From positions 930,001-994,000 of the forward strand of contig NC_013743.1 of NCBI RefSeq assembly GCF_000025325.1: DNA of 64,000 nucleotides. Direction: 5' to 3'. This DNA comes from Haloterrigena turkmenica DSM 5511. GTDB taxonomy: Archaea; Halobacteriota; Halobacteria; Halobacteriales; Natrialbaceae. Below are positions 1-64,000 of this stretch, one piece after another. How positions within the stretch are numbered: position 1 is the stretch's first letter; the number at the start of each line of letters is the position of its first letter. The translations under genes and the position numbers were made by a program. The notes beneath the pieces are model-generated. The model worked only from the letters and a program-made list of their open reading frames with translations, was not told the DNA's origin and did no database searches.

Positions 1-603
1 TTGCTGGGCGAGTTGCGGTTGAACCATACACTGGAGCGTGGTCCCCACGGCGTTTCGTAATTGTGTCCCTATCGAACTGTAATGAAACCAACCCTTTCGA
101 CTCGGCGATTGAACATCGATCGAAGTGTCTGTTATCCCGAATTGCGCGTCGAACGGACGGTGGCGGGTCGATAGTGGTTTCGAGCCGCGACGACGCGGAC
201 ACCACCGGCAACGACGCAGTAGTCGTCCCGCCGTCGTGCGATAATGTGGGTTTGGCGTTCCCGTCGCCGACCCGCCGACAGATTACGCGACGGGACCGTC
301 GAATTCGGAGCCGAATCCCGAACGGTAACTACCGAGTTTCACGCATGACTGTTCCCGGGAGTGGCCGGGCGCCGAGACGGAACTCGAGGTCGGTTCGAAC
401 CGCGATGCGTCGCAATTCGTCGGCCAGTTCAGATCAGCCGGCCGCGATTGCTCGGCCGGCGGACGTTTCGACGTCCGGCGTACCCACCGGACGTAATAAT
501 GGATTAGCAACGACAGCGATCCGCCTCGGCCGTGACGGCCGAGCGCGGGCGTGGAATCGGCGCCGATTCCGGCTGAAACCGTCTCCGTGGCGTTCACACC
601 GCG
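1..603. other. No supported gene; palindromes near the right end
   Basis: No convincing coding region was found between the left window edge and the stop of the creatininase gene. A minus-strand ATG at 25-27 reads MVQPQLAQQ into the window edge and could be the start of a gene lying outside, but nine codons cannot prove it. The longer open frames here are Arg/Ser-rich and look non-coding. Two inverted repeats are clear: an 18-base perfect palindrome at 553-570 (ggaatcggcgccgattcc) and ctcggccg-tga-cggccgag at 525-543. A third (caccgcg-ctagc-cgcggtg, 598-616) overlaps the end of the next gene and could act in 3'-end formation. Confidence 0.5.
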
Positions 604-1395
604 CTAGCCGCGGTGTTCCGACCGCGGCTCGAGGTGGGGTTCCGGCATGAGCTCCTCGAACGGTCGGTCGTCGAGCCACTCGAGCAACGCCACCAGTTGG
701 TCCGTCGCGGCCTCGAACAGTTCTTCGCCGATCTCGGGGGTCGCGTCGGTCTGGTCGCCGAAGATGCCGTTGGGGCTGTTCTCGATGCAGTCGTAGAACG
801 TGGTCGCGCCGTGAACCCGTTCGGCGTCGTAGTCGAAGACCGCGCCGCCGTCGCGGGCCTCCTCGAGGCGGTCCGCGTGGACGAGTTCGTTCGCGATATG
901 CATGATCATCGCCGTCTCCTTGGGGCCGCCGTGGGGGCCGGGGGTCTCGAAGACCTCCTCGATCAGTTCGGGGATGGACTCGTCCCACATCCACTCGATG
1001 GCGTAGGCGGTGCCGTCGTCGTGGAGCCGCCGGCCGACCTCCCGGAGATGAGCTACGTTGCCGCCGTGGGCGTTGACGTAGACGATGCGATCGATGCCGT
1101 GGTAGGTGAGGTTTCGCGAGAGGCTCTCGACGTAGTCCCGGAAAACGGGCGCCTCGACCCACATCGTCCCGGGGAACTGCCGGTGGTGGGAGCTGACGCC
1201 GATCGGGATCGGCGGCGTACAGAGGTAGCCGGTTCGATCGGTCGCTTCGCGGGCCAGCGCCTCCGCGATCATGTGATCGGTTCCTTCGGGGAGGTGCGGG
1301 CCGTGCTGCTCGGTCGAGCCCAGCGGGACGACCGCGAGCGACTCGTCCGCGACGTAGTCGCCGAGTTCCGGCCAACTCCGGTTGGCGAGGTACAT
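604..1395 (-). CDS. Creatininase-family amidohydrolase (possibly ArfB-type deformylase)
   Basis: A 263-residue cytosolic metal-dependent amidohydrolase of the creatininase family. The N-terminal signature VPLGSTEQHGPHLPEGTD carries the Glu/His metal ligands of the family, and VNAHGGN near residue 110 is its second hallmark; length is typical. In archaea members of this family include the formamide deformylase ArfB, which acts early in riboflavin and F420 synthesis, and haloarchaeal paralogues of unknown substrate. The sequence alone does not decide between these. The ATG is preceded by no same-strand neighbour, and the gene lies back to back with nikR, so it is probably transcribed alone. Confidence 0.8.
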   Translation of the reverse strand: MYLANRSWPELGDYVADESLAVVPLGSTEQHGPHLPEGTDHMIAEALAREATDRTGYLCTPPIPIGVSSHHRQFPGTMWVEAPVFRDYVESLSRNLTYHGIDRIVYVNAHGGNVAHLREVGRRLHDDGTAYAIEWMWDESIPELIEEVFETPGPHGGPKETAMIMHIANELVHADRLEEARDGGAVFDYDAERVHGATTFYDCIENSPNGIFGDQTDATPEIGEELFEAATDQLVALLEWLDDRPFEELMPEPHLEPRSEHRG

Positions 1396-1532
1396 AGTCG
1401 ACGCTCCCTGCGGAGCCGGAAAAGGGTGGGTGCCGCGGAACCCGTCGCCGCCGTCGGTTCGACCCCGCTCGCGCCGCCGGACCGACGGCGTTGCTATTTG
1501 ATTCCCTTCAAAACGGGCATTTATGATAACTC

Positions 1533-1538
1533 TTAATA
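1533..1538 (+). promoter_or_regulatory. TATA box of nikR
   Basis: TTAATA is centred about 26 bases before the nikR ATG at 1562, the position expected for a leaderless archaeal transcript. No clear NikR-type palindrome was recognised around it. Confidence 0.55.
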
Positions 1539-1561
1539 GAACACACTGACCGAATTATTAT

Positions 1562-1990
1562 ATGGCAGTCGTTAGCGTCTCGATGCCGGACGAACTCCTC
1601 GAGCGACTCGATCAGTTCGCGGACGAACACGGTTACACCGGCCGGAGCGAGGTCGTCCGCGAGGCCTCGCGGAACCTGCTCGGCGAGTTCGAGGACACCC
1701 GTCTCGAGGAGCGCGATCTGATGGGGATCGTCACCGTCCTCTTCGACTACGAAACGACCAGCGTCGAGGAACAGATGATGCATCTGCGCCACGAACACGA
1801 GGACCTCGTCGCCTCGAACTTCCACAGCCACGTCGGCGACCACTACTGTATGGAACTGTTCGTCCTCGAGGGCCAACTCGAGGATATCTCGACGTTCGTC
1901 GGAAAGATCCGCGCGACCAAGGACGCGCTGACGGTCGACTACTCGGTAATTCCCGTCGACGATTTCGATCCGTTCGCACAGGGCAACTGA
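1562..1990 (+). CDS. nikR: Nickel-responsive transcriptional regulator NikR
   Basis: A 142-residue repressor of nickel uptake genes. The first 45 residues are a ribbon-helix-helix DNA-binding domain ([19 protein letters not shown], then SRSEVVREA-like [11 protein letters not shown]). The rest is the ACT-like nickel-binding domain with the diagnostic ligands: a His in [10 protein letters not shown], the pair in FHSHVGD, and the Cys in [11 protein letters not shown], matching the H-x10-H-x-H-x5-C pattern of NikR. The start fits a TATA box 26 bases upstream. No nickel transporter or nickel enzyme is encoded nearby, so its targets lie elsewhere or include itself. Confidence 0.93.
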
Positions 1991-2046
1991 CACCTCTGTT
2001 CCGGCCGAACGACTAGTTTTACTGCACGCCAGTCGAACACACGGAT

Positions 2047-2424
2047 ATGACCTACCGGAAGGTGAACTACGAGGATGTCGAGCAGGTTTCGAGCGCGATG
2101 CACTTCCTGTCGGATCCGCTAGAGACCGAGCAGGTGGGGGTGACGGTCGCCCGCTGCGATCCCGGCTGGAACAGCAAGCCGCACGATCACACTGAGAACG
2201 GTCACGAGGAGGTCTACGTGCTGATCGAGGGGGAAGCGACAGTCATTATCGACGACGAGCCGGTCGCGATGGAGACCGGCGACGCGCTGTGGATCCCCCC
2301 GTCGTCGACCCGCCAGATCCGCAACGGGGATGCGGAGAGCGCGTTCGTGCTCGTTAGCGCCCCGAGTATCGCTGAGGAAGACGGCGACGGCGGGGAGTGG
2401 TCGCTCTCGGGCTTTGCCGGTTGA
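2047..2424 (+). CDS. Small cupin-domain protein
   Basis: A 125-residue single-domain cupin. Motif 1 is visible around residues 38-62 (WNSKPHDHTENGHEEVYVLIEG), giving two His and a Glu as likely metal ligands, and motif 2 around GDALWIPPSSTRQIRNG, where the usual second-motif His is absent. Substrate cannot be inferred. It follows nikR on the same strand by 56 bases, so it could share its transcript, but a separate promoter is equally possible. Confidence 0.8.
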   Translation: MTYRKVNYEDVEQVSSAMHFLSDPLETEQVGVTVARCDPGWNSKPHDHTENGHEEVYVLIEGEATVIIDDEPVAMETGDALWIPPSSTRQIRNGDAESAFVLVSAPSIAEEDGDGGEWSLSGFAG

Positions 2425-2629
2425 GGTCGCGGCGCCGGCTCGATCGAACCGCGCCCCGCGGGGGTGTCGCGATCGATCGGAATCGGCCGACGAATCGAGA
2501 GACAGCGGGACGGTTTTGTGCCTCGCCGTGGTTTCGACGTCCAGGTGACCGCCGATCTACTCGAAACACCACGCCGCCATCTCGCTCGTCGTCGCCGGCG
2601 TTCTCGCCGCCGTACTGTCGCCGATCAGC

Positions 2630-3025
2630 GTGCTGGGTGTCGAACTCCCCACTATCGCGGTCGTCGCCTACGGCACCGCCGCCGGCGTGCTCATCGACGT
2701 CGATCACTTGCTCATCGCGCGGATCAAGACCGGGAGCTGGGACGCCGTCAGGTTCTGTCTCACGAATCCGATCGCGGCCGTCGCCGACCAGGGTCAGATC
2801 TTCGAGCACGGCGACGTCGGCGTCCTCTCGCGGCTGTTGAGCCACCTCCTCATCATCGGCACCGTCGTCCCGCTGCTGGCGCTCGCGAGTCGCTCGCTCG
2901 CGATCGTGACCGGCGTCGTCCTCTACGTCCACGTGGTCTGTGACGTGGTGTGGGACCGCTGGCGACTCGAGGACCACGCGGCCAACTCGGCCTCGATCAA
3001 CGAACTCGTTCGGGAGCTTCGATAG
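2630..3025 (+). CDS. Membrane protein with KHH/DVDH motifs (YdjM/DUF457-like), start uncertain
   Basis: The readable frame gives 131 residues from a GTG at 2630, with several membrane segments and GVLIDVDHLL, the aspartate/histidine signature of YdjM-like putative membrane metal-dependent hydrolases. The frame remains clearly coding upstream, reading YSKHHAAISLVVAGVLAA from 2558, including a His pair also typical of that family, but contains no ATG, GTG or TTG before a stop at 2546. A GTG at 2545 lies in another frame; one extra base between 2548 and 2554 would explain the break. The true N-terminus is therefore probably missing in this sequence. Function is unproven. Confidence 0.65.
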   Translation: MLGVELPTIAVVAYGTAAGVLIDVDHLLIARIKTGSWDAVRFCLTNPIAAVADQGQIFEHGDVGVLSRLLSHLLIIGTVVPLLALASRSLAIVTGVVLYVHVVCDVVWDRWRLEDHAANSASINELVRELR

Positions 3026-3152
3026 CAGCGTCGGCACTCGGCTACCGTCCGTACCGTCTGAGCGACGCCGCCAGTGACGCGACGTCTCGCAGCGAACGCA
3101 GTGAACGGCGACCCGACTCCGTCGCTGCCGCGGTTCAGTTGCGCCGTCGGAA

Positions 3153-4184
3153 CTACGGGTTCGCCTCGCTCTCGGTGCCGTCGTCTGCATCGCCGTCGTT
3201 CGTCTCGTTCCCGTCGGAGCCACCGGTATCGCCGTCCTTCTCCTCGGCGTCGCCACGGCCGTCGGCGTCCTCGTCGCTATCGTCGGATTCGTCGTCGACT
3301 TCTTCGACGTCGATGTCTTCGCCCGCGACGCCGCTTTCCGAGATAACGGGTTTCAGGTTGTAGCCGCCGTTTCCTTTCTTGACTACGTTGATGTCGAACA
3401 CGAACTCGAGGGGCTCGTCCTCGCGAACCTCGAAGGAGTGGACGATCTGGAGTTTCTCGCTGGGTACCTTCACGGGCACCGTCTCGCCGTCGACGACGCC
3501 CTCGACGTCCGCGACGTGGAGTTCGATCTTCTCGTAGCTCCCCGCCGAGAGGCCGCCCTCGAAGACCGAGATCGCTTTGTCGCCGACGACCTGCGTCAGG
3601 TCGACCGTCGCGCCCTCGAGGTCGAGCCAGTAGAATCCGCGGCGTCGCTCGACGTCGGTCTCGCTCGAGTCAGAATCGTCGCTCGCGTCGGATTCATCAC
3701 CGTTTGCGTCCGATCCGCCGTCGTTTGCATCCGATTCATCGTCGGATCCGTCGGCCGTCGATGCATCGTCGTCACCGTCGTCGGACGATCCCTCCTCGGC
3801 CCCGTCGTTGGCCGTTTCCTCGCCGTCGGCTTCGGCGTCTTCGCCATCGGTCTCGGACTCGGTATCCTCGCCGTCGTTCGCGTCCTCGCCCCCGCCGTCG
3901 AAGATGCGGGCGCTGTCGAAGGAAACGTCGAGTCGATCGAAGTCGCCGATGTCGGCGGGTCTGTCGCTGACGAGTAGCCGGAAGTTCGCCCCGTCGGCGG
4001 TCGTCGATCCGTCGGTTTCCTCCTCGTCCGGCGCGTCGCTCGAGTCGTCGGACGTCGTATCGCCGGCACAGCCGGCCAGCATCGTCGCGCCGACGGTCCC
4101 GCCGGCGGCGATGAACGTCCGGCGGTCGATATCGGGGTCGAAGGTCTCGTCGTCTCGATCGTCGTTCGCTCGCTCGGTCGTCAT
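3153..4184 (-). CDS. Tat-exported DUF4382-type lipoprotein with acidic insertion
   Basis: A 343-residue predicted surface lipoprotein. A twin-arginine signal (DRRTFIAAGG) runs into a lipobox MLAGC at about residues 35-39, so it should be exported folded and lipid-anchored. The mature part begins a DUF4382-like beta domain (FRLLVSDRPADIGDFDRLDVSFDS split over 69-90) and resumes at FYWLDLEGATVDLTQV, ending with FVFDINVVKKGNGGYNLKP. Between these halves lies an insert of about 90 residues made almost only of D, E, S, G, A, T and N; a second acidic tail ends the protein. Such acidic segments suit exposure to saturated brine. No operon partner; function unknown. Confidence 0.8.
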   Translation of the reverse strand: MTTERANDDRDDETFDPDIDRRTFIAAGGTVGATMLAGCAGDTTSDDSSDAPDEEETDGSTTADGANFRLLVSDRPADIGDFDRLDVSFDSARIFDGGGEDANDGEDTESETDGEDAEADGEETANDGAEEGSSDDGDDDASTADGSDDESDANDGGSDANGDESDASDDSDSSETDVERRRGFYWLDLEGATVDLTQVVGDKAISVFEGGLSAGSYEKIELHVADVEGVVDGETVPVKVPSEKLQIVHSFEVREDEPLEFVFDINVVKKGNGGYNLKPVISESGVAGEDIDVEEVDDESDDSDEDADGRGDAEEKDGDTGGSDGNETNDGDADDGTESEANP

Positions 4185-4433
4185 ACGCTGCCCGTCGAAT
4201 GCGGGTTGCTAAAAGGGTGACAGTCGTTCTGAACGGACAGAACGGTTCACGATCGTTTCCGACGGCGACCACCGGCAGGGAGAGAACCCGACAGAACGGT
4301 TGAGCGCTCCGCAGGACGCCGTTTCGACGGGCGGCGATTCGTCGTCGCCCGAGAGCGGTATCGAACGGCGACGCCGACGGGTCGGACCGCCCCGCCGCCG
4401 GCCGATCCGTGGCTTGCAACGGATCACCGCACC

Positions 4434-4442
4434 TATATTTAT
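4434..4442 (+). promoter_or_regulatory. TATA box of acyl-CoA dehydrogenase gene
   Basis: TATATTTAT lies about 26 bases before the ATG at 4464, implying a leaderless transcript. Confidence 0.6.
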
Positions 4443-4463
4443 CGCGCCGCCCTGTGACGGAAC

Positions 4464-5615
4464 ATGGAACTGCTCGACGACAGCATCGTCCCGGAGCACG
4501 CCCGCGACGTCAAGGCCGAAGCGCGGGAGTTCGCGCGCGAACACATCGAACCGAACGCTCAGGAGTACTACCAGGCCGGCGAGTATCCAGAGGAGATCCT
4601 CGAGGCGGGTCAGGAGGCGAACCTCGTCGCTCAGGACATCCCCGAGGAGTGGGGCGGTCGAGGGTTCGATCTCCCGCAGCTGCTGGCGCTGACTGAGGAG
4701 TTCTACCGCGCCGACGCGGGGATCGCGCTGACCCTCCAGTTGGCGAGTTTCGGCTGCAAGATGACGGTCACCTACGGCACCGACGACCAGTGCGAGCGGT
4801 TCATCCAACCGGTCGCCGAGGGCGAGCAGCGCTCGGGACTGGCGGTCTCCGAACCCGACACCGGCAGCGACCTCGCGGGGATGGAGACCACCGCGGAGAA
4901 GGACGGCGACGAGTACGTCCTCAACGGGGAGAAGTACTGGATCGGCAACGGTGTCGAGGCCGACTGGATCACCCTCTACGCGCGAACGGGCGACGACGAG
5001 TCGAACCCGTACGGAAACTACTCGCTGTTTATCGTCCCGACCGACACCGACGGCTACGAGGCCGAACACATCCCCGAGAAGATGGCCATGCGCGCCTCGA
5101 AGCAGGCCCACATCGAACTCGAGGACTGCCGGATCCCCGCGGAGAACCTGATCGGCGAGGAGGGCGAGGGGTTCTGGATGCTCGCAGACTTCTTCAACCA
5201 CGGTCGGATCGCCGTCTCCGGCCACGGACTCGGCCTCGCGGCGGCGGCCATCGAGTCCACCTGGGAGTTCGTCCACGACCGCGAGCAGTTCGGGCAGACG
5301 ATCAGCGACTTCCAAGCGGTCCAGCACGGCCTCGCCGACATGCTGCTCGAGTTCGAGAGCGCACGGTCGCTCGCCTGGCGGGCCTGTGAGAAGGTACAGA
5401 ACGGGGAGAACGAGGGCTACTGGGCGGCGGTGTCGAAGACCAAGACGACCGAGACCGCGACCGAGGTCGCCGAACAGGGGATGCAGTTCCACGGCGGTCG
5501 GTCGGTTCTGGACGAACGGCGGATCGCCCGCGTCTACCGCGACGTCCGCATTCCGGTCATCTACGAGGGGTCGAACGAAATTCAGCGCAACCTGATCTAC
5601 GGACAGGCGCCATGA
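4464..5615 (+). CDS. Acyl-CoA dehydrogenase
   Basis: A 383-residue FAD enzyme for the first oxidation of fatty-acid beta-oxidation, with normal family length. The FAD/substrate stretch [12 protein letters not shown] and YWIGNG are present, as is the C-terminal helical bundle signature QFGQTISDFQAVQHGLADM. The likely catalytic base is Glu368 in VIYEGSNEIQRN. A leaderless promoter sits upstream. It resembles the second copy at 10.7 kb closely in layout; the two may differ in chain-length preference, which cannot be read here. Electrons would pass to electron-transfer flavoprotein, not encoded in this window. Confidence 0.92.
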   Translation: MELLDDSIVPEHARDVKAEAREFAREHIEPNAQEYYQAGEYPEEILEAGQEANLVAQDIPEEWGGRGFDLPQLLALTEEFYRADAGIALTLQLASFGCKMTVTYGTDDQCERFIQPVAEGEQRSGLAVSEPDTGSDLAGMETTAEKDGDEYVLNGEKYWIGNGVEADWITLYARTGDDESNPYGNYSLFIVPTDTDGYEAEHIPEKMAMRASKQAHIELEDCRIPAENLIGEEGEGFWMLADFFNHGRIAVSGHGLGLAAAAIESTWEFVHDREQFGQTISDFQAVQHGLADMLLEFESARSLAWRACEKVQNGENEGYWAAVSKTKTTETATEVAEQGMQFHGGRSVLDERRIARVYRDVRIPVIYEGSNEIQRNLIYGQAP

Positions 5616-5811
5616 CGCCGGCTCGGCGGTGACCCTCGCCTCCGGCGACCGTCGGCGCGTCGATCGGTCGATGCGTCCGCGAACGCGTCCGAAACCGATC
5701 GATGGTACGATAACGTGACGAACACGTCGAAAGAACAATCCGTTTCGCCGCGTTAGCCAGTGGTATCGACGACCGATAGTGACTCCGTGTGAGAAAGAGT
5801 GACCGAGTGAC

Positions 5812-7772
5812 ATGAGTCGGCCACGCGTCCTCTGTGTCAGCAGCGATCGATCCACGCGTGCGTCCGTCACGCTCGCGTTGACCGACGCGCCGGTCAACGT
5901 CGTCATCGCCCAACAGACGGACGAAGCCGTCGATCGACTCGAGCGGGGATCGATCGACGCCGTCGTCATCGACGCGAGCACGGTCGCGAACGTGCCCCGT
6001 CTGGTCGACGCCGTCGAATCGGAGGCGCCGTCGACGCCGACGTTCGTCCACTGGGGCGACGACGAGAGCGACGCGTCCGTCGCCGTCTTGAGCGAGGTGG
6101 TCGCTCGGACCGACGAGACCGACCGGCCCGATCGCCTCGCCGAGACGATCACCGAACGCGTCGGCGCCGACTCGCGAACCGCGCCCGACGACCTCGAGAC
6201 GGCCGAGACCGCCTCCGAAACGGGCGGCGACCTCGCGTCGCTTCCCGACGACATCGCGGCGATCGTCTCCGCGGTCAGGCGGCGGCTGGTCGACGTCACC
6301 TCCCCCGTCGACGTCGAGCGAATCCTCCGCGAGGAGTTCACGGCGACCGCCCGCTACGCGTTCGCCTGGGTCGGCGAGTACGATCAGGGCGAAGGGGAGA
6401 TCGTCCCCTGGCTGACCGATCCCGACAGCATGGAGTGGCCGATGCAACGCACCTTCGGGATCGGCGACGGCGACCAGCCGCTTCTCGAGCGAGCGATCCG
6501 AACGGACGAGTTCCAGAGCCACCAGCACGTCGCCGAGCGGCGCGGCGCGGTTCCGTTCGGCGAGCACGCCGTCGATCGCGGCGTCCGCGCCGCCGCCGTC
6601 GCCCCCCTCGCCTCGGGCGACGAGCGGTACGGGGTGTTCGTCGTCTACGCGCTCGAGACGCTCTCGGAGGCCGAACGGACGGGAATCGAGATGGTCGCCG
6701 AGACGGCCTCCCACGTCCTCGAGACGATCGCGATTCGGGGCCAGCTCGAACAACAGGAGCGGGCGCTCCAGCGGTACGAACGACTCGTCGAGACGGCCGG
6801 CGACGGGATGTACGTCTTCGACGAGCAGGGTCACTTCATGACCGTTAACGACGCGCTGACGGAGATGACCGGCTACAGCCGCGAGGGGCTACTCGGCGAG
6901 CACGCCTCGATCGTCTTCGACGAGGCCGACGTCGAGGCCGGCCGAGAGATGATCCGCTCGCTGCTCTCCAGCGGCGACAGTACGGACACGGTCGAACTCA
7001 CTCTCGAGACGAAAGCCGGCGAGCGAATTCCTTGCGAGGCCCAGATCGCCGTCCTCGTCCGCGACGAGGAGTTCGTGGGCTCGGTCGGCGTCGTCCGCGA
7101 TATCACCGAACGAAAGCGCAGCGAGCGAAAACTCCGCGAGCAGAACGAGCGGCTGGACGCCTTCGCGCGGATCGTCAGTCACGACCTGCGCAATCCGCTC
7201 GGCGTCGCACAGGGCTATCTCGACTTGCTCGAGGAGACCGAGTCGCTCGAGTACGCCGACAACATTAGTGACGGACTCGACCGGATGGAGGCGATCATCG
7301 AGGACGTTCTGGCAATTGCGCGCGACGGGGAGTGGGCGAGCGATCACGAACCCGTCGACCTCGAGTCGGTCGCTGACGACGCCTGGGAGTACGTCTCGAC
7401 GGCCGACGCGACGCTTTCGGTCGCGGAGACGACAGCGATCGAGGCCGACCGGTCGCGGCTGCTGCGCTTACTCGAGAACCTCTTCCGGAATTCGATCGAG
7501 CACGGCGGCGGGGACGTCGCCGTTCGCGTCGGCACTCTCGAGTCCGAGGGCGGCGCCGGTTGCGGGTTTTTCGTCGCGGACGACGGGACGGGGTTACCCG
7601 AGGAAATCAGCGACGACCTGTTCGATCCGTCGGTCTCGACGTCCGCCGATGGGCTCGGGATCGGGCTCTGGGTCGTCAGAGAAGTCGCTACTGGACACGG
7701 CTGGTCGATTACCACGACCGAAAGCGTCGACGGGGGGCTCGGTTCGAGTTCGAGTTCGACGAAGGCGATTAG
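5812..7772 (+). CDS. Sensor histidine kinase (receiver-like, GAF, PAS, HisKA, HATPase); 3' frameshift
   Basis: A soluble multi-domain kinase. Residues 1-115 look like a degenerate receiver domain, about 150-310 a GAF domain, 320-440 a PAS domain ending in VVRDITERKRSE, then HisKA with phospho-His457 in SHDLRNPL and an ATPase domain with the N box (LENLFRNSIEHGG), DDGTGLP and GLGIGLWVV. No membrane segment is seen. Read literally, the frame continues to 8046 through Arg-rich non-coding-like sequence antisense to the response regulator. One added G in the G6 tract at 7732-7737 restores the expected end GARFEFEFDEGD and a stop at 7770-7772. The convergent response regulator is the likely partner. 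Confidence 0.85.
7732..7737 (+). other. Frameshift site in G6 tract of the kinase gene
   Basis: The tract gacGGGGGGctcgg leaves the kinase frame one base short. With seven Gs the next codons read A-R-F-E-F-E-F-D-E-G-D-stop, a usual end for haloarchaeal kinases. It may be a sequencing error, a real mutation or a slippery phase-variable tract. Confidence 0.75.
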
Positions 7773-8341
7773 TGCTCCGACTGCAGGTCCTGAAACGCAC
7801 CGACGAAGTCGTCGTGGGACGACATTCCGGAGACGGTCTCGTCGACGCGGGCCTCGAGTTCCGCGACGCGGTCACAGAGGTCCTGATACTCCTCGTTGTT
7901 CGCGAGTTCCCGATCGGCCTTCTCGGATTCCAGCAGCGCCTTCTTCGAGACGAGCGCGTAGTACTCCTGGATGTCCGATTCGTACTCCGTTCGGTCGGCG
8001 ACGTCGTCGACGATCTCGATCAGTTCGTCCTTCGAGACCGGTTTGACGAGGTAATCGTCGAATCCCATTTCGATGATATCGAAGTCGGGATCGACTGCCG
8101 TCACCATCACCACCCGGGACTCGTAGCCGGCGTCCCTGATTCGCTCGAGCACCTCGTCGCCCGAAAGACCCGGCATTCGGCGGTCCAACAGGACGACTTC
8201 GACGGAGTCGGACATCTTCTCGAGGGCCTCTTCGCCGTCGTAGGCCGTGTCGACGGTCCACTCGCTCTGGAGCCACGCGGCGAACAGATCCGCGAGGCGC
8301 GCCTCGTCGTCGACGACGAGGATCTCGAGACCGTCACTCAT
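7769..8341 (-). CDS. HalX-type response regulator
   Basis: A 190-residue regulator with an N-terminal receiver domain (acidic pocket VVDDEARLAD, phospho-acceptor Asp53 in LLDRRMPG, conserved Lys100 in YLVKPVS) and a C-terminal HalX domain (about 110-190) that is helical and probably a coiled coil (ELANNEEYQDLCDRVAELEA). HalX domains are known from haloarchaeal regulators and have no recognised DNA-binding motif. It converges on the kinase gene with a four-base overlap of the repaired stop, so the two are likely a signalling pair although on opposite strands. Confidence 0.9.
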   Translation of the reverse strand: MSDGLEILVVDDEARLADLFAAWLQSEWTVDTAYDGEEALEKMSDSVEVVLLDRRMPGLSGDEVLERIRDAGYESRVVMVTAVDPDFDIIEMGFDDYLVKPVSKDELIEIVDDVADRTEYESDIQEYYALVSKKALLESEKADRELANNEEYQDLCDRVAELEARVDETVSGMSSHDDFVGAFQDLQSEH

Positions 8342-8588
8342 CGGGAGCCCCCTCCGTTCTCTGCATCGTTACAGCCACGGATCACCAATGGTACCTCTTC
8401 GTGATAAATCTCGCGACCAGATGTCAGAATTTGGACTGGTTGGCAGATCAACTACCACCTCTTTCGTTCGTATATATGCTGATCGATACGGGGATCTCTT
8501 CCCTAAAACTTAGAAAAATAAACAATTATGGTCGGACGGGGCGGACATCACACTGATATGAGGACGGTGGAACTCGTCCGCGATCGGC

Positions 8589-10562
8589 TTACTTCCCTTC
8601 GAACTCCGGCTCTTCGTCTTCCATGAAGGCCGTGATTCCCTCCATGAGGTCGTCGGTCGCCATCAGCTGGCCGAACGCGGAGGCTTCGTACTCGAGACCG
8701 GCGTCGGTGTCGTCGCGGCCGGCGAGCATCGCTCGCTTGGCGAATTTCTGGGCGATCGGCGGGCCGCCCGCGAGGTCGGTCGCCAACTCGAGCGCGCGCT
8801 CGGTGAGGTCGTCGTTGTCGACGACCTCGTTGACGAAGCCGTAGTCGGCCATCGTCTCCGCGTCGAACCGCTCGGCGGTGAGGATGATCTCCTTCGCACG
8901 GCCTTCGCCGACGATGTGTTTGAGCCGCTGCGTGCCGCCCCAGCCGGGGATGAGGCCGAGGTTCAGTTCGGGCTGGCCGAACTCGGAGCGCTCGCTGGCG
9001 ACACGGAGGTCTGCGCAAGTGGCCAGCTCCATCCCGCCGCCGAGACAGAAGCCGTCGATTCCGGCCACGACGGGCATCTCGCAGGACTCGAGTTTTCCGA
9101 ACGCTTCCTGCCCGGCCTTCGAGAGTTCGGTGATCTCGAGCGGGTCGGCGCCGCTGCCGGCCATGCTCTGGACGTCAGCGCCCGCGGAGAAGGCCTGCTC
9201 ACCCTCGCCGGTGAGCAGAATCGAGCGAACCTCGTCGTCGTCCTCGAGGAGGTCGACGGCCTCGGAAAGTTCCTCGAGCAGGTCGTCGCTGATCGTGTTC
9301 ATCCGGTGGGGCCGATCGATGACGACGTGACCGACGTGGTCGCCGGGGTACTCGATTCGAATCGTCTCGAACTCCGTCGCCTCGTCGCCGCCGTCCTGCT
9401 CGTAGAACCCGCCCGCTTCGGTGCGCTCCTCGAGGTAGTCGGCGGGCTCGTAGCGCGCGTGGCCGGTCTCCTCGTAGGCCTCCTCGAGCGCCTCGAGGAC
9501 GTTCTCGATCCCGAACTCGTCGGCCATCTTGACGGGGCCGTCGGGGAAGCCGGCGCCGAGTTTGGTCGCCTCATCGATCGATTCGGGCGGCGCGACGTCG
9601 TTGCCGATCAGTTTGGCGGACTCGTTTGCCAGCGTCGCGATCAGTCGCTTCTCGACGAGCTCGGACTGCTCGTCGGTCGGGATCTGGGCGCCCTCGCCGT
9701 CCTCGTAGTCGTAGAACCCCTTGCCGGTCTTCTTGCCGAGTTCCTCGTCCTCGACCTTCTGTTCGAAGAGCGGACTCGGCTCGTAGGCCTCGCCGAGCAC
9801 CTCGTGCATGTAATCGAGCACGTGATAGCCGACGTCGATGCCGGTGAGGTCGGCGAGTTCGAAGCTCCCCATCGGCAGCCCCATCCCGTACTTGGTCGTC
9901 GAGTCGACCTCGGCGATGGTCGCCTCGTCGTCGTGGACGAGCCAGCAGGCCTCGTTCATCAGGGGAACGAGCACGCGGTTCACGATGAAGCCGGGCGAGT
10001 CCTTGTGGACGCGCACGGGCGTCTTACCGACGTCCTCGGCCAGCGCCTCGATCGTCTCGAGAGTCTCCTCGCTGCTCTCCGCGCCCGAGATGACCTCGAC
10101 GAGGTCCATGCGAACCGGCGGGTTGAAGAAGTGCATCCCGCAGAACCGCTCGGGACGCTCGGTGAACTCAGCGAGGTTCGTGATCGAGAGACTCGAGGTG
10201 TTCGTCGCGAAGATGGCGTCGTCGTCGGCGACCTCCTCGAGTTCGGTGTAGACGTCCTTCTTGATCTCCATCTGCTCGGGGACGGCCTCGATGACGACGT
10301 CGGCGTCGCCGCAGGCCTCCGCCATGTCGACGAGCGGGGTAACGCGCTCGAGGGCGGCGTCGGCCTCCTCCTCGGTGAGCTGGTCGTTCTCGGCGAGCTT
10401 GTTCAGTGACCACTCGATCTGCTCGTAGCCGTTCTGGACGAATTCGTCTTTGATGTCCCGCATGTTCACGTCGTAGCCCGCCATCGCGACGACCTCCGCG
10501 ATGCCGTGGCCCATATTCCCTGCGCCGAGAACTGCGACAGTGTTGATATCTTCCAGCTCCAT
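8589..10562 (-). CDS. 3-hydroxyacyl-CoA dehydrogenase / enoyl-CoA hydratase fusion
   Basis: A 657-residue bifunctional beta-oxidation enzyme. Residues 1-185 hold the NAD-binding Rossmann domain (VAVLGAGNMGHG), followed by two C-terminal dehydrogenase helical domains (FIVNRVLVPLMNEA to about 385). The last 260 residues are a crotonase domain, with AFSAGADVQSM and GFCLGGGMELATCADLR forming the oxyanion-hole regions and a typical PELNLGLIPGWGG. The dehydrogenase-first order is the opposite of bacterial FadB but common in archaea. I chose MELEDINTV at 10562 because the 16 codons before it look non-coding. It is divergent from an acyl-CoA dehydrogenase, sharing a 116-base promoter region, which points to shared control. 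Confidence 0.92.
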   Translation of the reverse strand: MELEDINTVAVLGAGNMGHGIAEVVAMAGYDVNMRDIKDEFVQNGYEQIEWSLNKLAENDQLTEEEADAALERVTPLVDMAEACGDADVVIEAVPEQMEIKKDVYTELEEVADDDAIFATNTSSLSITNLAEFTERPERFCGMHFFNPPVRMDLVEVISGAESSEETLETIEALAEDVGKTPVRVHKDSPGFIVNRVLVPLMNEACWLVHDDEATIAEVDSTTKYGMGLPMGSFELADLTGIDVGYHVLDYMHEVLGEAYEPSPLFEQKVEDEELGKKTGKGFYDYEDGEGAQIPTDEQSELVEKRLIATLANESAKLIGNDVAPPESIDEATKLGAGFPDGPVKMADEFGIENVLEALEEAYEETGHARYEPADYLEERTEAGGFYEQDGGDEATEFETIRIEYPGDHVGHVVIDRPHRMNTISDDLLEELSEAVDLLEDDDEVRSILLTGEGEQAFSAGADVQSMAGSGADPLEITELSKAGQEAFGKLESCEMPVVAGIDGFCLGGGMELATCADLRVASERSEFGQPELNLGLIPGWGGTQRLKHIVGEGRAKEIILTAERFDAETMADYGFVNEVVDNDDLTERALELATDLAGGPPIAQKFAKRAMLAGRDDTDAGLEYEASAFGQLMATDDLMEGITAFMEDEEPEFEGK

Positions 10563-10593
10563 GGTCACAGTTGCAATGTGCACGTGTTTGAAC

Positions 10594-10617
10594 GTTTCCC
10601 TCATTCGCACGGGAAAC
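10594..10617. promoter_or_regulatory. Inverted repeat in the divergent beta-oxidation promoter
   Basis: GTTTCCC and GGGAAAC form a perfect 7-base inverted repeat with a 10-base spacer, one helical turn plus arms, in the short region between the divergent dehydrogenase/hydratase and acyl-CoA dehydrogenase genes. It could be an operator for a fatty-acid regulator; no such regulator is adjacent. Confidence 0.35.
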
Positions 10618-10649
10618 TATAGTTCAGTTCATTACAGGTTACAAACCTC

Positions 10650-10655
10650 TTTATC
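10650..10655 (+). promoter_or_regulatory. TATA box of second acyl-CoA dehydrogenase
   Basis: TTTATC is about 27 bases before the ATG at 10679, consistent with a leaderless message and supporting that start over the in-frame TTG at 10664. Confidence 0.6.
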
Positions 10656-10678
10656 GGTGGACGTTGGAACACAGTCAC

Positions 10679-11830
10679 ATGGAATTCGGGCTCTCAGAAG
10701 AACAGGAACAGATTCGCGACGAAGTCGCGAAGTTCGCGGAGAACGAAATCGTTCCCCACGCCGAGGAGTACGACACCGAGGAGAAGTTCCCCCACGACAT
10801 CGTCGACGAGGCCGCCGAGATGGGGCTGGTCGGCGCCTCGATTCCGATCGAGTACGGCGGCGCCGGCTACTCGACCCTCGAGTCGGCGATCATCGCCGAG
10901 GAGCTGTTCTCCTACGACCCCGGCATCGCGCTCTCGATCCTCGCGTGTTCGTTCGGGACCGAAGCCATCCGGGAGTTCGGCGACGAAGACCAGAAGGAGC
11001 GCTTCTTAGAGCCCGTCGCACGCGGCGAGAAGATCTCAGGGGCCGCCATCTCGGAACCGGACACCGGCTCGGACGTCTCCTCGGTCTCGACGCGCGCCGA
11101 GAAGGACGGCGACGAGTGGGTGATCAACGGCAACAAGATGTGGATCACCAACGGCACCGTCGGCGACTTCTTCGTCATGCTCTGTAAGACCGACCCCGAC
11201 GCCGAGGGTCGCTACGACGGCTTCAGCCAGATCGTCGTCGAGGCCGACCGCGACGGCTTCGAATCCGAGAAGATCACCGGCAAACTCGGTATTCGCGCCT
11301 CCGACACCGCCGAACTCATCCTCGACGACGTCCGCGTCCCCGAGGAGAACCTCATCGGCGACCAGGGCGCCGCCTTCCTCCAGCAGATGCAGTTCTTCGA
11401 CGCCACCCGAACCGGCGTCGCCGCACAGGGCGTCGGCATCGCGAAGGGCGCGCTGCGGGCCGCACTCGAGTACGCCCAGGACCGCGAGCAGTTCGGCCAG
11501 CCGATCAGCGAGTTCCAGGCCATTCAGCACAAACTCGCCGACATGGCGACCAAGACCGAGGCCGCGCGCAACCTGACCTACAAGGCCGCCTGGAACGTCG
11601 ACCAGGGCAACGACATCACGAAACTCGCCTCGATGGCTAAGGAGTACTCCTCGCGGATCGCCGTCGACGTCGCCAACGAGGCCGTCCAGATCCACGGCGG
11701 CTCCGGCTACGTCAACGACTTCCCCGTCGAGCGCTTCTACCGCGACTCGAAGATCACCCAGATCTACGAGGGCACGAGCGAGATCCAGAAGAACGTGATC
11801 GCGCGCGAACTGCTCGGAAAAGGCTTCTAA
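10679..11830 (+). CDS. Acyl-CoA dehydrogenase (second copy)
   Basis: A 383-residue flavoenzyme. It shows [17 protein letters not shown] and MWITNG for FAD and substrate binding, [19 protein letters not shown] in the C-terminal helical domain, and the likely catalytic Glu364 in [18 protein letters not shown]. The start [11 protein letters not shown] is typical of the family. Because it is divergent from the dehydrogenase/hydratase fusion, it is the more likely of the two copies to serve the main beta-oxidation route. A long perfect hairpin follows its stop. Confidence 0.92.
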
Positions 11831-11847
11831 GAACGAAGTTTCGCTCA

Positions 11848-11895
11848 CGAAATTTTACCGAGGGCGCGGCCTGCCGCGCCCTCGGTAAAATTTCG
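11848..11895. terminator. Perfect 23-bp stem hairpin after acyl-CoA dehydrogenase
   Basis: Bases 11848-11870 are exactly complementary to 11873-11895 with only CT between them (core ttaccgagggcgcggc / gccgcgccctcggtaa). It lies 18 bases beyond the acyl-CoA dehydrogenase stop, so it may form the transcript 3' end. The gggcgcgg...ccgcgccc core recurs at 34275-34295 within the hairpin series. Confidence 0.6.
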
Positions 11896-11973
11896 ATTAA
11901 AAGCACTCCTCCTTCCTCTTCGCTCGTTTCACTCGCTCCGAGTCAGTCGTCGGCCCGAGCGCGAAGCGCTCGG
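11896..11973. repeat. Dispersed non-coding element, copy A
   Basis: Read on the minus strand this contains cgggccgacgactgac (11943-11958) and ggaaggaggagtgctttt (within 11897-11916) in the same order as copy B at 34089-34152, with unrelated sequence between. It is flanked by GAA-loop hairpins in both places (here ccgagcgc-gaa-gcgctcgg, 11955-11973). No protein is encoded. Confidence 0.6.
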
Positions 11974-12045
11974 TGAACGGCGTCACTCGGGTTCTTCGAA
12001 CCACTCGCTCGCCGATGCGAGGACGGTATTCGCATAGGTCTCGAG

Positions 12046-12546
12046 TCAACTATCGCTATCCGAGTCGGTGTCGCCGTCGTCGCTGTCGGTATCAGTGTCG
12101 GTACCGTCGCTGTCCGAATCCGTGTCGGTACCGTCGCTGTCCGAATCCGTGTCGCCGTCGTCACTATCGCTGTCGGTGTCGCCGTTTCCGGTTCGGACAC
12201 GCGAATTCGCCCTCGAGTCGGCGCCGCTCGACCGATTCGGACTCGTCGTTGACGGCGCGGCGTCGACGGTCCGGTCGGCGCGGTTCGCCGGCCGACCCTG
12301 CTGGGGTTCGCCGTTGCTCGCGTCGGGAATCCGCTCGTCGGCGAGGGCGTACAGCACCACGGGCGGCCCGACGTACGAGCCGATGGCCAGCACCGCGAAC
12401 CACGGATCGAGGAAGATCAGCAGGCCGAATATCGTCAGCGCCGCGGTCGCGGCCGTGTGTATCGTCGTGTCCGTATAGCGCCGATAGAACACCCAGAACT
12501 CGCTGACCTGTCCGCTGACGGTCGAGATCACTACCGGTGTTGCCAT
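12046..12546 (-). CDS. Small membrane protein with Ser-Asp repeat tail
   Basis: A 166-residue protein. Residues 1-75 hold two probable membrane segments (TIHTAATAALTIFGLLIF and WFAVLAIGSYVGPPVVLYAL). A polar linker follows, then about 45 residues of T-D-S-D and G-D repeats, including two exact copies of the unit GTDTDSDSD. The tail would be strongly acidic and extended. I do not recognise the family. It stands alone between two plus-strand genes. Confidence 0.65.
   Translation of the reverse strand: MATPVVISTVSGQVSEFWVFYRRYTDTTIHTAATAALTIFGLLIFLDPWFAVLAIGSYVGPPVVLYALADERIPDASNGEPQQGRPANRADRTVDAAPSTTSPNRSSGADSRANSRVRTGNGDTDSDSDDGDTDSDSDGTDTDSDSDGTDTDTDSDDGDTDSDSDS
12101..12154. repeat. 27-bp tandem repeat in the SD-tail gene
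   Basis: Two identical 27-base units, 12101-12127 and 12128-12154, encode GTDTDSDSD twice on the minus strand. Exact identity at the DNA level suggests a recent duplication. Confidence 0.8.
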
Positions 12547-12608
12547 CGTCGGATCGTACGGGTTCCAGCGAGAAACCCCTTTGTCGTGTGGGGCCCTACG
12601 AACGGGTA

Positions 12609-13355
12609 ATGAGAGAGTTCGTCTTCGCCCTCGAGTACGAACCGGGCACGAACCCCGTCGCCGACGTGTTGGCGGAGTACCCGGACACCTCGATCCGCTC
12701 GCTGTCGTGTCACGTCACCGCGGACAGCCTCTGGCGGGTCGACCACGCCGAAGGGTCGGCGGAAGCGCTCGAGGCCCTCGAGGACGCCTACAAGAACGCG
12801 GACTTCTTCGCGGACTGTCTCGTAAAGGACGACTGCGGGGCCGACTGCGAGGTGCAGGTGCTCGACCGCTCGAACGACACGCTGGTCGTCTACACCTACT
12901 GGGACCGCACGGACGTCTGTACCTCGGTTCCCCACGTCGCCCTCGAGTACTTAGGCGAGGGGCTGCTGTTCGAGACCTACCGCGAGGGCCGGCGCTACCG
13001 CTGGCGGATCGTGCTGGGGAGCGACGCGCCGATCCACGAGTTCTTCGACGCGCTGGGTGACGAGGTCGGCGAGTGTACCGGCATCGAGATGCTGCGATTG
13101 ACGGAACTCGATCCCGATCGGGCTCACCTCGAGCCCGAGCGAGAGCTCCCGGACGAACAGCGCGAGGCGCTACGGGCGGCCGTCGAACACGGCTACTACG
13201 AGACGCCCCGGCGGATCGAACTCGGCGATCTCGCCGAGAAGCTCGAGATTCCGCGGTCGACGCTTTCGTATCGACTCCGGCGGGCCGAGTCCAGCCTCGC
13301 GACGACATTCGTCGAGGAAGACGACTCGCTCGAGACGCTGGCGGCCGGGCTGTGA
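12609..13355 (+). CDS. Bat-type HTH regulator with Cys-rich sensor region
   Basis: A 248-residue regulator of the haloarchaeal bacterio-opsin-activator-like class. The C-terminal 55 residues form an HTH_10-type DNA-binding domain (LPDEQREALRAAVEHGYYETPR ending in LEIPRSTLSYRLRRAE, written here in two parts). The N-terminal 180 residues are a sensor of unknown fold with cysteines at 34, 70, 76, 80 and 104 and histidines at 35, 46 and 109, more than usual for a haloarchaeal protein. Because it precedes a metal-exporting ATPase on the same strand, a metal-sensing role is a reasonable inference. Start: ATG at 12609, since the preceding 24 in-frame codons cross the divergent promoter. Confidence 0.8.
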   Translation: MREFVFALEYEPGTNPVADVLAEYPDTSIRSLSCHVTADSLWRVDHAEGSAEALEALEDAYKNADFFADCLVKDDCGADCEVQVLDRSNDTLVVYTYWDRTDVCTSVPHVALEYLGEGLLFETYREGRRYRWRIVLGSDAPIHEFFDALGDEVGECTGIEMLRLTELDPDRAHLEPERELPDEQREALRAAVEHGYYETPRRIELGDLAEKLEIPRSTLSYRLRRAESSLATTFVEEDDSLETLAAGL

Positions 13356-13745
13356 ATCACTGAAGTAGCCGCTTTGTGGAGATGTGAATCGAGCGCAGGA
13401 ACTCGGGGACGAAGGACGGAAACGAGTGTGCTGCTATCGTGGCGACGGGGAATCGCCACACCCTCCCCAGCCGATTCGCTCGCTCTTTGGCTCACGGCTA
13501 CGCCGTTCGCCTTTCCGCGGCGCGTAGCGCCGCGCGTCCGTCGCTCACTCATCCCTCGCACGGCATCGTTGCCCGCCCTCGCAGTCGCTCGGGCGGGCGA
13601 CAGCGCGCGCCACCGCACGCTGGCTGATCGAGTCTACGCAGTGGGCCGAAGCCAACCTCGAAGGACAATCGATTCGATCGAGTCGCCCTCCGATTTGGCG
13701 CACGCCAAATAACCCGTATAGTAGCGGGGTGACTACTGACCGATA
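13356..13745. other. Intergenic region with several inverted repeats
   Basis: No gene is apparent. Perfect stems include gtggcga/tcgccac at 13439-13459, cgcggcgc-gta-gcgccgcg at 13516-13534 and gcccgccc/gggcgggc at 13571-13598. The last 55 bases hold the promoter of the metal ATPase gene. Confidence 0.6.
13693..13710. promoter_or_regulatory. Operator-like palindrome before the metal ATPase
   Basis: ATTTGGCGCACGCCAAAT is an 18-base sequence with perfect 8-base arms. It ends seven bases before a TATA sequence (tata, 13717-13720), itself about 27 bases before the ATG at 13746. This placement fits an activator site or operator; the metal-sensing candidate upstream is the obvious ligand, by inference. 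Confidence 0.55.
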
Positions 13746-16352
<2,607 letters not shown>

Positions 16353-16367
16353 GGCAACCGTTCCGAC

Positions 16368-16526
16368 TCAGACGGCCTCGCCGAGTTCCTCCGCTTCCCA
16401 CTCGGCGACGAGCTGTTTGGCTAGCTCTCGCGGCTTGTGTTCGTACACGAGGTGATGCTCGAGGGTCTCGTCGAGGACCATCTCTTCGTTACAGACGTAA
16501 CAGAAGACGGGGGACGTCGTCGACAT
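16368..16526 (-). CDS. Small zinc-finger protein
   Basis: A 52-residue protein, MSTTSPVFCYVC onward, with Cys-x2-Cys followed by His-His-x4-His spacing (CYVCNEEMVLDETLEHHLVYEH), a compact C2H2-like zinc site, then an acidic helix. Many haloarchaea encode such micro-proteins; the target is unknown. It converges on the metal ATPase gene with a 15-base gap. The ATG at 16526 is preferred to one 15 codons upstream, which adds an Arg/Pro-rich stretch. Confidence 0.7.
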   Translation of the reverse strand: MSTTSPVFCYVCNEEMVLDETLEHHLVYEHKPRELAKQLVAEWEAEELGEAV

Positions 16527-16818
16527 ACCCACAGTAGCCCGTCCGGGAGGAAAACCTGTTCGCCGAATCACGTCGGTGTCCGAGCGGAAGAACTCGGCAC
16601 GTCACCGCTACCGTCCGTCGGAGCGCCGCCGGATCGGATCGCGTCCTGACCGTCCGTCGGCCCGCCACAGCGCGGTGCCGGCGACTGAGATCACGACCTC
16701 GAGTCGGGTAACAGACAGTCCGACGACCAACTCCGAAATGCACGCCACAGCCGTTCTGTCTGCCGAACTGTATCGTTTGGGGCGTTCCCTAAGTACGCGT
16801 GACCCTTACATTATTTGT

Positions 16819-18699
16819 ATGACAGAATCACCCGCTGACGACCGTCGACCGGCGGAGAACGCGCGTCAGGAATCGGACGCAGCAGCCAACATCGCCGGCG
16901 TAGAGAACCGAATCGGACGAACGAACCGATCGACGTCATCAGACGGTCTCGAGTATGACGTCGTCAGGACGCCGGTACTCGTCGTCGGCGCGGGGGCGGC
17001 GGGCGCCCGCGTCGCGATCAGCCTCGCCGAATCCGGTCTCGAGCCGCTGGTGATCGGGAAGCGAGACCACGGCGACGCGCACACGACCTGGGCGGCCGGC
17101 GGGATCAACGCCGCGCTCGGTTCGCTGGACGACGAAGACGACTGGACGATCCACGCTGCGGACACGCTGAACGAGGGGCACCACTTGAACGACCCCGAGG
17201 CCGTCGAACTGACCGCGCGCGAGATGCCGGATCGAATCCGCGAACTCGAGGAGTGGGGGATGCCGTTCGACCGGACTGACGACGGGGCGATCAACCAGCG
17301 GTACTTCGGCGCCCAGTCGTATCGCCGGACCTGCTTCGTCGGTGACCGGACCGGCGAGGCGATGCTCGAGACGCTGATCGGACGGGCTCGCGACCTCGAG
17401 ATCCCCTATCGCGAGAACGTGATGATCACGCGGCTGCTCTCGGACGGGCGGCGCGTCTTCGGCGCCGCCGGCTTCGACATGGAGACCGGCCGCGGGCTGT
17501 TGTTCCGGTCGAACCACGTCGTCCTCGCCGCGGGCGGCTTCTCGGCGCTCTACGACCGCCACTCCTCGCGGGACGACGAGAACAACGGGGACGCCCAGGC
17601 GCTGGCTCTCGAAGCGGGCGCCCGACTGATGGACCTCGAGTTCGTCCAGTTCCACCCGACGGGGATGGTCGGCGAACGCTACGGGGAGGAGTGGGACGGC
17701 CGACTCGTCACCGAAGCCGTGCGCGGCGAGGGCGGACGGCTCTACAACAGCGAGAACGAACGGTTCATGGAACGGTACTCGCCGGATCAGATGGAACTCG
17801 ACGCGCGTGACGTCGTCGCGCGGGCGATCGGGCAGGAGATCGACGCGGGCCGAGGAACCGAGAACGGCGGCGTCTATCTCGACATCTCGCATCGGGACGC
17901 CGACTACGTCCGGGAACGCTTGCCGCAGATGGTCGAGCGCTTCGCGTCGCTCGGCGTCGACATCACCGAGGAACCGATCGAGGTCGCGCCGACCGCCCAC
18001 TACACGATGGGCGGCGTCGATATCGACTTCCACACCGGCGAAACCCGCGTCGATGGCCTGTACGCGGTCGGCGAGGCCGTTGCCGGCGTCCACGGTGCGA
18101 ACCGCCTCGGCGGCAACTCGCTCGCCGAGACCGTCGCGATCGGCAAACTCGTCGGCGATCACATCGCGACCGCGGTCGACGAATCGGACGCCGATCCGTC
18201 GGTGACCGACGAACAGCGAGCCCTCGCCGAACGGGAGTTTCGGTCGCTCGAGTCGCTCGCGGACGCCGACGGGGAGGTCACGCCGACGACCTTGCTGGCG
18301 GACCTCGGCGAATTGCTGTGGGATCGCGCGGGCATTCTCCGCGACGAGTCCGGGCTCCGGACCGGACTCGAGGAACTCGAGGCGCTCCGCGATCGAACGG
18401 GGGACTTGCGCGTCGAGGGCGGACTCACCTCGCGATCGTTCGAGTTCGCCGTCGACCTCTCGGTTAGCCTCACCGTCGCCGAAGCGATGCTCCGAACGGC
18501 CCTGGCTCGGACCGAATCCAGGGGCGCACACTATCGGACGGACTACCCGGAGACCCACCCGGACTGGCGCGTCAACCTGCTCGTGTCGGCCGACGAGGGC
18601 GGCCTCGCGATCGACCGTCGCGGCGTCGCCGAACCGAGCGACCCGGTCCGCGAGGCGCTCGAGGAGGGGTACGAACTCGACTACCACCACCTCGAGTAA
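16819..18699 (+). CDS. SdhA/FrdA/NadB-family flavoprotein (annotated elsewhere as L-aspartate oxidase type)
   Basis: A 626-residue FAD oxidoreductase. A hydrophilic N-terminal extension of about 45 residues precedes the dinucleotide fold VLVVGAGAAGARVA. Active-site regions are WAAGGINAAL, EFVQFHPTGM, VRGEGGRLYN and HYTMGGVDID, followed by VHGANRLGGNSLAE. These are shared by succinate dehydrogenase A, fumarate reductase and L-aspartate oxidase. There are no iron-sulfur or membrane subunits beside it and no NadA/NadC, while a true sdhA lies at 31.1 kb. It may thus be a soluble fumarate reductase or aspartate oxidase; the sequence does not decide. Start chosen at MTESPADD. Confidence 0.8.
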   Translation: MTESPADDRRPAENARQESDAAANIAGVENRIGRTNRSTSSDGLEYDVVRTPVLVVGAGAAGARVAISLAESGLEPLVIGKRDHGDAHTTWAAGGINAALGSLDDEDDWTIHAADTLNEGHHLNDPEAVELTAREMPDRIRELEEWGMPFDRTDDGAINQRYFGAQSYRRTCFVGDRTGEAMLETLIGRARDLEIPYRENVMITRLLSDGRRVFGAAGFDMETGRGLLFRSNHVVLAAGGFSALYDRHSSRDDENNGDAQALALEAGARLMDLEFVQFHPTGMVGERYGEEWDGRLVTEAVRGEGGRLYNSENERFMERYSPDQMELDARDVVARAIGQEIDAGRGTENGGVYLDISHRDADYVRERLPQMVERFASLGVDITEEPIEVAPTAHYTMGGVDIDFHTGETRVDGLYAVGEAVAGVHGANRLGGNSLAETVAIGKLVGDHIATAVDESDADPSVTDEQRALAEREFRSLESLADADGEVTPTTLLADLGELLWDRAGILRDESGLRTGLEELEALRDRTGDLRVEGGLTSRSFEFAVDLSVSLTVAEAMLRTALARTESRGAHYRTDYPETHPDWRVNLLVSADEGGLAIDRRGVAEPSDPVREALEEGYELDYHHLE

Positions 18700-18774
18700 C
18701 GGACCGCGACCGAATCGTGAACTCGATGACCGAGAGGCCTTTCAGCCCCCGAGCCCTCCCCTTCCTCTACGTAG

Positions 18775-19365
18775 ATGTTAGACGATGCCGAACCCGTTAT
18801 CCGGACCGACCCCGTGATGGCGGAACTCATCGAGCGACACGATCCCTACGTCGAACCCGACTGGGACGAGTTCGAACGGCTCTGTATCTCCATTATCAAT
18901 CAGCAGCTGTCGACCGCGAGCGCGACCGCCGTCCGCGAGCGCGTCTTCGAACTGCTCCGCGACGAGGTGACTCCCGAGACCGTCCTCGAGGCGGAGGACG
19001 AGGCCCTACGAGCGGCCGGGCTCTCCGAGAGCAAGATCGAGTACATGCGCAACGCCGCGCGGGCATTTCAGGAGAACGACTATACTCGAGCGGGGCTCGC
19101 CGACTACTCGAACGACGAGGTCGTCGATCTGCTGACCGAGATCAAAGGCGTCGGGGAGTGGACCGCCCGCATGTACCTCCTGTTCGTGCTGGAACGCGAG
19201 GACGTGTTGCCGCTGGGCGACCTCGCGATCCGTCGCGCGATCGAGGACCTCTACGGGGACGGCGCGGAACTGTCCCGCGCCGAGATGCGCGAGATCGCCG
19301 AGCGGTGGCGACCGTACCGGAGCGTCGCGACGCGGTATCTGTGGGCCGAGTACGAGTCGGAGTGA
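18775..19365 (+). CDS. AlkA-type DNA-3-methyladenine glycosylase
   Basis: A 196-residue HhH-GPD base-excision enzyme that removes alkylated bases. The helix-hairpin-helix is LLTEIKGVGEWTARMYLLF, and the catalytic Asp lies in LPLGDLAIRRA about 18 residues later. ISIINQQLSTASATAVRER is the conserved N-terminal helix. The protein lacks the N-terminal domain of E. coli AlkA, as short archaeal homologues do. It follows the flavoprotein by 75 bases. Confidence 0.9.
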   Translation: MLDDAEPVIRTDPVMAELIERHDPYVEPDWDEFERLCISIINQQLSTASATAVRERVFELLRDEVTPETVLEAEDEALRAAGLSESKIEYMRNAARAFQENDYTRAGLADYSNDEVVDLLTEIKGVGEWTARMYLLFVLEREDVLPLGDLAIRRAIEDLYGDGAELSRAEMREIAERWRPYRSVATRYLWAEYESE

Positions 19366-19659
19366 GCGGCGGGTCAGCCGATTGTCCGATGCAGCCCTCG
19401 AGGCCGGACCCGAGCGTTCAGACGACCGTTACGCGCCGATGAACGCGCTGAAACAGTCAGAAGATTGAGGAGAATCGGCGGCCGGCGCCGGTAATCAGAG
19501 ACTGTCCGCGCCTCGGAACTCGAGAGTCGACCCGATCGACGGTGCAACCGGCGATTACGGGCCCGACAATTCATGCCGCGTTCGGGGTCGGGAGAAACGA
19601 GATACTGACCGGCGAGAGAGCCCCGCCGACTCAAGTGTGATTCGCCCGGGGATAGGCGT

Positions 19660-21051
19660 ATGGCAAACGACAGGCCCGTAGACGAGCCATCGACAGGCGA
19701 ACCGTCACAGCGACGAATGACCACCGATCCCGAGCGCATCAGGGAGTGGGCCGAAGCCCGCGATGCGGTCCCCGTCACGGTTCGTGACAGCGAGGGCCAC
19801 GGTCACTCCTTCGCTCACCGGGACGAACTCGGCTCGGACCACGAGGAGTACACGTGGGACGAGTTCATCGATCGGTTCGAGGACGAGGATCTGGTGTTCA
19901 TCTACCACGGAGACGACTCCGCGGAGGAGGAGGGGCTGGGCTACTTCGAACTGGTCGAGCGCGAGCATGCGTTCGAGCGCGCCGACCTCGGCCGCAGCGA
20001 ACTCGAGGACCAGCTCCGAGAGGGTGAGACGGTCACGACCGAAATCGTCGAGACGCAGGTCGTCGAGACGGAGGTCGTCGAGCGGGACACGATCGAGAGC
20101 GAGGTCGTCGACACCGATATCGTCGAACGGAACGTCGTCGACTCGGAGCTGCTGAACCGGGAGATCGTCGACACCGAGTTCGTGACCGCAGACGAGATCG
20201 AAGTCATCACCGAAGAGTCCCGCCTCGACACGATCGAGGAGGTCGAACGCTACACCATCGAGAGCCGGGTCGTCGACGTCGACGTCGAACAGCACGGCGA
20301 ACTCGAGAGCGACAAGATCGAGACCGACATCGAACTCGAGAGCGTCCAGCGGTCGATCCTCGAGAGCGATGTCGTGCGCGCGGACGTGACGGCCGACGAC
20401 GTCATCGAGCAGGGTGTCATTCGGAGCAATCGCGACGAGGGCGCCGTCGTCCAGAGCGAACTGCTCGAGCGGCGCACGGTCGAAGAGCAGATCGACGAGC
20501 GGACGCGCATGCTCTTCACCCTCGAGGAGACCGAACTGCTCGATTCGGAGGTCATCGGCAGCGACGTGATCGAGGGAGAGATCATCGACGTCGAGGAGTA
20601 CGGCGAGATGGAGACGAGCGCCGAGGCCGGCGAAACCGAGGCGGGCACCGGTATGGGTGCCGGTGCCGGCGGCGGAGCCGGAACCGGCGCGGAAGGGGCC
20701 GGCGACCCCACTCCGGACGTCGAAGTCGAATCCGGAACCGGCGGTTCGACCGCCGACGCGGGCGAGATGGGGAGGATCGAACTCTCCCCCGACGATCAGG
20801 GCAAAGACGTCGTCGACGAGACGGGCGAGCAGATCGGTATCGTCGCGGAAGTCGAGGGCCAGACCGCCTACATCGACCCCGAGCCGGGGCTGACGGATCG
20901 ACTCAAGGCGCGGATGAATTGGGGCGGCCACGACGACGAGGACTACCCCGTCGAGGCGTCGGAGATCAACGAGATCACCGACCGAGAAGTGATCATCCAG
21001 CACAGAGAAACCGAGGATCACACCGGCGACGACGACACCACCGGCATCTAG
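19660..21051 (+). CDS. Acidic five-residue-repeat protein with C-terminal PRC-barrel
   Basis: A 463-residue cytosolic-looking protein with no signal or membrane segment. Residues 20-120 are a mixed domain (WAEARDAVPVTVRDSEGHGH). Residues about 125-320 repeat a five-residue pattern, [ST/R]-E/D-x-[VI]-[VE], as in TEIVE-TQVVE-TEVVE-RDTIE-SEVVD-TDIVE. A Gly/Ala hinge (GMGAGAGGGAGTGAEGAG) follows, then a PRC-barrel at about 370-450 (LSPDDQGKDVVDETGEQIG). PRC-barrels occur in RNA processing and photosynthetic proteins. The regular spacing of aliphatic residues suggests a beta-solenoid or fibre, by inference. Confidence 0.75.
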   Translation: MANDRPVDEPSTGEPSQRRMTTDPERIREWAEARDAVPVTVRDSEGHGHSFAHRDELGSDHEEYTWDEFIDRFEDEDLVFIYHGDDSAEEEGLGYFELVEREHAFERADLGRSELEDQLREGETVTTEIVETQVVETEVVERDTIESEVVDTDIVERNVVDSELLNREIVDTEFVTADEIEVITEESRLDTIEEVERYTIESRVVDVDVEQHGELESDKIETDIELESVQRSILESDVVRADVTADDVIEQGVIRSNRDEGAVVQSELLERRTVEEQIDERTRMLFTLEETELLDSEVIGSDVIEGEIIDVEEYGEMETSAEAGETEAGTGMGAGAGGGAGTGAEGAGDPTPDVEVESGTGGSTADAGEMGRIELSPDDQGKDVVDETGEQIGIVAEVEGQTAYIDPEPGLTDRLKARMNWGGHDDEDYPVEASEINEITDREVIIQHRETEDHTGDDDTTGI

Positions 21052-21124
21052 TCGTCGAATCGATCGGGATTCGCGCGTCGAACGAGCGGGAGAAGTGAGA
21101 ACGAGGAGTCGGCGACTCGAGTCC

Positions 21125-23914
<2,790 letters not shown>

Positions 23915-25258
23915 TTACTCCTCCTCTTCGGGCGTGTCAGGTGCGTCCCGATCGGCGCGGCGACCCACGTCGACCTGATAGTTGCCGAGGATGTCCCGAC
24001 CGAGGATGACGGGGTAGTCCATGTGGCTGCGGTCCTCGACGCTGGCGGTAACGGTGTGCTGATTGCCGCCGACGCCGACGACGACGTCGACGACGGGACG
24101 GCTCTTGGACTGTTTGCTGCTGCCCGAGCGGATGCGCGTGATCGACTTGATCGGCCCGGCGCCGATGTCGGCGGCGAGGGAGGTATCGATGCTCGTCCGC
24201 GTCGCGCCCGTGTCGGACTTCGCGAGGACCGTCTTCGAGCCGCTGGTCCCCGAGAGCACGATTTCCTCGGTGTAGCCGATCACGCTCGGCTCCGCGTCCG
24301 GCGTCGTCGCCTCGACTGGCTGAGCGGTCGGACGGGAGTCGTCGAGGACGTTCGAGAGACCGCTGACGCGGTCCTCGTCGACCTCGCCGCCGGCGCGTTC
24401 GATCGCCAGTTTCGCGATGTAGGGGGCCGGGCTGACCTGCGTCGCCTCGTAGAGGCCCTTGAACCCGGCCGTCGGGTTGACCTCGAGGACGAACCAGCCC
24501 TCGTCGCCCTCGACTAAGTCGACGCCGGCGTAGTCGAGGCCGATGGCGTCGGCCGCGCGGCGGGCCATATCGCGGGCCTCCTCGGGGAGGTCGTCGGTCG
24601 CGTCCTCGACGCTCCCGCCGAGGGCGACGTTGGTCCGCCAGTCGTTGTCCGGCGCGTAGCGGTACATCGCGCTGATGATCTCGCCGCCGACGACGTAGAC
24701 CCGAACGTCGCGGTGGCGGGTGTCCTCGCGGTCGATGAGTTCCTGCAGGAAGGCGTATCGGTTGCCGACCTTCGCGTTGATCGGATCGTTGGGACCGACC
24801 TTCCACGTCCCGCCGCCGTGGGTCCCGATCGCCGTCTTGTAGACCGCTTCCTCGCCGTACCGATCCCGCGCCGCGTTGAGCTGCTCGCCGCTGAGCGCGA
24901 GCGTCACGTCGGGGGTCCGAACGTCGTTGGCCGCCAGCGTCGTCGCCGTCGAGAGCTTGTGGATCGCCGTCAGCACCGTCGACGGCTCGTTGAGCGTCGG
25001 CACCAGTTGCGCGAACGTGTTCGCGAGCCCGAGCTCCTCGGCGGGCTGTTCGGTGTTCGACAGCAGCATCCGGTTAGCGATGACGTCGACCTCCGGCTCT
25101 AAGACGACGCTCCCGTCGGTGACGCTGATCGACGTGTTCTCGGCACGGAGCCACTCGGTATCGTGGCCCAGATCTTCGACGGCGTTGAGAATAGCTTTCG
25201 TTTCCTTGCTCGTGTGTAGACTCAGTACCCCGACAGTGACAGGATCGGCAACAGCCAT
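23915..25258 (-). CDS. RimK-type ATP-grasp ligase fused to retropepsin-like (RimB/DUF785) domain
   Basis: A 447-residue two-domain protein. Residues 1-290 are an ATP-grasp fold of the RimK/LysX type, ligating amino acids (often glutamate) to a carboxylate; ATP and Mg sites include YKTAIGTHGGGTWKVG and FVLEVNPTAGFKG. Residues about 327-435 are the domain once called ATP-dependent zinc protease (DUF785), with the aspartic-protease-like motif DTGA at 349-352 and ILGRDIL near 419. In bacteria these are separate proteins encoded together. Start: MAVADPVTV at 25258. An AstE/AspA-like deacylase, the usual third partner, lies 3 kb away at 28.2 kb. Confidence 0.85.
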   Translation of the reverse strand: MAVADPVTVGVLSLHTSKETKAILNAVEDLGHDTEWLRAENTSISVTDGSVVLEPEVDVIANRMLLSNTEQPAEELGLANTFAQLVPTLNEPSTVLTAIHKLSTATTLAANDVRTPDVTLALSGEQLNAARDRYGEEAVYKTAIGTHGGGTWKVGPNDPINAKVGNRYAFLQELIDREDTRHRDVRVYVVGGEIISAMYRYAPDNDWRTNVALGGSVEDATDDLPEEARDMARRAADAIGLDYAGVDLVEGDEGWFVLEVNPTAGFKGLYEATQVSPAPYIAKLAIERAGGEVDEDRVSGLSNVLDDSRPTAQPVEATTPDAEPSVIGYTEEIVLSGTSGSKTVLAKSDTGATRTSIDTSLAADIGAGPIKSITRIRSGSSKQSKSRPVVDVVVGVGGNQHTVTASVEDRSHMDYPVILGRDILGNYQVDVGRRADRDAPDTPEEEE

Positions 25259-25393
25259 ACTCAAACACACGACCACGGGGGGCAAAAGGATACTGTCATC
25301 AGCAGGCGGCGCCTGCTTTCGATTGTCACTTCGAGGACGCCCCATCTCGTCGGACCGCACCTCTCACGAGTCGGATCCACGGTCGCCGCGCCG

Positions 25394-26863
25394 TCACGTG
25401 ATCGCCGCCCGGACCTCGTTGGGATCGACCAGCCCGCTCGCGACGACGAGGACGGCCCAGGTGATCGCGCCCAGCGCGATCGCGCCCACCAACATCGCGA
25501 GACTCGAGACCAGCGGCGTCACGAGCAACACGGCGCCGGCCATGATCCCGGTGATCACGCAGATGATGCCGATCGATCGGGCGAGCCGTTTGAGCCGGAG
25601 CTCGAGTTCCATGTGGACGATGTAGAGGTTCACCGCCACGTACACCGAGTGCGTCGCGACGGTCGCGATGGCCGCGCCGACGACGCCGATCGTCGGGATG
25701 AGGACGAGGTTCAACAGGAAGTTGGCGACGGCCGTTCCCCCCTTCGCGATCGCTCGGTGGCGCGCACGCCCGAGATAATCCAAGCTGTCGCTCGTCAGGT
25801 TCGTGATCGCCTGCAGGATGATGAACGCGGCCAGGACCTGCAGGACCGGCACCGCACCCGCGTACTCGGCGCCGATGACCATCGGAATGAAGGGGTCGGC
25901 GACGATCACCAGCCCGGCGGCCGCGGGGATGTACACCATCATCGTGTTCGTCAGCGCCGTCTCGTAGATCTGCCTGGCCTGCCCGAGTTGGTTCGAGGCC
26001 TTCTGCTCGCCGAAGTTCGGCGAGATCGTAAAGCCGAGCGATTCGGCGGGTGCAAGCACGAAGTCGGTGATCTGCTTGCCGAGCGTGTAGAACGCGACCG
26101 CGGTCGGGGTCAGGATGATCCCGACGAGCACGGTGTCGACCTGTTTGTCGACGACGTTCGCGCTGCGCGTCGCAGTCAGCGGCACGCTGTATTCGATCAA
26201 TCGTCGCGTCAGCCCCTCTTCGTGGGTCTCCGCGGCATCGTACCGCGCGTAGAAGGCGTAGTACAGGACCGCGAGCCCGACCGCGGCCGACAGCGTGTAA
26301 CCGACGACGTAGCCGAAGAACGCGCCCAGCGCCCCCAGTCCCATGAGCACGAAGCCGACGGCGAAGACCAGCCGGGAGAAGCCGCTGATCGCCCTGATGG
26401 CGGCGCTGTACGGGAGGTGGTTGAACCCCTGGAAGGCGATCTCCGTGAACGTGCTAAAGGAGAAGACGGCGATGTAGAGCACGCCGGCCGCGAGAAACGG
26501 CGCGGCGTCCGGCCGACCCAGCGCGGCCGCGAGCTGTTCGTGGAACACCAAGAGGAGGTAGCCGACCAGCGCCATGATGACGATCTTGAACGTGATCGTC
26601 GATCTGAGGAGGTGTGGTATCTGGCCCGGATCCTCCTCACGGTACTCCGAGAGGTATCGCGCCGCGGATTTGCCGATCCCGAGATCCGCGACCAGCCGGA
26701 CCATCGCCAGGATCCCGATCACCCAGTACAACGTCCCGTAGCCGTCGGGATCGAGGAGATAGCGCGCCAGTATGAACATCAACAGCGCGCTCGAGAGCAT
26801 GTAGATCGCTCGAGCGAGCAGCGTTACCTTGAACCCGCGGACGATGTGGTCCTCTCGACTCAT
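25394..26863 (-). CDS. Polysaccharide flippase (MATE/Wzx superfamily)
   Basis: A 489-residue integral membrane protein with about 12-14 hydrophobic helices spanning the whole length (for example VTLLARAIYMLSSALLMFIL and YLEP-free loops between). It begins with an Arg-rich cytosolic stretch (SREDHIVRGFKVTLLAR), typical of oligosaccharide flippases such as haloarchaeal AglR-like proteins that move lipid-linked sugars for glycoproteins. No glycosyltransferase is nearby, so the cargo is unknown. It is upstream of the RimK-type gene on the same strand with a 135-base gap. Confidence 0.85.
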   Translation of the reverse strand: MSREDHIVRGFKVTLLARAIYMLSSALLMFILARYLLDPDGYGTLYWVIGILAMVRLVADLGIGKSAARYLSEYREEDPGQIPHLLRSTITFKIVIMALVGYLLLVFHEQLAAALGRPDAAPFLAAGVLYIAVFSFSTFTEIAFQGFNHLPYSAAIRAISGFSRLVFAVGFVLMGLGALGAFFGYVVGYTLSAAVGLAVLYYAFYARYDAAETHEEGLTRRLIEYSVPLTATRSANVVDKQVDTVLVGIILTPTAVAFYTLGKQITDFVLAPAESLGFTISPNFGEQKASNQLGQARQIYETALTNTMMVYIPAAAGLVIVADPFIPMVIGAEYAGAVPVLQVLAAFIILQAITNLTSDSLDYLGRARHRAIAKGGTAVANFLLNLVLIPTIGVVGAAIATVATHSVYVAVNLYIVHMELELRLKRLARSIGIICVITGIMAGAVLLVTPLVSSLAMLVGAIALGAITWAVLVVASGLVDPNEVRAAIT

Positions 26864-27273
26864 ATGATAGGGAAGGGAGTATTCGGTTGCGCGCGGTCGA
26901 TCAGCCGCTCGACCGTGGGAACCCGTCGTCTCTACGCCGATGACTGAGCCGGCAATTGTAATGCGGAGACAACAGGTGTAACGTCTTAGTACTGCCGCTG
27001 AAACGGCGTCTTATGTCGGTAACTCCGGGGCGGAATCGGGCGGTTCAGGATGCGAGGATCGCCCGTCTCGGCCGCCCGTTCGCCCGCCTCGTTGCGTAAG
27101 GACACCATATTGTGAGCGAAATGACCAGAGTGAAGCAAATATATCAATGACGGGTACAGAATCGCTCGCTGAACGATACAGCTCCGAATACAGTCGTCGT
27201 CGCGACAAAAACCGACTCGACCAGTTTGAAACGCGCGGACGTGACGGTCGCATCGCGACCGCCGTACCGGTCC
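26864..27273. other. Intergenic region, nothing recognised
   Basis: About 410 bases between the start of the flippase gene and the end of the acetyltransferase gene. AT-rich patches (for example caaatatatcaatg near 27140) could be promoters, but no gene or RNA was recognised. Confidence 0.45.
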
Positions 27274-28023
27274 CTAGAGGTACGATGCGTCCCAGCGGGT
27301 CGCCTTCCGGCGGTTCCCGCAGTTGTTACACTCGATTCGACCCATCGTGTCCATGGTGTTTTCGAGCGAGTCGCAGTTGCCGCAGAACCAGCCGTACAGC
27401 TCCTCGCGTCCCTCGCCCTTGTAGGCGCTGTAGAACGGCGCCTTGGCGCCGCGAGCGGCCTCGCCGTAGCTCACGTATATCGTCTCGCCGTCAGTCTCGA
27501 GTTCGTCGACGGCGCCCCAGCCGTCCTCGCCGATCTCGTCTTCGGCGTAGACGTTCTCCGTGAACGTCTCGTCGCCGATCTCGACCTCTCGCTGGCCGGC
27601 CTGTTCGAACCCGTTGTCCGCGTAGAACTCGTTACCGCCCGCGTTATCTTCGAGGACGAGTCCCTGCACGTGGTCGGCTCCCTCGTCGAGCAATCGCTCG
27701 CGGGTGCGGACGAGCAGTCGAACGCCCGTGCCGCCGCCACGGTGGTCGGGGTCGATGTGGAGCCACAGAATGCGACCGGTGTCGTAGCGCTGGCCGATCA
27801 GGTCGTTTTGCGAGAAGCCGGCGATCTCGCCGTCGCGCTCGATGACGAGGACCAGCGAGTGGTCGTCCTCGAGGTCGTCGGCGAAGGAGTCGCCGTACCA
27901 CTGGTCGATCGCGTCCGCGACGGTCTCCTCGTCGAGGAACTCGGTGTAGGTCGACTCGAGCGAGCGCTTGGCGATCGACCGGATGGCGTCGATATCGTCG
28001 GCTGTCGCTTCGCGAATTTCCAT
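27274..28023 (-). CDS. GNAT acetyltransferase with C-terminal zinc ribbon
   Basis: A 249-residue protein. Residues 1-150 are a GNAT fold, with the acetyl-CoA loop HRGGGTGVRLLVRTRERLL. Residues about 195-249 hold a Cys4 zinc ribbon (FCGNCDS and ECNNCGNR), preceded by LYGWFC. The pairing suggests a sequence- or nucleic-acid-directed acetyltransferase, by inference. Start: MEIREATADD at 28023, supported by a TATA-like sequence (rc GTTTTGTATG) about 26 bases upstream; an in-frame ATG nine codons earlier would overlap that promoter. It is divergent from the deacylase gene. Confidence 0.82.
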   Translation of the reverse strand: MEIREATADDIDAIRSIAKRSLESTYTEFLDEETVADAIDQWYGDSFADDLEDDHSLVLVIERDGEIAGFSQNDLIGQRYDTGRILWLHIDPDHRGGGTGVRLLVRTRERLLDEGADHVQGLVLEDNAGGNEFYADNGFEQAGQREVEIGDETFTENVYAEDEIGEDGWGAVDELETDGETIYVSYGEAARGAKAPFYSAYKGEGREELYGWFCGNCDSLENTMDTMGRIECNNCGNRRKATRWDASYL

Positions 28024-28044
28024 GCTCGATGCTACCATGTCTTC

Positions 28045-28052
28045 ATACAAAA
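28045..28052 (-). promoter_or_regulatory. TATA box of the GNAT gene
   Basis: Minus-strand TTTTGTAT lies about 26 bases before the ATG at 28023 and decides the start in favour of MEIREATADD. Confidence 0.5.
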
Positions 28053-28192
28053 CGTATGCCCACGGGGAGAGATTTTCCCCGTCTTCAGTTCAGTGGAACG
28101 ACCCGTCTCGACGTAAAATCTACACCGGCGGTTTCCGGCACCGTTTCGGTCTCGAAGGGAAGATTCACATTGCTACCCGCCGAGCCATCGAT

Positions 28193-29293
28193 ATGAGCGA
28201 CGTTACGGACGAACCGCCCGACGACGGTGCGTCCGGCCGCGCGGCCGAGCCCTTTACCTACAACGGCGGCCGGGTCGATCCCGGCGAGTCGGCCAACATC
28301 CGGTACGGCATCAGTGAGACGTATCTCGGCGATCCCGTCAGGATTCCGGTCACGGTCGTCAACGGCGAGCGGCCCGGTCCGACGGTGTTTCTCTCCGCGG
28401 CCGCCCACGGGGACGAACTCAACGGCATCGAAGTGGTCCGCGAGGTGGCCCACGATTGGGACCACTCGGAGCTCCACGGGACGCTCGTCTGTTTACCCGT
28501 GATGAACGTCCCCGGCTTTCTCGCCCAGGAGCGATACTTACCGATCTACGACCGGGACCTGAACCGGTCATTTCCCGGCCGCGAGGGCTCGACGAGCGCC
28601 CGGCGGATGGCCTATCGGATCTTCACGAACTTCATCGAACCCTGCGACCTTGGGATCGATTTCCACACGTCTACGCGCGGGCGGACGAACATGCTTCACG
28701 TGCGGGCCAACACGGAGGAGCCGGCGGTCGGCCGACTCGCGAAGGCGTTCAGTTCGAACGTGATCATCGCCGGCGAGGGCCCCTCGGGGACGCTGCGCCG
28801 CGAGGCGACCCTGGCCGGTATCCCGACGATCACCGTCGAGATGGGCGAAGCCCACCGGTTCCAGCGCCGGCTGATCGATCGCGCGCTGACCGGCGTCGCC
28901 AGCGTCCTCGCCGAGTTCGGCTGCCATCCCGACTCGTCGGTCCACTGGCCCGGCTGGCGGACCGTCATCGACGATGACAACGAGAAGACCTGGATCCGCG
29001 CCGACGCCGGCGGCATCGTCGACATGAAACACGGTCGCGGTGAGTTCGTCCGCGAGGGCGAAACCATCTGCGCGATCACCAATCCGTTCAAGGAAGAAGA
29101 GGACATCGTCACCGTCGAAGCGCCGTTTACCGGCCTCATCGTCGGCGTCCTCGAGAACCCCGTGGTCTACCCCGGCAACCCGCTGTGCCACCTGGTCGGG
29201 CTCTCGCCGGACACGCGGACGGCCTTAGAGCGCGAGCGAACGACGGCCAACTCGCGATCGGAACTCCGCGGGGCCGCGGACGAAGACCGGTGA
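28193..29293 (+). CDS. AstE/AspA-like (succinylglutamate desuccinylase/aspartoacylase family) deacylase
   Basis: A 366-residue zinc-dependent deacylase or carboxypeptidase-like enzyme. Zinc ligands are His72 and Glu75 (AHGDELNGIE) and His158 (GIDFHTS), the M14-like pattern. VEMGE near residue 222 supplies the probable catalytic Glu. A C-terminal beta domain (GEFVREGETICAI) completes it. In bacteria close relatives are encoded with RimK and the DUF785 protease, both present here as one fused gene 3 kb away on the other strand, so a joint role in adding and removing amino acids is plausible. Confidence 0.85.
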   Translation: MSDVTDEPPDDGASGRAAEPFTYNGGRVDPGESANIRYGISETYLGDPVRIPVTVVNGERPGPTVFLSAAAHGDELNGIEVVREVAHDWDHSELHGTLVCLPVMNVPGFLAQERYLPIYDRDLNRSFPGREGSTSARRMAYRIFTNFIEPCDLGIDFHTSTRGRTNMLHVRANTEEPAVGRLAKAFSSNVIIAGEGPSGTLRREATLAGIPTITVEMGEAHRFQRRLIDRALTGVASVLAEFGCHPDSSVHWPGWRTVIDDDNEKTWIRADAGGIVDMKHGRGEFVREGETICAITNPFKEEEDIVTVEAPFTGLIVGVLENPVVYPGNPLCHLVGLSPDTRTALERERTTANSRSELRGAADEDR

Positions 29294-29441
29294 ATCGCCG
29301 CGGCCGATTCGACGGCCGGACCCGCGAGCGAACGCATGGCTACCAACGGCCGAACCGATTCGGCTTTTGTCAGGAGAATTGACTCATTTCTGTGTATCTC
29401 CCGGCGCCGGGACGTTCCGGCAGGAGCGATAAAAGTAACTT

Positions 29442-29447
29442 CTATAC
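29442..29447 (+). promoter_or_regulatory. Promoter of the sdh operon
   Basis: CTATAC sits about 32 bases before the sdhC ATG at 29477, and gataaaag a little further upstream is an alternative. Either gives a leaderless or nearly leaderless four-gene transcript. Confidence 0.4.
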
Positions 29448-29476
29448 CCCCGCGGTCTAACCGTCAACATGAGCGT

Positions 29477-29872
29477 ATGAGTCAGTCTTACAATCGCGGT
29501 CTCATCGAGGACTTCGGTCGCTGGAAGGAGTTCTCGGCGGGCATGTGGGCGTGGATCTTCCACAAGTTCACCGGGTGGATGTTGATCGGCTACCTGTTTA
29601 CCCACATCGCCGTGTTGAGTAGTTCGCTAACCGGGCCGGAGGCGTATACGAACACGATCGGCGGACTCGAGTCGCTGTTTATCGTTCGAGTCCTCGAGGT
29701 CGGACTGCTCGCCGTCGCAGTCTTCCATATCCTGAACGGGCTTCGCCTGCTGATGGTCGACCTCGGCGTCGGCCTGGAGGCCCAGGACAAGAGTTTCTAC
29801 GCCTCGCTGGTATTAACGGCGATCATCACCGTCGCGAGCGTGCCGACCTTCCTCGACGGGGTGACGCTCTGA
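29477..29872 (+). CDS. sdhC: Succinate dehydrogenase cytochrome b subunit SdhC
   Basis: A 131-residue membrane anchor of complex II. Three hydrophobic helices are visible ([54 protein letters not shown]). Histidines in HKFTGW, FTHIAVL and FHILNG are candidate haem b ligands. First gene of sdhCDBA. The ATG at 29477 is chosen because the upstream in-frame ATG adds 47 residues unlike the family. Confidence 0.92.
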
Positions 29873-30237
29873 TGGCGGAACGATACTCCTCGTTCGCGCC
29901 GGGCGGCACCGCGTGGTTGCTCCAGCGAGTCACGGCGGCCTTCTTAGTCGTCGTACTCGCCTTCCACTTCTTCCTCCTACACTTCGTCAACCACGCCGCG
30001 GAGATCGAGTTCGCCGGCACCCAGGCCCGCATGGAGAACGTCGGCTATTTCCTGACGATGGTGTCGTTCTTGGTCGCAGGTACCTTCCACGGCGTCAACG
30101 GCGTCTACAACGCTCTGATCAACCAGGGGCTGGACGGAACGCAGAAGAAAGTCGTCCTCGCAGTGCTTGTTATCGCGAGCCTTGCACTCATCGCGCAGGG
30201 AATCTACGTTGCGACTACCATGGCGGGGTGGACCTAA
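29872..30237 (+). CDS. sdhD: Succinate dehydrogenase membrane anchor SdhD
   Basis: A 121-residue second membrane anchor with three helices (VTAAFLVVVLAFHFFLLHFV, FLTMVSFLVAGTFHGVNG and VVLAVLVIASLALIAQGIYV). His residues in FHFFLLHF and FHGVNG may bind haem or quinone. Its ATG overlaps the last base of the sdhC stop, indicating translational coupling. Confidence 0.92.
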   Translation: MAERYSSFAPGGTAWLLQRVTAAFLVVVLAFHFFLLHFVNHAAEIEFAGTQARMENVGYFLTMVSFLVAGTFHGVNGVYNALINQGLDGTQKKVVLAVLVIASLALIAQGIYVATTMAGWT

Positions 30238-30238
30238 T

Positions 30239-31120
30239 ATGAGTACTCAACAACAACAACCAGAGGAACCGCAGAGTCAAGAGGCACCGGAAGACCCCGA
30301 AATGCGAGGGGCCGAGTCGCCGGTCGACGAGAAAGAGAAGCAGGGCGGCGATATCGATCAGCAGACGACCCCCGAGGACGAACTCGAGGGGGAGACGGTA
30401 CACATCAAGGTGTTCCGCTACGACCCCGAGGTCGAGGGGAAACAGGAGCCGCGGTTCGACGACTTCCACGTCCCCTTCGAGAAGGGGATGACGGTCCTCG
30501 ACGCGGTCATGTACGCGCGGGACACCTACGACTCCTCGCTGACCTTCCGACACTCCTGTCGGCAGGCCGTCTGCGGATCGGACGCCTTCTTCGTCAACGG
30601 CAAGCAGCGACTCGGTTGCAAGACCCAGATCGCCGATCTGGAGCAGCCGATCCGCATCGAGCCCCTGCCCCACCAGGAGGTCGTCAAGGACCTGGTCGTC
30701 GACATGGACCACTTCTACGACCAGATGCACACCGTCGAGCCGTACTTCCAGGACGAGGACACGCCGAACCCGGCCGACTTAGAGGAACAGCGCCAGAGTC
30801 CCGAAAACCGTGAGAAGATCAAGATGTCCTCGCGGTGTATCTGGTGTGGCGCGTGTATGTCCTCATGTAACATCGCGGCCGGCGACAACGACTACCTCGG
30901 GCCGGCGGCGATCAACAAGGCCTACAAGTTCGCGATGGACGACCGCGAGGGCGAAGAGATCAAGGAGCACCGACTCCGCATTCTCGAGCAGGAACACGGC
31001 GTCTGGCGGTGCCAGACCCAGTTCTCCTGTACCGAGGTGTGTCCGAAGGACATTCCGCTCACCGAGCACATTCAGGAGCTCAAGCGGGAAGCGGTCAAGA
31101 AGAACCTGAAGTTCTGGTAA
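30239..31120 (+). CDS. sdhB: Succinate dehydrogenase iron-sulfur subunit SdhB
   Basis: A 293-residue electron-transfer subunit. The 2Fe-2S site is FRHSCRQAVCGSDAF with a later LGCKT; an Asp takes the third position, as in E. coli SdhB. The C-terminal half holds a cluster motif CIWCGACMSSCN and a second group FSCTEVCPKDIP for the 4Fe-4S and 3Fe-4S centres. An acidic Gln/Glu-rich N-terminal extension of about 50 residues is unusual next to bacterial SdhB and typical of haloarchaea. The ATG begins two bases after the sdhD stop. Confidence 0.93.
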   Translation: MSTQQQQPEEPQSQEAPEDPEMRGAESPVDEKEKQGGDIDQQTTPEDELEGETVHIKVFRYDPEVEGKQEPRFDDFHVPFEKGMTVLDAVMYARDTYDSSLTFRHSCRQAVCGSDAFFVNGKQRLGCKTQIADLEQPIRIEPLPHQEVVKDLVVDMDHFYDQMHTVEPYFQDEDTPNPADLEEQRQSPENREKIKMSSRCIWCGACMSSCNIAAGDNDYLGPAAINKAYKFAMDDREGEEIKEHRLRILEQEHGVWRCQTQFSCTEVCPKDIPLTEHIQELKREAVKKNLKFW

Positions 31121-31122
31121 CC

Positions 31123-32961
31123 ATGTACGAACACGACGTAATCGTGGTCGGCGCCGGCGGCGCCGGCCTCCGGGCAGCGATCGCAGCACACGAGGCGGGA
31201 TCGGACGTGGCGATCGTCTCGAAACTCCACCCGGTCCGCAGCCACACCGGCGCGGCGGAAGGTGGCATCAACGCCGCGCTCCAGGAGGGCGACGACTGGG
31301 AGCTCCACGCCTACGACACGATGAAGGGGTCGGACTACCTCGGGGACGCCCCCGCGGTCGAGACCCTCGCTCAGGACGCCCCCGAGGACACGATGCGCCT
31401 CGAACACTGGGGAATGCCGTTCTCCCGCGAGGAGGACGGACGCGTCTCCCAGCGGCCGTTCGGCGGTCTCTCCTACCCGCGGACCACCTACGCCGGCGCG
31501 GAGACGGGCCACCACCTGCTGCACACGATGTACGAGCAGGTCGTCAAGCGCGGGATTCAGGTCTACGACGAGTGGTACGTCATGGAGCTGGCCACCTCCG
31601 ACGAGGACGACCCTAACGACCGAAGCTGTCACGGCATCGTCGCCTACGACGTCCAGTCCGGCAACGTCGAGGGATTCAAGGCCAACGACGGCGTCATCCT
31701 CGCAACCGGCGGTCCCGGGCAGGCCTTCGATCACACCACCAACGCCGTCTCCTGTACCGGCGACGGCCACGCGATGGCCTACCGTGCCGGCGCGCCGCTA
31801 GAGGACATGGAGTTCATCCAGTTCCATCCGACCTCGCTGCCCTCGACGGGCGTCCTCATCAGCGAGGGCGTCCGCGGCGAAGGCGGTATCCTTTACAACA
31901 GCGAGGGCGAGCGGTTCATGTTCGAACACGGCTACGCGAACAACTCCGGCGAGCTCGCCTCTCGGGACGTCGTCGCTCGCGCCGAACTGACCGAGGTCAA
32001 CGAGGGCCGAGGCGTCGACGACGAGTACGTCCACCTCGACATGCGTCACCTCGGCGAGGAGCGCATCCTCGACCGCCTCGAGAACATTCTGCACCTCGCG
32101 GAGGACTTCGAGGGCGTCGACGGCCTCGTCGAGCCGATGCCGGTCAAGCCCGGTCAGCACTACGCGATGGGAGGCATCGAGGTCGACGAGAACGGCCAAA
32201 CCTGCGTCGACGGCCTCTACGCGGCCGGCGAGTGCGCCTGCGTTTCCGTCCACGGCGGCAACCGACTGGGCGGGAACGCCCTGCCGGAACTGATCGTCTT
32301 CGGCAAGCGCGCCGGACGCCACGCCGCCGGCGAGGACCTGGGCGAGCCCCAGATTCGCACCGGCTACGGCGACGACGTCGAGGACGAGACCGAGACCGAA
32401 CTGCCCGTCCAGCCCGGCGAGGCCGGACTCGAGACGTCCGACGGCGTCGCGGCGGACGGCGGCGTCACAACTGATGCCGACGGGCTCGTCGAGCGCACGG
32501 TCGAGCAGGCTCGCACGCGCGTAGACACCCTGATGGACCGCGACGAGGGCGTCCAGCACGCCGAGATCCGCCAGAAGCTCCAGAACGCGATGACCGACTA
32601 CGTCAACGTCTTCCGTACCGAGGAGGGCGTCAAGAAGGCGCTACGGATCATCCGCGAATGTCGCGAGGAGTATCAGAACGTCTACGTCGACGACCCCTCG
32701 CGGACGTTCAACACCGATCTCCAGCAGACCATCGAGACGCGCAACCTGATCGACGTCGCCGAGACCATCGCGCTCGGTGCGCTCGTGCGCGACGAGTTCC
32801 GCGGCGCCCACTGGCGCAAGGAACATCAGGAGCGCAAGGACGACGAGTGGCTCAAGCACACGCTGATCTCTTGGGACGACGGCCAGCCGGACATCTTCTA
32901 CCGGCCGGTCATCCTCGAGGGTCAGGACAAGACCTACGAGCCGAAAGAGCGCAGCTACTGA
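31123..32961 (+). CDS. sdhA: Succinate dehydrogenase flavoprotein SdhA
   Basis: A 612-residue catalytic subunit that oxidises succinate to fumarate. The FAD fold VVGAGGAGLRAA starts at residue 8; covalent FAD attachment is expected at the His in RSHTGAAEGG. Active-site motifs EFIQFHPTSL, VRGEGGILYN and GQHYAMGGIEV, plus VHGGNRLGGNAL, are complete. Residues about 420-460 hold an extra acidic, Gly-rich loop. It ends the sdhCDBA operon two bases after sdhB. Confidence 0.96.
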   Translation: MYEHDVIVVGAGGAGLRAAIAAHEAGSDVAIVSKLHPVRSHTGAAEGGINAALQEGDDWELHAYDTMKGSDYLGDAPAVETLAQDAPEDTMRLEHWGMPFSREEDGRVSQRPFGGLSYPRTTYAGAETGHHLLHTMYEQVVKRGIQVYDEWYVMELATSDEDDPNDRSCHGIVAYDVQSGNVEGFKANDGVILATGGPGQAFDHTTNAVSCTGDGHAMAYRAGAPLEDMEFIQFHPTSLPSTGVLISEGVRGEGGILYNSEGERFMFEHGYANNSGELASRDVVARAELTEVNEGRGVDDEYVHLDMRHLGEERILDRLENILHLAEDFEGVDGLVEPMPVKPGQHYAMGGIEVDENGQTCVDGLYAAGECACVSVHGGNRLGGNALPELIVFGKRAGRHAAGEDLGEPQIRTGYGDDVEDETETELPVQPGEAGLETSDGVAADGGVTTDADGLVERTVEQARTRVDTLMDRDEGVQHAEIRQKLQNAMTDYVNVFRTEEGVKKALRIIRECREEYQNVYVDDPSRTFNTDLQQTIETRNLIDVAETIALGALVRDEFRGAHWRKEHQERKDDEWLKHTLISWDDGQPDIFYRPVILEGQDKTYEPKERSY

Positions 32962-33056
32962 CCGCCCAGACGCGGTTTCGATCGGCATTTTGCCCGTTTT
33001 CGGTCGTCACGTCACAGCAATACTGGTATATGTGCGGTCCCGCTTGTTGCACGCAG

Positions 33057-33245
33057 ATGAGTTTCGAACGGTTCGTCCGTCTGAATCTGATTCTCGTGCC
33101 GGCGCTCGTGATCGGCGGTTACCTGCTTCGCGACTTCATACCCCTGTTTCTGTACGTTCCAGCCGTCGGATACTGCATCTTTGCCGGCCTCATCTCCTTC
33201 ACATGGATACTCTCTCAGATCGAGACGGCGGGAAAAAACGCCTGA
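33057..33245 (+). CDS. Small two-helix membrane protein
   Basis: A 62-residue protein with two hydrophobic helices (FVRLNLILVPALVIGGYLL and FLYVPAVGYCIFAGLISFTW). A TATA sequence at 33027-33031 sits 28 bases before this ATG, supporting it over the ATG at 33030. It follows sdhA by 95 bases. I do not recognise the family. Confidence 0.6.
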   Translation: MSFERFVRLNLILVPALVIGGYLLRDFIPLFLYVPAVGYCIFAGLISFTWILSQIETAGKNA

Positions 33246-33272
33246 TCGCCACAGCGTCCGTCTCGGAGGGGG

Positions 33273-33467
33273 TCACAGCCCCAGCGCCTCGAGGAGGTCG
33301 ATGCCGATATCGAAGTGGTCGATCACCTTGTAGCCGACGTAAATCCCGATGATTCCTATGATCCCGGGAAGCTCCGGCGGCGCAGGGATCGGAACGTTAA
33401 GAAAGCGAAATAGCGCACCGGTGACCAGTCCGGTCAGCAGGGCGAGAACGGTGAGCTGGGTCGACAT
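33273..33467 (-). CDS. XapX-domain membrane protein
   Basis: A 64-residue protein of the XapX (DUF1427) type, with two membrane helices (LTVLALLTGLVTGALFRFL and ELPGIIGIIGIYVGYKVID) around a conserved Pro-rich turn, VPIPAPPELPG. Role unknown; it stands alone and converges on the small membrane protein gene. Confidence 0.8.
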   Translation of the reverse strand: MSTQLTVLALLTGLVTGALFRFLNVPIPAPPELPGIIGIIGIYVGYKVIDHFDIGIDLLEALGL

Positions 33468-33731
33468 TTCCTATTGATTCGCGCAGGTATCTACAAAAAC
33501 GATGCGCTTAGTCGTCCGAATTCCGCCGGTTCGATCCGTGTGTTGGCAGCCCACATGGTAATTTTCGGTCACGTCGATCGTCTCATCTCGATATCTCCCG
33601 GCATCGAATCGTTCAGGTCTCCTCAAGCCGTATCCAGCTTGTCGAACTGTCGACCGGCCCCGCATCGTCCGTCGTATTTCGACGATCGTTGTAGATGAGG
33701 TTTATTATCGTCGAAATACAGAGTCTGGCGT

Positions 33732-33956
33732 ATGGCGTCACAGTCACCACAGGGGATCGACGTGTCGATACCGGCGGGTCTGGATTCTGCGCAAGCGAAA
33801 CTGGTCTATCTCTACGTCGCCGCGAGCGGCACCGCGACGCCCGAGCGGCTCTGCGACGATCTCTCCGTCAAAAAGGGAACAGTTCTCTCGATCACCAGTA
33901 CTCTCCGGGATCGGGGACACCTCGAGCGGACCGACTCCGGATTTCGACTGGCCTGA
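33732..33956 (+). CDS. Small winged-HTH protein (MarR/TrmB-like)
   Basis: A 74-residue single winged helix-turn-helix. LDSAQAKLVYLYVAASG and TATPERLCDDLSVKKGTVLS form the HTH and DRGHLERTDSGFRLA the wing. There is no effector domain. A DNA-binding regulator is likely, target unknown. It lies between the XapX gene and the hairpin-rich region. Confidence 0.75.
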   Translation: MASQSPQGIDVSIPAGLDSAQAKLVYLYVAASGTATPERLCDDLSVKKGTVLSITSTLRDRGHLERTDSGFRLA

Positions 33957-34427
33957 GTCTGCAACCATCTGCTACCCGACGCAGCTAAACGGCCGGGAGC
34001 GGGTTCGCCGTGATTTTCTGCGAACCCGCGACCCGGGGGAGGGCAGGCCCTTCACCGACACTCACCGCGAGTGAGCGAAGCGAACGAGCGGGCCGACGAC
34101 TGACCCGGAAGCCGCGCTGTGCGCGGCTGAAGGGAAGGAGGAGTGCTTTTAATCGGATCTGAGCGGGATCGAAGATCCCGCGAGGTCGTCGGCGCGAAGC
34201 GCCGACTGCAAGCGATTCCGAAGGAATCGCCCAGTCCAAAAGAGCGCTTCGCGCTCTTTTGAAGGTTTTGCCGAGGGCGCGGCTTCGCCGCGCCCGTGGT
34301 TAGAAAGACGCCGAAGGCGTCTTTCGTCATCAAGCGAGACCTCCGGTCTCGCGGACCTCGCGAATCGAAGATTCGCTCAGTCACGAGAGAGCTTCGCTCT
34401 CTCGAACGACAGAGCAAAACTTCGTCT
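33957..34427. repeat. Non-coding region with about eleven consecutive short hairpins
   Basis: Between two convergent genes lie successive perfect inverted repeats, most with a three-base GAA or TTC loop: 33999-34029 (longer loop), 34110-34128, 34163-34181, 34188-34206, 34212-34230, 34238-34260, 34275-34295, 34303-34325, 34334-34352, 34360-34376 and 34384-34404. Stem sequences differ from one another and have 7-10 base pairs. Copy B of the dispersed element (34089-34152) lies among them. No protein is encoded. Function may be in termination from both sides or as structured RNA. Confidence 0.8.
34089..34152. repeat. Dispersed non-coding element, copy B
   Basis: cgggccgacgactgac (34089-34104) and ggaaggaggagtgcttttaa (34132-34151) match the minus strand of 11896-11958 exactly, in the same order, with different sequence between (here a hairpin agccgcgc-tgt-gcgcggct). 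Confidence 0.6.
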
Positions 34428-35243
34428 CTAGAGTTCGATCCGCTCGACTAACTGGTCGCGGTTCTCGTTCGTGTTGACGGCGACGATGCGGATCTCCTGT
34501 TCGAGGCCCGACCCCTCGAGTTTCGCCTTGAGCAGGTTGTCGACCTGGTAGACGCCGGCGGCGTTGGTCATGGCGATCTCGACCATGACCGGGCTGTCCT
34601 CGCCCTCCTGGAGCGAGACGCTGCTGATCGCCTGACTCGAGAGGGTGTTGATCCCGCGACCACCGTGTTCGTAGGGGATCCGGGAGCGGCCCCGTTCCAT
34701 GTCCAGGGCGTCGGCGACGCGGATGACGCCCGCTTCGGTCGTCAGCGGCGTCTCCGACCGGTGGTGACAGAGGATCGCGTGGAGGACTTCGCCCTTCATG
34801 CGGACGGTTTCGGCGACGTCGTAGAACTCGGGGAGGATGCGATCGAGGATGTCGGCGGCCAGCGGAATCGAGTAGTAGGCGTGCTGGTCGCGGTGAACGA
34901 CGTGGCCGACGTCGTGGAGCGTCGCCGCAAGCGCGATGATGACCGCCTCGTCGGCCTCCTCGAGGTCCTGCTGGCGAGCGCCGTTGAAGTCGACCCCGCC
35001 GACCTTGAGCAGGTCGTAGAGACACAGCGCGCGGTTGCGGACGATCTCGATGTGTTTCGCGCCGTGGTCGTTATACCGCATGCGGTCGACGGCGTTGATA
35101 TTCTGGGCCTCGAGGTAGGTCTGGATCTCCTCGTCGCTGGTAATGAACTCGAGGACCTGGTTCAGTTTCGCGTCCGGAAAGTCGTGATCGGCATCGGGGG
35201 AGTAGACGCGGCGAGCGGTGTCGTCACCGGTAGAATCGCTCAT
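34428..35243 (-). CDS. HD-domain phosphohydrolase
   Basis: A 271-residue metal-dependent phosphohydrolase. The N-terminal part has HIEIVRNRALCLYDLLKVGG, and the HD motif is in LAATLHDVGHVVHRDQHA, followed by ILCHHRSETPLTTEAGVIRVADALDMERGR with further His/Asp ligands. The C-terminal 70 residues form a small beta domain. HD proteins of this layout may act on nucleotides or signalling molecules; the substrate is unknown. Confidence 0.85.
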   Translation of the reverse strand: MSDSTGDDTARRVYSPDADHDFPDAKLNQVLEFITSDEEIQTYLEAQNINAVDRMRYNDHGAKHIEIVRNRALCLYDLLKVGGVDFNGARQQDLEEADEAVIIALAATLHDVGHVVHRDQHAYYSIPLAADILDRILPEFYDVAETVRMKGEVLHAILCHHRSETPLTTEAGVIRVADALDMERGRSRIPYEHGGRGINTLSSQAISSVSLQEGEDSPVMVEIAMTNAAGVYQVDNLLKAKLEGSGLEQEIRIVAVNTNENRDQLVERIEL

Positions 35244-35366
35244 AGGTGACCATCGCTTGCGTGCTAAAAAAGCCCTGCGACGAGCCGAGCCGTCAGTCCC
35301 GAACCGTCAGTCGACGGGATCTCGGTGCCGTAGGACGCTGTCGTCGAGTGCGGTATCGACGGTCGT

Positions 35367-35846
35367 TCAGGCCAAGTCCTCGACGGCGGCCTCGATCTCG
35401 TCGTAGTCGGGTTCGACGCCCGGATCGTCGCTGACCCACGAGTAGGCGACTTCGCCGTCGCCGTCGACGACGAACACCGAGCGCTTGGCGACGCCGTAGA
35501 CGCCGAGGTCGGCGAAGTCCATCTCGATGCCGTAGTCGTCGATGATCTCCTTGTTGTAGTCGCTGATGAGGCCGAACTCGAGGCCGTTCTGCTCGCGGAA
35601 CTCGTTGAGCGTAAACGGCGAGTCGCGGCTGACGCCGTAGACGCTGGCGTCGAGATCGTTGAACGCGGCGATCCGGTCCTGGAACGTACACATCTCGGTG
35701 GTACAGACACCGGTGAACGCGCCGGGGAAGAAGGCAAGAACGATCGGTGCCTCGTCCCCGAGACGGTCGGAAAGCGTGAATTCTTCGATGTCGCCGTTTG
35801 CGAGCGGTGCCGTGAAGTCGGGTGCGGCGTCTCCGGTTTCTGGCAT
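35367..35846 (-). CDS. Peroxiredoxin (AhpC/TSA or BCP type)
   Basis: A 159-residue thioredoxin-fold peroxidase. The peroxidatic Cys is in FFPGAFTGVCTTEMC, with a second Cys five residues later that could be the resolving residue. DRLGDEAPIVLAFFPG and the catalytic Thr in FTGVCT fit the family. It would reduce peroxides with thioredoxin electrons. A 123-base gap separates it from the HD gene upstream, so they may form separate units. Confidence 0.92.
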   Translation of the reverse strand: MPETGDAAPDFTAPLANGDIEEFTLSDRLGDEAPIVLAFFPGAFTGVCTTEMCTFQDRIAAFNDLDASVYGVSRDSPFTLNEFREQNGLEFGLISDYNKEIIDDYGIEMDFADLGVYGVAKRSVFVVDGDGEVAYSWVSDDPGVEPDYDEIEAAVEDLA

Positions 35847-36063
35847 CGTCCTCCCGTTGTAGGTAACCGGGAAAGACAGTTTCGTTCGCGGACGAATCGT
35901 CGGTCGAGCGACGGTCGAACCGGTAGCCGGATGTTCGGGGACGGACGATCAATTGCTGTTCAGCGGGGATACATTCCCCTCTAACTACCTATTGTTCTTA
36001 GCCGACTCATGGGGCGTAACTGGACTTTCGCTGAAACTTGCTATACTTAGTGGTCCAAAAAGG

Positions 36064-36070
36064 TTATAAT
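36064..36070 (+). promoter_or_regulatory. TATA box of tatA
   Basis: TTATAAT is about 30 bases before the tatA ATG at 36097. Confidence 0.6.
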
Positions 36071-36096
36071 TGCCAGCGGGTAAGCCACGTATAGAG

Positions 36097-36393
36097 ATGG
36101 CAATCGAAACCGCACCGTTGTTCGTCCCTACCCCGGGGGCACCAGAACTCCTGATCATCCTCTTCGTCGCGATCTTGTTGTTCGGGGCCAACAAGATCCC
36201 GAAGCTGGCTCGGTCCACCGGCGAGGCCATGGGCGAGTTCCAGAAGGGGCGTGAGAAGGTCGAAACCGAACTCGAGGAGATGCGCGAATCCGACTTCAAG
36301 GAGGAGATCGAGAACGAGGACGACGACGACTTCGTCGACACCGAACCCGTCACCGAGGAGGGCGAGACGGAGACGGAAACCGAGACTAACTGA
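36097..36393 (+). CDS. tatA: Twin-arginine translocase subunit TatA
   Basis: A 98-residue pore-forming subunit of the Tat export system, the main secretion route in haloarchaea. One membrane helix (APELLIILFVAILLFGANKIP) leads into the conserved FGANKIPKLARSTGEAMGEF amphipathic helix, then an acidic tail. The ATG at 36097 is preferred to the TTG 27 bases upstream. Stop is followed by a T tract (36396-36401) that can act as terminator. Confidence 0.95.
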   Translation: MAIETAPLFVPTPGAPELLIILFVAILLFGANKIPKLARSTGEAMGEFQKGREKVETELEEMRESDFKEEIENEDDDDFVDTEPVTEEGETETETETN

Positions 36394-36402
36394 GGTTTTT
36401 TC
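36394..36402 (+). terminator. T-rich terminator of tatA
   Basis: ggttttttc directly after the tatA stop is the oligo-T kind of terminator used by archaeal RNA polymerase; a tRNA gene follows at once. Confidence 0.5.
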
Positions 36403-36406
36403 TCGA

Positions 36407-36479
36407 GGGCGTGTGGCCTAGCGGAGAGGGCAGGAGGTTCCTAACCTTCTGATCGTGGGTTCGAATCCCGCCACGCCCG
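36407..36479 (+). tRNA. tRNA-Arg (anticodon CCT)
   Basis: A 73-base cloverleaf. The acceptor stem GGGCGTG (36407-36413) pairs with CACGCCC (36472-36478), discriminator G. The anticodon stem GGAGG/CCTTC encloses loop TTCCTAA with anticodon CCT, reading AGG codons. The T arm is GTGGG-TTCGAAT-CCCGC. CCA is not encoded. No intron is seen. Confidence 0.93.
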
Positions 36480-36513
36480 TACAGCGAGCCACGGAGTGGC
36501 GAGCGAACCGGCA

Positions 36514-36578
36514 TGGCGGGATTCGAATCAGGGAGTGAAGCGAAGCGGAACGACCGTGGTTCGAATCCCGTCACGGCG
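36514..36578. repeat. Copies of the tRNA-Arg 3' end
   Basis: 36556-36578 repeats the T-arm and acceptor end of the tRNA with small changes (gtggttcgaatcccgtcacg). An inverted exact 14-base match to tRNA bases 36460-36473 lies at 36514-36527 (tggcgggattcgaa). Such copies can be attachment-site remnants of integrative elements, but no element lies between them. Confidence 0.6.
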
Positions 36579-36783
36579 TTTTTCTTTCGCGCGTGACGGT
36601 GCGGCGAACGGACCGGTACGGCGGATCGAGCCACCAGTGGCGCGCAGTTACCACCGTGCCGTTCACTGTGATTGACAGACTTTCGGAAGCGATGTCTATC
36701 TCGTCGATCGACTGACTCGAGCCGCGTAGCATTACGTCACCTGCAAGCGACAGATAGCAGACGCGAGAGGGAACGTCGCTCAT
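36571..36783 (-). CDS. Small hypothetical protein
   Basis: A 70-residue open frame beginning seven bases after the stop of the ACAD10/11-like gene on the same strand, so it could be co-transcribed. The sequence has alternating polar and aliphatic residues (IDIASESLSITVNGTVV) suggesting a small beta-rich domain and ends basic. Its end overlaps the tRNA-fragment region, where coding signal fades. I do not recognise it. Confidence 0.4.
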   Translation of the reverse strand: MSDVPSRVCYLSLAGDVMLRGSSQSIDEIDIASESLSITVNGTVVTARHWWLDPPYRSVRRTVTRERKTP

Positions 36784-36789
36784 GTTCGG

Positions 36790-38082
36790 TTAGTGGCCAC
36801 TGCCGCGACGCGTGTTCGGTTCGCCGAATCGGGTCAGGGGCTCGAGTTCCTCGCGATTCACGTCCGCGAAGGCGTCGCGGGCGATGATCCGTCGATGGAC
36901 CTCGTCGGCGCCGTCGATGATGCGGAACTTGCGGACGGCCTCGTAGAAGTCGGCCAGCGGGAGGTCCTTCCCGATGCCGTTGGCGCCACAGCACTGGACC
37001 GCGAGGTCGATGGCCCCCTGCGTGACGTTCGCGGTGAAGACCTTGCACATCGAGACGGGAATGCGGGCTTCGTCGCCATCCTCGATCCGATCGGCCGCGT
37101 CGCGGATCGCGGTCCGGGCGACGTGGAGGCGCGCCTCGGCGTCGGCGATCCGGTGGCGCAGCGACTGTTTGTCCGATAGGGTCGACCCGAATCCCTCGCG
37201 CTCGCTGAGGTACGCTTTCGCGATCTCGAGGGCACGCTGGGCCATTCCAGAAAAGCGCATGCAGTGGGTCAGGCGGGCGGGACCGAGTCGCGCCTGAGCG
37301 TGGGAAAAGCCCTCGTTCAGGTTCCCGAGCAGGTGTTCCTCGGGGACGCGGACGTTCTCGTAGACGATCTCGGCGTGAGAGGCGCCGCGAGTACCGCCTC
37401 CCATGTGGGGAACGTCGCGCACGATATCGACGCCGTCCGCGTCGGCGGGAACGAGGAAGAGCGAACAGCCCTCGTAGGGATGGGCGTCGGGGTCGGTACG
37501 CGCGAGGACGATCAGGACGTCGGCCTCGACGCCGTTGGACGTCCACCACTTGTGGCCGTCGATGACCCACTCGTCGCCGTCTCGAGACGCCGTGGTTTCT
37601 CGAGGATCGCCCGAGGCCCCCTCGGCAGCGTTCTTTTCGGCGGTCGTCCGGATCATCTTCGGATCCGAGCCGGCCCCGTCCAGCGGTTCGGTCATCGAAA
37701 ACCCCGACGCGATCTCGCCCTCGACGAGCGGCTCGAGGTAGGTCTCTTTCTGTACCTCATCGCCCGCTAGTTCCAGCAGGTGCATGTTCCCCTCGTCGGG
37801 GGCGTCGACGCGCATCGCGGCGGCGCCGAGCAGGCTGCGGCCCGCCTCCTCGAAGACGGGCAAGACGTCGCGGAAGCTCTCCCCCATACCGCCGTACTCC
37901 GCGGCGATCTGGGGCGCGTAGATGTCGTACTCCCGGGCGGCCTCCCGGAGGTCGGCGATCGTCCCGCTCGAGACGGCCATCCCGCCGGCTCGCTCTCGTT
38001 CGAGCGGGAGGACGACCTCCTCCATCAACTCGTGGGCGCGGTCGGCGAGCTCCTGTGCACGGTCGGAGTCAGCGTAGTCCAT
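36790..38082 (-). CDS. ACAD10/11-like acyl-CoA dehydrogenase
   Basis: A 430-residue member of the long-form acyl-CoA dehydrogenases resembling ACAD10/11. Family features are the start with ELMEEVVLPLERE, FSMTEPLDGAGSDPKMIRTTA, WWTSNGVEADVLIVLART, and IIDGADEVHRRIIARDAF near the C-terminus. Compared with short-chain enzymes it has an insert after residue 150 (EKNAAEGASGDPRET). ACAD10/11 enzymes act on hydroxylated or branched acyl-CoAs, an inference here. The gene upstream on this strand is an SDR reductase, 181 bases away. Confidence 0.88.
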   Translation of the reverse strand: MDYADSDRAQELADRAHELMEEVVLPLERERAGGMAVSSGTIADLREAAREYDIYAPQIAAEYGGMGESFRDVLPVFEEAGRSLLGAAAMRVDAPDEGNMHLLELAGDEVQKETYLEPLVEGEIASGFSMTEPLDGAGSDPKMIRTTAEKNAAEGASGDPRETTASRDGDEWVIDGHKWWTSNGVEADVLIVLARTDPDAHPYEGCSLFLVPADADGVDIVRDVPHMGGGTRGASHAEIVYENVRVPEEHLLGNLNEGFSHAQARLGPARLTHCMRFSGMAQRALEIAKAYLSEREGFGSTLSDKQSLRHRIADAEARLHVARTAIRDAADRIEDGDEARIPVSMCKVFTANVTQGAIDLAVQCCGANGIGKDLPLADFYEAVRKFRIIDGADEVHRRIIARDAFADVNREELEPLTRFGEPNTRRGSGH

Positions 38083-38147
38083 ACGGCCACTGGGACCGGG
38101 GCGGCGATAGGTGGCGGCGGAAACTACCGTGGCTGTAGAACCATCCC

Positions 38148-38157
38148 AAATATATTT
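38148..38157 (-). promoter_or_regulatory. TATA box upstream of the ACAD10/11-like gene
   Basis: An AT-rich box (aaatatattt) about 70 bases before the start at 38082 is the best TATA sequence in the gap; it would give a leader of about 40 bases. Confidence 0.4.
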
Positions 38158-38176
38158 ACGCTGGAACTCTTAGTTG

Positions 38177-38191
38177 TGTAATTCAATTACA
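38177..38191. promoter_or_regulatory. AT-rich palindrome upstream of the ACAD10/11-like gene
   Basis: TGTAATTCAATTACA has perfect 7-base arms around a central C. It lies about 20 bases upstream of the TATA-like box, the usual place for an archaeal regulator, between the SDR stop and the dehydrogenase start. Confidence 0.45.
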
Positions 38192-38263
38192 GAGGAAGCA
38201 TTCGGAATGGAATAGCTATCGATGGAAAATCAAGCAACTCAGACGGAGCAGTTGAACGCCGCG

Positions 38264-39028
38264 CTATCGAGCGGTCCAGCCGCCGTCGACGGCCAGACAG
38301 GCGCCCGTTACGTAACTCGCGGCCTCGCTCGCGAGGAAGACGACCGGGCCGGCGATCTCCTCGGGGTCGGCGAAGCGCTCGAGGGGCGTGCGGTCGATGA
38401 TCGACTGCCGGAGTCGATCGTCGGCCTCGAGGTCGTCGGTCAGGGACGTCGAGACGTAGCCGGGGGCGACGGCGTTGACCCTCACCTCGGGGGCCCAGTC
38501 GAGCGAGAGGCTCTTCGTGAGGCCGACGAGGCCGTGTTTCGAGGCGACGTACGGATGCTGGCGCGGCAGGCCGACCAGCCCGCCGACGCTCGCGACGTTG
38601 ATCACCGACCCGCCGCTGTCGTGGAGGTGAGCCGCCGCCGTCCGGGTCACCTCGTAGGCGCCGTTCAGGTTGACCTCGAGGACGCGATCGAGGTGTTCCG
38701 TGTCGACGTCCTCCGGCCGACCGAGCGCGTCGTCGGGGTTGAAGCCGGCGTTGTTGACGACGACGTCGACCCCGCCGAAAGCGTCGTCCGCCCGATCGAT
38801 GACGTCCGCGACCGCGTCGGAGTCCGTCACGTCCGCAGAGACGGCGATTGCGTCGCCGCCCGCGGCCTCGATCTCGTCAGCGACCGCCTCGATCTCGCCG
38901 GTCGAACGCGCTGACGGGACGACCGCGGCCCCGGCGTCGGCGAGTTCGATCGCGATCGCGCGGCCGATCCCTCTTCCGCCGCCGGTGACGACCGCGACGC
39001 GGTCTTCGAGACTGAACTGGTCGTTCAT
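38264..39028 (-). CDS. Short-chain dehydrogenase/reductase (FabG-like)
   Basis: A 254-residue NAD(P)-dependent reductase. The cofactor loop is VTGGGRGIGRAI, NNAGFNP is the NAG motif, and the catalytic pair is YVASKHGL, with Ser in VINVASVGG. C-terminal TGACLAVDGGW is characteristic. It probably acts on 3-oxoacyl or hydroxyacyl substrates, in keeping with the acyl-CoA dehydrogenase downstream, but substrate is not readable. Confidence 0.9.
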   Translation of the reverse strand: MNDQFSLEDRVAVVTGGGRGIGRAIAIELADAGAAVVPSARSTGEIEAVADEIEAAGGDAIAVSADVTDSDAVADVIDRADDAFGGVDVVVNNAGFNPDDALGRPEDVDTEHLDRVLEVNLNGAYEVTRTAAAHLHDSGGSVINVASVGGLVGLPRQHPYVASKHGLVGLTKSLSLDWAPEVRVNAVAPGYVSTSLTDDLEADDRLRQSIIDRTPLERFADPEEIAGPVVFLASEAASYVTGACLAVDGGWTAR

Positions 39029-39140
39029 TTACCCGACCGATACCGGTGCCGAGCCCATAGCTGTTCTCCCGCCGGGACCACCGTGATCGAAACCCGTCGA
39101 AAATACTGAGTGAGTTGCAGTAGAACTAGGTGGATCGTTG

Positions 39141-39155
39141 CTACATTATATGTAG
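39141..39155. promoter_or_regulatory. Inverted repeat before the pilus-like operon
   Basis: CTACAT-TAT-ATGTAG lies about 170 bases before the operon's first ATG in an AT-rich region (39029-39324) that holds no gene. It may be a regulator site or a TATA element by itself. Confidence 0.3.
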
Positions 39156-39324
39156 GATGGGCTTGGAAATAGGGGCATATTTGAGAGTGACAGTAGCGTG
39201 ACGGGGATCATAGTATCGAGTCGACAGGTTCGGATACGACGAGAAGGAGACTGTGTGCGGGGAATTATCAGAAGTGGTAATGTATGGATGAATTTTTTGA
39301 AGGATGAGAGTTTGGGTGAAGTCA

Positions 39325-42300
39325 ATGGCTATTGACGAGGCCGACCAGTCGGATGCCGGGGACTTTTCTGAGGGGGAGGCATCCGAGTCTGCGTCGGAGG
39401 CGAATCGATCTCGCGGGTCGGACGGCGATGCGAACTCAGGTTCGGGAGTTTGCGTCGGCGAGTACACGTGGGAGAATTTCATGGAAGAGTACGGATACAG
39501 CGACGACGCGTCGGTGCTGTATCCCGACGATCCCGGCGAGACGACGTCGGACGACCAACTGGGGTTAGATACCGACGAAGGGCCCGAACACACGGTCCCG
39601 ACGGGCGACGACTGGAAGCAGGTCGAGTTCGACCCCGAGTCCTATCTGGGCTACCACCCCGACGATCTGGACTCGACGGTCGTGCCGACCGCCGGCGACA
39701 ACGCCGAGGAACTCTGGGACGTCTTTCGGGAGTACGCCGATCCAGAGACGACGCCGGTCGTCAAAGACACCTGGACCTGGGAGCACTACAAGTGGGAGTA
39801 CTACTACGAGGACGACGGCTCCCGACCGCGGGATAGCGACGGTGAAATCGTTCGCCACGACGAGGAGGAGGCGCTCGGCTTCGATCCGGAGACCGTAGAA
39901 CAGCGCCTGTTCGCGGCCGACGACGCCGCGATGGAACTGGACGAACTCATCGAGGAGCGAACCGTCAACGTCCAGGAGGAGATCGACGAGGACGAGTTCT
40001 TCTCGACGACCGCGGGCAACACGACCGTCACCAACCGCTACGATCTGGAAAAGGCCGTTCCGCTGGACAAGAAGACCCACTTCCGAGAGGTCGAGCGCTA
40101 CTGGGTGAACAAACCCTACGCCTGCGTTGTTATCTTCCACTCCGAGAAGGAAAACGAGAAGAAGTACTACCTGATCGAGCCCTATCTGAACGAGATCGAA
40201 CTCGAGTTACAGGAGTTCCTCTCGGGCAAACTGCGAACCGCGATCAAGTACTCCGACGAGGGGATCAAGGAGAAGGCGACCGAGGACGGCCGCCGGACGG
40301 TCATCGAGGACGAGACCCGCCAACTGCTCAAGCGCTACGATCTGTTCGAGAAGACAGCCAGCAGTTCCCGGGAGAGCGTCCTCGACACGCTGCGAAATCT
40401 GCTCGACGACGAGGACGACGGTCCCGACGAGGACGACGGTCCCGACCCGCTCGAGGGGCTCTCCGTCCGACCCGAGCCGGCGATCCTCGAGGCCGATCCG
40501 GACACGCTAAGCGAGTATCAGGTCGAGAAACTGCTCTACCTGCTCAAGCGCAACTTCATCGGCTACGAGCGCATCGACGGGATCAAACACGACATCAACG
40601 TCGAGGACATCTCCGTCGACGGCTACAACTCGCCGGTGTTCGTCTACCACTCGGAGTACGAGCAGATCATCTCGAACGTCTACCACGGCGAGGACGAACT
40701 CGACGACTTCGTCGTCAAACTCGCCCAGCGCTCCGGGAAGGGGATCAGCAAACGGCTGCCGCAGGTCGACGCGACCCTCCCCGACGGCTCGCGCGCCCAG
40801 TTGACCCTGGGGAAGGAGGTGTCCGACCACGGGACCAACTACACCATCCGTCAGTTCAAGGACGTCCCCTTTACCCCGATCGACCTCATCAACTGGAACA
40901 CCTTCTCGCTGGACGAGATGGCGTTCCTCTGGCTCTGTATCGAGAACCACAAGAGCCTGATCTTCGCTGGAGGTACCGCGTCCGGGAAGACCACCTCGCT
41001 GAACGCCGTCTCGCTGTTTATCCCCTCGAGCGCGAAGATCGTCTCCATCGAGGACACCCGGGAGGTCGAACTCCCGCAGCGAAACTGGATCGCCTCCGTT
41101 ACTCGGCCGTCGTTCGCCGACGACGAGCAGGGCGACGTCGACGAGTTCGACCTGCTCGAGGCCGCGCTCCGGCAGCGACCCGACTACATCGTGATGGGTG
41201 AGATCCGTGGTGAGGAGGGGCGGACGCTGTTCCAGGTCATGTCGACGGGTCACACGACCTACACGACGTTCCACGCCGACTCCGTCGACGAGGTGTTAAA
41301 GCGGTTCACGACGGACCCGATCAACGTCTCGAAGACGATGTTCACCGCGCTGGACCTGGTTTCGATCCAGACCCAGACGCGGGTGCAGGGTCGGAAGGTC
41401 CGCCGGAACAAATCTCTCACGGAGATCAACCACTACGAGGCCGAACACGACGAGATCAACGTCCAGGACGTCTACCAGTGGCAGGCCGAGACCGACGAGT
41501 TCCTCAAAATGGGGGACTCGAATACCTTGGAGGAGATCCAGTTCGACCGCGGCTGGAGCCGCGAGAAACTCGAGGAGGAACTGTTCAAACGCGAGGTCAT
41601 CCTCGCCTACCTCATCAAGAACGGACTCAACACGTACGCGGAGGTCGCGGCGACAGTGCAGGCGTTCATCAACGACCCCGACACGATCCTCACGCTCATC
41701 GCGAACGGCCAGCTCGAGGACAGCCTCGAGGACCTCCGGGAGATGGAGAGCGTCCTGATCGACGTCGATCCGGAGAAAGAGGAACTCGTCCCGCGACCGG
41801 ACGCGACCGACGAGACGTACAACATCTCGATGGACCTGCTCGAACGCGCCGAGGAGTCGCTGTTCGAGGAGTACCGCGGCAAAACGCCGAGCGGATTGGA
41901 CAGCGCTCTCGGGGGGCCCGAGACGGAGGAGCCGATCGAGGTTGACAGCGCCGACGCCGACGAGTTCGACTTCGCCGGCGACGTCGACGGCTCGGTCGAC
42001 GACGACGAGTGGGAACTCGGCGACGGCTCGAGCGGCTTCGGCGCCGGCGAGGACGCCGGGGAGCCGGCGTGGCTCAGCGACGACACCGGCTTCGATATCG
42101 GCGGCGACGAGGGCGCCGCCGACAGCGCCGGAACGGCTGCGAACGCCGACGAGGGGGTCGCCGCTGAATCGCCTGATGCCGGCACCACGGACGAGACGTC
42201 CGACGGATTCGAGATCGATGACGAGACGGGCGGCGTCAGCGGCCCACCTGCGCCGGCGGCGAGCGCGGACGGCGCGGACGCGGAGGCGACGGCCCCGCAG

Positions 42301-43332
42301 CCGGCAGCCGGCGACGAGACGGAGACGAACACAACCGTCATGCCGACGGATGACGCCGACGACGCCGATCTCGGCGGGCTGTTCGACGATATGGGCGACA
42401 CCATCGACAGGCTCGACGCGGACGGCCAGCCGGAACCGCCCGCGGAGACCGACGCCGCGTCGACGGCCGAGCCCGACACGTCCGGCTTCGATTCGATGTT
42501 CCCCGAAGACGACCTCGAGTCGATCTTCGACCCCGAATCCGACGCGGAGACGGCCGGCGACTTCAGCGATCAGTTCGAGCCGGCGACCGCCGACGAGCCG
42601 GTCGGCGACGAACTCGAGACCGCCGACGAACCCGACGAGACGCCGACGATCGATCTCGGAGCGGCGGTCGACGACGCTGCCGAAGCCGACGAGACATCGA
42701 CGGCCGCACCCGAGGAGTCGACCGACGAAACCGCTGAACCCGACGAGACGCCGACGATCGACCTCGGAGCGGCGGTCGACGACTCCGCCGGGGCGGACGA
42801 CGACGCCGAAGAGGTTGCCGAATCGGAAGCTGACGCCGATTCCTCGAGTATCATCGACGACGGCAGCGACGATGATGCCGCTGTCGAGAACGCCGATAGT
42901 ATCGTGGCCGACGAACCGACGGACGATGAGGCGGAGTCGGGACCGGACGCCACACCCTCGTCGAACGAGCAAAGCGAAGGTGACGGGCGTCTCGAAGGCG
43001 ATGGCGACGACGCTCCGGTCGACCAGCCGGCCGACGAGGAACCGACGGCGACCGCAGCTGATCCACCCGGCGAGGATCGCGACGATCCGACGGAGCCGGC
43101 GGAAGGTGACGATGGTACCGGTGACTCGGAGTCGATCTTCGGGACCAAGTCCGACTCGATCTTCTCCGAGGACTCGGAGGCGGACGACGCCGATGACGGG
43201 TCGCTGTTCGAGGACGAACAGGCGCAGGCCGAAACGGACGATTCGATCTTCAAACCGGCCGAGACCGAGGACGACGAGCGGACGGACGACCAAATCGATC
43301 CCGCCGACGATAACGAGGATACCAACGCATGA
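39325..43332 (+). CDS. Type IV pilus-like/secretion ATPase (PilB/TadA family) with long acidic tail
   Basis: A 1335-residue hexameric secretion ATPase that should power pilus assembly. Residues 1-130 are an acidic, Trp/Tyr-rich extension (YTWENFMEEYGYS, TWTWEHYKWEYYYED); about 230-840 the GSPII_E core, with Walker A GGTASGKTTS at 549-558, Walker B DYIVMGEIRGEEG from 620 and the His box TGHTTYTTFHAD. The last 480 residues are disordered, acidic, and repeat PDETPTIDLGAAVDD (from 1103 and 1139) and xSIF/xLF motifs. At about 560 residues ArlI of archaella is far shorter. The alternative start 39304 lacks a well-placed TATA. The stop overlaps the next ATG. Confidence 0.88.
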   Translation: MAIDEADQSDAGDFSEGEASESASEANRSRGSDGDANSGSGVCVGEYTWENFMEEYGYSDDASVLYPDDPGETTSDDQLGLDTDEGPEHTVPTGDDWKQVEFDPESYLGYHPDDLDSTVVPTAGDNAEELWDVFREYADPETTPVVKDTWTWEHYKWEYYYEDDGSRPRDSDGEIVRHDEEEALGFDPETVEQRLFAADDAAMELDELIEERTVNVQEEIDEDEFFSTTAGNTTVTNRYDLEKAVPLDKKTHFREVERYWVNKPYACVVIFHSEKENEKKYYLIEPYLNEIELELQEFLSGKLRTAIKYSDEGIKEKATEDGRRTVIEDETRQLLKRYDLFEKTASSSRESVLDTLRNLLDDEDDGPDEDDGPDPLEGLSVRPEPAILEADPDTLSEYQVEKLLYLLKRNFIGYERIDGIKHDINVEDISVDGYNSPVFVYHSEYEQIISNVYHGEDELDDFVVKLAQRSGKGISKRLPQVDATLPDGSRAQLTLGKEVSDHGTNYTIRQFKDVPFTPIDLINWNTFSLDEMAFLWLCIENHKSLIFAGGTASGKTTSLNAVSLFIPSSAKIVSIEDTREVELPQRNWIASVTRPSFADDEQGDVDEFDLLEAALRQRPDYIVMGEIRGEEGRTLFQVMSTGHTTYTTFHADSVDEVLKRFTTDPINVSKTMFTALDLVSIQTQTRVQGRKVRRNKSLTEINHYEAEHDEINVQDVYQWQAETDEFLKMGDSNTLEEIQFDRGWSREKLEEELFKREVILAYLIKNGLNTYAEVAATVQAFINDPDTILTLIANGQLEDSLEDLREMESVLIDVDPEKEELVPRPDATDETYNISMDLLERAEESLFEEYRGKTPSGLDSALGGPETEEPIEVDSADADEFDFAGDVDGSVDDDEWELGDGSSGFGAGEDAGEPAWLSDDTGFDIGGDEGAADSAGTAANADEGVAAESPDAGTTDETSDGFEIDDETGGVSGPPAPAASADGADAEATAPQPAAGDETETNTTVMPTDDADDADLGGLFDDMGDTIDRLDADGQPEPPAETDAASTAEPDTSGFDSMFPEDDLESIFDPESDAETAGDFSDQFEPATADEPVGDELETADEPDETPTIDLGAAVDDAAEADETSTAAPEESTDETAEPDETPTIDLGAAVDDSAGADDDAEEVAESEADADSSSIIDDGSDDDAAVENADSIVADEPTDDEAESGPDATPSSNEQSEGDGRLEGDGDDAPVDQPADEEPTATAADPPGEDRDDPTEPAEGDDGTGDSESIFGTKSDSIFSEDSEADDADDGSLFEDEQAQAETDDSIFKPAETEDDERTDDQIDPADDNEDTNA
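42631..42783. repeat. Duplicated 45-base segment in the ATPase acidic tail
   Basis: Bases 42631-42675 and 42739-42783 differ at only one or two positions and both encode PDETPTIDLGAAVDD, so the tail grew partly by duplication. Confidence 0.75.
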
Positions 43333-45422
43333 GCCTCCAAACCGACAGTAGCGGTGGCAGCGGTTCCGGCGGGCTCTCGGGGGGCTCCGACGTGCTCGGC
43401 GAGACGTTCTACCCTCTCTACGACTGGTTGTTCAGCGACGATAGCGAGTTCGCCGGCGACGTCGAGACGAAACTGGCCCAGGCACGGATGACCGATACGG
43501 TCGAACTCTACCTCTCCCGGGCCCTCGGGATCGGCTTCATCAGCGGCCTGGCGCTGTGGCTGCTCGGCCTCCTGCTCGGCTACACGCTGTTTGCCACCGG
43601 TATCATCCAGGTCGACGAGATCCTCGGCTTCCCCGTCAGCAGCGATCTGGTGCTCCAGATCATCGACACGCTCCGTATCCCGGCGTTGGTTTTCTTCACC
43701 GGGCTCGTCTTCGGCTCGATCGGCTTCGCAATCGGATTCGGATCGCTGGTCGCGATCCCTTATTCGCGTGCTTCGACCCGCAGGCGCCAGATCAACATGC
43801 TCCTGACCGACTCCGTTTCGTTCATGTACGCGCTGTCGGTCGGCGGCCTGAACCAACTCGAGATCATCGAGGCGATGGCCCAGGCCGACGACACCTACGG
43901 CGAGGTCGCAAAGGAGTTCCAGAGCATCGTCAAGGAGACCGAGTACTTCGACATCGACTATCGGACCGCCATTCGAAAGCAGGCTCTGGAGACTCCCAGC
44001 GACGAACTCTCCCAGTTCCTGACCGACATGCTCTCGATCGTCAACAGCGGCGGCGACATGGAGAGCTTCCTCGAGGACAAGAAGGAGAAGCACATGCGCA
44101 CCGCCAAGCAGGAACAGGAGCTGACTCTCGAGACCCTCGAGCTGTTCGGCGAGATGTACATGACGCTGTCGCTGTTCCCGCTGCTCTTGATCATCATCAT
44201 GGTCGTCATGCAGATGATCCCGCAGGCGAGCGTGACGAACACGATGCTCTATATGACCGTCTACGCACTGATCCCGCTGACCGGGGTCGGCTTTCTCATC
44301 ATGGTTTCGACGGTCAAAGAGGACGAACCGGGTGACGGCTATCTTTCGATGGGGGACACCGACGACCGCCTCGAGAATCAGGGCGATCAGGGGCTGCTCG
44401 ATCTCGGGTTGATCGAGAAGTTTACGGGCGATCACAGCGTCTTCGACCGGATCAAGAACCGCGAGGGGACCTACGAGACGATGGAGGTCCTTCAGAAACC
44501 CCACATTTTCTTCCGGGACAACCCGCTGTTCACGCTCGCGCTGACGGTGCCCGCATCACTCGTGATCGTGACGACGGCGATGATGAACGGCTCGGCACCC
44601 ACGTCGTGGGACGGGCTCCTCGAGAACGCCGTCTGGGGGACGTTCATCTACGTCTACGTTCCGCTGTACGTCATCGCGATCCCCCTTTCCGTCTTCCGCG
44701 AGTGGAACGTTCGACACCGCAACTCCGTTGTCAGTCAACTTTCCGAGGACCTGCGGAAACTCTCGAGTTCGAACGACACCGGGCTGACGCTGCTCGAGTC
44801 GCTGAAGGCCGTCTCCGACACCACGAGCGGGAAGTTGGCCCGCGAGTTCGAGATGATGCACACGAAGGTCAACTACGGGACCAGCCTGAAGCAGGCGCTC
44901 ATCGAGTTCAACAACAAGTATCACATCCCGCGGCTGGCTCGGACGACGCGGCTGATCACCGAGGCCCAGGAAGCCTCGAACCAGATCTCCGACGTGCTCC
45001 GGACGGCCGCTCGCGCCAGCGAGAACCACGACGACATTGAGCGCGAGCGCAAGTCTCGCACCCGAATGCAGGTCGTGATCATCATCATGACGTTCATGAC
45101 CGTCCTCGCGGTGATCGCGATCCTCAAGACACAGTTCATCGATACGATGGCCGGCCTCGGAGAATCGACTGGCGGCGCCGAGAGCAGTTCCGCGGGCACC
45201 GCCGGTGGTGGCGGCGGTGGCGGCGGACTCTCGGATGCCAACCTGAGCGAGAACATCGACGTCAATATGCTGTCGGTGTTGTTCTTCCACGCCGTGACGA
45301 TGCAGGCGATCCTCTCCGGGGTCATCTGTGGCTACATCCGCGATGCGGACGTGCTGAGCGGACTGAAATACGCCGTCATACTGGCGACGATCGCGCTCGT
45401 CGGCTGGACGCTGGTGGCCTAA
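43329..45422 (+). CDS. Type IV pilus-like membrane platform (PilC/TadC, two T2SSF domains)
   Basis: A 697-residue integral membrane protein. Two T2SSF-type helical domains are recognisable, about residues 150-250 and 460-560 (KLSSSNDTGLTLLESLKAVSD is the second), each followed by membrane helices, nine or more in total. A Gly/Ser-rich N-terminus and a Gly-rich loop (GTAGGGGGGGGLS) are disordered. It should sit under the ATPase and anchor filament assembly. The start overlaps the ATPase stop. Confidence 0.9.
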   Translation: MSLQTDSSGGSGSGGLSGGSDVLGETFYPLYDWLFSDDSEFAGDVETKLAQARMTDTVELYLSRALGIGFISGLALWLLGLLLGYTLFATGIIQVDEILGFPVSSDLVLQIIDTLRIPALVFFTGLVFGSIGFAIGFGSLVAIPYSRASTRRRQINMLLTDSVSFMYALSVGGLNQLEIIEAMAQADDTYGEVAKEFQSIVKETEYFDIDYRTAIRKQALETPSDELSQFLTDMLSIVNSGGDMESFLEDKKEKHMRTAKQEQELTLETLELFGEMYMTLSLFPLLLIIIMVVMQMIPQASVTNTMLYMTVYALIPLTGVGFLIMVSTVKEDEPGDGYLSMGDTDDRLENQGDQGLLDLGLIEKFTGDHSVFDRIKNREGTYETMEVLQKPHIFFRDNPLFTLALTVPASLVIVTTAMMNGSAPTSWDGLLENAVWGTFIYVYVPLYVIAIPLSVFREWNVRHRNSVVSQLSEDLRKLSSSNDTGLTLLESLKAVSDTTSGKLAREFEMMHTKVNYGTSLKQALIEFNNKYHIPRLARTTRLITEAQEASNQISDVLRTAARASENHDDIERERKSRTRMQVVIIIMTFMTVLAVIAILKTQFIDTMAGLGESTGGAESSSAGTAGGGGGGGGLSDANLSENIDVNMLSVLFFHAVTMQAILSGVICGYIRDADVLSGLKYAVILATIALVGWTLVA

Positions 45423-45424
45423 TC

Positions 45425-45967
45425 ATGAGCCGAAACCGGACCCGAACCGACCGCGACCGACGCCCGAAGACGGTGTCGATCTCTCTGCGCGAGCGCGGCC
45501 AGACCACGCAGGATTTCGCCGTCGGGATCGGCGTGTTCATCCTGGCAGTGGCCTTTGTCTTCTCGTTTCTGCCGTCGATCCTGACGCCGTTCGACTCGTC
45601 GGTGTCCGGCGGCCAGACGGCACAGGCCGACCGTGTCGCCGACCGGGCCGTGCACAATCTGTCGACGGAGACGGGGCCGGAGACCGAACTTAACGGTAGT
45701 GCGTTCGAGGACTTCGTGAACGATACCGACGGGCTTTCCGAACGGCTCGGTCTCAGAGAGGATGAAACCCGCTACGATCGTATCGATATTCGCCTCGAAC
45801 CGCTCAACGAAAGCGAGCCGCTCGGGGACGAATGGATAGTCGGCGACGGCTACGATAACCAGTCAGCGGCCAGTTCCGCACGAATCGTGACGTTCAAAGA
45901 GGGCTCGTTCGACGGAGCCGAACCGGGGTGCGATCCCGCTTGCCGACTCGTCGTGAGGATGTGGTAA
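45425..45967 (+). CDS. Pilin-like protein 1 (class III signal)
   Basis: A 180-residue exported protein. RG at 24-25 precedes QTTQDFAVGIGVFILAVAFV, matching the prepilin-peptidase site followed by the Q-x-x-x-D/E and hydrophobic helix of archaeal pilins; cleavage is predicted after Gly25. The mature part is acidic, with a C-terminal CDPACRLVV that could form a disulfide. Three bases after the pilus platform gene. Confidence 0.75.
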   Translation: MSRNRTRTDRDRRPKTVSISLRERGQTTQDFAVGIGVFILAVAFVFSFLPSILTPFDSSVSGGQTAQADRVADRAVHNLSTETGPETELNGSAFEDFVNDTDGLSERLGLREDETRYDRIDIRLEPLNESEPLGDEWIVGDGYDNQSAASSARIVTFKEGSFDGAEPGCDPACRLVVRMW

Positions 45968-45971
45968 TACG

Positions 45972-46661
45972 ATGCGAGACACTTCCCAATCCCAAACCGA
46001 TCGCGGGCAGGCCTACACCCTCGAGGGGTTCGTCTCGGCGATGATCGTCCTGATGGCGGTCCTATTTGCGCTCCAGTCCGTTGTCATCACGCCGAGCACG
46101 GGCGGGCTCGCCGATCGGACGGCACAGGCTCAGCTCGAACAGGAGGCCCAGGACGCGCTGGTGATCGGCGCCACGACCAACGGGAGCGTGGAGAACGGAA
46201 CCGGCGATCTATCGACGCTCGTTCGCTACTGGAACGACTCGAGCAACGAGTTTCACAACGCGAGCGAGCAGGACGTCGAGTTCTACTACAACGCCTCGAA
46301 CGACACGGAACTCTATCAGCAGTTCGTCCTCGGCGAGGTGCTCTCGGATCGGTTCACCGATCGCGGACTGAGCTACAACGTCGAACTCGTCTCTCAGGAC
46401 AAGGATGGGGAGTTCGACACCGAGAACAGTACGTATCTCGTCTATCAGGGCGAATCCGAGGCGGTGACGGCGAGTTACACCGTGACGCTACTCGAGTCGG
46501 ACAATCTGACGGCACCCGGCGACGAGAACAGGAACGTATCCGTTCGGGAGGCCTACGAAGACGGTGAGTACCCCATTCCGCCGGCGACTGACGACCCGCG
46601 AGAAAACGATGACGCGAGTGAGATCTACAACGTCGTGGAGGTGCGCGTCGCAGTATGGTAA
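45972..46661 (+). CDS. Pilin-like protein 2 (class III signal)
   Basis: A 229-residue protein with DRG|QAYTLEGFVSAMIVLMAVL at residues 10-30, predicted to be cut after Gly12. The remaining region is rich in Asn/Asp/Ser with several N-x-S/T sites (NGSV, NDSS, NASN), which may be glycosylated if surface exposed. Ends VVEVRVAVW, like the VVRMW end of the previous protein. Confidence 0.72.
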   Translation: MRDTSQSQTDRGQAYTLEGFVSAMIVLMAVLFALQSVVITPSTGGLADRTAQAQLEQEAQDALVIGATTNGSVENGTGDLSTLVRYWNDSSNEFHNASEQDVEFYYNASNDTELYQQFVLGEVLSDRFTDRGLSYNVELVSQDKDGEFDTENSTYLVYQGESEAVTASYTVTLLESDNLTAPGDENRNVSVREAYEDGEYPIPPATDDPRENDDASEIYNVVEVRVAVW

Positions 46662-47209
46662 CTGACAGAACTCACGGTTGGCGAGGTGGAGACGGTGACC
46701 GATCGGTCGAACAACGGGACAGAGGACAGGTGATCCTCATCGGCGCAGTCGCGCTCGCGTTCATCGTGCTCGGCGTGGTTGTCGTCTTCAATGGCGTCCT
46801 CTACACAGAGACGCTGTCATCGGCCGACACGGGACAGACTGCGAGCGGTGCTGAGGCGACCGAGCTCGAGGTTAGACAGGGAATCGGGTGTCTGGTCGCG
46901 GAATACGAAGGCGATCAAACGACGAACGACGAGCTGCTCAATGACAGCGGCGGGGTAGAACCGTCGTTTGTGAAATCGAATCTGGAGAACGATATCGAGA
47001 ACTACTCGACTTTGTATCAAAACGCGACGGCTCACTCGCAGCCGACTGCTGTGCACGTCGCAATCAACGACGACGGCCTGATCGATAAAATCGACGTGGA
47101 CGACGGTGAGGTCAAGATCGAGAACGTGACCGTCACGATTTCCACCGACTCTACCGATCATCGCTACGATCGGACGATAGACGTCAGTTCGGAGGAGTGC
47201 CCGTCATGA
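46655..47209 (+). CDS. Pilin-like protein 3 (class III signal)
   Basis: A 184-residue protein. DRG|QVILIGAVALAFIVLGVVVV at 22-43 is the pilin-like N-terminus after a basic 21-residue leader. The start overlaps the previous gene by seven bases. Cysteines near 79 and 182 are the only ones and could pair. Confidence 0.7.
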   Translation: MVTDRTHGWRGGDGDRSVEQRDRGQVILIGAVALAFIVLGVVVVFNGVLYTETLSSADTGQTASGAEATELEVRQGIGCLVAEYEGDQTTNDELLNDSGGVEPSFVKSNLENDIENYSTLYQNATAHSQPTAVHVAINDDGLIDKIDVDDGEVKIENVTVTISTDSTDHRYDRTIDVSSEECPS

Positions 47210-47700
47210 TTCGCCGATCCGACTACGAGACCGACCGCGGGATGTCGATCGCCCTAACCCATGTCCTCACGATCGGAATCACGACGATCCTCATCGCCAT
47301 GCTGTTGATGGCCGGCAGCACGATGCTCGAGTCCGAGACCGAGCGCTCGACCGAGACTGCCCTCGAGACCGTCGGTGAACGACTGGCGGGTGATATCGAC
47401 AACGTCGATCGGATGGCCGACGACAGCGACGACGTGTCGCTCGTCTCCGATCGGCCGCGGACGGTCTCGAACTCCGGATACACCGTTACGACGCTGTCAG
47501 CCGATGACTGCGGGGACCGAGCACCCTTGCTCAACGACTCGAACCCGTGTCTCGAGTTGGATGCCTCGAGCACCGACGTGACCGTTCACGTGCCGATCAA
47601 AGTCGACAACGGGATCGAAACCGGAACGTCCGTTTCGGGTGGCTCGCTCGAAATCACCTACACGGGCGGCGACATCGAGATTACGGAGGCCGACCGATGA
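47206..47700 (+). CDS. Pilin-like protein 4
   Basis: A 164-residue protein with DRG|MSIALTHVLTIGITTILIAM at 10-31. Met replaces the usual Gln after the cut site. The rest is Ser/Asp/Thr-rich with a Cys pair (DDCGDRAPLLNDSNPCLE). The ATG overlaps the preceding stop by four bases; an in-frame GTG/ATG three codons upstream is less likely. Confidence 0.68.
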   Translation: MIRRSDYETDRGMSIALTHVLTIGITTILIAMLLMAGSTMLESETERSTETALETVGERLAGDIDNVDRMADDSDDVSLVSDRPRTVSNSGYTVTTLSADDCGDRAPLLNDSNPCLELDASSTDVTVHVPIKVDNGIETGTSVSGGSLEITYTGGDIEITEADR

Positions 47701-48503
47701 GCGACCGACGAGTCGACTCGACGCTGCGAGTCGGACTCGGCGCCGACGACCGTGGCATCTCCGAGGTCGTCGCCTTCATCCTCACCTTCGCGATCATCCT
47801 CGGCTCGGTCGGCCTGCTGTACACGACCGCGTTCGGGGCGATGATGGACTACCAGGAGAACGAGCAGGAGACCAACGCCGTGCGCGCGATGGATTCGCTG
47901 ACGGACAACTTCAACGACGTACTTCGTTCGAACGGCGTCAACCAGCGCTACGGTGAACTCTCGCTACGGGACGGGCGGATCACGACCGGGAACGGCGGAA
48001 CGGCGCTCAACATCTCGATTAACGGTAGTGACCCGATCGGTACCGACGGGGGCGATCAGCGGTTCGCCGGCTACGGTGACGGCGTCACCGCTGAACTCGG
48101 CGAGTTCGCCTACGAATCGGACGACGACGACGACACGATCGCGTACGAGGGAGGCGGTCTCGTCCGCGGGGACGAGACAGGGAGTGTCGTCCTCCGAGAA
48201 CCACGGCTACGGTGCAACCCGGAACAGAATACGGCGATCATCTCGCTGGTCACCGTCTCCGCCGAGGACCGTTCGGTACAGTCCAGCAGCGGGCTCGGTG
48301 TGTCGATGACCGTCGAAAACCGTAGCAGTAGAGCCTATTCGAATGTGAACAATGTAACTATCGAGCGCGAAGACGACGGCGCATACGAAGGCGCCTGGAA
48401 CGACATCCTTTCGGGATGGACCGAGGACGATGGCGGCTGCGGTGACTTCGGCGGTGACGGTCGCGTCGTCGTGACCATCGTCGAAGTCGATATCGACTAC
48501 TGA
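47697..48503 (+). CDS. Pilin-like protein 5
   Basis: A 268-residue protein. DRG|ISEVVAFILTFAIILGSVGL at 18-40 has a Glu three residues after the predicted cut, close to canonical pilins, and is the most pilin-like of the set. The mature domain is large for a pilin and includes an acidic run (YESDDDDDTIAYEGG). Start overlaps the previous stop; last gene of the operon, ending 24 bases before a convergent gene. Confidence 0.7.
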   Translation: MSDRRVDSTLRVGLGADDRGISEVVAFILTFAIILGSVGLLYTTAFGAMMDYQENEQETNAVRAMDSLTDNFNDVLRSNGVNQRYGELSLRDGRITTGNGGTALNISINGSDPIGTDGGDQRFAGYGDGVTAELGEFAYESDDDDDTIAYEGGGLVRGDETGSVVLREPRLRCNPEQNTAIISLVTVSAEDRSVQSSSGLGVSMTVENRSSRAYSNVNNVTIEREDDGAYEGAWNDILSGWTEDDGGCGDFGGDGRVVVTIVEVDIDY

Positions 48504-48526
48504 GCGGTCGAACCCGACGATCCGTT

Positions 48527-49801
48527 TCACTCCCAGTCGCCGGTTAGCATCGCCCGAAACCCCGCTCGAGCGGCGAGCGCTTCGACGCGTGCGGCCCGTT
48601 GCTCGACGTCGCCGCCGGTCTCGAGGTAGAGCCCGTTCGGGAGCTGCTTGGGAGCGGTCATCGGGGTTCCATCGGGATGCGTCGGTGACTCGTGGAGGAC
48701 GGCCCGCGTATCGTCGTCGGGGCTCCAGGGAACCGAGAGCCCGGAGAGGCCGCGTTCGAAGAGATACTCCGCGGCGGCGACCAGCGCCCGATCGGACCTG
48801 GAGTGGCCGATCGCGCCGATCGAGCCTCGCTCGTTGAAGAATCGAACGACGTACTCGCTCTCGCCGGCATCGTCGTCGCTGCGTTCGGGCCTCGAGTCGC
48901 TCGCGCGGACGGTATCCCCGTCTGTCGGATTCTGTTGTCGCTTCCTCTCGTCGGCGGCGTCTGCGTTGGCGTCGGTCTCGTGCTCGTCGATCGCGTTCGT
49001 CTCGTCCGTCGGTGCGGAGTCCGTGCCGCTGGTCGAGGGGCGTTCCGATCGGCTCTCAGCCGTCGACGTCGACTCGCGGGTCGCATCATCCTCGTCGCTC
49101 GTGGAACTGGATTCGGAGAACTCGAACGACACGTCCGCGTCGGCGGTCTCGAGCTCGCCAGCCACGGGTCGCTGTCCGTCGTCGCTGAAGGCGGCGACGA
49201 GTCGCTCGACGAACCGGTCGGCCGCGGAGTCGAACTCCGCGCGGTAGGCGTCGCCCCGGTCGGTTACGGCCGTTAGCTCGTCGACGATCGACGCGACGAG
49301 GTCGTCGCGTGCGACGGCGAGCTGGCGGGCGACGAACGGCCGGGCGTGGCGCTCGAGTCGCTGACCGACGGTCTCGCGCGTGTAGTGGGCGAGCGCCGAC
49401 TCGTGGTCGGGTAGCGCGGAGAGCCGACAGGCCAGCCGATCGGCGTCGGTCGTCCCGGCCAGCAGGAGGTAGTCGCGACCGTCCGTGTAGATCGCGCGGT
49501 CGATTCCCGTCCACGCCATCGTCTCGAGGAGGGACACGGCGCGGTCTCGGTCCAGGGACTCTCCGTAGGGTTCGACGGCGACTAACAGCGCAGGGACCCC
49601 GCCGACGGCAGTGACGTACTCGAGTCGGGTGCCGTCGACGGTCGTCTCGTGCAGACAGGAGTCGGCGCGGACGTCCCAGCCCAGCGTTTCGAGGAGGGGG
49701 TCGACGAGCCAGGCGCGCGTTTCCCGGCGCGTCGCGGGCGGCGCGGACTCGACGAGCGCTCGAGAGCGACCGACGAACGCGTCGAGATCGAATGCACTCA
49801 T
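48527..49801 (-). CDS. Conserved protein with nuclease-like N-terminus and disordered middle
   Basis: A 424-residue protein. Residues 1-200 resemble the N-terminal domain of type I restriction HsdR-like proteins (ETRAWLVDPLLETLGWDV, LEYVTAVGGVPALLVAVEP), a PD-(D/E)xK-like fold, but I cannot see a full catalytic triad. Residues about 215-315 are Ser/Asp/Glu-rich and disordered. The C-terminal 110 residues have a compact domain (YVVRFFNERGSIGAIGHS). It lies between the pilus-like operon and cheR but may be unrelated to either. Confidence 0.6.
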   Translation of the reverse strand: MSAFDLDAFVGRSRALVESAPPATRRETRAWLVDPLLETLGWDVRADSCLHETTVDGTRLEYVTAVGGVPALLVAVEPYGESLDRDRAVSLLETMAWTGIDRAIYTDGRDYLLLAGTTDADRLACRLSALPDHESALAHYTRETVGQRLERHARPFVARQLAVARDDLVASIVDELTAVTDRGDAYRAEFDSAADRFVERLVAAFSDDGQRPVAGELETADADVSFEFSESSSTSDEDDATRESTSTAESRSERPSTSGTDSAPTDETNAIDEHETDANADAADERKRQQNPTDGDTVRASDSRPERSDDDAGESEYVVRFFNERGSIGAIGHSRSDRALVAAAEYLFERGLSGLSVPWSPDDDTRAVLHESPTHPDGTPMTAPKQLPNGLYLETGGDVEQRAARVEALAARAGFRAMLTGDWE

Positions 49802-49891
49802 CTCGACTCCGCCTTCGCGGCCCCGATACGTAAGCGTCGCCGTATGTCACAGAAGGCGGACCGCGATTCGTACGCAGCTATCGACTCTGGT

Positions 49892-50737
49892 CTACTTCGA
49901 CGTCGGCTTCTCGCCGGTCAGCGAGGTCGTTTCCAGCGTGTCTCGGTGGTAGATGCGAAGCCGAGCGTCACGGACGGTGAACGCGGATTTGAGGTTCGGA
50001 GGGATCGTCTCGGCCTTCCCGATAACGAGATACCCCTGTTGTCGAAGCGACTGGGCGATCGTCGCCAGCATCGACTGCTTGTACTCGTTGTCGATGTAGA
50101 TAAACAGGTTCCGGCAGATGACCAGATCGAATCCGGTCTTGGGACTGTCGTTGATCAGATCGTGACGCTCGAACGTGACGTTTCGTTTGACAGCGGGAGC
50201 GATCCGGAAGATCCGGTCGTCGCGCTCGACGTACGCGTCGTAGTCGTCGAGATAGCCCAGCTGATCGGCGAAATCGACGGTTCGTGATTCCTCGTAGACG
50301 CCCGACCGGGCCGTCTCGAGCGCGGGTTCGCTGATGTCGGTGCCGAGGATCGAGACCGACGACTCATCTATTTCGGGGTCGTCGTGGGCGAGCATCGACA
50401 CGGAGTAGGGTTCTCGCCCGTCGGCGCAAGCGGCGCTCCAGACGCGGACGGTCTCGTTCGTTGCGGTCAGGCGCTGTAGGACCTCTCGGATTCCGTCCCA
50501 GACGTCGGGATTGCGGAAGAACCCGGTGACGTTGATGCTCATCGCCTCGAGCAGCGCCGTCTGCTCCTCGGGATCGTTCCGGAGCGTCTCGAGGTACGTC
50601 GCGTACGTCTCGGACTGGGTCCGGCGCATTCGCGAGGAGACGCGCCGATCGAGGTAGCTGTCGTTGTAGTGGCTCGTCGCGAAGGCGAGTTCGTCCTCGA
50701 CGAACTCGAGGAGTTCGTCGAACGCGGCGTCGCTCAT
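49892..50737 (-). CDS. cheR: Chemotaxis methyltransferase CheR
   Basis: A 281-residue SAM-dependent enzyme that methylates receptor glutamates. The N-terminal helical domain includes RRVSSRMRRTQSETYATYL, then the catalytic domain with EAMSINVTGFFRNPDVWD, VWSAACADGREPYSVSMLA and CRNLFIYI. It overlaps cheD by four bases and ends the chemotaxis operon. Confidence 0.94.
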   Translation of the reverse strand: MSDAAFDELLEFVEDELAFATSHYNDSYLDRRVSSRMRRTQSETYATYLETLRNDPEEQTALLEAMSINVTGFFRNPDVWDGIREVLQRLTATNETVRVWSAACADGREPYSVSMLAHDDPEIDESSVSILGTDISEPALETARSGVYEESRTVDFADQLGYLDDYDAYVERDDRIFRIAPAVKRNVTFERHDLINDSPKTGFDLVICRNLFIYIDNEYKQSMLATIAQSLRQQGYLVIGKAETIPPNLKSAFTVRDARLRIYHRDTLETTSLTGEKPTSK

Positions 50738-51255
50738 AGCTCCACCCGTCCGTTCTCGGCGCTTTCGTCGGCCGTTTTGACGACGAGCGTCCCCGTTCCG
50801 GGCGTGAATTCGACGGTCCGGCCGTACTCGCCGCCGATGTCCTCGGCGAGCAGCGGCACGCCGAGTTTCTCGAGTTCCTCCTTGGCGGCGGCGATGTTGC
50901 GCTGGCCGACGCCGTCACCGAAGCTCTCGAACTCGAACATGTCGCTGCCGCCGGCGATCTTGGCCTTAACGGTGGTGTAGCTTGCACCTTGCTCGACCAT
51001 CCGTCGCAACAGCGCCCGGATCGCGGTGTCGGCGTACTTGCCGGGTTTCCGGTCGCTGTTGTCGGCGGCGTCGCCGTCGGGGAGCATGATGTGGGCCAGC
51101 CCGCCGATGTCGCTGCCGGGATCGTAGAGGGCGATCGCGAGACACGAGCCCAGCCCGTAGGATTTGAGCGTATCGTCGCCGTCGCTGACGACCAGTTCGG
51201 AGATCCCGACCTGGACCGGCGTCGGCGCGCCCGGTTCTGTTCCGTACGTCTTCAT
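50734..51255 (-). CDS. cheD: Chemoreceptor glutamine deamidase CheD
   Basis: A 173-residue deamidase with the catalytic Cys38 in YGLGSCLAIALYD and His55 in GGLAHIMLP. KAKIAGGSDMF and GQRNIAAAKEEL are family motifs. In archaea and Bacillus it also binds CheC. The start overlaps the cheC2 stop. Confidence 0.94.
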   Translation of the reverse strand: MKTYGTEPGAPTPVQVGISELVVSDGDDTLKSYGLGSCLAIALYDPGSDIGGLAHIMLPDGDAADNSDRKPGKYADTAIRALLRRMVEQGASYTTVKAKIAGGSDMFEFESFGDGVGQRNIAAAKEELEKLGVPLLAEDIGGEYGRTVEFTPGTGTLVVKTADESAENGRVEL

Positions 51256-52508
51256 GAGTTGTTGACTTCCTGGAATTCGGCCGTCGTCGGCGTCTCTTCG
51301 ATCCGATCGACGTCTAAGTTGTTCAGTGCACGTTCGAGGTCGGCTTCGTCCGGGATCGCGTACACTTCACAGTCGAACTCCCGACCGTCGGCGACGACGA
51401 CCGTGTCGAAGACGAACGCGAACTCCTGGTTCTCTCCGAGCTGGATGATCACGGGGTCGACGGCGGCGGCGCCCATGTCGTGGATGAACTCCGGCGTCGA
51501 GTGGTCGATCGTCGTGTCGAGGACGTTCGCCCAGCCGTCTAAAAAGCCGCTGGCCATGATGTTGCCCAGCTCCTTGATCGCGCTGGTGCCCATCTCGCCG
51601 AAGCCGTCCTCGTCGACCTCCATCGGGACCATCGCGTCGACGATCTCGTGGGCCGACTCCTCGTCGAACAGGAAGAGCAGATAGCCGCTGGGCATGCCGT
51701 CGAACTCGAAGGCGACGCCCACGAGTTTCTGGTCGGCCACCTGCTCGGGAATCGCCTCGAGCGAGACGAAGTTCAGCCGGCGGATCTCGACGCTGGTGTC
51801 GATGCCGGTCAGCGTCGTCGCCGTTTTGGCGACCTCCTCGGCGCCGCGCTCGGCCATGCGGTCGAAGCCGTCGAGTTTGTCGTACTCGATGCCGCCGCTG
51901 GTCCGCAGTCGGTCGAGCAGCGCGGACATCGACTCCCGTTTCGGGAAGAGGTAGTGGCTGAAGCCGACTTCGGTGCCGACGGTCTCGATCCGGCTCTGGA
52001 AGAGCAAGGCGAGGTCGTCGTCGTCGGGCGCCTCGTTGATCTCCCCGAAGAAGGGTTCCGCCGTCGCCCCCTGGACGAACTCGGGGGTCGAGACGTCGAT
52101 AACCGTCTCGAGGACGTCGGCCCAGCCGTCGATGAACCCGCTGTTCATGATGTGGCCCACCTCGGTCGCGGCGCTGCGCGTCATTTCGTCGAATTCGCCG
52201 CCTTCGACGTCGATTTCGGCGTCGTCGGATTCGGCGAGCAGCGTCTCGACGATCCGGAACGCGTTCTCGCGTTCGAAAACGATCATCGAGTAGCCCTCGA
52301 TGGCGCCGGTGAGCTTGACTCGCACGCCGACTTTCTCCGTCGAATCCTCGAAATCCCGCTGGATCTCGCGGCCGCGCATGAAGTTGAGTTTCGTGACGCC
52401 GACCTGCGTTTCGACCCCGGTCATGTGGGTCAGCCGGCCTGCGGCGAGTCCGGCGCCCTCTCGGGCCATTCGGTAGAAGGTTCCGAGTGCGTTGACGTCG
52501 AGTTTCAT
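51252..52508 (-). CDS. cheC: Tandem CheC protein (two fused CheC domains)
   Basis: A 418-residue phosphatase-family protein built of two CheC units. The second has the CheY-phosphatase site, Glu313 and Asn316 (SAIKELGNIMASG), followed by STPEF. The first has Glu116 but His119 where Asn is expected (SAATEVGHIMNSG), so one active site may be lost or altered. Both halves end a shared motif GWADVLETVID / GWANVLDTTID. It overlaps its neighbours by four bases on each side. Confidence 0.9.
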   Translation of the reverse strand: MKLDVNALGTFYRMAREGAGLAAGRLTHMTGVETQVGVTKLNFMRGREIQRDFEDSTEKVGVRVKLTGAIEGYSMIVFERENAFRIVETLLAESDDAEIDVEGGEFDEMTRSAATEVGHIMNSGFIDGWADVLETVIDVSTPEFVQGATAEPFFGEINEAPDDDDLALLFQSRIETVGTEVGFSHYLFPKRESMSALLDRLRTSGGIEYDKLDGFDRMAERGAEEVAKTATTLTGIDTSVEIRRLNFVSLEAIPEQVADQKLVGVAFEFDGMPSGYLLFLFDEESAHEIVDAMVPMEVDEDGFGEMGTSAIKELGNIMASGFLDGWANVLDTTIDHSTPEFIHDMGAAAVDPVIIQLGENQEFAFVFDTVVVADGREFDCEVYAIPDEADLERALNNLDVDRIEETPTTAEFQEVNNS

Positions 52509-53110
52509 GCGTGCTGGACTTCGATGCCGTTGACCATTTCGACGAATTCCTCTAAGTCGGGGAAGGCGTAGATTTCAGCTTCGATCTGATAGCTCGGAAC
52601 GGTCAGGTCCGAGTCGAAGAACAGTGCGAGATCGTCGCCGCCGAGACCGGCGGTCCGGGTGACGATATCTCCCGTCGGCGCGTAGACGAGCTGCGGTGCG
52701 GCGATGTCGATCGCACGCCCGAGCACGTCGGCCCAGCCGTCGATAAAGCCGCTGGCCATCATGTTGCCCATCTCCTCGACGGCGCTTCTGGCCATCTTGC
52801 CCGAGACGTCGGACATGTCGTCGACGACGTCCCGGAGCATGATTGCCGTGATCTTCTTGGCGCTGGCCTCGGGGAAGAGGATGAGGATGTGGCCGTGTGG
52901 CGGATCGAGCAGCCGGACACGAACGCCGACTCGCTTGCCCGAGTCCAGCTGGGACTCGATGTCGTCGACGTCGATGAAGTTCGTCTTCGTCACCTCCATC
53001 TGCGCGTCCTCACCGGTGAGCTTGCTCATGTTGTCGGCGACGCCGTTCGTGCCGACCTTCGCCATTTCGTTGATGAAACTCAGCTTTCGAATATCGACCA
53101 TTAGCGTCAT
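52505..53110 (-). CDS. cheC: CheC phosphatase-family protein
   Basis: A 201-residue single-unit CheC with SAVEEMGNMMASGFIDGW, keeping the Glu-x2-Asn site once (the second half of canonical CheC has no further copy visible). It could dephosphorylate CheY-P or act as CheD partner. The start may be Met1 or Met4. It lies 34 bases after cheA and overlaps the tandem cheC. Confidence 0.9.
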   Translation of the reverse strand: MTLMVDIRKLSFINEMAKVGTNGVADNMSKLTGEDAQMEVTKTNFIDVDDIESQLDSGKRVGVRVRLLDPPHGHILILFPEASAKKITAIMLRDVVDDMSDVSGKMARSAVEEMGNMMASGFIDGWADVLGRAIDIAAPQLVYAPTGDIVTRTAGLGGDDLALFFDSDLTVPSYQIEAEIYAFPDLEEFVEMVNGIEVQHA

Positions 53111-53144
53111 CGGTACCTCCGTGGATATGGGTAGTCGTTCGTTG

Positions 53145-56100
53145 TCATAGTGTTGTTACGTCTAGGATGTTGACCACTTCCCCCCGTCCTCGAACCGTCG
53201 CTCCGCTGAGTCCAGGAATATCGCTCATGAACCCCTCGAAGGGCTTGACGACGACTTCCTGTTGACCGTACACGTGGTCACAGTGAATGGCGACCGACCG
53301 GACGTCGTCGCGGATCCGCACGACCATTCCGTCTCCGTTGGCGCCGGCTCGCGGCGTCTCGAGGACGTCGTCGAGTTCGATGACGGAGTAGGTGTCGTCG
53401 CCGTCGGTGAGGACCCGCTGTCCGTCGACGGTCTCGAGAGTGGCGGCCGGTTCGATGTCCTGGACGGCCTTCGTCGGCACTCCGAACTCCTCGCCGCCGC
53501 TCTCGATGAACAGGATGTCGTCGATGGCGACCGACACCGGGAGCGTCATCGTCACGGTCGTCCCCTCGCCGGCCTCGCTGTCGATCGAGACAGTTCCGTC
53601 GAGGTCCTCGATCGTCCGCTTGACGACGTCCATGCCGACGCCGCGGCCGCTGACGTCGGTCACCTCGTCGGCCGTCGAGAGACCGGGGTGGAAGATGAGG
53701 TCGTACGCCTCGTCGTCGGACAGTTCGGCAACCTCGTCCGCGGTGTGGACGCCGGCCTCGACGGCTTCGTCGCGAAGTCGGTCCGGATCGAGGCCGTTCC
53801 CGTCGTCCTCGACGGTGATCTGCACTCGGTCGCGAGAGCGGTCGGCGTGGACCTCGACGGACCCCTCTCGGGGTTTGTCGGCCGCCTCCCGTTCCTCCGG
53901 TGGTTCGATCCCGTGGTCGACGGCGTTGCGAACCAGGTGGATCAGCGGGTCGCCGATCCGATCGAGGATACTGCGGTCGAGTTCGACGTCCTCGCCGGTG
54001 ATTTCGAAGGTGACCTCCTTGTCCTGATCGCGTGCAATGTCGCGGACGACCCGCGGCAGTCGGTTCGCGACCGTCTGCAAGGGGACCAGCCGGATGTCCA
54101 TCACCGTCTCCTGGAGGTCCGTCGTCAGGTCCTCCAGGTCGTCGAGTTCCGCCTCGAGCGCATCGGTCGCCTCGCTTTCGGTCGCGGTGTGGCGGAGCCG
54201 AACGCGGCTCGTGACCAGCCCCTCGACGAGCGTCAGCAGCGAGTCGATCTGTTCGATGTCGACCCTGACCGACTGGATCTCGTCGGTTTGCTGGTCGGCG
54301 TCCGGTCGGTCCGTCGACTCCGGAACCGTCAGATCGGGGTTCTCGAGGGTCGGTTCCTCGATCCGACGGACGACCTCCTCGGCCGATTCGTCGCTCGCGT
54401 CGGCCCCGGCGGCGTCGTCGAACGACGGCGTTTCCGCGCTCGCGTCGGTCGACGTCTCGCCGCCCTCGTCACCGAACGTCTCGTCGAAGTCGTCGACCGA
54501 CTCCGCGTCGGCGTCGGCGGTCACGTCGTCGAATCCGTCGTCCGACGACTCGAACTCGGTATCGAACGAGTCGTCCGCGAACGAATCGTCGTCCGCGAAC
54601 GCGTCGGCGTCTCCGAAGGAGTCGTCCGTCGTATCAGTGGCGAACGGATCCTCGTCCGCGAACGAGTCGTCCGCGAACGAGTCGTCCGCGAACGAGTCGT
54701 CCGCGAACGGATCGTCCTCGCCGGCGGCGAACGGGTCGTCGCTCGAGTCGTCGGCCGACGCCGGCGAATCGAACTCGTCCTCGAAACTCGTCTCGAGGCC
54801 GTCGTCGAACTCGCTCTCGGCGTCGTCCGCGGTCTGTCCGTCGGAACCGGAGCCGACCGCGGTGGCGTCGTCGTCGAGCGTCTCGTCTCCGTCGTCGGTC
54901 GGATCTTTGAGTTCGGTGCCTGCTTCGATGGACTCGCCGTCCCTGCTGTCGGCTTCGGCGGCTGTATCGGTCGTCTCGAGGTCGGTCGAGTCGGTCTCTG
55001 ACTCGACCTCGAGCGCGTCGCTGTCGTCTCCCGGTTCCGACGCTGCTTCGATCGCGTCGTCCGACTCCAGCAGCGTCGACGGGTCGTCGACCGCGGGTTC
55101 GTCCTCGTCTTGCAGGGCCGCGTCTTCCTCCGTACCGACGGGATCGCTTTCCGCGACCGTCGATGACTCGAGATCGTCGTCGACCACGTCGGTCTGAGTC
55201 TCCGTATCGACCGCGGGCGACTCCGGTTCGACGGCTGACGCTGTTTCCGTGGCCGGCTCCGTTTCTGCGGCCGCTTCGACGTCGGCGTCGCCCGTCACCG
55301 GCTCGTCGACGTCTGCGTCGTCCTCGAGCACGGGTTCGGTCTCCACGTCGGCGGCCGATTCCGGCTCGCTCGTCGCTTCCGCAACGATCTCGTCGGCGGA
55401 CGCCGAATCGGGTTCGGACGGCTCGACTGCCGTGCGTTCCTCGTCGTCCGTCGGCTCGTCAGCAGCGTCGTCGTCCGCGAACAGATCGTCGAAGTCATCG
55501 TCCGTCGCCGCGTCGGCCGACGCTTCCTCGTCGCCCGCGAACAGATCGTCGAGGTCGTCATCTGTCACCGCGTCGGCGGGGTCGTCGCCGCCAGCCAGCA
55601 GGTCGTCGACCTCCTCGTCGGTCACCGCATCGGCGGGCGCTTCCTCGTCGTCGGCCAGCAACTCGTCGAGTTCGTCGTCCGTTACCGCGTCGGTCGCCGG
55701 TTCGTCCTCGTCGACGGCGTCGACCAGGATGTCGTCGACGGCGTCGTCGGTCGGTTCCGGCCCCGCGAGGAACGTGTCGTCGTCGGCCGCGTCCTCGCCG
55801 AGGAGTTCGTCCATATCGACCTCGTCGTCGTTGTCGAACTCGTCGAACTCGAGTTCCTCGAGTTCGTCCTGCAGTTCGTCGAAGCCGACCATCTCGACCT
55901 CGTCTTTGAGCTCATTGAAGACGGCGTTGGCGTCGTCGACGTCGTCCGCTTCGGCGTCGGCCGATGCGTCGCCGGTCGCCTGCTCGGTCACGTCGGCGTC
56001 GGACGCCGCGTCATCGGCGTCGCCGTCGATCGGATCGGTTGCCGGCTCGCCGAGTTCGCCGTCGACCTCGAGGTCGTCGTCGTCGAGGAGATCGTCGAAC

Positions 56101-57005
56101 GAGCCGGCCTCGCCCATCTCCTCGAAGGCCTCGAGTTCGTCGTCGTCGACGTCCTCGACCATCTCGTCTAAGTTGTCGAACTCGTTGAACTCGTCGAGCA
56201 GGTCGTCGACCTCGAGATCGGCGGCGTCTTCCGTGGAGATCTCGTCGCCCGGTTCGGTCGCCGCCTCCGAGTCGTCAGACCGGGCGTCGAACCGGTCGCT
56301 GATGTCGACGAGCTCGAAGTCGGCGACCTCCTCGACCGGTTCGAGACCGGACGTGATCGCGGATTTCCCGACCGCGCTGCCGAAGACGGCGTCGAACGTG
56401 CCGCGGTACTCGCCGGCCTCGATCTCGTCTCGTGGCGGCTGAGTACCGATCAGATCGAACGCGTCGATCAGCGCGTCGACGACGAGTTTGCCGCTGTTGA
56501 CGCCGTCCCGATCGGCGATTACGAGCCGAACCAGGTAGGCGCGGTGTTCGTCGTCGGCCGGCGGATCGAACCGTTTCGTGACGGCGTCGATCTCGTCGGT
56601 CGACGGCGTCGTGATCGCGGCGGGACCGCCGCCGTCCTCGAGTTGCTCTCGAAGGGCCGCGATCGTCGCCGACGGATCGGTCTCGATCTCGCCGTCGGCC
56701 GCGACCTCGTCGATCATCGTCTCGAGTTCGTCGACCGCGTCGAAGACGACGTCCATCAGTTCGGGCGTCACCTCGAGACCGCCCTGTCGGACGGCGTCGA
56801 GCAGATCCTCGATCGCGTGGGCGAGATCGCTCGCCGGCTCGAGTCCCATCGCGCCACAGTTGCCCTTGAGCGTGTGTGCGACCCGGAAGATGTTCTCCAT
56901 CGCCTCGTCGTCGGTCGGATCGCGCTCTAACGTGAGCAACGCGTTGTTCAGTTCCGTAATTCGTTCTTCGCTCTCCTGAACGAAGTCGGTTAGATAGTCA
57001 GTCAT
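53145..57005 (-). CDS. cheA: Chemotaxis histidine kinase CheA with very long acidic linker
   Basis: A 1286-residue CheA, about twice the usual length. Hpt P1 with His44 (RVAHTLKGNCG) occupies 1-105; 150-235 is a P2-like domain; 250-900 is an acidic low-complexity linker. P3 starts near 905; the P4 ATPase has LVRNAVDHG (1024-1032), EDDGNGLD and GRGVGMD; P5 (CheW-like) fills 1155-1286. The linker holds VDDLL, LDELL, LDDLF and FDDLF motifs at 266, 303, 398, 446, 466, 485 and 505, then a SFADD repeat at about 757-815. Start at MTDYLTD overlaps the cheB stop; the longer frame is not used. Confidence 0.95.
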   Translation of the reverse strand: MTDYLTDFVQESEERITELNNALLTLERDPTDDEAMENIFRVAHTLKGNCGAMGLEPASDLAHAIEDLLDAVRQGGLEVTPELMDVVFDAVDELETMIDEVAADGEIETDPSATIAALREQLEDGGGPAAITTPSTDEIDAVTKRFDPPADDEHRAYLVRLVIADRDGVNSGKLVVDALIDAFDLIGTQPPRDEIEAGEYRGTFDAVFGSAVGKSAITSGLEPVEEVADFELVDISDRFDARSDDSEAATEPGDEISTEDAADLEVDDLLDEFNEFDNLDEMVEDVDDDELEAFEEMGEAGSFDDLLDDDDLEVDGELGEPATDPIDGDADDAASDADVTEQATGDASADAEADDVDDANAVFNELKDEVEMVGFDELQDELEELEFDEFDNDDEVDMDELLGEDAADDDTFLAGPEPTDDAVDDILVDAVDEDEPATDAVTDDELDELLADDEEAPADAVTDEEVDDLLAGGDDPADAVTDDDLDDLFAGDEEASADAATDDDFDDLFADDDAADEPTDDEERTAVEPSEPDSASADEIVAEATSEPESAADVETEPVLEDDADVDEPVTGDADVEAAAETEPATETASAVEPESPAVDTETQTDVVDDDLESSTVAESDPVGTEEDAALQDEDEPAVDDPSTLLESDDAIEAASEPGDDSDALEVESETDSTDLETTDTAAEADSRDGESIEAGTELKDPTDDGDETLDDDATAVGSGSDGQTADDAESEFDDGLETSFEDEFDSPASADDSSDDPFAAGEDDPFADDSFADDSFADDSFADEDPFATDTTDDSFGDADAFADDDSFADDSFDTEFESSDDGFDDVTADADAESVDDFDETFGDEGGETSTDASAETPSFDDAAGADASDESAEEVVRRIEEPTLENPDLTVPESTDRPDADQQTDEIQSVRVDIEQIDSLLTLVEGLVTSRVRLRHTATESEATDALEAELDDLEDLTTDLQETVMDIRLVPLQTVANRLPRVVRDIARDQDKEVTFEITGEDVELDRSILDRIGDPLIHLVRNAVDHGIEPPEEREAADKPREGSVEVHADRSRDRVQITVEDDGNGLDPDRLRDEAVEAGVHTADEVAELSDDEAYDLIFHPGLSTADEVTDVSGRGVGMDVVKRTIEDLDGTVSIDSEAGEGTTVTMTLPVSVAIDDILFIESGGEEFGVPTKAVQDIEPAATLETVDGQRVLTDGDDTYSVIELDDVLETPRAGANGDGMVVRIRDDVRSVAIHCDHVYGQQEVVVKPFEGFMSDIPGLSGATVRGRGEVVNILDVTTL
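54646..54717. repeat. 15-bp tandem repeats in the cheA linker
   Basis: The unit aacgagtcgtccgcg and near copies recur about four times in a row and encode the repeated D-S-F-A-D of the CheA linker. Confidence 0.75.
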
Positions 57006-58206
57006 CGGTCTCACCGTCCGTATCGAACGCGTCGACGATCGCCGCAACGAGTTCGGGGGCGGGCGTGATATCGTCGACACAGCCCGTTTGAATCGCCTGA
57101 CAGGGGATGCCAAAGACCGGACTCGTCGCTTCGTCCTGTGCGATGGTTCGTCCGCCCGCGGCGTGGATCGCTTCGATTCCGTCCGCCCCGTCTCGTCCCA
57201 TCCCGGTCAGCACGACGCCACAGAGCGGATCGGTCACCCGATCGGCCGCGGTCTGCATCGTCACGTCGATCGCCGGACGCACGCCGTGAAGCCGCTCGCC
57301 GTCGTCGAGTCGGACGCGAATGCGACCGTTGACGTTACTGCGGACCTCGAGGTGAGCGTCGCCGGGGGCGATCACCGCCTCGCCGGGGTGGATCGATTCG
57401 CCGTCGGACGCCTCGCGGACGTCGTACTCGCTGCGCGTATCGAGTCGGTCGGCGAAGCGCTCGGTGAAGCCAGCGGGCATGTGCTGGACGACGAGAACCT
57501 TCGCGTCGAGCCCGATCGGCAGCCGGCTGAACAGCCGTTCGACGATCTTCGGACCGCCGGTCGAGGCACCGAGGACGACGACCGGATCGGCCGCGTACTC
57601 GCCCTCGAGTTCGACCGGCGGGAAGTCGTCGATCTCGGTTCCGGTGTCGGCGCGGCGCCCGACCGCCGGACGGTCCGGCGACGCTCGGGGACCCCCGCCG
57701 GAGCCGCCCTGCGAATCGCTTCCGGAGCCGGCGACCGCCCGGCCGGCGGCCGCCTCCTGGTTGGATCGCGTCGCGTATGCGGAGGCGGACGCGCGAGCGA
57801 GTGCGATCGACGAGACGTTCGCGTCGGCGAGTTCGTCGACTTTCGCGACGACGTCGTCGCGAAGGTCGGTGACGGTTCGTCCGTCGGCTCCGTCGGGTTT
57901 GTGAAGGAAATCGACGGCGCCGCGCTCGAGCGCGTCGAGCGTGGCTTCCGTCCCCTCCTCAGTGTGAACGCTGAGCATGAGAATCAGCGTCGGGTTCGTC
58001 GCCATGATTCGCTCGACGGCATCGATACCGCCGAGCTTCGGCATTTCGACGTCCATCGTGACGACGTCCGGGTCGTACGCCGCCACCGCTTCGATCGCTT
58101 CCGAACCGTTCGTGGCCGTCTCGACCTCGTAGCCAGCCTCGGTAAGCGCGTTGCCGATGACTGTCCGCATAAACCCCGAGTCGTCGACAACGAGTACTCT
58201 CGTCAT
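56998..58206 (-). CDS. cheB: Chemotaxis methylesterase CheB
   Basis: A 402-residue receptor demethylase. Receiver domain 1-115 with phospho-Asp52 (TMDVEMPKLGG) and LHKPDG; a Gly/Ser linker follows (about 150-190); the esterase has Ser215 (GASTGGP), His242 (QHMPAGF) and Asp339 (GMGRDGADG). All catalytic residues are present. Start overlaps the cheY stop. Confidence 0.96.
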   Translation of the reverse strand: MTRVLVVDDSGFMRTVIGNALTEAGYEVETATNGSEAIEAVAAYDPDVVTMDVEMPKLGGIDAVERIMATNPTLILMLSVHTEEGTEATLDALERGAVDFLHKPDGADGRTVTDLRDDVVAKVDELADANVSSIALARASASAYATRSNQEAAAGRAVAGSGSDSQGGSGGGPRASPDRPAVGRRADTGTEIDDFPPVELEGEYAADPVVVLGASTGGPKIVERLFSRLPIGLDAKVLVVQHMPAGFTERFADRLDTRSEYDVREASDGESIHPGEAVIAPGDAHLEVRSNVNGRIRVRLDDGERLHGVRPAIDVTMQTAADRVTDPLCGVVLTGMGRDGADGIEAIHAAGGRTIAQDEATSPVFGIPCQAIQTGCVDDITPAPELVAAIVDAFDTDGETDD

Positions 58207-58565
58207 GCCGCAGCGACGTCTGTGAGGGCCTTTCTGACGCTGGGTTCTTCGAACGGTTTCGTGACGTAGCCGTCCGCACCAGCCTTCACGGCGAGTTTCA
58301 TTTTCTCACGTTGCCCGACACTCGTACACATGATAACGCGGGCGTCCGGATCGATCTTCTTGATCGCCGCGGTCGCCTTGATGCCGTTACACTTGGGCAT
58401 CACAATATCCATCATGACGATATCGGGGTCGTGTTCTTTGTACAGTTTGACTGCTTCGGCGCCGTTGGACGCCTCTCCGAGAATGCGGTAATCCTGTTCC
58501 AAGATCTGGCGCAGTAAGTTCCGCATAAAATGAGAGTCGTCCACGATGAGCACCCCTGTCGACAT
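58203..58565 (-). CDS. cheY: Chemotaxis response regulator CheY
   Basis: A 120-residue single receiver domain: acidic pair in LIVDDSHFM, phospho-Asp53 (MMDIVMPKCNG), Thr in MCTSVGQ and Lys103 (VTKPF). Phospho-CheY would bind the motor adaptor (CheF in haloarchaea, not in this window). First gene of the cheYBACCDR run with its own promoter. Confidence 0.96.
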   Translation of the reverse strand: MSTGVLIVDDSHFMRNLLRQILEQDYRILGEASNGAEAVKLYKEHDPDIVMMDIVMPKCNGIKATAAIKKIDPDARVIMCTSVGQREKMKLAVKAGADGYVTKPFEEPSVRKALTDVAAA

Positions 58566-58586
58566 TCAGTAGTACACCAACCGCTG

Positions 58587-58595
58587 ATAACAATA
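58587..58595 (-). promoter_or_regulatory. TATA box of the cheY operon
   Basis: Minus-strand TATTGTTAT is centred about 26 bases before the cheY ATG, so transcription of the operon can start here, leaderless. Confidence 0.55.
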
Positions 58596-58621
58596 CAACT
58601 ACCATAAATGCTGTCTCCCGA

Positions 58622-58637
58622 TTATCAGTCATGATAA
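58622..58637. promoter_or_regulatory. Inverted repeat upstream of cheY
   Basis: TTATCA-GTCA-TGATAA lies about 30 bases upstream of the cheY TATA box and could bind a regulator of the chemotaxis operon. Confidence 0.4.
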
Positions 58638-58708
58638 GTGATATATACGGGACGGGGACGCCACGCAGGCCGCGACATCGTTGACCCCGAAACGCCGGCT
58701 CGGTCGCC

Positions 58709-59515
58709 CTATTCCCGTTGTCCGGACGCCAACAGGAGACGCTCAACGTCGACCACTGGGGTCGCCTCGATGACAATTTCCTGTGGCGATCCCGAATCCG
58801 CCGTTCGGTTCGTGTCCCTCTCATCGGCGTCGTCCGTCGCTCCCGCCGCCGCGGACTCGGGTTCGAACGGGGTTCCGTCCGCGTCGCCGGTCCCGTCCGA
58901 GATCGACCCCTGCATCGCCGACAGCGCGCTCCCGCCGGCGCCGCGGTCGGCGTCGACTGCGCTCGCGCTCCGCTGGGAGCCGGCGGCGGCCCTACCGGAC
59001 GCGGCGGGTTTGCGCTCCGTTTCGAAGAGCGCGACCACCAGCGGATGGTCGAGCGCGTCGCCGGCGAGTCGGCTCTCCTCGAGGGTCGTTTCGTCGACGA
59101 TCTCGTCCTCCGGAACCGCCTCCACGCCGATCACCTCGTCGACGTGGACCGCGGCGGACTGCTGGTCGGACGGCCGGTCGAGCACGAGCAAGCGTTCGCG
59201 CCCCGCGGTGGTCTCGCGCTCGACGGTCGGGAAGTGAACTCCCGGATCGACCACGGCCGTGATATCCCCGCGCAGGTCAACCATCCCCTCGATCGCCGGC
59301 GGCGCCCGCGGGACGCGCGTGAAGTCGTCGGGAACCTCCGCGAGCGTGCGTACCGCCGTGACCGGTATCGCGAACCGGTGGTCGCCAACTCCGAAGACCA
59401 CGAACTGCTCGAGTTCCGCCTGCGGCTCGTCCGTCTCGCTACCGTCGCGTTGCCGTCTTTCGTCGGCGTCGTCGATATCGATTCCGAGAAGCTTTTCGGA
59501 GAGATCCGGGGTCAT
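58709..59515 (-). CDS. cheW: Chemotaxis coupling protein CheW with insertion
   Basis: A 268-residue coupling protein. The CheW domain starts near residue 33 (ELEQFVVFGVGDHRFAIPV) and includes EGMVDLRGDITAVVD. An insert of about 85 residues, Ala/Gly/Ser/Asp-rich and disordered (about 166-250), separates the main fold from the last strand and helix (IEATPVVDVERLLLA). An acidic N-terminal 30-residue stretch is extra. It lies 143 bases upstream of cheY on the same strand. Confidence 0.9.
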   Translation of the reverse strand: MTPDLSEKLLGIDIDDADERRQRDGSETDEPQAELEQFVVFGVGDHRFAIPVTAVRTLAEVPDDFTRVPRAPPAIEGMVDLRGDITAVVDPGVHFPTVERETTAGRERLLVLDRPSDQQSAAVHVDEVIGVEAVPEDEIVDETTLEESRLAGDALDHPLVVALFETERKPAASGRAAAGSQRSASAVDADRGAGGSALSAMQGSISDGTGDADGTPFEPESAAAGATDDADERDTNRTADSGSPQEIVIEATPVVDVERLLLASGQRE

Positions 59516-59630
59516 GTTCTTGCTCGAGCATCACATTCCAACACTAAAACGTTGACTCCCATCGCCGGAATTCGCCGCCAACGACGCGGAACCGCGGTTC
59601 GCGTTTGTTGTTCGGATTTCGACCGAAATC

Positions 59631-59638
59631 CTTATTTT
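59631..59638 (+). promoter_or_regulatory. TATA box of the divergent cheW-like gene
   Basis: CTTATTTT is about 28 bases before the ATG at 59663 and supports this start. Confidence 0.5.
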
Positions 59639-59662
59639 CACACAGTTAAATTCCGGACCAGT

Positions 59663-60121
59663 ATGGCATCGTCCGTAAACCGAGACCGTGACGGCGATCG
59701 GGTCTTCGTACTGACGTTTACCCTTCAAAGAGACCGCTACTGCGTTCGGGCCGCCTCCGTCGACTCCGTCCTCGGGGTCAGCGACGATCAGTCCGTCGCG
59801 ACGGCCGACGATCCGTGGAACGCCGGGACCGTCTCCGTCGCCGGCGACCGCATTCGAGTCGTCGACCTCCCCCGGGCGTTCACCTCGTCGACCCGGACGA
59901 TCAACCGGATCGAGACGCCGAAACTGCTCGTCTTTCGGCTGACCGACGCCGATGACGCGTACGTCGGCTGGCTCGTCGACGATGTCGACGTCACGCGAAC
60001 CGTACGGACGACCGACCTCGAGTCGACGCCGACCGGCGCCCGGACCGCACACGTCAAGGGACGGCTCGAGATCGACGGCGAGGAAGTCCTCTGGCTCGAC
60101 GAACGAGCGATTCACGGCTGA
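59663..60121 (+). CDS. CheW-like protein
   Basis: A 152-residue single CheW-like domain (FVLTFTLQRDRYCVRAASVD, SVAGDRIRVVDLPRAF, WLVDDVDVTRTV). It is divergent from cheW with a 147-base gap and is more divergent in sequence. It may couple other receptors or be specialised. Confidence 0.8.
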   Translation: MASSVNRDRDGDRVFVLTFTLQRDRYCVRAASVDSVLGVSDDQSVATADDPWNAGTVSVAGDRIRVVDLPRAFTSSTRTINRIETPKLLVFRLTDADDAYVGWLVDDVDVTRTVRTTDLESTPTGARTAHVKGRLEIDGEEVLWLDERAIHG

Positions 60122-60180
60122 CAATCTTCCGCGGCCGCTCGCCAAAACCGACGTTCCGATAGCAGGGTCCTCGAGCCGGG

Positions 60181-60960
60181 TCACCCCATGCCCGGCGGCG
60201 GGCCGTCGTTCGAATCGTCGTCGATATCGACGTTCAGCCCCATCTCCTCGCGTTCTTTGCGGAGCCGCTTGACCTCCCGATAGTAGTACGCGATTCCGAC
60301 GCCGCCGATGAGCGCGACGGTGCCGATCAGTCCGATGAACAGGGGGACGTCGCGGCTGAGGTAGTAGTGGACGGAGATTTCGTCCTCGACTTCCTCCCAG
60401 TAGAGTCGCTCCTCGTCGTCGACGATCTCCCGCTCGTAGCCGTTGGGGCTGACGTCGCCGAAGAGGAAGTTCGTCGTCCGGTGTCCCTCGGGGAGCCGGA
60501 CCTCGTAGGAGCCCTCGACGTACGCCGGCAGGCTGAACGTCTTCCGACCCGCCTCGCCCGAAAACGCGAGCGTTCCGTTCTCGTCGGGGACGCGAACCTC
60601 GGTGCTCGAGCGGCTCTGCTCGATGTCCAGTTCCGACCCCGTCACCTCGGTTCCGTTGGGGTACCAGTAGCGGACGCTGTGGATGTCGAGCGCCTGCTCG
60701 CTGAAAACGGTCGACCGGGAGAGCGAGAGCTCCTCCTGGCCGTCGAGGTCGTACACGGCGCGGAATTCGCCGCTGCTGAGCATGTTTCCGCCCTCGACGT
60801 CGATGGTGACATCGGCGTCGGACGCGTTGCCCCGCAGGTCGTCGTACTCTTGGTCTCGATCGAGTTCCTCGTCGGAAATCCCGCCGAAAACGCCCGAACA
60901 GCCGGCGGTGGTAACGAGCAACCCGACCGCGATCACCGCGAGAACGAGCCGGCGATTCAT
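60181..60960 (-). CDS. Haloarchaeal lipoprotein with C-terminal membrane helix (DUF5803-like)
   Basis: A 259-residue protein. The signal MNRRLVLAVIAVGLLVTTAGC ends at a lipobox Cys near 21; the ectodomain is beta-rich (VRYWYPNGTEVTGS, FSLPAYVEGSYEVRLPEG); a membrane helix (VPLFIGLIGTVALIGGVGIAYYY) and a charged tail follow. With both lipid anchor and helix the middle part is extracytoplasmic. It ends an operon-like trio behind tfe and the DUF2110-like gene. Function unknown. Confidence 0.75.
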   Translation of the reverse strand: MNRRLVLAVIAVGLLVTTAGCSGVFGGISDEELDRDQEYDDLRGNASDADVTIDVEGGNMLSSGEFRAVYDLDGQEELSLSRSTVFSEQALDIHSVRYWYPNGTEVTGSELDIEQSRSSTEVRVPDENGTLAFSGEAGRKTFSLPAYVEGSYEVRLPEGHRTTNFLFGDVSPNGYEREIVDDEERLYWEEVEDEISVHYYLSRDVPLFIGLIGTVALIGGVGIAYYYREVKRLRKEREEMGLNVDIDDDSNDGPPPGMG

Positions 60961-60961
60961 A

Positions 60962-61663
60962 TTACGGAACGACACAGCGGAGCTCCGCCGGGAGGTACTC
61001 GCCGACGCTCGCGAGCAGTCCCGGCGGGTCGGTATCTTCGGTGCAGATCACGCTCTGTTCGAGGAGCCCCAGTCGTTCGACGGTGACGTAGTCCTGGGCG
61101 TGGCCGGCGCGGTTCAGCGTCGCCCGCACCTCGGCGCGGGTGGCGCTGTTGACATTGAGCCGACCGTCGCCGCGGGTCCAGTCGTAGAGTCGGTCTCGTT
61201 CTTCGTCGGCGAGCCGGGACGGTTCGCCCTCGCTGTCCTCGCCGGCGGCCGCCGAGCCGTAGACGAACCGCAGCGGCAGATGCTGTACCAGTCCGTACCG
61301 TTCGCGGAGCTGTTCGGGCGACCCCGGGCCGAGTCCGAGTTCGTCGGTCGGGATCCGCACGCCCTCGCCCTGTCCCGCGTCGAGAACGAAGCCGTCGTCG
61401 TCCCAGGACTCGAGGGTGCCGACGTACGTTTCGCCGGGCTCTAAGTCGGGGACGATCTCGCCGAACTCCTCGCGGAGGGCGTTGCGAGCGACGGTGGCGT
61501 CCTCGCCCTCGATCGTGACCGAGGGGAAGTCGTCGTGTCGCACGCCGAGTTCGAACTCGACTTCGAGCTCGCCGATCTCGTTGGCGACCAGCGAGCGAAG
61601 CGAGTCCAGTGCCCGCTCGCGGGCATCGCCTTCGACGTATAGTTTGGTTGCGAGTACGACCAT
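60962..61663 (-). CDS. DUF2110-like protein
   Basis: A 233-residue cytosolic protein of the archaeal DUF2110 type, linked in position to tfe. It has GETYVGTLESWDDDGFVLDAG and GEGVRIPTDELGLGPGSPEQ, and a Zn-lacking C-terminal half. Its start MVVLATKLYVEG overlaps the tfe stop. Function unknown; conserved neighbourhood suggests a role with transcription or RNA. Confidence 0.75.
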   Translation of the reverse strand: MVVLATKLYVEGDARERALDSLRSLVANEIGELEVEFELGVRHDDFPSVTIEGEDATVARNALREEFGEIVPDLEPGETYVGTLESWDDDGFVLDAGQGEGVRIPTDELGLGPGSPEQLRERYGLVQHLPLRFVYGSAAAGEDSEGEPSRLADEERDRLYDWTRGDGRLNVNSATRAEVRATLNRAGHAQDYVTVERLGLLEQSVICTEDTDPPGLLASVGEYLPAELRCVVP

Positions 61664-62181
61664 CAGGCCTCTAGGTTGAGTTCGTCCTCGAGGGCGTCGA
61701 GGCGGTCGTCCATCGCGTTGACGAGCCGATCGTTGTCCATCGATTCCAGCGGCGAGCCACACTCGGGACACTCGAAGCCGAAGTCCATGGCCTCGCCGAA
61801 CTCGAAGCGGATCGAGCAGATCTCACAGAGGTAGAACTCGTGGTTGCGCTCGTACTCCCGGCGTTCTTCTAAGGCCTCGTGGAGGCGGTACATCTCCTCC
61901 TCTAAGTTCTCCGGAATGTTGTCGTACTCGAACGTCCAGAGGTAGGTGAGCCAGCCCGAGTCCTCGTCGCGCAGCCGCCGGTAGGTCGCGAGATCGTTCT
62001 CGTACAGGATAAACAGCGCCCGCCGCACGTCGTTCAACTCGAGATCCAGCTCTTCCGCGAGCTCCTCGTCGGTCACTTCCCCGTCCGGCGGCGCCGCCGC
62101 GACGGGCATCCCCTTGGGACCGACCAGCTCGTGCAAGTACTTCTGGATGACCGGATCCTCGAGCAGGTCCTCAAAAGCCAT
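61663..62181 (-). CDS. tfe: Transcription initiation factor TFE alpha
   Basis: A 172-residue general transcription factor that helps open promoter DNA. Residues 1-95 form the winged helix (EVTDEELAEELDLELNDVRRAL), then a coiled coil, then a Cys4 zinc ribbon (LCEICSIRFEF and FECPECGSPL) at about 125-150. Complete in length; first gene of the trio. Confidence 0.95.
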   Translation of the reverse strand: MAFEDLLEDPVIQKYLHELVGPKGMPVAAAPPDGEVTDEELAEELDLELNDVRRALFILYENDLATYRRLRDEDSGWLTYLWTFEYDNIPENLEEEMYRLHEALEERREYERNHEFYLCEICSIRFEFGEAMDFGFECPECGSPLESMDNDRLVNAMDDRLDALEDELNLEA

Positions 62182-62292
62182 TACCTACGTGTAACGGCAT
62201 GTGGCCATTAAGTCTTGTTAACTGCCTCGCGTGCAGGGACCCGCCGGCGGAGTCGCTTCGGACTCCTGAACCGTCGCCCGGGGGAGTCCCCG

Positions 62293-62526
62293 TTACTCGG
62301 TCGGACCGTCGTCCGACTGTCCCGTTCTGCCCAGTACCAGACGCAGGGTAACGACGATCAGCAGGAGCATGGTCGCCTGAAAGAGCCCGAAGAACATCCC
62401 CCTCGACATCGCTATCATGAGGTGATGGCCGGTCGCGACCAGCACGACCATGTTGAGCACGACCAGCACCGCGGCGAACATGTAGTACTCGATCGGCGTC
62501 CGCTGTAGCGGCGCGTCCGAATCCAT
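62293..62526 (-). CDS. Small two-helix membrane protein
   Basis: A 77-residue protein, with helices IEYYMFAAVLVVLNMVVLVA and FFGLFQATMLLLIVVTLRLV and hydrophilic ends. Unknown family. Confidence 0.65.
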   Translation of the reverse strand: MDSDAPLQRTPIEYYMFAAVLVVLNMVVLVATGHHLMIAMSRGMFFGLFQATMLLLIVVTLRLVLGRTGQSDDGPTE

Positions 62527-62622
62527 ACTCGATCTGGGACCTCGAGGAGTGAAAAGCTAGCCGTTCGCGAGTGGTAGTGGAGTCACCGATCACAGCTACA
62601 CGACGAATCGGCTATCTGGGCC

Positions 62623-64000
62623 TCAGACTTCGTTCGCCTCGAGCTTGTACTTCTGCACCTTGCCGCTGGTGGTCCGAGGAAGCTCGTCGATGAACTCGAC
62701 CTCCCGGGGGTGTTTGTACTCGGCGACGCGGTCGAGGCTGTACCGCTTGAGTTCGTCGGCGGTCACGTCCGCCCCTGGATCGACGCCGGCCCCGGGAACG
62801 ACGAAGGCCTTCGGGACTTCGTTGCGGCGGTCGTCCGGGACGCCGATGACGGCGACGTCCGCGACGGCCTCGTGTTCCAACAGCAGGGCCTCGAGTTCGC
62901 TGGGATAGACGTTGTAGCCGGCGCTGACGATGACGTGTTTCTTGCGGTCGACGATCTCGTAGTAGTTGTTCTCGTCCCGACGGGCGATGTCACCCGTCCG
63001 GAAGTAGCCGTTCTCGGTGAACGCGGCCTCGGTCGCCTCGGGCATGTCGTGGTAGCCCGTCATGACCTGCGGGCCGCGCACGAGGAGTTCGCCCTCCTCG
63101 CCGGAGGCGACCTCGTCACCGCTCTCGTCGACGATTTTGCAGTCGGTCATCCGCAGCGGCTGGCCGATCGTCCCGTGTCGCAGGCCGAACGACGAGCCCA
63201 GTTGAGTGTGGGTGGCGCCGTGGGTCTCGGTGAGCCCATACCCCTCGGAGATGTCGACGCCGGCGGTCTCCTCGAACCGTTCCTGGACCGCCGTCGAGAG
63301 CTTCGCACCCCCCTCCGAGGCCGACTCGAGGCTCGACAGATCGTACTCGCCGAAGCCCTCGGCCTCGACCATGTCGGCGTACATCGTCGTCACGCCCACG
63401 AAGTGGGTGATCTCCTCGTCCTCGATGAGCTGCATGCACTCTCGGGCGTCCCACTCGAGGGCGCTGCGGAAGTACAGGCTCCCGCCGCCGACCAGCGGCT
63501 GGAGGGCGGTGTGGGTGAAGCCGGTGATGTGATACAGCGGCAGCCAGACGAGACTGCGGACGTCTTCGCCCTCGACGTCGACGTTGGAGGACGTCAGCGG
63601 CCAGCTCATCTGTGCGCGCGTGTTTCGGTGGGTGAGCTGGACGCCCTTCGGATCGCCCGTCGTTCCCGACGTGTAGGGCAGCAAGGCGACGTCGTCGTCG
63701 GTCCGCTCGACCAGCGTCGGCTCACCGCTGACGTCCTCGAAGAAGACGTCGTCGGGGTCTCGATCTGCCAGCTCGCTCTCGATGGTGACGACCGCGGGCT
63801 CCCGATCGGTGTCCTCAAGAGCTTCGTCGACGACCTCCCGGAGCAGCGGGTGGGTGACGATCGCCGTCGCGTCGGCGTCCGCTAGTTGGTAGGCGACCTC
63901 GCGGCGCTTGTACTGCGGGTTGACCGGCGAGAAGACGACGCCGGCCCTGAACGCGCCTAGCGAGGCCACGAGGTACTCCGGGCAGTTCGGCAGGAAGAGC
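62623..64000 (-). CDS. Acyl-CoA synthetase (AMP-forming), 5' end outside the window
   Basis: The C-terminal 459 residues of an ANL-family acid:CoA ligase, activating a fatty acid as acyl-AMP. The P-loop-like motif is LPYTSGTTGDPKGV, the adenylation motif YGLTETHGA, and the hinge YFRTGDIARRDENNYYEIVDRKK. C-terminal TTSGKVQKYKL has the catalytic Lys. The frame reads on through NCPEYLVASL to the window edge, so the N-terminus is missing here. It would supply the beta-oxidation enzymes in this window. Confidence 0.92.
   Translation of the reverse strand, partial: LFLPNCPEYLVASLGAFRAGVVFSPVNPQYKRREVAYQLADADATAIVTHPLLREVVDEALEDTDREPAVVTIESELADRDPDDVFFEDVSGEPTLVERTDDDVALLPYTSGTTGDPKGVQLTHRNTRAQMSWPLTSSNVDVEGEDVRSLVWLPLYHITGFTHTALQPLVGGGSLYFRSALEWDARECMQLIEDEEITHFVGVTTMYADMVEAEGFGEYDLSSLESASEGGAKLSTAVQERFEETAGVDISEGYGLTETHGATHTQLGSSFGLRHGTIGQPLRMTDCKIVDESGDEVASGEEGELLVRGPQVMTGYHDMPEATEAAFTENGYFRTGDIARRDENNYYEIVDRKKHVIVSAGYNVYPSELEALLLEHEAVADVAVIGVPDDRRNEVPKAFVVPGAGVDPGADVTADELKRYSLDRVAEYKHPREVEFIDELPRTTSGKVQKYKLEANEV

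Follow-up and report, generated by a model that had tools for sequence, protein, structure and literature searches.

The window, that is, the whole stretch of 64,000 nucleotides from Haloterrigena turkmenica DSM 5511 that was analysed, contains a gene for a protein with a long array of five-residue units. The array protein is real and conserved, and it is undescribed as far as we searched; in the genomes searched, no full array turned up outside Halobacteriales. Full-length orthologues were present in 5/5 other genomes of the genus searched (identity 85-91%), and the closest named relative found was Haloterrigena salina, with a protein 88% identical. The genome of the host is 5.44 Mb. Our tentative reading is that the array may form a beta-structured acidic rod (solenoid), which would serve as a rigid spacer between two docking domains. 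The parts of the gene are as follows.

19660..21051, plus strand: whole gene, an ORF of 463 aa plus stop with an ATG start
19711..19962, plus strand: N-terminal domain, residues 18-101 (BLASTP to a Xanthomonas plasmid protein; AlphaFold2 pLDDT)
19972..20325, plus strand: first block of the array (block A), from residue 105 to about 222, in one phase (period-five peak in 125/125 rows)
20023..20187, plus strand: 11 units at residues 122-176, where block A is most regular (autocorrelation, unit alignment)
20350..20601, plus strand: second block of the array (block B), residues 231-314, one residue out of phase with block A (period-five peak in 124/125 rows)
20608..20775, plus strand: linker, residues 317-372, rich in Gly, Ala, Glu, and Thr (composition; variable among relatives)
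20776..21003, plus strand: PRC-barrel-like domain, residues 373-448 (sub-threshold PF05239; profile-profile alignment)

The autocorrelation of hydrophobic residues at lag 5 was 0.72 over residues 104-175 and 0.44 over residues 100-315, values that none of 2000 shuffles reached. Over residues 104-175 it was also 0.68, 0.58, and 0.61 at lags 10, 15, and 20, respectively, and negative at lags 2, 3, 7, and 8. The best period for residues 122-314 was 4.95, with a spectral power of 31.3 compared with a shuffle maximum of 13.1 over all periods (n=2000). When 125 unique rows of the family were averaged, the rhythm started near residue 105 and ended at residue 314 in two phase blocks; the phase was constant to about residue 222, slipped by one residue near 222-231, and held in the second block from about 231 to 314. 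In 30-residue windows over residues 100-314 of this average, period 5 was the best of the tested periods, except for two windows that preferred the harmonic 2.5. Row by row, the spectral peak lay at period 5 in all rows of block A and in all but one of block B (that row peaked at 3.9), compared with 50/1250 shuffles, although the rows are homologous and thus are not independent proofs of the rhythm. These results agree with the period of five proposed in the earlier note, while the array of about 190 residues described there is slightly longer, with about 210 residues (approximately 105-314). The coiled coil that the same note had named as evidence against its proposal is excluded by near-zero power at its periods of 3.5 and 3.6 (at most 1.8, compared with 3.3-12.2 at period 5 in 30-residue windows). 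A super-period of 15 or 20 residues was considered and rejected: the autocorrelation of acidic and S/T residues in the window protein was highest at lag 15 (residues 100-315), and the BLOSUM lags of the family and unit-order shuffles gave no consistent preference.

Acidic residues followed lag 5 in residues 104-175 (0/2000 shuffles reached the observed value) but less well in residues 176-315 (382/2000), and S/T residues followed it poorly in both segments (246/2000 and 402/2000, respectively), so the rhythm is carried mainly by aliphatic residues. A consensus was derived from 275 in-register units, namely the 11 units of residues 122-176 in 25 of the 35 aligned sequences. Position 1 is T (36%), R (32%), or S (20%); position 2 is E (67%) or D (15%); position 3 is V (30%), I (23%), L (17%), or T (17%); position 4 is V (63%), I (19%), or L (12%); and position 5 is E (47%) or D (28%). 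Position 4 is therefore V, I, or L in 94% of units, and it is the core of the pattern, since the earliest units (residues 105-125) mostly have a single aliphatic residue there. The previously suggested consensus E/D-x-[VI]-[VE]-[ST] describes the same unit in another register and is less exact. The array was rightly called acidic: residues 122-314 (193 residues) comprise 32% D/E, 32% V/I/L, and 8% K/R, with six glycines, no proline, and a net charge of -47. The linker that follows is different, having 3.6% V/I/L and 17 glycines in 56 residues. It varies in sequence and length among relatives and is probably disordered. An antisense open frame of 438 aa (19705-21021, minus strand) spans nearly the whole gene and shows a five-residue rhythm of the L-D-D-L-R type, which high GC content and the 15-base periodicity of the sense strand most likely produce as a side effect.

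The array is also conserved in sequence and, in part, in length. The dN values against five congeners were 0.024-0.041 for residues 122-176 and 0.035-0.093 for residues 177-314, similar to those of the PRC part (0.037-0.058) and below those of the N-terminal domain (0.061-0.108) and the linker (0.096-0.148). Against three more distant relatives, dN in residues 122-176 was 0.061, 0.076, and 0.132, the last of these (L012) with a dN/dS of 0.395. These values are support and not proof, because dN/dS overlaps more between the parts and the segments are short. The span of residues 100-316 has the 217 residues of the window protein in 21/34 aligned relatives and differs in the other 13, from 210 to 292 residues. 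Taken together, the composition, with its many V/I/L residues and no proline, and the low dN argue for an ordered and probably beta structure.

However, structure prediction did not provide a fold. In the AlphaFold2 model of the full protein, the N-terminal domain and part of the PRC region were modelled with fair confidence, while pLDDT was about 31 over most of residues 128-372 and the array had neither strands nor a fold; the array alone gave a mean pLDDT of 40.5 and a pTM of 0.12. The unusual beta-solenoid or filament of the earlier note thus gained no confident model either way, from a poor input of seven sequences, of which six are relatives 67-88% identical to the window protein. Since these relatives are few and so similar, the failure says little about the array. 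A fold search with the full-protein model returned no match at E<=0.001, and no relative of the array was found in Pfam, NCBIfam, or the PDB. Residue coupling (125 rows, effective number 56) gave a weak signal that was short-range only and strongest at i,i+2, with no peak at 15 or 20 residues from which the length of a coil could be read. The i,i+2 coupling fits strands and would by itself be insufficient to establish them.

The array might instead be largely disordered: an extended polyanion that acts as a flexible spacer adapted to salt and keeps its rhythm for multivalent binding of a partner or of cations. The absence of secondary structure over most of the array in AlphaFold2, the large negative charge, and the lack of long-range coupling are consistent with it. 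Disorder had also been named in advance as evidence against the proposed solenoid or filament, and the pLDDT of about 30-40, coming from seven similar sequences, speaks neither clearly for it nor against it. The richness in V/I/L without proline, the aliphatic rhythm in nearly all rows, a dN among congeners as low as that of the PRC part, and the narrow AlphaFold2 input make such a polyanion unlikely in our view.

In the rod reading, this would be an old haloarchaeal three-part protein, in which an acidic rod of about 42 units follows a small N-terminal docking domain and is tied by a flexible linker to a second, PRC-barrel-like docking domain. Each five-residue unit would form a short beta-strand and a corner, and the chain would wind as a beta-solenoid with aliphatic residues inside, above all those at position 4, and acidic residues outside, where they might hold hydrated cations in the salty cytoplasm. 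The rod would then act as a spacer or scaffold that fixes the distance between the end domains. No evident signal or membrane segment was seen in the sequence, and the protein is probably cytoplasmic. The rod reading is supported by the long rhythm with its one slip, kept in almost every row, by the nearly invariant aliphatic at position 4, by the V/I/L-rich, proline-free composition that sets the array apart from the linker, by the low dN, by the exact span in most relatives, and, weakly, by the strand-like coupling. It is weakened by the model without strands, by the missing coupling peak, by the variable span in the remaining relatives, by the dN and dN/dS of L012, and by neighbouring genes that are kept in closer relatives only. 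In addition, each unit has an adjacent aliphatic pair, and both members cannot face inward in a plain strand. If the array folded only upon oligomerization, with two or three chains forming a beta fibre to which each contributes successive strands, this pair could line an inner face as well as a contact between chains. Such a fibre would also fit a strong rhythm that yields no monomer model, but the array has no sequence match to any solved fibre, and we consider this distinctly unlikely.

Compared with pentapeptide repeat proteins (PF00805), the array shares tandem five-residue units, an aliphatic rhythm, and polar outer positions. It also has at least 8 contiguous period-five units, with 11 in residues 122-176 alone, though the unit differs from the consensus of that family. 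V, I, and T dominate the central position (3), where L and F together make up 26% of the 275 units, against the consensus in the accessible part of PMC8145042. Unlike pentapeptide proteins, the array places arginine at the inner position of the small residue, includes a second and more constant aliphatic residue, and is about one third acidic. No Pfam match to PF00805 over the cut-off was obtained for the window protein, 7 members, or 27 array members. As the earlier note held, the consensus is unlike the canonical pentapeptide repeat, and the array is not a member of this family because the defining features that were tested, the Pfam match and the central L/F, fail. A divergent member with the usual four-sided right-handed beta-helix has been weighed nevertheless. 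In one register, residues allowed by the 2019 consensus, as given in the accessible part of PMC8145042, make up 59, 85, 26, 65, and 80% at positions 1-5. This register gave the sole positive profile column score (0.86) of five against a canonical archaeal pentapeptide protein, the others ranging from -1.45 to -8.2, and a tblastn match to the same protein reached E=1.7e-4. However, that match is 20% identical and may reflect periodicity alone, and the second aliphatic is a misfit in the tolerable register: the most constant aliphatic would face outward, and arginine would occupy the inner small-residue position in 32%. Neither a confident AlphaFold2 model nor a preference for lag 20 in units or coupling was found for the four-sided helix, and divergent membership appears very improbable. 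By analogy, the array may still work as a rod in the way that pentapeptide proteins do.

The N-terminal domain has relatives outside the archaea. In a single comparison, it matched a 90-aa Xanthomonas plasmid protein (P0001) by BLASTP with E=1e-12, and this small bacterial protein is homologous to it over nearly its whole length. The AlphaFold2 pLDDT was about 55-82 over most of the domain. The Xanthomonas protein matches 173 plasmid records, mostly from Sinorhizobium (80) and Rhizobium (56). Unlike the haloarchaeal protein, the translated bacterial protein has neither the array nor the PRC part, and the rhizobial gene was likewise short in the two regions opened. Genes in those regions include treZ, UdgX, a cupin protein, and an isoaspartate methyltransferase, and two regions are too few for conclusions. 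The domain occurs on its own, encoded by a small gene, on rhizobial plasmids; it also forms the C-terminal end of a 283-aa open frame of a Halomarina plasmid (L214-L216).

At the other end of the chain, the fusion of the acidic array to a PRC-barrel holds, in that a PRC-barrel-like domain is real but weak: PF05239 scored 12.2 bits on the window protein, below the cut-off of 21.2, and 2/7 members matched it at E<=1 (best 0.17). The "PRC-barrel partners" of the earlier note are better put as one such domain in the same chain. In a profile-profile alignment, the C-terminal domain aligned in register with the accepted PRC domains of haloarchaeal proteins at E=0.0016 with a probability of only 15.8%, compared with 0.45 for a reversed profile. 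It is 45-49% identical to short annotated PRC-barrel proteins, but these either score below the threshold too or have no match. L001-L003 presumably resemble haloarchaeal PRC-barrel proteins of the CdpB1/CdpB2 cell-division type. The window domain differs from these in being sub-threshold in Pfam, in having its own insert motif, and in being fused to the array and the N-terminal domain, and no link to division was found. YsnF/AvaK (DUF2382) stress proteins also combine a charged, V/E/R-rich repeat-like domain with a PRC-barrel. They are similar to the window protein in this architecture and differ from it in DUF2382, which had no match in Pfam scans of the window protein, 7 members, or 27 array members. 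No paper on this protein was found in literature searches, and published work on haloarchaeal PRC-barrel proteins may discuss the family.

The distribution of the array was obtained with a profile of 27 members. It was present in 76/125 genomes of the family of the host (57/101 in an earlier sample). In the order, 87/293 genomes matched, or 86 after G296 was dropped because its match was judged spurious, and in the phylum 24/392 matched, with 20 in the order and 4 outside it. These four genomes belong to one other genus and gave weak matches, which were rejected: the five stretches fetched are near-identical, minisatellite-like five-residue runs. In these stretches (L125-L129; G613, G579, G633, and G640), tandem DNA repeats translate into runs such as SEVIN or VNTEL, which may illustrate how an array of this kind begins. 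The hit in G233 turned out to be a canonical pentapeptide protein. Three weak matches were judged spurious: two, in G296 and in G297 contig 2, are positioned opposite other genes with repetitive sequence, and the third, in G292 contig 3, was seen as a translated frame only. Two further weak matches occur in G043 contig 1. G297 contig 2 also contains another haloarchaeal period-five array (L104), an unrelated open frame that begins with a signal-like sequence and carries numerous N-[VLA]-T-[VI]-E units as well as acidic Asn/Thr-rich stretches; its aliphatic residues alternate rather than adjoin. Some genomes have two copies of the protein. Among plasmids, 17 records matched the whole protein at 1e-5; five haloarchaeal records cover 77-93% of it, including the array, and the sole bacterial one, from Xanthomonas, matches residues 5-101 only. 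No relatives were found in the viral contigs scanned.

The gene is flanked by two others.

18775-19365, plus strand: HhH-GPD (AlkA-type) DNA glycosylase, kept in 18/44 loci
21125-23311, minus strand: catalase-peroxidase (KatG), kept in 15/44 loci

These neighbours occur in closer relatives and other loci have different ones, although absence is not always proven because flank lengths differ between loci. Some PRC-barrel genes of alphaproteobacteria belong to the general stress response, according to the accessible parts of PMC6180224 and PMC6599016. The two neighbours and this analogy are the sole grounds for a stress-related role, which they weakly suggest. It is possible, if somewhat doubtful, that the array represents a new class of five-residue beta-repeat with an adjacent aliphatic pair and an acidic exterior, whose roughly 42 units build a polyanionic rod or fibre adapted to salt. 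In this reading, the repeat would have originated within Halobacteriales, with a 15-bp DNA minisatellite as a possible source, and would then have been fixed to space a stress-associated domain apart from a PRC-barrel. If the array is disordered, it would be odd in itself that an aliphatic rhythm is so strongly conserved where there is no fold. If it is a beta rod, its short, clean consensus would be useful for protein design, it would be a repeat fold that works in molar salt with acidic residues at about one position in three, and the growing set of haloarchaeal PRC-barrel proteins would gain a modular member that is still uncharacterised.

Follow-up and report, generated by a model that had tools for sequence, protein, structure and literature searches.

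Introduction

Hairpin-associated small inversions are known from chloroplast genomes, where, as at the locus described here, the loops of non-coding stem-loops flip-flop. The chloroplast cases differ in that they are single organelle hairpins without cassettes or constant linkers. Stable hairpins formed by RNA mostly carry tetraloops. The loop lengths found in rRNA agree with this preference (PMC8794818), and GNA trinucleotide loops have been described as leading to extraordinarily stable DNA minihairpins (Yoshizawa 1997, in the form in which it is cited in PMC6479982). Maintenance of hairpins by template switching has been proposed (PMC8794818), a process that homogenises the arms and inverts the spacers; the inversions reported include GAA to TTC (PMC8604942). 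Rewriting of hairpins was previously deduced mostly from hairpins that stand alone, in rRNA and in yeast genes.

Short dispersed stem-loops are also found between genes as REP/BIME sequences (GTAG and CGTC families, PMC3733652), which form mosaics with constant spacers and are characterized by family-specific stems, feet tagged with GTAG or CGTC and frequent G-T pairs. In Haloferax volcanii, transcription termination at T stretches has been demonstrated; hairpins are found upstream of these terminators, and one hairpin terminated 59% of the transcripts (PMC7237163). Here we describe a dense hairpin array and compare it to these systems. In the open-access papers on haloarchaeal palindromic intergenic repeats, no description of this element was found.

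Eleven stem-loops between converging genes

The array is located within a stretch of 64,000 nucleotides that was analysed as a whole (the window, C1:930001-994000) and belongs to a genome of 5.44 Mb with a main contig of 3.89 Mb, the relatives of which are Natrialbaceae. It occupies the gap between two genes that converge on it (Table 1). The protein encoded on the left gives a weak match to the N-terminal domain of HVO_A0261 (PF25213, E 8.9e-6), which lies under the Pfam cut-off.

Table 1. Features of the array, its flanking genes and a second copy of the element in the window
Feature	Position	Strand	Remarks
Second element copy	11848-11973	-	core now a perfect palindrome, 11848-11895
Left flanking gene	33732-33956	+	74 aa, HTH-like, directed toward the array; aligned to the same flank in congeners
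Outer stem-loop	33999-34029	none	10-bp arms, 11-nt loop; 12-bp arms and 7-nt loop in a congener
Conserved box GGGGGAGGGCAGGC opening the left module	34035-34048	+	from comparison of copies
Tandem G-A hairpin CCGC-GA-GT-GA-GC[GAA]GC-GA-AC-GA-GCGG	34065-34091	+	strand-specific
Left-module second helix CGACGACTGA...GAAGGAGGAG	34094-34143	+	proposed tandem G-A pairs
T tract ending the left module (gtgcTTTT)	34147-34150	+	putative terminator for rightward transcripts
Cassette alpha	34163-34261	none	four hairpins; linkers GAGGTC / TGCAA / CCAGTC
Alpha hairpin 1, GCGGGATC	34163-34181		loop GAA
Alpha hairpin 2, GTCGGCGC	34188-34206		loop GAA
Alpha hairpin 3, GCGATTCC	34212-34230		loop GAA
Alpha hairpin 4, CAAAAGAGCGC	34237-34261		loop TTC
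Core left half TTTTGCCGA	34266-34274	+	
Core hairpin GGGCGCGGC(TTC)GCCGCGCCC	34275-34295	none	sole hairpin of single-hairpin copies
Cassette beta	34296-34410	none	GTGGTT (34303-34325) TCATCAA (34334-34352) GGACCTC (34360-34376) TCAGTCA (34384-34404) AACGAC
Core right half AGAGCAAAA	34411-34419	-	TTTTGCTCT on the minus strand; candidate terminator for the leftward gene
Right flanking gene	34428-35243	-	271-aa HD-domain protein (PF01966, E 3e-10), directed toward the array

A sequence-only reading of the window had claimed here a series of about eleven hairpins with perfect stems of 7-10 bp and GAA or TTC loops, apart from one TCC loop. Every hairpin that it listed was found at the given start with a perfect stem. 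These nine are triloop hairpins (starts at 34163, 34188, 34212, 34237/8, 34275, 34303, 34334, 34360 and 34384) with stems of 8, 8, 8, 11, 9, 10, 8, 7 and 9 bp in this order, so that only the longest exceeds the claimed range. Their loops are GAA in five cases, TTC in three and TCC in one. Together with the stem-loop at 34110-34128 (loop TGT) and the outer stem-loop, the total is eleven. The hairpin starts are spaced regularly at roughly 25-35 nt, and the 5' feet of the nine hairpins (ctga, ggtc, gcaa, agtc, ccga, ggtt, tcaa, cctc and gtca) share no common tag.

Triloop stems of 7 bp or more number ten within 33999-34427, eight of them with GAA or TTC loops. In 5,000 dinucleotide-preserving shuffles the number of such GAA/TTC hairpins never exceeded one and was zero in 4,615. 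When folded as single-stranded DNA, the array gives z = -9.7 as compared to shuffles. All genome-wide hairpin figures rest on a sample of 854 kb of the 5.44-Mb genome, in which 43 stems of 7 bp or more with a GAA or TTC triloop were counted against 0-7 per shuffled block. C-GAA-G closure is found in 36 of these 43, and the array is the densest cluster in the scanned sequence. The shuffling had been named along with the initial claim as a possible refutation and bears the claim out; shuffles of the array and of the 854-kb sample rule out an origin by chance. A CRISPR array of constant repeats and unique spacers is ruled out, as is a simple tandem repeat, since the stems differ and no repeat family covers the hairpins, in agreement with the initial claim. 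A match to the array in the phage collection was not found.

A mosaic repeat family with a conserved core

A segment of 288 bp from the array recurs as a 94% copy at C1:3470079-3470356, and about ten partial copies are scattered over the rest of the genome. Among the copies the linkers are constant (GAGGTC, TGCAA, CCAGTC, AAGATTTTGCCGA, GTGGTT, TCATCAA, GGACCTC, TCAGTCA and AACGAC). The stems are drawn from a limited vocabulary (CGAGAGAGC, CGAAAGACGC, GTGCGGTCGC, GCGGGATC and others), one stem recurring between different linkers. Nine different stems are present within the array, and 20 distinct stems were counted in a single slot. As read from the compared copies, stems change almost only as matched pairs. 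The suggestion that structure is conserved while sequence is not thus holds for the stems, but not for the linkers between the hairpins.

The core of the family follows the formula TTTTGCCGA-(stem)-GCAG.GCAAAAG, the right half of which can also be given as GCAGMGCAAAAG. The simplest members have one hairpin and read GTGCTTTTCATCAACG-TTTTGCCGA-(stem)-GCAGAGCAAAAG-GTTG. At two loci (L136 and L152) the entire single-hairpin element is tandemly duplicated with N between the copies, which might be an assembly artefact or a recent duplication. A scan of 84,980 species genomes for the exact core returned 54 stretches, of which about 50 are haloarchaeal and come mainly from genera of the Natrialbaceae, in addition to Halomarina, Halarchaeum and unnamed Halobacteriales; four bacterial matches lack the stem. 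With three positions left free, the core was detected in 40 of the 146 genomes of the order, while the reversed control gave 0. The outer variable pair of the core is Watson-Crick in 134 of the 144 cores listed (G-C 103, A-T 24, C-G 5, T-A 2). Because this pair covaries in four types, the whole core is a genuine extended hairpin, and its foot carries T tracts on both strands. The flanks outside the core also covary by eye (caac/gttg, caaa/tttg, cgaa/ttcg and cgac/gtcg).

At about 24 loci, roughly half of them, the right edge of the core is only 4-9 nt away from the stop codon of an opposing gene that reads toward it. None of the cores was located inside a called gene at the core loci, where ORFs were called with codon scoring, an imperfect procedure that missed the small left gene of this window. 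By simple ORF calling, only about half of the loci lie between convergent genes, 22 of 52 clearly so; the annotated plasmid copies (L198, L199, L200 and L202) are all four found between converging genes. By these comparisons, the array is the longest and most expanded form of a dispersed mosaic haloarchaeal element located between converging genes.

Gain and loss of hairpin cassettes

At the sites that were followed through the congeners, the core is kept in most species and the number of hairpins varies. Orthologs carry 9, 7, 5, 3 or 1 hairpins at the HD-gene site, 9, 5, 3 or 1 at the 3470k site, 5 and 1 at the 1433k site, and 3 and 1 at the 941k site. At the 63k site an eroded multi-hairpin form is present besides forms with 5 and 1 hairpins. 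The orthologs show that the blocks of extra hairpins with their constant linkers of 5-7 nt are gained and lost whole, as cassettes.

Cassette beta (GTGGTT...AACGAC, four hairpins) was found in 13 copies, the linkers of which are constant while the stems have changed, and its host elements are of two different kinds. In one genome it is tandemly duplicated. At four loci (L188, L198, L201 and L202) it sits within another hairpin repeat of haloarchaea, GCCTCGGGGTCAA...CCCGAGGC. The empty form of this other host repeat is GTGAACCGCCTCGGGGTCAAGCCCCGAGGCACTCGGCCTGC, which is widespread on haloarchaeal plasmids.

Further observations concern the surroundings of the cassettes. The dispersed repeat GTGAACCGCCTCGGGGTCAAGCCCCGAGGCACTCGGCCTGC...CCTGTAGA (L245-L248, position 2201-2241) looks similar to a transposon end; its loop is TCAA and carries beta at four loci. 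In L189 (G002:C3:1004) and L194 (G069), copies of beta are flanked by sequence resembling a tRNA T-arm (GATTTGAACC...GGAAGACGG); a tandem duplication interrupted by an N was seen there too, perhaps due to assembly collapse. The alpha linkers CTGA..GAGGTC (34159-34187) are the reverse complement of GACCTC..TCAG in beta (34353-34383), and alpha and beta therefore look like inverted relatives that could pair across the array.

Cassette hairpins and template switching

In 183 linker-anchored hairpins, 1,531 Watson-Crick pairs, 14 G-T pairs, 13 A-C pairs and 19 other mismatches were counted, whereby hairpins with more than three mismatches were excluded, so that perfection is somewhat overstated and the comparison of G-T and A-C is unaffected. 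Selection for RNA encoded on one strand should favour G-T, and the finding that G-T is no commoner than A-C argues against it. The scarcity of G-U would be equally expected under transcription of, and selection on, both strands. The cassette loops occur in either orientation (GNA:TNC = 47:55; as the repeat copies are related, loop and mismatch counts are not independent). With three bases, C-G closure and GNA on one strand they fit the rule for stable DNA minihairpins. Orthologous hairpins with the same stems often differ by exact inversion of the loop (GAA/TTC, GCA/TGC, AAA/TTT), and at the same locus the loop is flipped on an unchanged stem in GCGGGATC (gaa/ttc), GTCGGCGC (gaa/ttc), CAAAAGAGCGC (ttc/gaa) and GTGCGGTCGC (gca/tgc). 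In these patterns of change, the cassette hairpins behave as DNA and not as strand-specific RNA.

Inversion of the spacer between unchanged arms, as found in the array family, is a known outcome of template switching. Homogenisation of the arms can be followed in the second copy of the element. Its palindrome has 48 bp, consisting of 23-bp arms and a 2-nt centre, and the right arm is the exact reverse complement of the left arm. At the same site, the orthologs in the congeners G005 and G004 are not homogenised and keep the asymmetric foot, CCGA...GCAGCG (...GCAGCGCAAAA). Judged against these orthologs, the palindrome is a footprint of arm homogenisation. From the pattern of changes in the array and this one clear footprint we infer that template switching most likely keeps the stems perfect, accounts for their matched changes and flips the loops. 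The published template-switch hairpins (PMC8794818, PMC8604942) likewise have perfect arms, compensatory changes of several bases and inverted loops including GAA to TTC. However, each of them stands alone in an rRNA or a yeast gene, whereas here a whole multi-hairpin repeat family appears to evolve in this way.

A putative convergent 3'-end element

The explanation that we favour, though with reservations, is that the array is a convergent 3'-end or terminator element, the hairpins of which act and evolve as DNA and are kept perfect by template switching during replication. A bidirectional terminator between convergent genes had been among the first suggestions for this locus; its anatomy fits, because the genes converge and the core contains a conserved double T tract, and termination itself is putative. 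As in archaeal T-tract terminators, a T stretch is located between the genes soon after a stop codon, that of TTTTGCTCT lying about 8 nt past the stop codon of the HD gene. A bacterial-type intrinsic terminator does not fit, since the T run comes before the hairpin on both strands and not after it.

With the T-stretch terminators of Haloferax volcanii (PMC7237163) the array shares an intergenic T tract shortly past the stop codon and hairpins near the 3' ends. In contrast to them, the T tract here stands before the hairpin on either strand, two converging genes have the hairpin in common, and cassettes multiply the hairpins up to nine. Each of the converging transcripts would reach its own T tract first, with the hairpin behind it, and by analogy with the Haloferax volcanii T stretches would end there. 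Two T-tract terminators would thus face each other across the hairpins, which might serve as a barrier or insulator between both transcripts. The alpha and beta blocks would be inserted into, or lost from, the gap between the T tracts, and template switching of the DNA polymerase inside each hairpin would maintain and rewrite the stems and flip the loops.

Strand-specific parts and the possibility of a structured RNA

Alternatively, hairpins and linkers could fold as one RNA, i.e. a plus-strand structured ncRNA or 3' UTR in which GAGGTC and GACCTC close a multi-branch domain. We regard this as rather unlikely for the array, even though its predicted RNA fold is strong (z -8.8) with GAGGTC paired to GACCTC, and parts of the element are strand-specific. 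In the left module (34065-34150), the hairpins alternate between Watson-Crick and tandem G-A steps, and a T tract follows them. Tandem G-A hairpins of the type at 34065-34091 number 13 in 854 kb, as compared to 0-1 in shuffles and 0 in the reversed sequence. In the second helix a Y/R pair varies between T-A and C-G among the copies, the pairing having been assigned by eye, and an alignment-based fold gives partial support. The core loops, unlike those of the cassettes, prefer GNA on the plus strand (50:16 order-wide), and in imperfect core stems 103 of 136 mismatches are A-G/G-A and only one is T-C. Because of the strand-specific G-A hairpins and the preference for GNA loops, both the left module and the core may act as RNA, with a function in the rightward transcript, the inserted cassettes sitting between two T tracts. 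Reading the core internal loop CGA/GCAGA as a kink-turn was dropped, as the pairing is one base out of register.

For the array itself, an RNA of stacked stem-loops, as the sequence-only reading had also considered, is less well supported. Its cassette loops run both ways and are triloops of the GNA/TNC type known from DNA instead of RNA tetraloops, G-T is not commoner than A-C (14 vs 13), and entire cassettes are absent in congeners. No Rfam family matched the array at gathering level. The permissive matches (Termite-leu, P33, mir-4766 and CRISPR-DR20) are far under the gathering scores and reflect the tandem stems.

Mobility and protein binding

That the array belongs to a non-autonomous mobile family of the REP/BIME or MITE kind, which is moved by a transposase and for which gene 3' ends are merely tolerated landing sites, seems unlikely to us. 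Its dispersed copies and mosaic structure would agree with mobility, as would the presence of cassette beta in two unrelated host elements, its tandem duplicate in one genome and its imperfectly inverted ends (GTGGTTCG...CGAACGAC). The proposed mobile hairpin family stands insofar as the element is repeated, cassette-like and present in many copies and species. Like REP/BIME sequences, the array family forms dispersed intergenic mosaics with constant spacers. Unlike in REPs (PMC3733652), however, the stems are exchangeable and not constant, the feet vary and show neither GTAG nor CGTC in any of the nine array hairpins, G-T is rare and the loops invert. Target-site duplications were not recognised by eye in the compared sites, and no linked transposase was seen. 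Because the core is found at the same orthologous site across the genus and close to stop codons, it looks functional and not like a random landing.

It is very improbable that the array is bound by a DNA-binding or nucleoid protein recognising hairpins or palindromes, with the linkers as spacers, since despite constant linkers and regular spacing there is no candidate protein, only the structure could be recognised, and the widely varying stems make a sequence-specific double-strand site unlikely.

Implications and further elements

If right, the convergent terminator explanation points to an undescribed convergent 3'-end signal of haloarchaea. The many natural copies would then also document, in a prokaryote, how hairpins arise, become perfect, invert their loops and are exchanged. 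Paired stem changes, commonly taken as proof of a functional RNA, could thus have their origin in the DNA itself. A more speculative extension, which we put forward with considerable doubt, would take the hairpins themselves as the heritable units. They would be organised in constant-linker cassettes, their stems rewritten as whole palindromes and their loops flipped, and would spread among converging 3' ends by recombination or template switching without a transposase, thereby forming adjustable barriers between transcription units.

Another family of hairpins with tandem G-A pairs (GATGAGCGAACG...GTGAGCGAATC), in every case with GGCTGGGGAGG behind it, was observed at G000 C1:2748, 91795, 107181 and 829601 (L033, L037, L038 and L054) and looks like another undescribed haloarchaeal structured element. 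At 437-629 the window contains another dense set of perfect stems, mostly with longer loops (8, 4, 8, 3, 2, 5 and 6 nt).
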